From the NCBI GenBank assembly GCA_018815765.1, contig JAHIWM010000021.1, forward strand, positions 1-33,158: a stretch of DNA of 33,158 bases. Reading direction: 5' to 3'. The notes below the pieces were generated by a model. The model was not told where the DNA came from, made no database searches, and was given only the letters and a program-made list of their open reading frames with translations. Position 1 is the stretch's first letter; the number at the start of each line of letters is the position of its first letter. The position numbers were made by a program, and so were the translations under genes. The DNA is from Gammaproteobacteria bacterium. Lineage in GTDB: Bacteria > Pseudomonadota > Gammaproteobacteria > Enterobacterales > Alteromonadaceae. Positions 1 to 33,158 of the stretch are shown in pieces.

Positions 1-660
1 AAGGTGATGGAGCCTTATAAAGCGTCCTACGGCATTGATAACTATGTGTATGCGGTGATCCAACTGGCGCAAACCTCAATGCGTTCTGAAATTGGTAAGC
101 TGGATTTGGATAAAACCTTTGAAGAACGCGACAGCCTGAACGTGAAAATTATCCATGCTATTAATCAGGCCTCTGCGGCCTGGGGTGTGCAGGTGATGCG
201 TTATGAAATTAAAGACATCAACCCTCCGGCCTCTGTACTGGATGCGATGGAAAAACAAATGCGGGCTGAGCGGGAAAAACGCGCTTCTATTCTGGACTCC
301 GAAGGTAAACGTCAGGCTGCCATTAATATTGCCGAAGGTGCCAAGCAAGCTACTGTGTTGTCTGCTGAAGCGGAGCGGGAACAGCAGGTATTAAAAGCTG
401 AAGGTGAAGCCCTCTCTATTACTCTGGTGGCTGAAGCCAAAGCCAGAGCATTAACCATGATAGGTCAAGCCGCGGCTACCACTGAAGGTCAGGCTGCAGT
501 GTTACTGGATTTGGCAACTGAAGCTATAGCCGCGAAAAAAGCCATAGCGCGTGAATCGACAGTGGTGCTGATGGATAATGATAAATCTTCTGCCGGCAAC
601 ACCGTCGCTGAAGCTTTGGGTGTTGTGGCTGCTATTCAAAAATCCGGGGTTTTATCCTAA
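1..660 (+). CDS. SPFH/stomatin-like (paraslipin) membrane protease-partner protein, 3' part
   Basis: The reading frame is open from base 1, so the N-terminal membrane anchor and the first part of the SPFH (band 7) domain lie outside the window. Visible are the end of the SPFH domain (Ile-Lys-Asp-Ile-Asn-Pro-Pro, then a conserved basic Met-Arg-Ala-Glu-Arg stretch) and a long Ala/Glu/Lys-rich helix (about residues 80-170), which forms the coiled coil in stomatins and QmcA. The C-terminus ends in a Gly/Val/Ala-rich segment. Proteins of this family form ring-like oligomers in the inner membrane, often with NfeD partners. The next gene is an NfeD protein 23 bp downstream, the usual pairing. E. coli QmcA-YbbJ is the closest well-known analogue, but I do not assign the symbol because the N-terminus is missing. 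Confidence 0.9.
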   Translation, partial: KVMEPYKASYGIDNYVYAVIQLAQTSMRSEIGKLDLDKTFEERDSLNVKIIHAINQASAAWGVQVMRYEIKDINPPASVLDAMEKQMRAEREKRASILDSEGKRQAAINIAEGAKQATVLSAEAEREQQVLKAEGEALSITLVAEAKARALTMIGQAAATTEGQAAVLLDLATEAIAAKKAIARESTVVLMDNDKSSAGNTVAEALGVVAAIQKSGVLS

Positions 661-683
661 GGGTTATCTAAGGAACTGAATCT

Positions 684-1157
684 ATGGAATTAAATCTGTT
701 GTCTGGTTTATTGTTATTAGCCTTGTTATGTCTGGCTTTGTTGCCTTTTGCTATTCCGGGTGTACTGGAAGTATTGCTGGCCTTGGCTATAGGGGCTTTT
801 ATCAGCGCTGCGTTGATGTGGTTTGGCTGGTTGCCCCAAGATACAAGCTTGGTGCTGCTGAGTCTCGCTATGCTGACTGCGTTGTCGGCTGTGCTGTTGT
901 GGAAACCTTTGCGTAAACTGCAAAAAACCGGTATCCGTTTACAGGAAGACAGTGCTATTTCTGATTTTGTCGGTACCGAACTGGTGCTGACGGAACAAGC
1001 CAATAAAGACAACGATAGTCATATTCAGTTTTGTGGTCTGGAATGGCGGGTTCGTTTAGATCCTGCCGATATAGCAACAGCAATAGATGCTGGACAAACA
1101 GTCTTGATTAGCTCCGCTTCAGTCGGGCTTCTAGTGGTGAAAAGCAAAACTGCCTGA
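684..1157 (+). CDS. NfeD-like membrane protein with C-terminal OB-fold domain
   Basis: This is a 157-residue protein. Residues about 5-75 are strongly hydrophobic and contain three membrane segments. The C-terminal soluble part (about 85-155) has the NfeD beta-barrel character, with Gly-Thr-Glu-Leu-Val-Leu, then 'CGLEWRVRLDP', then Ala-Gly-Gln-Thr-Val-Leu-Ile. NfeD short forms are inner-membrane partners of stomatin/SPFH proteins and probably help organise a membrane protease or quality-control complex. An AAGGA site precedes the ATG by about 9 bases. The gene follows the SPFH gene in the same direction, so the two are likely co-transcribed. It ends in TGA, which shows that TGA is used as a normal stop in this genome. 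Confidence 0.9.
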   Translation: MELNLLSGLLLLALLCLALLPFAIPGVLEVLLALAIGAFISAALMWFGWLPQDTSLVLLSLAMLTALSAVLLWKPLRKLQKTGIRLQEDSAISDFVGTELVLTEQANKDNDSHIQFCGLEWRVRLDPADIATAIDAGQTVLISSASVGLLVVKSKTA

Positions 1158-1177
1158 TGTTAAATGGCAAAAGAGTT

Positions 1178-3721
1178 TTAGCTTAACCTGAAGCCTTGTT
1201 GTTCAAAATCTATCAGCCACTGGCTAAACCTGTCAAAAGGCATAGGTTTAGCCAGCAAATAGCCCTGCACCGCATCAGCGCCTAAACGTCGGGCAAACTC
1301 CAGTTCTTTTAAGGTTTCCACGCCTTCAACCACAGTATAAAGCTGCAAGGATTTCCCCAGCATCACAGCGTATCTTAATACGGTATCGTCATTGAGACGG
1401 ACGGCCTGACAGAGCAAATCCCTGTCAATTTTAAGCTCACCCAAAGGCAAGCCCTGCAGGCGGGCTAAAGAGGATTGTCCGACCCCAAAATCATCCAGAG
1501 AGATACGAATGTTAGAGCGTTCCAGTAGCTTGAGGGCTTGCTCAGAATCTTTGACCAGATCCACAAAAGCAGTTTCTGTCAGTTCCAGTTGCAGCGGCAC
1601 AGTGGAGTAGCTGGTGCTTTTTACCGCTTCTATCACCCGGGAAATTAAGGCTGCATTACGCAAATCCAGCGGTGAGATATTCATTGATAAGCGCAGATTA
1701 ACTCCGGCATCAGCCAGTTGTTTTTGCAGGATCAGGGTTTTATCCAGCACCCATTCTGTGACCTGACTAATCATGCCGGTTTGTTCAGCCAAAGGAATAA
1801 AATCTGTGGGTGAGATTTGGCCCATTTTCGGGTGATACCAGCGGATCAACAGCTCAGCGGCATGAATTTTTTGCTGTTTCATATCCAGAATGGGCTGTAT
1901 GTACAGTTCTAATAAGTCGTCTTGCAGCGCAATATTGAGCTCAGACAATAAATGAATATGTTCCAGATTTTGCTCAAGATACAAAGGCTCGTAAGGTAGA
2001 TAATCACCTGCTCTGTCGGCATGCTCTATCGCCGCCAGGGCTAAATCCAGAGTATCAGAGGCTTTGGCGCAATCCGCCGGGTAATGCACTGAGCTGTATA
2101 CGGTACCAAGGTCTAGTTGAAGGTTATCTACTTTCAGTAACGCGTCCAGCTGATGACGTAATTGTTCAAACTGCGAGCGAAAATCGGTAGGAGCTATCAG
2201 CACGGCATAAGTGTCACGTTCTAAGGCAAATAAGCTGGGGTAAAGCGCTTCTGTCTGACGTTGTTGCTCTCCCCAGCGTTTGAGCAATTTACTAAAACCT
2301 ATAATGGTGTGATTGGCTTCCTCTACGCCTAAAGCCCGCTCAATCTGCCGAAAGCGCTGATGTTCAATCATCACCAGATAAAAATCACTGTTGCGCAGCT
2401 GATCCAGTTGCTCCAGCCGGTTCATCAGCGCTTTTTTATTGGGTAAATCAGAAATATGTTCTGTTAATGCTTGCTGCAGCGCTTTTTGCTGCATAGTTTG
2501 AATATGTTGTTGTTGATCAAGAATTTGCTGTTGGAAGGCGATTTTCCTGTTTTTTTCCAGATGCATGTTTTGCAGCATCGCAAAAACAAAAAATAATGCA
2601 GATAAAGCATTGCCTATTTCCATCGCTGAATTCGTCAGCATTACCGCAGGTAAATAGCCTTTGCTGCGCAGGATCATCACCGCCACTCCTGTCAGCATTG
2701 TCAGTAAGGCCAGCGAAAAAAACAGCGCATTTGCATGGCGTTTATGCAGCAGCCAGAAGCTGGCAAGTAACATCAGACTACCGGTCAGCGCTGTCAGCTC
2801 AATACCGGCTTTTTTCAGCCAATAGGCTCCAAGCCAAGGGCTGGCAACCAGCAGTAAAGCAGCAAAGACTCGGATCAGTTGGAAAGGCCACATCAGCCAG
2901 TTCGGAGTATCGGTGTTCCGGAAAAACGACAGCATAAAACCAGACGCAAACAAAGACCCAAATACTGCGCCGTATTCAATCACCAGATTGTAATCAGGCG
3001 ATTGTGGCCAGACATAGGCAAACAATAAACCGTTAATTTCCAGCTGGATCAACACCACTGTTAAAAACATGCCGGAAAACGCCATAAAATAACCCTGGCG
3101 GTAAATCAGATAAAATCCGACAGAAAGTGCAATCAGACATAAAAAAATACCACTGAACAGACTATGGATAAATACAGCCAGGTGTTCTTGTTGTTCCATT
3201 TCCAGCGTGCTACTTCGCTCTAGTGGCAGCATATTGACTCCCTGATTACTGACTTTGGCGAACAGCCATAAATCTTCTGTACTGGCAGGCACAAGGATCA
3301 CAAAGTTGAGGGTAGGCAGAGGCCGCAGGCTATAAAGCTGTTGATCGCCGAGCTGGTAGCTTTGCAGCAGGTTTAATTGCTGATCCAGCACATAAAGCTC
3401 AAGCTGATCCAGAAAAGGGGCCTGCACCGACAAGGCCGTTTCAGTGCTGCTTGCGGTCAGGCGGGTTTTATACCAAAAGTCACTTTGTTGATAGCCGAGG
3501 CTGGCTGTGGTGCTGGGTAACAGTTGCCATTGATCTGCAGGCTTGAACAATAACTGCTGCAACTCTGACGTCTGTTCAGTAACAGGGAAATAATACAGCT
3601 GGTTAATAGGCTTTAACATTTGCTGTGGCACCAGATGAAACAGCACTAAAGCGCAGAGCAGCAAAGCGCATAAGCCCAGAAAAAATAAAGTTTTGAACAA
3701 AGGGTTTTGGCGGAAGGTCAT
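1178..3721 (-). CDS. 7TM-DISM membrane protein with degenerate GGDEF and EAL phosphodiesterase domains
   Basis: This 847-residue protein is probably a cyclic-di-GMP phosphodiesterase of the inner membrane. In order it has: an N-terminal membrane segment (about 10-30); a periplasmic 7TMR-DISM extracellular beta domain (about 45-165) containing 'DFWYKTRL'; seven membrane helices (about 180-385); a short Gln-rich coiled coil (about 390-420); a GGDEF-like domain (about 425-575); and an EAL domain (about 590-840). The GGDEF signature site reads Glu-Arg-Asp-Thr-Tyr, so cyclase activity is unlikely. The EAL domain keeps the expected catalytic pattern: Ala-Glu-Leu-Leu (the EAL motif position), 'NISPLDL', 'ELTET', 'DDFGVG', 'LKIDR' and 'VEGVET'. 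It stands alone and converges on the NfeD gene with a 20-bp gap. The signal sensed is unknown. Confidence 0.9.
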   Translation of the reverse strand: MTFRQNPLFKTLFFLGLCALLLCALVLFHLVPQQMLKPINQLYYFPVTEQTSELQQLLFKPADQWQLLPSTTASLGYQQSDFWYKTRLTASSTETALSVQAPFLDQLELYVLDQQLNLLQSYQLGDQQLYSLRPLPTLNFVILVPASTEDLWLFAKVSNQGVNMLPLERSSTLEMEQQEHLAVFIHSLFSGIFLCLIALSVGFYLIYRQGYFMAFSGMFLTVVLIQLEINGLLFAYVWPQSPDYNLVIEYGAVFGSLFASGFMLSFFRNTDTPNWLMWPFQLIRVFAALLLVASPWLGAYWLKKAGIELTALTGSLMLLASFWLLHKRHANALFFSLALLTMLTGVAVMILRSKGYLPAVMLTNSAMEIGNALSALFFVFAMLQNMHLEKNRKIAFQQQILDQQQHIQTMQQKALQQALTEHISDLPNKKALMNRLEQLDQLRNSDFYLVMIEHQRFRQIERALGVEEANHTIIGFSKLLKRWGEQQRQTEALYPSLFALERDTYAVLIAPTDFRSQFEQLRHQLDALLKVDNLQLDLGTVYSSVHYPADCAKASDTLDLALAAIEHADRAGDYLPYEPLYLEQNLEHIHLLSELNIALQDDLLELYIQPILDMKQQKIHAAELLIRWYHPKMGQISPTDFIPLAEQTGMISQVTEWVLDKTLILQKQLADAGVNLRLSMNISPLDLRNAALISRVIEAVKSTSYSTVPLQLELTETAFVDLVKDSEQALKLLERSNIRISLDDFGVGQSSLARLQGLPLGELKIDRDLLCQAVRLNDDTVLRYAVMLGKSLQLYTVVEGVETLKELEFARRLGADAVQGYLLAKPMPFDRFSQWLIDFEQQGFRLS

Positions 3722-3982
3722 AACAGCTCAAGCAGGAGTCACCTGATTTAACCTTAGCTGGTGGAATTGCAGATGCAACGCGCAAATTGATTAATTTTAT
3801 CAATTTTCCATACTTAAAAACTTTGTTCGAATTAATTGAATAGCCTCATCAATTTTTATTGCTTTTTATTTGAGCAGCGGACGTAGATACTTGCAGCCTG
3901 AGTTAGCGTGTAACCAGATCTTTGGCCACTTTTGTGTATTTGCTGGAGCTCACCAGGTTAGTTTCATTAAAGAGGACTTTTT
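3722..3982. other. Divergent intergenic region, AT-rich
   Basis: This 261-bp spacer lies between the leftward EAL gene and the rightward lipoprotein hydrolase gene, so it should hold both promoters. It is markedly AT-rich around 3790-3870, with several ATTAATT/ATCAATT words on both strands. A clear ribosome-binding site (AGAGGAC) lies before the ATG at 3983. I see no gene, repeat or confident -35/-10 pair. Confidence 0.5.
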
Positions 3983-5044
3983 ATGCGAACCCAAACCACA
4001 ATAAAAGCTTTAGGCGTAGCAACGCTGATCGGCGTTCTGGTTATGTCTTTAAGTGGCTGTTCGCAAAAACAGGCTTTAACTTCTGTCGCCTGGCAACAAC
4101 AATTAAATTTACCTTCGGTGCAGCATTCAGTTGAAGTTGCCCAGAGCTTATCTCTGAATATTGATGAAATAAGTTTTGACTGGGTTGATCAAAGCAGAGA
4201 GCGAGTTGTACCTGCCTTGTTGTTTAAACCTGCGCATCAGCAAAAAGCCAAAGCCTTAATAGTGTTCTCCCATGGTTTAGGTGGTTCGAAAGAGCGTTAC
4301 GCTTATCTGGGCCAATACTGGGCCAGTCAGGGCTATGCCAGTTTGCATGTGCAGCATGACGGCAGCGACCGTAAAGTATGGCGTGGCAATAGACTGTTAT
4401 TACCTTTCCGTTTAATGGATGCGGCAGATGAGACTGAAGCTTTAGCCAGAGTGCAGGACGTGAAGTTTGCACTGGACCAGATATTAACTTCTCAATACGC
4501 GGCAGATTTTGATCAGCAGAACATTATGATGGCGGGTCACTCTTATGGTGCCAATACTTCCATGTTATTAAGTGGTGCGCAAGTTGAGCAAAACGGTAAG
4601 TTAGTCAGCCTGAAAGATGACCGCATCAAAGCCGCTATTTTAATATCAGCACCGCCTTTTTATAACGATCAGCCCTTAGATCAGGTGTTGGCAGAGGTGA
4701 CTATTCCAACTTTGCATATCACCACCACAGAAGATGAAATTAAGGTACCAGGCTATTATTCATCTCCAGCGGACAGATTTGAGCTGTATTACGCCATGGC
4801 CAGCAGCTACAAAGTACTGGCGGTATTTAGCTCTGGTAGCCACAACATTTTTTCAGGCTGGCGCCGCGATGGAGATACAGCACCGCAGCAACAGGTAATC
4901 AAAGCCGCTACTCAGGCTTTATCCAGCGCCTTTATCGAACAAGTTACCACAGGCGATGGCCGCGCTATGAGTTTATGGGCGCAGCAACATCAACCTGTGT
5001 TGTCAGACTTTATCCGCTCAGATTTAGTGGCTGTGTTGAATTAA
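3983..5044 (+). CDS. Lipoprotein alpha/beta hydrolase (PAF-acetylhydrolase / dienelactone-hydrolase-like)
   Basis: This 353-residue protein has a lipoprotein signal peptide: a hydrophobic segment at 9-23, then Leu-Ser-Gly-Cys with the lipobox cysteine at residue 26. It is probably membrane-anchored, facing the periplasm. The hydrolase core shows the oxyanion segment 'FSHGLGGSKERY' (about 95-106), a nucleophile elbow Gly-His-Ser-Tyr-Gly with Ser187, an acidic candidate in 'TTTEDEIKVPG' (Asp251 or a neighbour) and a C-terminal His287 in 'SGSHNIFSG'. These form a plausible Ser-Asp-His triad. The architecture resembles bacterial platelet-activating-factor acetylhydrolase-like esterases. The substrate cannot be read from the sequence. 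The gene is monocistronic and converges on the bicupin gene with a 4-bp gap. Confidence 0.85.
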   Translation: MRTQTTIKALGVATLIGVLVMSLSGCSQKQALTSVAWQQQLNLPSVQHSVEVAQSLSLNIDEISFDWVDQSRERVVPALLFKPAHQQKAKALIVFSHGLGGSKERYAYLGQYWASQGYASLHVQHDGSDRKVWRGNRLLLPFRLMDAADETEALARVQDVKFALDQILTSQYAADFDQQNIMMAGHSYGANTSMLLSGAQVEQNGKLVSLKDDRIKAAILISAPPFYNDQPLDQVLAEVTIPTLHITTTEDEIKVPGYYSSPADRFELYYAMASSYKVLAVFSSGSHNIFSGWRRDGDTAPQQQVIKAATQALSSAFIEQVTTGDGRAMSLWAQQHQPVLSDFIRSDLVAVLN

Positions 5045-5048
5045 GGTT

Positions 5049-5771
5049 TTAACCTAGGGCGCCGAGTTGATCTCCCAACAACTCTGCGCCTAAATGCCCG
5101 ACTTTGACATAAATCAGTGCACCTTCAATACCGGTAAAAGGCTGGTGTTTACTCCAGCGCGGACTGCGTAACCAGCTGCCTTTTGGGTAACTGCCAAATT
5201 CGTCCTGAAACACTCCTTCGAGTACGTAAATTTCTTCGCCACCAGCATGAATATGAGGCTGGAATCTGGTGTTCGGCGCCCAGCGCACTAAGGCTGTGTT
5301 GATGCCATCAAACTGATGCAGCGGCAGTACTTGTAAGCCCGGCACTAAACCTGGCAGCCATTGCTGTTGTTCTGGTCTGATACAAAGCTGCTCTGTGTCG
5401 CCTTGGCTGAATTGCCAAAGTTTCACCAGTAGTAAACAACCCTCTTTGGAAAAAGGTGCGTGTGAAGTGCCTGGTGGGTTACGTAAGTAAGTACCAACTG
5501 GGTAATCGCCATATTCATCAGAAAAGGTGCCTTCCAATACCAGGATTTCTTCGCCGCCACCGTGCTGATGGCTAGCAAACTGACTGTTGGGTAAATAGCG
5601 CACCAGGCTGGTGGCTTTGGCTACCTCTGCGCCTATTCTGTCCAGAGGCCTTCTGTGAATATCTTTGGCTGGAGACTCATACCAGAGCGCTTGCTCTGGG
5701 GTTTGCACAATACGCTGACTTAAATCCGTATTGATTTCGGCGCTCATTTGAGTCCAGGGTAATAAAGTCAT
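5049..5771 (-). CDS. Two-domain cupin of the ChrR cupin-like family
   Basis: This 240-residue protein has two repeated cupin modules, apparently from an internal duplication. Module 1 has His68-x-His70, Glu74/75 and His104. Module 2 has His173-x-His175, Glu179/180 and His209. Both carry the pattern Gly-Gly-Glu-Glu-Ile-x-Val-Leu-Glu-Gly followed by Asp-Glu-x-Gly-x-Tyr-Pro. This matches the C-terminal cupin of ChrR anti-sigma factors, but the N-terminal zinc-binding sigma-inhibitory domain of ChrR is absent and no sigma factor gene is adjacent. It is therefore better called a metal-binding bicupin than an anti-sigma factor. A role in detoxification or oxidative stress is only inference from the family. 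A downstream ATG (Met9) is an alternative start, because no strong ribosome-binding site precedes Met1. Confidence 0.85.
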   Translation of the reverse strand: MTLLPWTQMSAEINTDLSQRIVQTPEQALWYESPAKDIHRRPLDRIGAEVAKATSLVRYLPNSQFASHQHGGGEEILVLEGTFSDEYGDYPVGTYLRNPPGTSHAPFSKEGCLLLVKLWQFSQGDTEQLCIRPEQQQWLPGLVPGLQVLPLHQFDGINTALVRWAPNTRFQPHIHAGGEEIYVLEGVFQDEFGSYPKGSWLRSPRWSKHQPFTGIEGALIYVKVGHLGAELLGDQLGALG

Positions 5772-5796
5772 GGTGTTGATTTATCTCTTGTATTGA

Positions 5797-6174
5797 CTAT
5801 CTCTTATATTGCGTGGGGCAGTAGCCACGATTAATTTCAGGCGATCTTAGCTTTAAATGTTTGGTGGTGCGGCCCGAAGTACGTTTACGCCATAACTCAA
5901 AGGTGCTGCGTTTTAGCTCTTTGCGCATCAGCTCAATCAGCTGGTGCTGGTTTAAACCATATAAATTTTCGATGGCTTCAAAAGGGGTTCTGTCTTCCCA
6001 TGCCATTTCAATAATACGGGATAAGTCTTCAGGGCTATGTTCAGGGCCCTGTTCTGGGCTACAGTCTTTGCTAAAAGTGTTCACGCTGTTTTTACTTCGT
6101 CTGTTGGCTAGTGCTGTTTTTACGCGAGTTGTGGTTATGCAGACCAATACAAAGCATAAATTACCACTTGGCAT
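5797..6174 (-). CDS. TIGR03643 / DUF2805 family small protein
   Basis: This is a 125-residue frame whose C-terminal 78 residues match the small TIGR03643 (DUF2805) family: 'IIEMAWEDRTPFEAIE', then 'YGLNQHQLIELMRKEL', then 'WRKRTSGRTTKHLKLR', ending in a basic Pro-Thr-Gln-Tyr-Lys-Arg tail. The helical core resembles a helix-turn-helix, but the function is unknown. The start is uncertain. The ATG at 6174 overlaps the end of the DUF2804 gene by 14 bases and gives a 45-residue non-conserved N-terminus. A GTG at 6084 would give a 95-residue protein closer to the family's usual length. The gene sits between the bicupin and DUF2804 genes, all leftward, so co-transcription is likely. Confidence 0.8.
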   Translation of the reverse strand: MPSGNLCFVLVCITTTRVKTALANRRSKNSVNTFSKDCSPEQGPEHSPEDLSRIIEMAWEDRTPFEAIENLYGLNQHQLIELMRKELKRSTFELWRKRTSGRTTKHLKLRSPEINRGYCPTQYKR

Positions 6175-7189
6175 AATGATCTTCAGCCAGCCCTTTGACT
6201 GAGTTCAGTTGTAATTTTGTACCATTTTGAAGCACCACAAAACCATTATAAAGCCCAACATACTGGCGGAAGTTACTTGCCAGTAAGCCAATATTGACCT
6301 TTTCCTGACGGCAATACAAAGGTTGGAATTCAAGCTGAACTTCGCCGCAAAGGCTGCTTATTTGCCAAGGGCTTGTATCGTCTTTGCGGTCAAAGACAAA
6401 AGAGGCCGGGCTTAAATGCTGAATTTGGCCGTTAAACCACAGCGCATTTTCACAAAGCCCGGTTTCGTTGACACCTGCTGCCATATTCAAACCAAAAACT
6501 TTACCCTCGACCATAGCGTTGATACTGGCCCAGCGCCAACTGGTCTGGCGGCGCATAAAGCCTGCTGAAAAATCATAACCCGCTAAAGCCTGAGTTAAAT
6601 CCTGGTTCTTGCCCTGAAGTTCAAGTGTGCCTGACACAGCCAAGGCATTGGATTTTTCGGTGTAAGTCCAGCCGTTGTAGCCAGTAGGAGCACATAAAGC
6701 TAAAGGCATTTGGCTGGCTTTTTCTATGGTTAAACAGGCCTTTAACTCTTTGGTTTCAATATTTAATTGCCAGTTTGTTGCATTGGTTTTTATCGCGGTT
6801 TTATAAGCTCCAAAGCCTTGCTTCGCTTCACCTGCAGAAGGGGAGTCACTCATCTTGCAGCCTAAAGCGCCTGGTAATAACAAGCCTTTGCTGATGGTTT
6901 GGTTCGTGTCAAAACGATACAAATAGGCAAACCCTGAATTGGCATAACGAATATCGGCAATAGCCACCGCCAGTAACCAGTCAGCTCCCGTGACACAAAT
7001 AAACTGAAACTGCTTGTAGTTAAAATAACGGGCTAGTGTGCTGGCTTTTGTGTCCATCAGGTTCTGATAAATAAAATCCTGCAGATTAAAATCCGGAATT
7101 GAGCCATCAAATAAGCCAAAGGCCGGTTGGCCGTTGGTTTGAATAAGTTGTACTGGTGCTTTTGTCAGTAGGAGCAGGTAGCTGTTCAT
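6161..7189 (-). CDS. DUF2804 family protein
   Basis: This 342-residue cytosolic protein has no signal peptide or membrane segment. The features recall the DUF2804 family: an early 'GLFDGSIPDFNLQDF' segment, Gly-Trp-Thr-Tyr-Thr-Glu-Lys in the middle, Arg-Arg-Gln-Thr-Ser-Trp-Arg-Trp-Ala, 'ALWFNGQIQHL', and a C-terminal 'GLAEDHYAKW' signature. The biochemical role of the family is not known to me. It ends overlapping the DUF2805 frame by 14 bases, suggesting translational coupling. No strong ribosome-binding site precedes the start. Confidence 0.82.
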   Translation of the reverse strand: MNSYLLLLTKAPVQLIQTNGQPAFGLFDGSIPDFNLQDFIYQNLMDTKASTLARYFNYKQFQFICVTGADWLLAVAIADIRYANSGFAYLYRFDTNQTISKGLLLPGALGCKMSDSPSAGEAKQGFGAYKTAIKTNATNWQLNIETKELKACLTIEKASQMPLALCAPTGYNGWTYTEKSNALAVSGTLELQGKNQDLTQALAGYDFSAGFMRRQTSWRWASINAMVEGKVFGLNMAAGVNETGLCENALWFNGQIQHLSPASFVFDRKDDTSPWQISSLCGEVQLEFQPLYCRQEKVNIGLLASNFRQYVGLYNGFVVLQNGTKLQLNSVKGLAEDHYAKW

Positions 7190-7269
7190 ATCAGTTTTTT
7201 ATTGTTGTTTTGTTTTACTCTAACTGAAATGAGGCTGGATCTGGCAACAGTTTTTCGTTTGGGATAGCT

Positions 7270-7307
7270 ATAAAAACAAAAAGGGCATCAGTTTTAGCTG
7301 ATGCCCT
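7270..7307 (-). terminator. Intrinsic terminator downstream of gltBD
   Basis: A perfect 10-bp stem (AGGGCATCAG at 7282-7291 with CTGATGCCCT at 7298-7307) encloses a 6-base loop. Read on the minus strand it is followed at once by a T-rich tract (TTTTTGTTTTTATAG). It lies about 130 bp past the gltD stop and 80 bp before the DUF2804 start, so it should end gltBD transcription and insulate the DUF2804 gene. Confidence 0.85.
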
Positions 7308-7335
7308 ATATTTAAAAAATACTATCAAAACCCTT

Positions 7336-7436
7336 AGCCAAAGTAATTGATGTCGCAGCCAGGATACACTCTTTGGCTTTTATTCGAACGCGATACGGGC
7401 GGGGACAAGCCCCGTACCCTACAGCAAGTACGAAGG
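7336..7436. repeat. Dispersed palindromic repeat, copy 1
   Basis: The left border AGCCAAAGTAATTGATGT (7336-7353) is identical to 26047-26064. The right border CAAGTACGAAGG (7425-7436) is identical to 26155-26166. The interior differs from copy 2: here it holds a GC-rich hairpin (arms around 7397-7419, GGGCGGGG with CCCC...ACCC). The right border abuts the gltD stop codon. The arrangement suggests a non-autonomous palindromic element whose centre has been replaced or has diverged. Confidence 0.6.
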
Positions 7437-7437
7437 C

Positions 7438-13328
<5,891 letters not shown>

Positions 13329-13394
13329 GACTCTTCCTCCAACCTGTCCTGTATAAAATAAATATACCCTTAGTTTATGAAGCTGCCGCTTGAT

Positions 13395-13463
13395 TAACTG
13401 TGCTCTATCGCCCGAATTACATAGCAGGACTATGTTGGTAAGAGCTCTATTACTTGTCAGTTA
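13395..13463. repeat. Nested imperfect palindrome upstream of gltB
   Basis: The outer arms TAACTG (13395-13400) and CAGTTA (13458-13463) enclose TGCTCT/AGAGC arms and a central hairpin, ACATAG (13419-13424), CAGGA loop, CTATGT (13430-13435). The centre (CATAG-N5-CTATG) resembles that of the repeat at 26047-26167, so it may be a diverged relative. It sits about 70-135 bp upstream of the gltB start. Confidence 0.45.
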
Positions 13464-13770
13464 GCGTTAACTTCAATAGATGCTGGGTAAAAATGTTAAA
13501 TTTATGAATTATTATTCTTATATTTGGCGTTTTTATCTCTGAAAGAAAACAACAGCTCTGGTTTCAGTCAGTTAGGTGGTCCGCATAGTTGTTTTTATGG
13601 CGTTTAGACGTCTATCCATAAATAGACGATTAGATATACCCAGTTCGGACAGAAATTGCAAGACCAGTCTGACGCATTTAACTGACTATTTTGCCGAAGA
13701 CTGTTATAAGGCGGTTTTGTAATAAAATTACAGAATTATGGCTTTTTTGCTGATTTTAGTACTGTGAGCA

Positions 13771-13802
13771 TAAAAAAAGGCCACTGATGCGGCCTTTTTT
13801 TG
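13771..13802 (-). terminator. Intrinsic terminator after folE2 (bidirectional shape)
   Basis: AAAAAAAGGCC (13772-13782), an 8-base loop, and GGCCTTTTTTT (13791-13801) form a short GC stem flanked by an A-run and a T-run. It lies 29 bp past the folE2 stop on the minus strand. The symmetrical A/T flanks mean it could also stop transcription from the other direction. Confidence 0.85.
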
Positions 13803-13830
13803 TAATTTAAACGATATTTTTATGCGGAAC

Positions 13831-14757
13831 TTATGCGTGATAACCGTTTGAAACACCTTTGACTGTCACTGCGACTGCATCGTGTGCGTGCAGGGACTCG
13901 TAGTGGTTCACTCGTAACCAGAAATCGTCAAATTCCGTCAATTGGTTTAGCGCGTGTTTTAAACGACGTGCCGCATCTTCACAGAACATCAGGTTCTGAC
14001 CGTTTAAGCGGGCAAACTCTTGTTCATCTGCGCGTTTAACTGCGGCCTGTACCGGAGTTTGCAGAGCATCTTCAATAGCGTCAATTAACGCAATCACAGG
14101 GAAGTCAGTGACTTTATGGTTCAGCTGTACTTTGATTTCAGCAACAGAACGTTGGCTGTGCGGCGTAGCCACTATACCTTGAGTGGTGCCTAACCAGTCT
14201 TTGACTTGTTCAGCATTGACCTGAGCGTGACCAGCAAATTTAGCGACAAAAGCTTCCTGAATAAGCTGACGGGCCAAAGCAGCTGAACAAGGACAAGTTG
14301 AAGAGTAAGGTACGTCAACCTTCATCTCTACACCTAACTTGCCGTCTTTCAGCTGGCCAGTGATAGTCACAGGGTAAGCTTTCCAGCCTTGTTTTTCAGT
14401 GATCAGTGCTTTGCGGCGTAAATGCAGTTCGAAATCAAACTTCACAAAAGCATGAGTACTTAAGTCTTCATGGCTGCTGATAAATTCGTGCAGCAGTTCG
14501 CTTAAGGTGGCAAAACTTAAACTGGATTCAATCGACAGCTGATCCAATAACAGATAAAGCCGCGACATATGAATGCCTTTGGCTTTAGGATCTTTTAAGT
14601 TTACAAAAGCTTCAACTTTGGCGCTGACCTGGCGTGGCGCTTCGCCTGCAACACTAAACATCAGTGGCAGTTCAATATTGCTCATGCCAACCCATTCCAA
14701 CACACCTTCGGTGGTGGCGGATGAATGGTTAGCTACATCTGGCATAGTGGTCGGCAT
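13831..14757 (-). CDS. folE2: GTP cyclohydrolase FolE2 (type IB)
   Basis: A 308-residue enzyme that converts GTP to 7,8-dihydroneopterin triphosphate, the first step of tetrahydrofolate (and queuosine precursor) synthesis. Diagnostic stretches are Met-Pro-Asp-Val-Ala near the N-terminus, '[20 protein letters not shown]' with the conserved metal-ligand cysteine, 'TPHSQRS', and '[23 protein letters not shown]' near the C-terminus. The frame opens at an ATG at 14784, but I chose the ATG at 14757 because TTGGAG lies 5 bases before it and FolE2 proteins usually begin close to the MPDVA segment. FolE2 is the zinc-independent alternative to FolE and is often induced under zinc limitation. I found no convincing Zur box. 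The gene stands alone between two terminators. Confidence 0.95.
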
Positions 14758-14785
14758 GAATACTCCAATGTCCATCAAATGCATA

Positions 14786-14804
14786 GATCATGTGCACCAT
14801 GATC
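14786..14804. promoter_or_regulatory. Palindromic candidate operator upstream of folE2
   Basis: Perfect 7-bp arms GATCATG (14786-14792) and CATGATC (14798-14804) flank a 5-base centre, 29-47 bp before the chosen folE2 start. A second, wider inverted pair TTTATACC (14825-14832) and GGTATAAA (14852-14859) lies just upstream and includes a possible -10 element. The regulator is unknown, and the site does not fit a Zur consensus. Confidence 0.35.
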
Positions 14805-14900
14805 CCGCTGAAAATTTGGCGCACTTTATACCATATTTTGCGGCTTGGGCCGGTATAAAATCTGCGCAATATAAGCTGATTTTTTTCGAACAGCTTAAAC

Positions 14901-14941
14901 GAAAAAAGCGAATACCCGACTAAATCCGTCGGATATTCGCT
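14901..14941 (-). terminator. Intrinsic terminator of the receptor-yfcC-iadA operon
   Basis: A 14-bp stem with one mismatch (14907-14920 with 14928-14941) and a 7-base loop is followed on the minus strand by TTTTTTCG. It lies 45 bp past the iadA-like stop, closing the leftward operon and separating it from folE2. Confidence 0.9.
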
Positions 14942-14985
14942 AGATTGGGATGCATTAACGGAAATTCAACTCTTAACAGCTGCTT

Positions 14986-16167
14986 TTACTTTTCAAAAGT
15001 ACCTTTTACCAGCGCCTTGCCGTCTTTAACCAATTGCCGACCTTTGGCAAAGACATCACGAATTGTTAAATCACTTTTATTCAATAGCACTAAGTCTGCG
15101 TCCAATCCTACGGCAATACGTCCCTTGTGTTTTAGTCCAAGTACTGCGGCTGGTGCAGCAGTAATAGCTGTGATGGCATCAGTTAAAGGCACCTTATATT
15201 CAAGCACTGCCTGGCGAGCCACCTGATATAAACTTTGTACTTTGCCAACCTCAAGTCCAATCAGTTCTCCATTGTCGTTGTACTGAGGCAAACTGGCATT
15301 ACCGTCAGAGCTTAAAGTTAAGTTCATAGCTGGTATTCCGGCTTGCAAAGCACGGGCTAAAGCTTCTGCAGCTGCCACTTCGCCATGCTGCAGATCATAA
15401 GCTGTGGTGCTGGTGGTAAAATCAATGACGCCTCCGGCTTTAGCAAACTCAAGACCGGCCTGAAACACAGCTTCATTACGGTTGATATGAGTAGGGTAGA
15501 ACTGAGACAGTTTAAGCTCTGTACCTTCTACTGCTTGCCACAATGGCTGTAATAACGACGCACCGCTACCTACATGCACACTGACTACACCGGCTTTGCC
15601 TGACAAAATTCCACCTACTTTAGCTGCGGCTGCCACTTTGCGAATTTCAGCTGTGGTAGGTTGAGAAGAGCGGAAATCGCTGATGGCAATTTCGCCGACT
15701 CCAATAAACTTGTCGATTAGGATCAGGTCATCCGTGATATTGCCCATTAAAGTACGGCACGGAATTTCATAAGAGCCAGTATGGCAATAAGTGCTGATAC
15801 CTTCAGTTTCCAGCGCATGAGCTTTGGCTAACAGATTAGTTAAAGTCCGGGTGGTCGCATCTGTGCCCAAAGCACCAATGGCTGTGGTTATTCCACCTAA
15901 CGTAGCGTCTGTTAACTGCATTTCAGGAGTACGGCTGGCAAAACCACCTTCGCCGCCGCCACCTATAAAATGCACTAAAGAATCGACAAAACCCGGTACC
16001 AGATAACAATGGCTGGCATCTATTATTTCGACTGGTAAATTACTGCTGCCTATGTCAAAACCTTGTTGTAAAGCTGCAATCTGGTGGCCTGCAACTAACA
16101 GATCCATGGTGCCCAAATCCTGAAGGCTTATCAGATGGGCATTTTTAAATAGTTTTACTGTACTCAC
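14986..16167 (-). CDS. iadA: Isoaspartyl dipeptidase (IadA)-like amidohydrolase with altered metal ligands
   Basis: A 393-residue amidohydrolase close in length to E. coli IadA (390), which cleaves beta-aspartyl dipeptides. Shared blocks include 'FIGGGGEGGFASRTPE', 'GSYEIPCRT' (Tyr133 position), 'YPTHINRN' and 'LSSDGNAS'. Metal ligands His198, His227 and Asp288 are present, as are the substrate-binding Glu73, Arg166 and Arg230 positions. The HxH motif reads Leu64-Val-His66, so its first His is missing, and the bridging carbamylated Lys162 of E. coli aligns with Glu159. Either this is a subfamily with a changed metal site or activity is reduced. The start is GTG, with AAGGA 7 bases before it that overlaps the yfcC stop. 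It is the last gene of an operon with yfcC and a TonB-dependent receptor. Confidence 0.88.
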   Translation of the reverse strand: MSTVKLFKNAHLISLQDLGTMDLLVAGHQIAALQQGFDIGSSNLPVEIIDASHCYLVPGFVDSLVHFIGGGGEGGFASRTPEMQLTDATLGGITTAIGALGTDATTRTLTNLLAKAHALETEGISTYCHTGSYEIPCRTLMGNITDDLILIDKFIGVGEIAISDFRSSQPTTAEIRKVAAAAKVGGILSGKAGVVSVHVGSGASLLQPLWQAVEGTELKLSQFYPTHINRNEAVFQAGLEFAKAGGVIDFTTSTTAYDLQHGEVAAAEALARALQAGIPAMNLTLSSDGNASLPQYNDNGELIGLEVGKVQSLYQVARQAVLEYKVPLTDAITAITAAPAAVLGLKHKGRIAVGLDADLVLLNKSDLTIRDVFAKGRQLVKDGKALVKGTFEK

Positions 16168-16176
16168 TATTTGTCC

Positions 16177-17658
16177 TTATTTATAACCAATGGCAACTGC
16201 GACCAGCACAGCTGTGCTTGCCAAGGCAAAAAGCCATAGTTGCAAACGCCAGGCAAACTTTGCCCATAACATCCAATCGACCCGCACTACACCTAAACAG
16301 CCAATTAAAGAAGCAGAAGTAGGCACTATGCAGTTGGTTAAACCATCTCCCAATTGAAAGGCTAAAACGGCAATTTGGCGGGATACCCCAACTAAATCGG
16401 CCAAAGGCGCAACCAAAGGCATAGTTAAAGCGGCTTGGCCTGAGCCAGAGGTGACAAAGAAGTTAAACACCGATTGGAAAATCAACATAAACCAGGCGGA
16501 AACATAACTGGATACGCCATCAAAGCTGCTACCAGCGTAATGCAATAAAGTGTTGAGTATGGAAGGTTCTGTTGCGTCGTCTCCTCCTAACAGTAACACT
16601 ATGCCTTTGGCCATACCTACTATCATGGCCGCTGGCATCAACTCAGCTGCACCTTGTTTAAAGGCATCAGCCGATTCATTCACCGTGATACGTTTTCCTA
16701 CGATAGCCAAAATAGCGGTAGCTATACCTAAAGCAAAAAACTGCGTGGCAATTTCCGGAATATAGTAGCCTCGCGCCACTACACCCCAAATCACCCAAAT
16801 AATACCTGCGACAAACAGCAATAAGATGGCGGCGTCTAATTTGCCAAAATGACTGCTTTGTTGTTCTTGTTGCTGTGCGCGAAGTTTTTGGTCTGACTCA
16901 AAACTGACGGAAAGCTGTGGGTTCTTTTTAATTTTGGCAGCGTAACGCATGGTAAAGATGATGCCAAACAAGGTGAACACTACCCAAAGTACGATACGGT
17001 AGTCGGCACCAGACATCAGAGGTAAACCTGCAATGCCCTGAGCTATAGCCACGCTAAAAGGGTTCATCCAGGAGGTGGCAAAACCAATCTGAGTGGCAAT
17101 ATAGGTCACCAGCACAGTGGTGATAGCGTCGTAACCCAAAGCAAGCATCAAAGGCAGCAGCACTATACAAAAGGCAATGGCCTCTTCACCCATGCCAAAA
17201 ACCGCGCCGCCTAAAGAAAACAGCAGAAACATCAGAGGGATAAATATAAAGTCTATGTCTTTGGTTTTGGCGATTAACGCCAGAATACCGTTATTGACAG
17301 CACCTGTTTTCATAATGATGCCAAAGGCACCACCAGTCAGCAGAATAAAGGCAATAACACCAATAGCTGCACCCATTTTATCGCCTGAAACCATGCCTTC
17401 AAAGGCATAGTTTAAAAAGCCAACCTGACCGCCTTCACCAAATAAAGGTACTGCTTTATTTTGTTCAGCCGCCAGCTGAAAACTATTTGGGTCAATACGT
17501 GTTTTAACCGTTTCACCTGCTGCATTTAAGCTTTCCGGTAACATTTGGAAATAACCAGCCGGGATCAGATGAGACGCAATAGCTGCCGCTATCATCACAA
17601 AAAAAAGTATGACAAAAGCGTCCGGCATGCTGACCGGTTTTTTGCTTGTAACTTGCAT
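16177..17658 (-). CDS. yfcC: YfcC family inner-membrane carrier (amino acid / C4-dicarboxylate type)
   Basis: A 493-residue integral membrane protein with about 12 hydrophobic segments. It opens with the family signature 'MPDAFVILFFVMIAAAIASHLIPAGYF' near residue 10 (broken here by no gap). A charged cytoplasmic loop occurs around residues 235-270, and a helical-hairpin-like 'SGSGQAALTMPLVAPLADLVG' occurs near the C-terminus. The family (Pfam DcuC/ArcD-like) includes anion and amino-acid antiporters. The substrate cannot be read directly. The position between a TonB-dependent receptor and an isoaspartyl dipeptidase homologue (9-bp gap to the latter) suggests uptake of a dipeptide or of aspartate-containing compounds. 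An AGGT site precedes the ATG. Confidence 0.88.
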   Translation of the reverse strand: MQVTSKKPVSMPDAFVILFFVMIAAAIASHLIPAGYFQMLPESLNAAGETVKTRIDPNSFQLAAEQNKAVPLFGEGGQVGFLNYAFEGMVSGDKMGAAIGVIAFILLTGGAFGIIMKTGAVNNGILALIAKTKDIDFIFIPLMFLLFSLGGAVFGMGEEAIAFCIVLLPLMLALGYDAITTVLVTYIATQIGFATSWMNPFSVAIAQGIAGLPLMSGADYRIVLWVVFTLFGIIFTMRYAAKIKKNPQLSVSFESDQKLRAQQQEQQSSHFGKLDAAILLLFVAGIIWVIWGVVARGYYIPEIATQFFALGIATAILAIVGKRITVNESADAFKQGAAELMPAAMIVGMAKGIVLLLGGDDATEPSILNTLLHYAGSSFDGVSSYVSAWFMLIFQSVFNFFVTSGSGQAALTMPLVAPLADLVGVSRQIAVLAFQLGDGLTNCIVPTSASLIGCLGVVRVDWMLWAKFAWRLQLWLFALASTAVLVAVAIGYK

Positions 17659-17678
17659 GAGATTTACCTGTTAAATGC

Positions 17679-17698
17679 AGCCGGGCCTGAACCCGGCT
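17679..17698 (-). promoter_or_regulatory. GC-rich intercistronic hairpin between receptor and yfcC genes
   Basis: The 7-bp perfect arms AGCCGGG and CCCGGCT surround a 6-base loop, inside the 63-bp gap between the receptor stop and the yfcC start. No T-run follows on the minus strand, so it is not a classical terminator. It could stabilise the upstream mRNA or lower downstream expression. Confidence 0.5.
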
Positions 17699-17721
17699 TA
17701 TAGTAATGGCTTCGCGTGCGG

Positions 17722-20634
17722 TTAAAACTTGTGGCTAAGCGCAATACGGAAGCTACGGCCTAAAGCATCATGGTTAATCGAGTCAAAGCCGCGGTTTGAA
17801 CCATAAGCTACTGGTGGATCCCGATCAAACAGGTTGTCGATATTAAAGCTGATTGTGGTTTTAGCAAAATCATATCCCACATTAAGACGCCAGGTAGTCC
17901 AGGATGAGACCTGACGTGTACCTTCTGCGTTTAATACGCCCAGATCATCTAACTCATCCAGCTCGCGACCACGAAGACCCTCTACATCATCTTCGTAAGA
18001 GTCGGTGTAATTGGCCGCTACACTGCTGAAAAAGTTGTCTTTAGACCAGCTAAAGCGCACACCAGCCAGAGTTTCAGGGTAACGCCAAGTGCCAATCAGC
18101 TCTTCAATTTCATCTGAACCTGCTTTGTTACGTTCAAAAGATAAATAATGAGTAGCGTCCAGGCTCAGGCCAAAAGTTCCGACTTCAGTATCAAAACTGT
18201 GGTCGTATGCCAGATCGATACCGCTGACTGTTTGCTCACCGGTATTTTCCAGTAACAAAATATGATCCCGGAACAGTGGTAATTCTGCGAAGCGAGGATC
18301 GTCGTAATCGACCCATGCATCCAGTATTTCTGCCATATTGGCGCCATCTTGTTCAATAGTCAGACCTGCGTTGTCTGTTACATCACAAAGGGCTTCATCA
18401 AAAGAAATACCCTGTGCGCCTTCAGGCACTAAACCACAATGACGGAATGAGGCATCACCAATAGCGCGGGCCAGAACACCTGTCATATTGGTGTCGACCA
18501 AATTTTCGTGCTCAAAGCGCCAATAATCCACGGTTAAAGTACTGTCTTCCGACATACTTAAAGCGAAACCTAAACTGATGGAGTCAGATTCTTCAGCCTG
18601 CAATTGTGGGTTACCCAACTCAAGCACGTTATTACTGCGCTCATCACCAAAACCTTCACAGAATAAATCAGCAACAGCCTGGTTGGCGCTACAGTCAAAG
18701 TTTGCTGTGGTAGTTCTGAGTTTCACACCTGCCTGAGTTAAGGAAGGCGCACGGAATGAAGTCGCATAAGAGGCTCTGACAATCAGTTCTTCTATAGGGC
18801 GATAGCTAAAGCCAATTTTTGGGTTAAATGTGCTGCCAAAATCGTCAAAGTGATCATAACGTGCAGCTAATTGCATATCTAAAGTACTGGCCAGTGGTAC
18901 GTTGAATTCAGAGAATGCTGCCCATTGAGTGCGTTCTGCAGCAGACAGACTGGAACCAAAACCAAATACATCAACCAGATAACCATTTTCAGCCCGGGCT
19001 ACCGCATTATCAGAGGGGGTGTCAGTGATTTTTTCTTTACGGATCTCCAGGCCAAAAGCAGAGCTAATGACGCCATCGTTAAATTCCATCAAATCACCGT
19101 TAAAACGCGCATCCCAGCCGACTACAGTGCTTTTACCTTTACGACTTGGCATTTCCTGCGCAAGCGCCAGCAAAGCTTCGTTGTTGCTATCGTTTTGCAG
19201 GAAAGGGTTGTACATAGCGCCTAAAGAACCGCTGCTGCAATTTAAGCTATCGTTATCAGCGTTGTAGCTGGCAATAGTGCCGTTCGAACATAGCTCGCCT
19301 GCTAAAGCGGCGTGGTATTTATATCTGTTGTAAACCCCTTGAGTGGCAATCTGATCAGATTTTGATTCAGAGTACATCACTGCAGATTCCCAGCCCCAGG
19401 CGCCTATAGAACCTGACAAAGCACTGACTAAACGCAAAGCGTCTGTTTCTACTTCAACAGTGCGTGGAGTACCAAAACGGGCATCAAAAGCAAAACCATA
19501 AAGCTCGCGGCCTGCAACAGTATCAAATGGGTCTATATAGAGTTGATCCAGCAGCTCGTTACGAATATCCGGGCCAAAAATATCTAAGGCTGTTTCATCG
19601 ACATAAGGACCTTCACTGTCATCCAGTTGGTTAATAGGAGCCGGGCTGGAGAGGGCGACAGATTTGGTGTTGCTGAAAAAAATATCGGTATTCCAGCTGA
19701 TATCACCAAAATCTTTCTGGAAAACAGCACCAGTGGAGTAACTGGTTAAATCTGAGTTTAATTGATCGTCTTCATTCGGGTAATAAGCACAAATTTCTTC
19801 ACCAAACTCTGTGGTGACAAGCTCGGTAGCGCAGCCTGGCGTGGCCAGTTCATTGCCTGAACGGACAGAGTTGTAATAAATATTGGGTGTGTTTTTTGGC
19901 AGGTAAGAGTACGAACTTTGGAGCAGGGGAGAACGGGTAAACTCTCTGTCCTGAGCGCTAAAGGCATTGCGATCAAGAAAATCAGCAAACAAGGTCAACT
20001 GACCACCAGCCACTTGTTGGCCTACCACTAAGTTAAGATTGCGGCGACCTTCATCACTGGACGCCATACTGTCGCCATAAGAGACATTCAGTTCAGCTCC
20101 GTCGTAGTCTTTTTTCAGTATGTAGTTAATAACACCAGCTACAGCATCTGCCCCGTAAATGGCCGAAGCACCTGTGGCTAAGACTTCAATACGTTCAATA
20201 GCAGCTAAAGGAATACTGTTTACATCAACAAAGTTCTGAGTGCCTGCAGCAAAAGAGCTGGCTGCCACACGGCGGCCGTTAATCAGCGTCAAAGTAGAAG
20301 CCGGGCCTAAACCACGCAATGATGCCGCTGCCTGTCCTGCTGGTGTTGACGTTGAGGTTGCACCACTTTCACTGGTGGAAAAGGTGCCGTCACCGCCTCT
20401 CAATTGGCCTATGTCTTTCAATAAATCAAAAATAGTATTGGCGCCTGATTTTTTAATATCTTCGCTGCTGATCACGACCAGCGGCTGAGCACCTTCTAAA
20501 TCAACGCCCTTGAGGCGGGAGCCTGTGACTTCAATTTTTTCTATTGAATCGTTTTCAGTTGTAGTTTCAGTTTGAGCAGATACGGAAAAGCAGCAAGCCG
20601 CAACGGCCAGCGAAAGCATAGATGGTTTCAACAT
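17722..20634 (-). CDS. TonB-dependent outer-membrane receptor
   Basis: A 970-residue receptor with a Sec signal peptide (about 1-20, ending Val-Ser-Ala-Gln), a TonB-box-like segment 'IEKIEVTGSRL' (about 31-41), a plug domain (about 45-180) containing 'ASLRGLGPASTLTLINGRRV' and 'GASAIYGADAVAGVINYI', and a long C-terminal beta-barrel ending in an aromatic Phe. Large barrels of this kind in Alteromonadales relatives import peptides, glycans or metal chelates using TonB energy. It heads the leftward operon with yfcC and the iadA homologue and is preceded by a structured leader. The substrate is inferred, not shown, to be a peptide containing isoaspartyl bonds. Several cysteines occur in predicted extracellular loops. 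Confidence 0.92.
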   Translation of the reverse strand: MLKPSMLSLAVAACCFSVSAQTETTTENDSIEKIEVTGSRLKGVDLEGAQPLVVISSEDIKKSGANTIFDLLKDIGQLRGGDGTFSTSESGATSTSTPAGQAAASLRGLGPASTLTLINGRRVAASSFAAGTQNFVDVNSIPLAAIERIEVLATGASAIYGADAVAGVINYILKKDYDGAELNVSYGDSMASSDEGRRNLNLVVGQQVAGGQLTLFADFLDRNAFSAQDREFTRSPLLQSSYSYLPKNTPNIYYNSVRSGNELATPGCATELVTTEFGEEICAYYPNEDDQLNSDLTSYSTGAVFQKDFGDISWNTDIFFSNTKSVALSSPAPINQLDDSEGPYVDETALDIFGPDIRNELLDQLYIDPFDTVAGRELYGFAFDARFGTPRTVEVETDALRLVSALSGSIGAWGWESAVMYSESKSDQIATQGVYNRYKYHAALAGELCSNGTIASYNADNDSLNCSSGSLGAMYNPFLQNDSNNEALLALAQEMPSRKGKSTVVGWDARFNGDLMEFNDGVISSAFGLEIRKEKITDTPSDNAVARAENGYLVDVFGFGSSLSAAERTQWAAFSEFNVPLASTLDMQLAARYDHFDDFGSTFNPKIGFSYRPIEELIVRASYATSFRAPSLTQAGVKLRTTTANFDCSANQAVADLFCEGFGDERSNNVLELGNPQLQAEESDSISLGFALSMSEDSTLTVDYWRFEHENLVDTNMTGVLARAIGDASFRHCGLVPEGAQGISFDEALCDVTDNAGLTIEQDGANMAEILDAWVDYDDPRFAELPLFRDHILLLENTGEQTVSGIDLAYDHSFDTEVGTFGLSLDATHYLSFERNKAGSDEIEELIGTWRYPETLAGVRFSWSKDNFFSSVAANYTDSYEDDVEGLRGRELDELDDLGVLNAEGTRQVSSWTTWRLNVGYDFAKTTISFNIDNLFDRDPPVAYGSNRGFDSINHDALGRSFRIALSHKF

Positions 20635-21103
20635 TTTTTATTACCTGTTGCTTCATTACAGCACTGTCTGCTCTGGCAACTGTGTTGCAGAGTGATTTTC
20701 AGCAGGCTGTTAGTTATTGTGATTTAGTTTGAAATAGCAAAACACCCAGCAGTAAGCTGGTGGTTTTGCTACTCGTTAAACCACTCCGACAGGTAGTAGG
20801 ACGAGTAGTAATATGTAGCGAGACAAACCGCTTTTTTTAGCATATTACTTTACTGATGATTAAATTCAGATAGTTTTAAGATTTAACCGCTCTGTCATCT
20901 TCTGTCAATCAATCTTCGTGAGTAAAATTGATGATTGTCTAAAAAATGTTCAAAATGGCTGTTTTTACCGATTTTGCCGCTAAAGGCTACAAAATTTAAC
21001 AGGACAATCAAGGTTTGGATCTGGCAGACTTGCTTCACTGTAAGCAACACTGAAATCTGGGCTTTTGCCCTTGTTGTAACAAATTGATCCCCAAAGGCAG
21101 ATA
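20635..21103. other. Divergent intergenic region between receptor gene and arcB
   Basis: These 469 bases contain no gene that I can support. The half next to the receptor gene holds two stem-loops (20737-20769 and 20770-20807), listed separately. The half next to arcB is AT-rich. It ends with a small GGGC-TTTT-GCCC hairpin (21059-21070) and an AAAGG ribosome-binding site before the arcB ATG. Both promoters must lie here, but neither could be placed confidently. Confidence 0.5.
20737..20807 (-). promoter_or_regulatory. Tandem stem-loops in the receptor gene leader
   Basis: Stem-loop A has 14-base arms (20737-20750 with 20756-20769) with two mismatches and a 5-base loop. Immediately beside it, stem-loop B has arms TACTCGT (20770-20776) and ACGAGTA (20801-20807). 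On the minus strand both would fall 100-175 bases before the receptor start, as 5' leader RNA or as DNA sites. They match no riboswitch class I recognise. Confidence 0.45.
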
Positions 21104-23389
21104 ATGCAACGAAGTGTTCACCCGTTAGTCCGGCGTTTAGCCGGCTTTTTAAAGCAATGGGGCTGGTTACAGTGTTTCTGCCTGTGTTTTATTTTATTGC
21201 AGGCTTTAACTGGCGTTATTACCGGCTTATACAGCCTGCTGCTGCACGATATGGTGCTTTGGTCTATGGTGTTGGGGGCTTTGCTGTTTTCTGCCTCTAT
21301 AACGCCAGCCTTTTTACTGAGTAGCTTTTATTTAGTTCGCCATCTGGATGAAGCGCTGTTTTATTTGCAGGATTCGATACGGCAGGAAAAGTTGCTGAAT
21401 CAGAATATGCAGGAAACCATTCGCCAGTTGAACTTTGAAATAGAAGAACGGAAAAAGGCCTTCCAGGCCAAGCGCCGTGCTGTTGATGAATTAAGACGTG
21501 AAATTACTGAACGCCGTAAAACCCAACAAGAGTTGGAAGAACAAAGTTTATTAATCCGCTCTATAGTCGATAGCTCCCCTGACTTATTTTACTACCGCGA
21601 TGAAACCGGCCGTTTTGTCAGCTGCAATAAGATGTTTGAGGTCATTATGGGCAAATCAGCTAAAGAGTTGATAGGCCATTATCCGGCTGAACTCTACGAT
21701 GCTGAATCCACACCTATCGCTATTCTTACCGATCAGGAAATCTCAGCCAGCCGCGTAGAGCTGACCTTAGATGTGGATTATCAAACACCAGATGGTCGCA
21801 TGTTGTGGTTTGAAATGCGCAAGGTGCCATTTTTTGACAAACAAGGTCGCTACATTGGCTTGCTTGGTTTTGGCCGGGATATCACCTCACGTAAACTCGC
21901 TGAGCAGGCACTGGAAAAAGCCTATCAGGATAAAGGTAAGTTTATTGCTACCTTAAGCCATGAACTGCGTACGCCATTAAACGGCATTGTAGGTTTAACC
22001 AGACGTCTGTTGGAAAGTCCGTTGTCGACTGAGCAACGCAGTTGGAGCAATACCATCTTCAGCAGTGCTGAAACGCTAGGTAATATTTTTAATGATATTA
22101 TCGACTTAGATAAAATTGACCGACAAGATTTAGACATAGTTTATCAGTCAGTGCAGCTTTGCGACTTTGTGCATGATATCTGCAATTTTGCCCACTTAAT
22201 CTGTCAGCAAAAAGGTTTGAGCTTTATTGAACCTGAAGCTGTACCGAGCCAGCTTTATGTTCGTCTGGATCCTACCAGGGTGCGTCAGGTGTTGTGGAAC
22301 TTAATTAATAATGCGGTGAAATTCACTGCCCGTGGTTCAGTGCAACTTGGTGTTTCCTTAAGCTCAGATGATCCGGCAGAGCTTTGTTTTAGCGTGACAG
22401 ATACCGGCATAGGTATTGTTGAGGCGGAGCAGCAACGCATTTTTGATATGTACTATAAATCCAGCGATGGCAGGCGTTTAAGTATAGTTGGTTCAGGCAT
22501 AGGTTTATCTGTATCCAGGGCTTTAGTTGAAGCTATGTCGGGCAATATTAAGCTTGAAAGTGCAGTTGGCAAAGGCAGTACTTTTATTATGTCTTTACCG
22601 GCGGAGCTTACTTCAGCACCTGCTGCAGTGCCACAAGCCCAGTATCCGGCTTTAACCATTTTACTGGTAGAGGATGTGCCGCTAAATGCTGAGATTGCGA
22701 CTAACTTGCTGGAGCAGCGTGGTCATCAGGTGATTTTGGCAGAAACAGGTGAAGACGCTTTAGCTTTGCTGGAAACTGAAGATGATATAGATTTGGTGCT
22801 TTTAGATATGCAATTGCCAGATATGTCGGGCGACCAGGTCGCACGTTTTATCCGTGCTGAAGCCTCTTTGGCCAGATTACCAGTGGTGGTATTAAGTGCC
22901 AATGTGCGTAAAGCCGAACAGCAATTAAAAGATGTGCGGGTCGATGGAGCTTTAGCTAAACCTATCAATACCAATAAGCTGGATCAGATTTTACATCAAT
23001 TGTTTGGTGCTCCTGCTCCAAAAGAAATCACAGCCGAAAAAGCTCAGGATCAACAAATTCTTGATCAGCAAACCCTGGATGATTACCTGCAGTCTTTAGG
23101 TAAAACCACTATGTTACGCAGCGTGCAATTGTTTGTGCAGTTATTGCCAGGTTATATCAATAAGATGGTGGAAACTGCAGTACAGCAAGACATCAATGAA
23201 TTTCAGGAGGCGGCACACAAACTCAAGGGCGCAGCTGCTTCTGTTGGCTTGTTGTGGGTGCAGCATCAGGCTAAGTTAATGGAGCAAGCAACTGAGCTGC
23301 AAGGCATGGAAAAGCAGTTGATCAATTTCCATATAACAATAGAGCGGCACTTGGCCGCTCTAGAGGAATATATCGAAGCCTGGGTTTGA
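21104..23389 (+). CDS. arcB: Aerobic respiration control hybrid sensor kinase ArcB
   Basis: A 761-residue tripartite hybrid kinase close in length to E. coli ArcB (778). Order: two membrane helices (about 18-40 and 47-72), a coiled-coil linker rich in Glu/Arg/Lys (about 85-145), a PAS domain (about 150-265), a histidine kinase with His286 in 'FIATLSHELRTPLNGIVGL', an ATPase domain with 'DTGIGI' and 'GSGIGLSVS', a receiver with Asp568 in 'LLLDMQLPDMSG', and a histidine phosphotransfer domain with His705 in 'AAHKLKGAAASVG'. ArcB responds to quinone redox state and phosphorylates ArcA. The PAS cysteine equal to E. coli Cys180 is present (Cys174), but the site equal to Cys241 is Trp235. It converges on arcA with a 39-bp gap. 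Confidence 0.95.
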   Translation: MQRSVHPLVRRLAGFLKQWGWLQCFCLCFILLQALTGVITGLYSLLLHDMVLWSMVLGALLFSASITPAFLLSSFYLVRHLDEALFYLQDSIRQEKLLNQNMQETIRQLNFEIEERKKAFQAKRRAVDELRREITERRKTQQELEEQSLLIRSIVDSSPDLFYYRDETGRFVSCNKMFEVIMGKSAKELIGHYPAELYDAESTPIAILTDQEISASRVELTLDVDYQTPDGRMLWFEMRKVPFFDKQGRYIGLLGFGRDITSRKLAEQALEKAYQDKGKFIATLSHELRTPLNGIVGLTRRLLESPLSTEQRSWSNTIFSSAETLGNIFNDIIDLDKIDRQDLDIVYQSVQLCDFVHDICNFAHLICQQKGLSFIEPEAVPSQLYVRLDPTRVRQVLWNLINNAVKFTARGSVQLGVSLSSDDPAELCFSVTDTGIGIVEAEQQRIFDMYYKSSDGRRLSIVGSGIGLSVSRALVEAMSGNIKLESAVGKGSTFIMSLPAELTSAPAAVPQAQYPALTILLVEDVPLNAEIATNLLEQRGHQVILAETGEDALALLETEDDIDLVLLDMQLPDMSGDQVARFIRAEASLARLPVVVLSANVRKAEQQLKDVRVDGALAKPINTNKLDQILHQLFGAPAPKEITAEKAQDQQILDQQTLDDYLQSLGKTTMLRSVQLFVQLLPGYINKMVETAVQQDINEFQEAAHKLKGAAASVGLLWVQHQAKLMEQATELQGMEKQLINFHITIERHLAALEEYIEAWV

Positions 23390-23428
23390 TCCGTCAGACA
23401 TCCTGTTGGAATTATAGAAGGGCAGGGA

Positions 23429-24136
23429 TTATTTCTCTAATTTACCAACAAAGCGGTAACCTTCACCGTGGATGGTGCTGATCAGCTCTGGGCTATCTAC
23501 GTCAGATTCAAAATGCTTGCGGATACGGCGAATAGTTACATCCACAGTCCTGTCATTTGCTCTGAGTTCACGGCCTGTCATATGACGGATCAGTTGTTCG
23601 CGGGTGAAAATTTTACCCGGGCTGTCCAGCATTAAACGTAAAGCACGGTATTCACCTTTAGGTAAACGGCGTGATACACCTTCTGGAGACGTCAGGTTAC
23701 GGCTGTTCTCATCCAATACCCAACCATTAAATTTCACTACACTTTTATGCTCTTCCACTACAGGTTGAGATACAGTGCGGTTTAACAGGTTGCGGGCACG
23801 AATAGTCAGTTCACGTGGGTTAAAAGGTTTAGTCAGGTAATCGTCAGCGCCAATTTCCAGACCTAAAATGCGATCGACTTCACTGTCACGTCCGGTCAGA
23901 AAAATCAGACCCACGTTTTCTTTCTGGCGTAATTCACGGGCAAGGATCAGACCGTTTTTACCAGGCAGATTGATATCCATAACAATCAGATTGACTTTGT
24001 GTTCAGCCAGTTTTTGGTTCATTTCTTCGCCATTCACTGCTTCAACCACATCATAGCCTTCGCCTTCAAACAGGCTGACCAGATTCAGTCGTGTTACTTC
24101 TTCATCTTCAACAATCAGAATAACAGGGGTCTGCAT
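23429..24136 (-). CDS. arcA: Aerobic respiration control response regulator ArcA
   Basis: A 235-residue OmpR-type regulator. The receiver domain (1-120) has the acidic pocket Glu10-Asp11 and phospho-acceptor Asp54 in '[13 protein letters not shown]', with Thr and Lys switch residues in 'FLTGRD' and '[17 protein letters not shown]'. The C-terminal winged helix (about 135-235) carries '[25 protein letters not shown]' and '[12 protein letters not shown]', nearly identical to E. coli ArcA. Phosphorylated ArcA mainly represses aerobic respiratory genes at low oxygen. Its upstream region holds two identical palindromes (24241-24266). It faces arcB tail to tail and lies downstream of another sensor kinase in the same direction. 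Confidence 0.97.
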
Positions 24137-24240
24137 TATGCTTAAACCTTATGTGAACGTAATTAAGTATTTGATTTGTATCTTTTTAGAAAGAGAGTGA
24201 CCCATGGTCAATGTCTGCGCAATTATATAGACCACAGATT

Positions 24241-24266
24241 TTGTTAACAAGTGGATTTGTTAACAA
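24241..24266. promoter_or_regulatory. Twin TTGTTAACAA palindromes upstream of arcA
   Basis: The 10-bp perfect palindrome TTGTTAACAA occurs at 24241-24250 and again at 24257-24266, a 16-bp period. It lies 105-130 bp before the arcA ATG and 57-82 bp past the kinase stop. Each copy contains TGTTAA on both strands, the half-site word of known ArcA boxes, but the spacing differs from the usual 11 bp. It is a good candidate operator, possibly for autoregulation. Confidence 0.55.
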
Positions 24267-24322
24267 TTAGTGTTGCCTAATGTAAGTTGTTGAAAAACAT
24301 CCTGTTGTTCAGATTTTTTATC

Positions 24323-25951
24323 TTATTTAGGGATAACAGGGAAGTCGATTTGAATGTCTATGCCATGATCCAAAGAACTTTCCAGCTGAATTTTGCCGTT
24401 TAAAGCTTGTGTCACTAAGTTATAGACTAAGTGCATACCAAGGCCGCTGCCACCTTCACCTCTTTTTGTGGTGACAAAAGGATCAAAGATGCGCTTCTTA
24501 ATATTCTCAGGCACACCGGCACCGTTGTCCTGGTAATGCAAGTAACAACGACTGTTGGCTAAGGTGACACTAATGGTCATGGTGCCTTGTTCCACCTGTT
24601 CAAAGGCATGGATCAGGCTGTTCATAATAAGGTTGATTAAAATCTGGCTGATTGGGCCTGGCTTGCTCTCCAGCTCCAGATGTTCATCACAATTGAGTAT
24701 GACCTGATGTTGAGTTTTCTTCAGGTTTGGACGCAGTGATAACAGTACTTCATTCAGCAACTGATGCATGTTGAAGTATCTTCTGTTGTCGTTGGATTGA
24801 TCAACAGCCACTTGTTTAAAGCTACGAATAAGGTTGGCGGCGCGTTCAAGATTACGATAAATAATGCCCAGGTTTTCTGCACTGTCGCCAAGAAACTTTG
24901 CCAGTTGATTAGAAGTTAATTTCTTATCATCAAAAGCTTTTTGTATTTCAGCCAGCTTATCCTGCATTAAAGTTGAAGCCGTAACACCAAGGCCGATAGG
25001 CGTGTTTACTTCATGGGCTACACCTGCCACCATTTGGCCTAAACTGGCCATTTTCTCAGTTTCAACAATTTGATTCTGATACTGGTGCAAGGTCGATAAG
25101 GTGTTCAGTAAATCCTGGTTTGAGGTTTTCAGAGCTTGTGTTCTGTCATTGATTTTTTGTTCTAAATCCTGGTTTAACTGGCGTATTTCACTTTCGGCAC
25201 TACGCAGTTTAGTGATTTGCTGCTCAGTTCTGTCCAGCATAGTGTTTACCGCCCGGCCCAAATTATGGAACTCAGTGATTTCCATGGGGGGCACACGAAT
25301 TTGGTAATCTTTTTCTTTGGATACTTTTTGCACCAGAGTCAGCAGGCTATACAGTGGCTGGGTAAAGCGCCTTTGTAATCTGTTGGCGATAATAAAAGCG
25401 CCAATTAAAGAGCATAAAGCGATCAGAATATCGAACAAAACCCGGTTTTGCACATAACGGCTCAGCTCATCAAGGCTGGCTCGAATATAAACATAACCTA
25501 TTAATTTACCGTCTGATTCTATTTTTTTAGTCAGCTCCATTACGCCATCACCTATGGTGGTGTTTTGGTACTGCTCTACTTTATTGAACTGAGTAGGATA
25601 GGGGCCAACATCTCTTCTGTTGTAACTGGAGAAAAAGCTCAGCTCGCCATTTTCCTGCAATTTATAGATGTGAATGTTGTGTAAGCGTGATTCAGCGGCA
25701 AAAGAAGCAAGGCGTCTGTCCTCTACTTCTGAGTCATCTATTTCGATGGAACCTACAGCGTTAAAGGCAATAATGGCAGCATAAGAGTGCAGTTGTTCAG
25801 ACAGGTTTTTCTTCTCGGCTTTGATATCCTGCAAGGTGGCGATGGTTAAAGAAATACAAAGTGTGATGCTACAAATCAGCATCACCACCCATATCAGCGC
25901 ACCTTTGATTGAACTCGCTTTTAAAGCTGGACCCATTAATCCTTCCATCAT
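24323..25951 (-). CDS. Membrane sensor histidine kinase with CHASE8-like periplasmic domain
   Basis: A 542-residue kinase with TM1 (about 18-40), a periplasmic sensor (about 41-165) resembling CHASE8 ('SYAAIIAFNAVGSIEIDD', 'LHNIHIYKLQENGELSF'), TM2 (about 172-190), HAMP (about 191-245) and a long coiled coil (about 245-300). The phospho-acceptor is His313 in 'GQMVAGVAHEVNTPIG', followed by an ATPase domain with 'DNGAGVPENIKKRIFDPF' and 'GGSGLGMHLVYNLV'. There is no receiver or phosphotransfer domain. No dedicated regulator is adjacent; the next gene in the same direction is arcA, 186 bp away. Start choice is open: Met1 at 25951, or Met6 at 25936 with GGAAGG just before it. Confidence 0.88.
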   Translation of the reverse strand: MMEGLMGPALKASSIKGALIWVVMLICSITLCISLTIATLQDIKAEKKNLSEQLHSYAAIIAFNAVGSIEIDDSEVEDRRLASFAAESRLHNIHIYKLQENGELSFFSSYNRRDVGPYPTQFNKVEQYQNTTIGDGVMELTKKIESDGKLIGYVYIRASLDELSRYVQNRVLFDILIALCSLIGAFIIANRLQRRFTQPLYSLLTLVQKVSKEKDYQIRVPPMEITEFHNLGRAVNTMLDRTEQQITKLRSAESEIRQLNQDLEQKINDRTQALKTSNQDLLNTLSTLHQYQNQIVETEKMASLGQMVAGVAHEVNTPIGLGVTASTLMQDKLAEIQKAFDDKKLTSNQLAKFLGDSAENLGIIYRNLERAANLIRSFKQVAVDQSNDNRRYFNMHQLLNEVLLSLRPNLKKTQHQVILNCDEHLELESKPGPISQILINLIMNSLIHAFEQVEQGTMTISVTLANSRCYLHYQDNGAGVPENIKKRIFDPFVTTKRGEGGSGLGMHLVYNLVTQALNGKIQLESSLDHGIDIQIDFPVIPK

Positions 25952-26046
25952 CAGTCAATCTGTTATCGAAGCTATAATATTGAAGTTACACGCATTTGCA
26001 AACTTTCACCAGTTCGCCCACTGACAAAAAAATAAAACGGGTTATA

Positions 26047-26167
26047 AGCCAAAGTAATTGATGTTGCAACGAGGCGACAAGTGCGTGAGACCCCAGGAGC
26101 ATAGTAGTCCTATGTGACTGGGGCGAGCGAATGCAGTCAACAAAGTTGCAGCTTCAAGTACGAAGGG
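26047..26167. repeat. Dispersed palindromic repeat, copy 2
   Basis: A 121-bp imperfect palindrome. The left border AGCCAAAGTAATTGATGT (26047-26064) is identical to 7336-7353, and the right border CAAGTACGAAGG is identical to 7425-7436. The two ends are inverted repeats of each other (about 16 of 22 positions), and the centre holds CCCCAG...CTGGGG around CATAG-N5-CTATG. It occupies the upstream region of the DUF3293 gene, ending 38 bp before the ATG, so it may carry or alter its promoter. Confidence 0.65.
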
Positions 26168-26205
26168 TTTATAGTGGTTGGAACTTGTGGCGACGAGGAC
26201 AAACC

Positions 26206-26601
26206 ATGGACTTATGGGATAACTACAAAACGAGTGTTTTTTTGTGCCATCAACCTCTTGGTGATCAAATTAACTTTGCTATTATCAGCGCCCAAAACCC
26301 TTGTGGCCATATTCAAACCCCCTCCAGAAACTTATTACTCGACAATCACTTTGCCAACACCCTCGACAGTATGAATGTGCCTTACCGCGAAATTGTCGGT
26401 TGTTCACCAGATCTTAGTTTTCAGGAAAAAAGCTGGGCTGTACTTTGCGATAAAACCAAAGCTATTAAGCTGGCTATTATGTTTGAGCAACATGCTATTT
26501 ATTGGGTAGAGCAGGGCAAGTTATTTTTGGTACCGGCGCTTTTGCAACAAGATGAAGAGTATTTAGGCGAGTTTAACCCGCGCCAGATAGTATTGGGCTA
26601 G
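26206..26601 (+). CDS. DUF3293 family protein
   Basis: A 131-residue protein of unknown function. The DUF3293 pattern is visible: 'FAIISAQNPCGHIQ', then Ser-Arg-Asn, 'VPYREIVGCSPD', an aromatic-rich 'EKSWAVLCDKTKAIKLAIMFEQHAIYWVEQGKLFLVPAL'. It has no signal peptide or membrane helix and is probably cytosolic. The frame extends upstream to an ATG at 26131, but that stretch belongs to the palindromic repeat. GAGGA 7 bases before the ATG at 26206 supports the shorter protein. It converges on the small secreted-protein gene with a 16-bp gap. Confidence 0.82.
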   Translation: MDLWDNYKTSVFLCHQPLGDQINFAIISAQNPCGHIQTPSRNLLLDNHFANTLDSMNVPYREIVGCSPDLSFQEKSWAVLCDKTKAIKLAIMFEQHAIYWVEQGKLFLVPALLQQDEEYLGEFNPRQIVLG

Positions 26602-26617
26602 TTGAATAAAAGCAGGG

Positions 26618-26911
26618 CTAATCTTTCAGCACTTGCAGTATAGGCTCAATTTTTTGACCTAAAGCATATTCCAGCTTCAGGCGTTTCAGCTTTTGTTTGT
26701 GGGCTTCGTCTTCGTCTGCTGGCACTGATAAAAATTCTTTAAAATCAGCAACGCAGATACACAACATGGCAGGTTTTGCCATGTTTTCTAATTGACCAAG
26801 TCTGTAGATCTGATGAGGACAAGCTAAAGTGCGCTCCGGTGACTGAATACAGTCAGCCAGAGGTGCGGCGCTAAAAGTTAAAGCGGCCATAACGACCAAA
26901 ACCCTTCTCAT
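26618..26911 (-). CDS. Small secreted protein of unknown function
   Basis: I do not recognise this 97-residue protein. It begins with a basic-then-hydrophobic signal peptide (about 1-19, ending Pro-Leu-Ala-Asp), so it is probably periplasmic. The mature part has four cysteines (Cys21, Cys30, Cys50 and Cys52 by my count), enough for disulfides, and a charged helical C-terminal half (Glu-Asp-Glu, Lys-Gln-Lys-Leu-Lys-Arg). An AAGGA site lies 7 bases before the ATG. It follows rsmC by 12 bp in the same direction and so is likely in the trmB-rsmC operon, although no functional link to RNA methylation is evident. Confidence 0.7.
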   Translation of the reverse strand: MRRVLVVMAALTFSAAPLADCIQSPERTLACPHQIYRLGQLENMAKPAMLCICVADFKEFLSVPADEDEAHKQKLKRLKLEYALGQKIEPILQVLKD

Positions 26912-26923
26912 CAGCAGATCCTT

Positions 26924-27952
26924 TTATTTGCGGTCTTTTTTACAATAATAAACCACAAAACCGTCACGACGACCAAGCTCTTTTACCTGACCAAAAATTT
27001 CAGTCAACTGAGCCACATAAGGTAAATGCACGTTAGCCACTAAAGTTAAAGTACCACCTGGTTTTAACTCATTAAAAGCATCCCGGAAAAACTGCTCACT
27101 AATATGGTAGTCGGTTTTTAAACCTGTGTGGAAAGGTGGGTTGCTGACAATATGGTCATAAGCAGCGCTGCGTGACGGAATACCATCGGCGGCTATAGTT
27201 TCACCTGGCAGCTTATTCGCCTTTAAAGTGGCAGCTGTAGAGCTGACAGCTAAAGTGCTGATGTCAGACGCTGTTAGTTTAATTTCCGGATGCCTTTTGA
27301 CTAAAAAGGCACCGATAAAACCTGCACCACAAGCAAAATCCAGCACTTTACCTTGCTGAATATGGCCTAAATGCTCCAGCAATAAGTTAGTGCCTAAATC
27401 TAATTTGCCGTGGTTAAACACGCCAGGCAGTGAACACAGCTTTAAGCTGATACCGGCTTTTTCGATACTGAACTGATGAAACTCCGCGGTTTTTAACTCG
27501 CTTTGTAACAAACCATCCAGTTCAAACCATAAGCAGTGTTTGGCATTGTCATGTTTAAAAGCTTTTAACCCGAGCTTTTCAGCCTGATTGCCTAAGCTTT
27601 TAATGCCACCTTTGTTATCACCAACCAAATAGACTTCGGTTTTGTCGTTCAGTGCTGTTTTAATTTGAGCTAAAGAGCTTTGCAGCTGATCTTTGCTTTT
27701 AGGGTAAAACAGCACCACTCGGTCTACTGTTAAATCAGCTGGCAACGCATCACCCAAATAACAAGGGCTTTTGCTTTGCTGCTGCCAATTATTAGCAACA
27801 GCAATGTTTGAGGTTAAACAAAACAGCTCCAGCTCTGGCGCTTTTTGTTTTAATTCAGCGGCCAGACGGTCGGCCATAGGTTCTACCAGCAGCACTTTGC
27901 CTGATAAAAAATCAATATTGCGCAGCAACAGCTGACTGGTATTGTCCAACAT
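26924..27952 (-). CDS. rsmC: 16S rRNA (guanine-1207-N2)-methyltransferase
   Basis: A 342-residue enzyme, matching E. coli RsmC in length (343). It has two methyltransferase-like halves. The N-terminal half (1-165) lacks a clear SAM site, as in RsmC. The C-terminal half (about 170-342) has the SAM motif 'VLDFACGAGFIGAFLV' and the base-binding 'VSNPPFHTG' that marks N2-guanine methyltransferases. It modifies G1207 of 16S rRNA in the 30S subunit. AAGGAAAG precedes the ATG, and the gene starts 1 base after the trmB stop, so the two are co-transcribed. Confidence 0.94.
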   Translation of the reverse strand: MLDNTSQLLLRNIDFLSGKVLLVEPMADRLAAELKQKAPELELFCLTSNIAVANNWQQQSKSPCYLGDALPADLTVDRVVLFYPKSKDQLQSSLAQIKTALNDKTEVYLVGDNKGGIKSLGNQAEKLGLKAFKHDNAKHCLWFELDGLLQSELKTAEFHQFSIEKAGISLKLCSLPGVFNHGKLDLGTNLLLEHLGHIQQGKVLDFACGAGFIGAFLVKRHPEIKLTASDISTLAVSSTAATLKANKLPGETIAADGIPSRSAAYDHIVSNPPFHTGLKTDYHISEQFFRDAFNELKPGGTLTLVANVHLPYVAQLTEIFGQVKELGRRDGFVVYYCKKDRK

Positions 27953-27953
27953 A

Positions 27954-28688
27954 TTAACTTTCCTTCCTGAACATCAGATCCCAAACGCCATGGCCTAAAT
28001 TAACACCACGGTTTTCGAATTTAGTCAGAGGCCTATGTTCAGGGCGTGGTACATAGTCATTGGTTTCTGACAGGTTGCTGTAACCTTCAGCAACTTTCAT
28101 GATTTCCAGCATATGTTCAGCGTAGTTTTCCCAATCAGTTGCCATATGAAATACACCACCAATTTTTAACTTACGGCGTAATAACTGGGCAAACTCAGCC
28201 TGAACAATACGTCTTTTATGGTGACGTTTTTTATGCCATGGATCAGGGAAAAACAACTGCACTGTGCTTAAGCTGTTGTCTGCAATAGAGTCGTTTAAAA
28301 TTTCGATGGCATCGTGTTCAAACACCCGCAGGTTTTTAACACCTTCAGTTTCGGCTTCACCTAAACAAGCACCTACACCTGGTTTATGTACTTCGATACC
28401 AATAAAGTCTTTATCCGGCGCGGCTTTAGCCATTTGCACCAAAGACTTGCCCATACCAAAACCAATTTCCAGCACTAAGTCGGCTTCACGGCCAAAGACT
28501 GCTGTCATATTGTAAGGCGTGGCCTGGTGTTCAAGACCCATAGTTGGCCAGAATAAATCTAAACTGCGCTGCTGGCCTTTGGTCAGACGACCTTCCCTTA
28601 AAACAAAGCTACGAATACGGCGCAGGTATTTGTTTTCCTGAAGCTTTTCGTCCTGTGGCTCTGTGTTTGGTTGTTCCGGGTGGGTCAT
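27954..28688 (-). CDS. trmB: tRNA (guanine-N7-)-methyltransferase
   Basis: A 244-residue enzyme that forms 7-methylguanosine at position 46 of tRNAs. The SAM-binding '[17 protein letters not shown]' and the diagnostic '[19 protein letters not shown]' are both present, as is '[11 protein letters not shown]' near the C-terminus. The frame opens at an ATG at 28727, but I chose the ATG at 28688, because TTGGAG lies about 6 bases upstream and the resulting Met-Thr-His-Pro start fits the family better. It heads the leftward trmB-rsmC operon and is divergent from mutY across 165 bp. Confidence 0.95.
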
Positions 28689-28853
28689 CTTGGTCTCCAA
28701 AAAATGTGATGCAGCCTGCTGCTGCATTAAGTGCTATCGAATGCGGCGCGTATTATCCTTGTTCTGTCGCTAATGCTCAACCGCTAATCTTGATTCAACA
28801 AAAACAGCAAAAATGCTAGGCTATATATCGTTTTGAATTATTGAACCTGAGTA

Positions 28854-29888
28854 GTGATAGCTGTGCTGACTTCTGAGTATTTAACCTGCCCTGATCTTTT
28901 TGCCGATACTGTAGTCGACTGGCAAAAAACCGATGGCCGTAATGCCTTGCCATGGCAACAAGACTCCAGTCCTTACCGGGTGATGGTCAGCGAACTGATG
29001 TTGCAGCAAACTCAGGTCACTACAGTGATCCCTTATTTTCAGCGCTGGATGCAAAAACTCCCTGATATTCATGCCTTAGCAACTGCTGATACCGACACTG
29101 TAATGGCGTTATGGCAGGGCTTAGGTTATTACGCCAGAGCCCGTAATTTACATAAAGCCGCTAAATACATAGTGTTTGATTTAGGCGAGTTTCCTTTTGA
29201 ATTAAATGATTTATTAACTATTCCCGGTATTGGTCGTTATACAGCAGGTGCTATTCGCTCTTTTGCTTATGATGCTTATGGCCCGATAGTGGATGGGAAT
29301 GTAAGGCGTTTATTTTGCCGTTTATTTGGCATCGAAGGTGTACCAACCACTTCTGCAGTGGATAAAAAGTTGTGGGCTTTGGCCGATTTATTAACGCCAA
29401 AACAAAACAATAGACGTTTTGCTCAGGCACTGCTGGACTTAGGCGCAACTGTTTGCAAACCCAAACAAGCGGATTGTTTAAGTTGCCCACTTCAAACCCA
29501 GTGTGTGGCTTTTAATACTGGCCGGGTAGCAGAGCTACCAACAGCTAAACCTAAAAAAGCCACCCCAACCAAAGCAGGACATTTTTTGTGGATAGAGCAA
29601 GGCGATAAGCTGTTGCTGCAAAAAAGACCAGACTCCGGCATCTGGGCTGATTTATGGTCTTTACCCCAGGTAGATGAAAGGGCCGAAGCTTTGTCGCAAG
29701 CCAAACTACAGGGCCAGTTTCAGCATGTGTTTTCGCATTACAAGTTAGATGCTTCGGTCTGGCATCCGGTGTCAGGTGTATCCGAGCCTGCAGGCAGCAG
29801 TTGGTATAACAAAGATCAAGTGATGGAGATTGGTTTACCAGCCCCTATCCGCAGCTGGATTGAAAAGAACTGGCTGAATAAAAGCTAA
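28854..29888 (+). CDS. mutY: A/G-specific adenine DNA glycosylase
   Basis: A 344-residue base-excision repair enzyme that removes adenine mispaired with 8-oxoguanine. The catalytic Glu is in 'ELMLQQTQV', the catalytic Asp in 'VDGNVRRLF', and the helix-hairpin-helix is 'LLTIPGIGRYTAGAI'. Four cysteines spaced C-x6-C-x2-C-x5-C ('CKPKQADCLSCPLQTQC') bind a 4Fe-4S cluster. The C-terminal NUDIX-like domain (about 235-340), with 'FQHVFSHYKLDA', recognises 8-oxoguanine. The start codon is GTG at 28854 with a weak ribosome-binding site; GTG at 28863 is possible. It is followed by yggX, the same order as in E. coli. Confidence 0.96.
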   Translation: MIAVLTSEYLTCPDLFADTVVDWQKTDGRNALPWQQDSSPYRVMVSELMLQQTQVTTVIPYFQRWMQKLPDIHALATADTDTVMALWQGLGYYARARNLHKAAKYIVFDLGEFPFELNDLLTIPGIGRYTAGAIRSFAYDAYGPIVDGNVRRLFCRLFGIEGVPTTSAVDKKLWALADLLTPKQNNRRFAQALLDLGATVCKPKQADCLSCPLQTQCVAFNTGRVAELPTAKPKKATPTKAGHFLWIEQGDKLLLQKRPDSGIWADLWSLPQVDERAEALSQAKLQGQFQHVFSHYKLDASVWHPVSGVSEPAGSSWYNKDQVMEIGLPAPIRSWIEKNWLNKS

Positions 29889-29950
29889 CTGCTTGCGATG
29901 AAGTCGTTTACAATATCGGCCTTTTTAAAAGCTAAGCATTGAGGTGAATA

Positions 29951-30223
29951 ATGTCCCGTCAGGTATTTTGTGTTTATTTGCAAAAAGAAGCAGCAGGTTT
30001 AGATTTTCAGCTGTACCCGGGTGAGCTTGGCAAAAAGATTTTCGACAGTATCAGCAAAGAAGCATGAGCTTTATGGCAGTCGAAACAGATTATGCTGATC
30101 AATGAAAAAAAGCTGAATATGATGAATCTGGAACACCGCAAGTTGCTGGAAGAACAGATGCAATTGTTTTTATTTGAAGGCAAAGAAGTTCAGATCGAAG
30201 GTTACGTTCCTAAAGCCAAATAA
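29951..30223 (+). pseudogene. yggX: Fe(2+)-trafficking protein YggX gene with in-frame TGA at the Trp39 codon
   Basis: Read through the stop, this 90-codon frame matches YggX (E. coli 91 residues): start Met-Ser-Arg-Gln-Val-Phe-Cys, then '[20 protein letters not shown]', then '[23 protein letters not shown]' and '[19 protein letters not shown]'. Codon 39 (30065-30067) is TGA where homologues have TGG, in 'KEA-W-A-x-W-Q'. No frameshift or other stop occurs. The gene follows mutY by 62 bp, its usual neighbour, with a strong GAGGTGA ribosome-binding site and its own terminator. As written, translation would give a 38-residue peptide. YggX protects iron-sulfur clusters against oxidation. The TGA may be a real nonsense mutation, a sequence error, or, less likely, read-through. 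Confidence 0.93.
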
Positions 30224-30238
30224 ATCCAGCAAATCTCT

Positions 30239-30272
30239 AAGGCGTGGCTGGTTTAAAGTCACGCCTTTCTTT
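30239..30272 (+). terminator. Intrinsic terminator after yggX
   Basis: The arms AAGGCGTG (30239-30246) and CACGCCTT (30260-30267) form an 8-bp stem with a 13-base loop, followed by TCTTT. It lies 16 bp past the yggX stop (TAA) and 50 bp before gcvA, so it should end the mutY-yggX transcript. Confidence 0.8.
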
Positions 30273-30321
30273 ATAATTCGCATTAGAAAAATTAATTCTT
30301 TTTTACCTAAGGCTGCAGGCT

Positions 30322-31254
30322 ATGGCTCGGCGCTTACCCCCTCTTAATGCGTTAAAGGCTTTTGAAACTGCGGCCCGTCATCTTAGTTTTACTAAAGCGG
30401 CTGAAGAGATGTTTGTTACTCAGGCTGCTATTAGTCATCAGATCAAAGCCCTGGAAGACCATTTAGGTTTAAAGCTGTTTATGCGGAAGAACCGCTCTTT
30501 GCTTTTAACCGAAGAAGGACAGAGTTACTTTTTAGATATTAAAGAAATTTTTCTGCAGCTGCATGAAGCCACAGAGAAGTTATTAGCTCGTGGTGCCAAA
30601 GGCTCTTTAACTGTCAGTTTGCAGCCAAGTTTTGCTATTCAGTGGCTGGTGCCGCGTTTAAGTTTATTTAGTGAAGAGCATTCCGACATAGACGTGCGGA
30701 TTAAAGCGGTCGACTCAGACGAAGGTTCATTAACAGACGATGTAGACGTAGCTATTTATTATGGCCGCGGCAGCTGGCGTAACTTGCATGCCGACAAACT
30801 GCACACTGAATACTTACTGCCGGTATGTTCGCCTTTGTTATTAAACGGCGCTAAGCCATTAAAAGATGTAGCGGATTTACGTCACCATACTTTGTTGCAT
30901 GACGGTTCGCGCCAGGCCTGGAAAGATTGGTTTGTCGGACAAGGCTTTAAAAACTTTAACGTCAATCAGGGGCCGATTTTTTCACATACAGCTATGGTAT
31001 TGCAGGCCGCTATTCATGGTCAGGGGGTGGCTTTGGCGCATAACGTAATGGCAAGACCAGATATTAACTCAGGTCGCTTAATAGTGCCGTTTCACCATGT
31101 ATTGCTGAGTAAAGACTCGCATTATCTGGTGTGCCGTGAAAACCAGACTGAGCTTGGTAAAATTGTTGCCTTCAGGCAGTGGATGGCGAAACAGGTTGAG
31201 CTGGATCAGCAGGACTTTGCTGAACAACATTTTAATAATTCGACACCGGATTAA
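30322..31254 (+). CDS. gcvA: LysR-type regulator GcvA (glycine cleavage system)
   Basis: A 310-residue LysR-family regulator. The N-terminal helix-turn-helix (about 6-65, 'NALKAFETAARHLSFTKAAEEMFVTQAAISHQIKALE' in segments) and the following 'RSLLLTEEGQSYFLDIKEIF' are almost the same as in E. coli GcvA. The effector domain keeps 'LPSFAIHWLVPRL'-like 'QPSFAIQWLVPRL', 'DDVDVAIYYGRG' and 'GPIFSHTAMVLQAAIHGQGVALA'. GcvA activates the gcvTHP operon with glycine and represses it with purines. It is first in a run of four rightward genes ending in rlmM; in E. coli gcvA also precedes ygdD and rlmM. Confidence 0.95.
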   Translation: MARRLPPLNALKAFETAARHLSFTKAAEEMFVTQAAISHQIKALEDHLGLKLFMRKNRSLLLTEEGQSYFLDIKEIFLQLHEATEKLLARGAKGSLTVSLQPSFAIQWLVPRLSLFSEEHSDIDVRIKAVDSDEGSLTDDVDVAIYYGRGSWRNLHADKLHTEYLLPVCSPLLLNGAKPLKDVADLRHHTLLHDGSRQAWKDWFVGQGFKNFNVNQGPIFSHTAMVLQAAIHGQGVALAHNVMARPDINSGRLIVPFHHVLLSKDSHYLVCRENQTELGKIVAFRQWMAKQVELDQQDFAEQHFNNSTPD

Positions 31255-31257
31255 TTG

Positions 31258-31887
31258 ATGCCAGAGCAGTTAGCCTTATGCACCAAGCCTGTCGCCAGAT
31301 TGCTGTTGTCTCATGGCGCAGGAGCGCCAGTGCAATCAGAGTTTTGTCAGCTTTTGGCAGAGCAACTGGCAAAACAACATGTTGAAGTCTGGGGTTTTAA
31401 CTTTGCTTATATGCAAAAGACGCTGGCAGGTTCCAGGCAGTTACCAGCAAAAATGCCAGTATTAATGGCTGAACTATCAGAGCAGATAAGCCAAATGCCA
31501 ACAGATTTGCCTTTAGTTATTGCAGGTAAGTCGATGGGTGGTCGGGTTGCCACTCTACTTGCTGCATCTGAATTATTACCGGCAGCGGTGAGAGGGGTGA
31601 TAGCTTTTGGTTATCCTTTTCATCCGCCGAAAAAAGGTAGTTGGCGAACAGAACATTTTGTCGATTTAAAAAGGCCGGTATTAGTGCTGCAAGGAGAGCG
31701 TGATCCTTTTGGCAGCAGTGATGAGCTGGCAGGAAAAAGCTGGCCTTTGGTAGATATAAAGTGGCTACAAAGTGGCGATCATGATTTTTCGCCATTAAAG
31801 AAATCAGGTTTTAGCCAACAGCAGCTGATTGCACAAGCTGCTTCTCTGAGTCGGAGCTTTATTAATGAATGTATTCTGGAAAATTAA
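31258..31887 (+). CDS. Small alpha/beta hydrolase (KANL3/Tex30-like family)
   Basis: A 209-residue hydrolase-fold protein: 'LLLSHGAGAP' (oxyanion segment), nucleophile elbow Gly-Lys-Ser-Met-Gly-Gly ('VIAGKSMGGRVATLLA'), 'VIAFGYPFHPPKK', an acidic 'VLQGERDPFG', and a late His in 'SGDHDFSP', giving a plausible Ser-Asp-His triad. The natural substrate is unknown. The ATG lies 3 bases after the gcvA stop without a clear ribosome-binding site, so translation may be coupled; a TTG at 31255 is also possible. Its 3' end overlaps the DUF423 gene by 23 bases. It appears inserted between gcvA and the ygdD-like gene relative to E. coli. Confidence 0.85.
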   Translation: MPEQLALCTKPVARLLLSHGAGAPVQSEFCQLLAEQLAKQHVEVWGFNFAYMQKTLAGSRQLPAKMPVLMAELSEQISQMPTDLPLVIAGKSMGGRVATLLAASELLPAAVRGVIAFGYPFHPPKKGSWRTEHFVDLKRPVLVLQGERDPFGSSDELAGKSWPLVDIKWLQSGDHDFSPLKKSGFSQQQLIAQAASLSRSFINECILEN

Positions 31888-32251
31888 CTTTAGTCTGGCA
31901 GCCTTTTATGGCGCAGTGACTGTAGGTTCGGCCGCTGCTTTAATGCATTTATGGCGTGGCACTATAGCTACAGAACAATTGGCTGTGCTGTTAAGCGCGG
32001 GTTTTATCTTAGCTTTTCATGCCGTGGCTTTATTGGCCTTATCGGCTTTTGACAAACTGCAACAACAAAGCCCATGGTTAAGCCGCATCTGCGCTTGCGC
32101 CATGCAAATAGGGATTTGGTTATTTGTTTATACTCTGGTAGCTGGTGTATTTAAGCTGCCTTTACATTTTTCAGCTCTGGCGCCTTTAGGCGGTCAGTTG
32201 CTTATTTTAAGCTGGTTGGCTTTGGCCATCAGCCCTTGGATCAGGAAATAA
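31865..32251 (+). CDS. DUF423 family small membrane protein (YgdD-like)
   Basis: A 128-residue inner-membrane protein with four hydrophobic segments. Family marks are the 'FHAVALLALSAF' helix in the middle and 'LAPLGGQLLILSWLALAI' near the C-terminus, matching the DUF423 pattern of a conserved Pro-x-Gly-Gly before the last helix. The function is unknown. The start lies inside the end of the hydrolase gene, with CGGAG 7 bases before the ATG, indicating tight operon structure. The next gene, rlmM, begins 1 base after its stop, as in the E. coli ygdD-rlmM pair. Confidence 0.88.
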   Translation: MNVFWKINFSLAAFYGAVTVGSAAALMHLWRGTIATEQLAVLLSAGFILAFHAVALLALSAFDKLQQQSPWLSRICACAMQIGIWLFVYTLVAGVFKLPLHFSALAPLGGQLLILSWLALAISPWIRK

Positions 32252-32252
32252 C

Positions 32253-33158
32253 ATGAAGATGAACCAACTTTTGCTGTATTGCCGTTCAGGTTTTGAAAAA
32301 GAATGTGCAGGCGAAATTCAGGATAAAGCGTCGCAGCAAGAGGTATTTGGTTTTTGCAAACTGACCAAAGACTCAGCTTTTGTCATTTTTGAAGCTTACG
32401 ACAGCGAAGCCTTAGCTGCTTTTTACCGTGACTATGACTTTACTAATTTCATTTTCGCCCGCCAGTGGTTTTTGCTGGTGGATGACTTGCTGCAACTGGA
32501 TCCCGCCGACCGTATTACTACAGTGGTTGAATCGGCAGTAGCTGCTGAATTATCTGCTTTTGGCGAGATCAGGGTGGAATACCCGGAAACCAACGACGGC
32601 AAAACATTATCTACTTTAGCGCGTAAACTGACAGTGCCACTGCGCCAGTCATTGCGTAAAGCTGGTGTATTGCTGCAAAAAGAAAACTCCAGAGCTCCGG
32701 TACTGCATTTGTTTATGCAAAGTGGCAGCAGTGCTTATTTAGGTATTTCTTACCCAGAAAACAACAGCCCGCTGGAAAACGGCATTATGCGGCTGAAGTT
32801 TCCATCTGATGCACCTAGTCGTAGTACGTTAAAGCTGGAAGAAGCATTTATTCAGTTTATTCCAAAAGACGAATGGGAAACCCGTTTAACTTCAGGCATG
32901 AGAGCTGTGGACTTAGGTGCTTGCCCTGGCGGCTGGACTTATCAGTTGGTTAAACGCAGCATGATGGTCACAGCTATAGACAACGGCATGATGGCGCAGT
33001 CTTTAATGGACACAGGCCAGGTGAAACACTTTCAGGTCGACGGTTTTAAATTCAGTCCGGACAAACGCAATGTGTACTGGCTGGTCTGCGATATGATTGA
33101 AAAACCACAACGTGTTGGCAAACTGGTGTGTGACTGGCTGATCAATGACTGGTGTCAG
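32253..33158 (+). CDS. rlmM: 23S rRNA (cytidine-2498-2'-O)-methyltransferase, 5' part
   Basis: The frame stays open to the end of the window, giving 302 of about 360 residues. The N-terminus 'LLLYCRSGFEKECAGEIQDKA' and THUMP-like region (about 1-170) match RlmM. Next come 'NNSPLENGIMRLKFPSDAPSRSTLKLEEAF' (in pieces), the SAM site 'VDLGACPGGWTYQLVKR', 'MAQSLMDTGQV', 'DGFKF' and 'VCDMIEKP'. It methylates the 2'-hydroxyl of C2498 in 23S rRNA. The start at 32253 has AGGA 7 bases upstream; the ATG at 32259 is equally usual for the family. The C-terminal part lies outside the window. Confidence 0.95.
   Translation, partial: MKMNQLLLYCRSGFEKECAGEIQDKASQQEVFGFCKLTKDSAFVIFEAYDSEALAAFYRDYDFTNFIFARQWFLLVDDLLQLDPADRITTVVESAVAAELSAFGEIRVEYPETNDGKTLSTLARKLTVPLRQSLRKAGVLLQKENSRAPVLHLFMQSGSSAYLGISYPENNSPLENGIMRLKFPSDAPSRSTLKLEEAFIQFIPKDEWETRLTSGMRAVDLGACPGGWTYQLVKRSMMVTAIDNGMMAQSLMDTGQVKHFQVDGFKFSPDKRNVYWLVCDMIEKPQRVGKLVCDWLINDWCQ

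Follow-up and report, generated by a model that had tools for sequence, protein, structure and literature searches.

The yggX gene of a Rheinheimera genome carries an in-frame TGA at codon 39 of a frame that is otherwise open and collinear with that of its relatives. The interruption probably represents a young nonsense allele of a gene that is dispensable, produced by a recent single-base change in the only yggX found in this genome. The window, the whole stretch of 33,158 nucleotides analyzed here, is one contig (C167) of a genome, G000, of 4.1 Mb in 287 contigs that is 91% complete. The nearest named sequences belong to Rheinheimera (faecalis YR1, A13L, 1928-s, and tangshanensis), and the nearest genomes, G021 and G016, share 95% identity with G000 over 1,251 bases.

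Features of the yggX region, in positions of the window
Feature	Positions	Strand	Remarks
mutY (HhH-GPD + NUDIX_4), upstream neighbor	28854..29888	+	open frame, TAA end
yggX frame (Iron_traffic, PF04362)	29951..30223	+	90 codons and a terminal stop; broken at codon 39
yggX part 5' of the stop	29951..30064	+	38 residues, contains Cys7; PF04362 positions 1-38, E 3.6e-15
in-frame TGA, yggX codon 39	30065..30067	+	congeners (n = 21): Trp codon in 11, Phe codon in 10
yggX part 3' of the stop	30068..30220	+	51 residues, open frame; PF04362 positions 41-87, E 1.2e-16
run of adjacent differences giving Q72L	30163..30166	+	3 of 4 bases private against the 11 nearest relatives
intrinsic-terminator-like stem 3' of yggX	30239..30267	+	11 pairs
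LysR-type regulator, downstream neighbor	30322..31254	+	

An interrupted yggX frame seen in one genome

Translation of 29951-30223 yields 38 residues up to a first stop and 51 more before the terminal one, and the TGA at codon 39 denies the gene an uninterrupted open frame. With the stop read through, the whole frame matches the PF04362 profile at an E value of 1.9e-36 over positions 1-87 of 88, with one TGA inside, and each piece on its own is a match far over the cut-off. The yggX frames of all 21 congeners, each read singly, are open and align without gaps, with an internal stop in none of them; together with the independent matches of both halves, this places the match beyond chance. Upstream of the ATG, a GAGG six bases away was read by eye. 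The original prediction, made from the letters of the window, described a frame collinear with its relatives, a TGA at codon 39, and an intact ribosome-binding site and terminator. Translation, the profile, and the gapless alignment confirm the first two points, and the GAGG and the 11-pair stem at 30239-30267 bear out the third.

The family to which the frame belongs is that of YggX, a probable Fe(2+)-trafficking protein (PF04362; PDB 1yhd, 1xs8, 2mzy, and 1t07), which protects against oxidative stress and has a critical cysteine near its N-terminus (PMC11078426). Both pieces resemble this protein and Cys7 is kept. In contrast with other members, the frame is broken at codon 39, and no second copy compensates in the assembly of G000, where 29951-30223 is the sole PF04362 match.

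The stop sets G000 apart at each level of comparison. PF04362 is found in 95 of 98 relatives, and an internal stop occurs only in G000 among those 95. A pattern for TGA at codon 39 matches one of 395 family genomes, namely G000, in a sample drawn from the larger family; the TGG form of the same pattern reaches 276 of the 395, as these patterns skip genomes with Phe39 or other codon choices. The claim of uniqueness rests on the profile search of 98 relatives, the patterns in 395 genomes, and the 21 congeners. At the level of the class, stops were read in the best ∼150 of the matches from 343 genomes, so that interrupted frames among weaker matches may have escaped notice. Comparison with close relatives had been proposed as a check from the outset, and its result leaves G000 as the only interrupted carrier.

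Codon 39 itself is less uniform than had been supposed. The genus consists of a Trp39 group, in which all 11 members use TGG, and a Phe39 group. Across 121 loci, a set that includes at least 14 pairs of rows from the same contig, residue 39 is Trp in 97, Phe in 24, and Cys in none, and Cys7, retained in G000, is present in every locus. The conserved feature at residue 39 is therefore an aromatic side chain rather than Trp itself, and the earlier description of a conserved Trp39 was overstated: Trp39 is not invariant, with Phe in 10 of 21 congeners and in 24 of the 121 loci.

A probable nonsense allele, a possible sequence error, and the state of the frame

A single-base change would have produced the TGA in a frame otherwise left collinear and open. 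Most ribosomes would then stop at codon 39 and release a 38-residue fragment that keeps Cys7 but amounts to less than half of the protein, and YggX would be lost or strongly reduced. Some readthrough of UGA by tRNA-Trp is possible and would restore the residue of the nearest relatives. Such a nonsense allele would be tolerable, judging by the number of relatives that lack yggX. If a single base were wrong in a working yggX, the sequence would be hard to distinguish from that of a nonsense allele. The original prediction named a recent change, an error, and readthrough as the candidates; that list is the right one, and the relatives add support for a recent change restricted to G000.

The frame shows few signs of decay. 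Relative to G021, the closest relative, it has no indel, seven synonymous codon differences, and two coding changes, W39* and Q72L. An identical YggX protein is encoded in five relatives (L022-L025 and L027). As expected of a pseudogene formed by nonsense mutation, the frame stops early where the orthologues of close relatives read on unbroken. When relaxed selection was tested for, a single private residue change was found, Q72L, which lies 3' of the stop beside the seven synonymous differences to G021. Site 72 is Leu in one of the 121 loci and Gln or Lys across the 21 congeners. Judged from sequence, Q72L would be weak evidence of a slight relaxation of selection on yggX. The run of differences at 30163-30166 spans codons 71-72 and comprises one synonymous change and Q72L; these adjacent changes possibly represent a multi-base event or a local assembly mix. 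Decay of yggX is not established, since the frame holds no second clear lesion, and the earlier view that the remainder of the frame is clean holds with the exception of Q72L.

The real yggX would be intact if the TGA came from faulty sequencing or assembly, or from a minority allele that entered the consensus of a metagenome-assembled genome. This explanation is unlikely, although it ranks second and draws on several observations. Only one base creates the stop and the frame is clean elsewhere, TGA at codon 39 occurs in one of the 395 family genomes, and the run of private bases at 30163-30166 could stem from mixed strains. The genome, fragmented and 91% complete, looks like a metagenome-assembled genome; of 56 contigs sampled, 10 measure 2.0-2.7 kb and none falls below 2,072 bases. 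A second gene of G000 also looks damaged: at L179:233-1263 (contig C45), a gene of unknown function, 342 amino acids long in G021, appears frameshifted into ORFs at 961-1263 and 233-967.

The quality of the assembly was gauged by comparing ORFs between G021 (1.64 Mb) and G000 (632 kb, including the window) in both directions. At 60% coverage and 80% identity, 184 of 1537 G021 ORFs were matched in G000, of which 173 (169 kb) with differences mainly at third codon positions were kept and 11 without third-position bias were set aside. Stops were counted between 15% and 90% of ORF length; those in the first 15% or the last 10% were set aside, and stops near ORF ends affected four coding-type ORFs in each direction. 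Mid-gene stops are present in 2 of the 173 ORFs in G000, one being yggX and the other lying within a compensated indel pair, by appearance an alignment effect. The reverse direction likewise gives 2 of 173, one again within a compensated indel pair. Outside indel pairs, one ORF in 173 has a clean mid-gene stop in each direction, and in G000 that ORF is yggX. Eight further G000 ORFs have an uncompensated indel in the first 120 or last 10 bases. Within the window, 25 G021 ORFs were matched; yggX is the only one with an internal stop, and a one-base indel lies close to the start of another.

These counts argue against an error as the source of the TGA. One clean mid-gene stop in 169 kb is no more than the reverse comparison gives with G021, a single-contig genome, and in other genes most differences affect third codon positions, the pattern of real divergence. 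The assembly of G000 is therefore not visibly error-ridden, as the 169-kb comparison shows one clean mid-gene stop per direction, although a single error in this stretch could still account for the TGA.

TGA as a stop codon and the family tRNA-Trp

TGA functions as an ordinary terminator in these genomes, as the original prediction had assumed. Of 125 orthologous ORFs, 33 end with it in G000 and G021 alike; it also closes 2 of 20 ORFs checked in the window and, in the G021 sequence compared, 304 of the 1200 ORFs that reach 150 amino acids or more (25%). The prfB frame is open. Reassignment of UGA at codon 39, or its use for selenocysteine, is extremely improbable. The only observation in its favor is the in-frame TGA itself, against which stand the termination of 33 of 125 orthologous ORFs by TGA, the open prfB, and the presence of Trp or Phe, and never Cys, at residue 39 of the loci compared. 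Across the genus, the top matches to the tRNA-Sec model score up to 49.2 bits, where the cut-off is 47; those inspected, one each from G009, G011, and G021, are tRNA-Ser(UGA); in G000, 120 of 258 candidates were scored with this model. The tRNA search of G000 listed 48 matches with 150 of 258 candidates scored, and no tRNA with the anticodon UCA was seen among those examined, a part of the 48 matches in an incomplete genome. Reassignment and selenocysteine are both unsupported, because TGA terminates ORFs, prfB is open, the only tRNA-Trp gene found in G000 has the anticodon CCA, and the three tRNA-Sec matches inspected are tRNA-Ser.

Programmed recoding through a downstream hairpin was considered and rejected. 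The folds are weak, at -8.2 kcal/mol for 66 bases and -4.8 kcal/mol for 44 bases, values obtained with no shuffle control.

The native tRNA-Trp offers a further route by which the change could be nearly silent, if it reads UGA as Trp often enough. Genes for tRNA-Trp(CCA) are located at L275:961-1037 in G000 (contig C129) and, as the tufB-side copy, at L203:15759-15835 in G021. In four genes compared position by position, the family tRNA-Trp has A24 in the D stem, where it pairs with U11, and G27 facing A43, so that the anticodon stem retains only four Watson-Crick pairs. A pattern search, counted by eye, found A24, G27, and A43 in all 101 tRNA-Trp matches from 55 of 59 family genomes; the pattern is without a match in 28 of 98 genomes, four of them in the family. 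Among 17 tRNA-Trp matches from other families of the order, 4 are of the same type and 13 have G24, 12 of the latter with a Watson-Crick 27:43 pair. Counted by eye, A24 and the unpaired G27/A43 coincide in 105 of 105 A24 matches, and 27:43 is paired in 12 of 13 G24 matches. The lack of a Watson-Crick 27:43 pair is shared by G000's own gene at L275 and the family matches.

This tRNA type is already known, and its presence in Rheinheimera and its family is read here from sequence. A 4-base-pair stem occurs in 8.9% of bacterial tRNA-Trp(CCA) genes, and 2,414 of those 3,438 genes carry A9C and/or G24A, the latter being the Hirsh mutation (PMC13092985). The family tRNA-Trp resembles these genes in its anticodon CCA and in lacking a Watson-Crick 27:43 pair. 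It differs from the 'Blastocrithidia-like' set of that study in adding A24, which places it in the group of 2,414 with A9C and/or G24A (PMC13092985). Unpinning 27:43 of Escherichia coli tRNA-Trp by C27A raised UGA readthrough ∼2.5-fold on overexpression, and of 19 orders that have only tRNA-Trp with the 4-base-pair stem, 13 use UGA less often as a stop (PMC13092985). According to the same source, effects at native levels remain to be assessed. The words Rheinheimera, Alteromonad, and Shewanella are absent from the main text of PMC13092985, and the papers found on tRNA and UGA in Rheinheimera are, judged by their titles, unrelated.

A suppressor tRNA private to G000 was also considered and rejected. 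L275 differs from L203 by a compensated 7:66 pair, yet this form is shared elsewhere: the 77 bases of L275 recur unchanged at the corresponding position in G016 and in G021, and a match with its 7:66 form was found by eye in each of 22 genus genomes. The form is therefore not private. The tufB-side copy, the second of two in G021, was not found in the G000 assembly with 150 of 258 tRNA candidates scored, and may lie in its unassembled part.

Readthrough frequent enough to make the change nearly silent is improbable. In its favor, A24, G27, and A43 are present in 101 of 101 family tRNA-Trp matches and are features reported to raise UGA readthrough (PMC13092985); decoding as Trp would also restore the residue of the nearest relatives exactly, and the downstream frame is still open. 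However, TGA still ends 304 of 1200 G021 ORFs, the base after the UGA is G, the downstream folds are weak, and an earlier in-vitro test cited in PMC13092985 showed no readthrough of UGA with C27A as the only change. The tRNA-Trp type is family-wide and hence does not explain a stop in G000 alone. A broader version, in which Trp-to-UGA changes are nearly neutral through the family tRNA-Trp, yggX is working in a bacterium that keeps UGA as a stop, and the internal UGA is an early, reversible step to ambiguous UGA decoding, would be consistent with the same tRNA features and is itself very doubtful.

Backup stops provide a test of leakage on a larger scale. In G021 ORFs, an in-frame backup stop lies within five codons in 98 of 304 cases after TGA and in 180 of 741 after TAA (raw p 0.009). 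After removal of genes that have a neighboring ORF within 18 bases, a control that dropped 457 of 1200 ORFs, the figures are 48 of 148 after TGA and 124 of 474 after TAA, and the excess is not significant (p 0.14). Comparison of backup stops after TGA with the other two frames under the same control gives p 0.18. As the excess lost significance without close neighbors, functional readthrough is speculative. The 25% usage of TGA and the non-significant backup stops after control speak against strong UGA leakage.

Cost of losing yggX and its genomic setting

The consequences of a yggX nonsense allele depend on how dispensable the gene is. A PF04362 match is lacking in 3 of 98 relatives and in 26 of 369 class-level genomes. 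Of these 26, 17 belong to the 314 genomes with at least 90% completeness and at most 5% contamination. Within E. coli, 5374 of 5426 genomes have a full-length yggX DNA match, a count that reflects match length and not internal stops. The loss of yggX had been put forward as notable; the case is weaker than claimed, with no PF04362 match in 26 of the 369. As a nonsense allele, the stop is of minor importance, a further recent loss of a gene that is dispensable. Were it present in the organism and partly read through, it would provide a natural test of UGA leakage at native levels by a tRNA-Trp with A24 and a 4-base-pair stem.

No literature on a premature stop in yggX was found. In-frame stops in bacterial genes are widespread and short-lived (PMC7918605), and the gene described here resembles such cases, its frame being conserved apart from one in-frame stop. 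In contrast, the large-scale study reported in PMC7918605 used stops present in at least two species, and the yggX stop is present in one genome.

In the original prediction, the position beside mutY was part of what would make the loss notable. Within gammaproteobacteria, mutY is the immediate 5' neighbor of yggX (PMC11078426); the locus resembles other gammaproteobacterial yggX loci in having mutY upstream, and the arrangement is the ordinary gene order.
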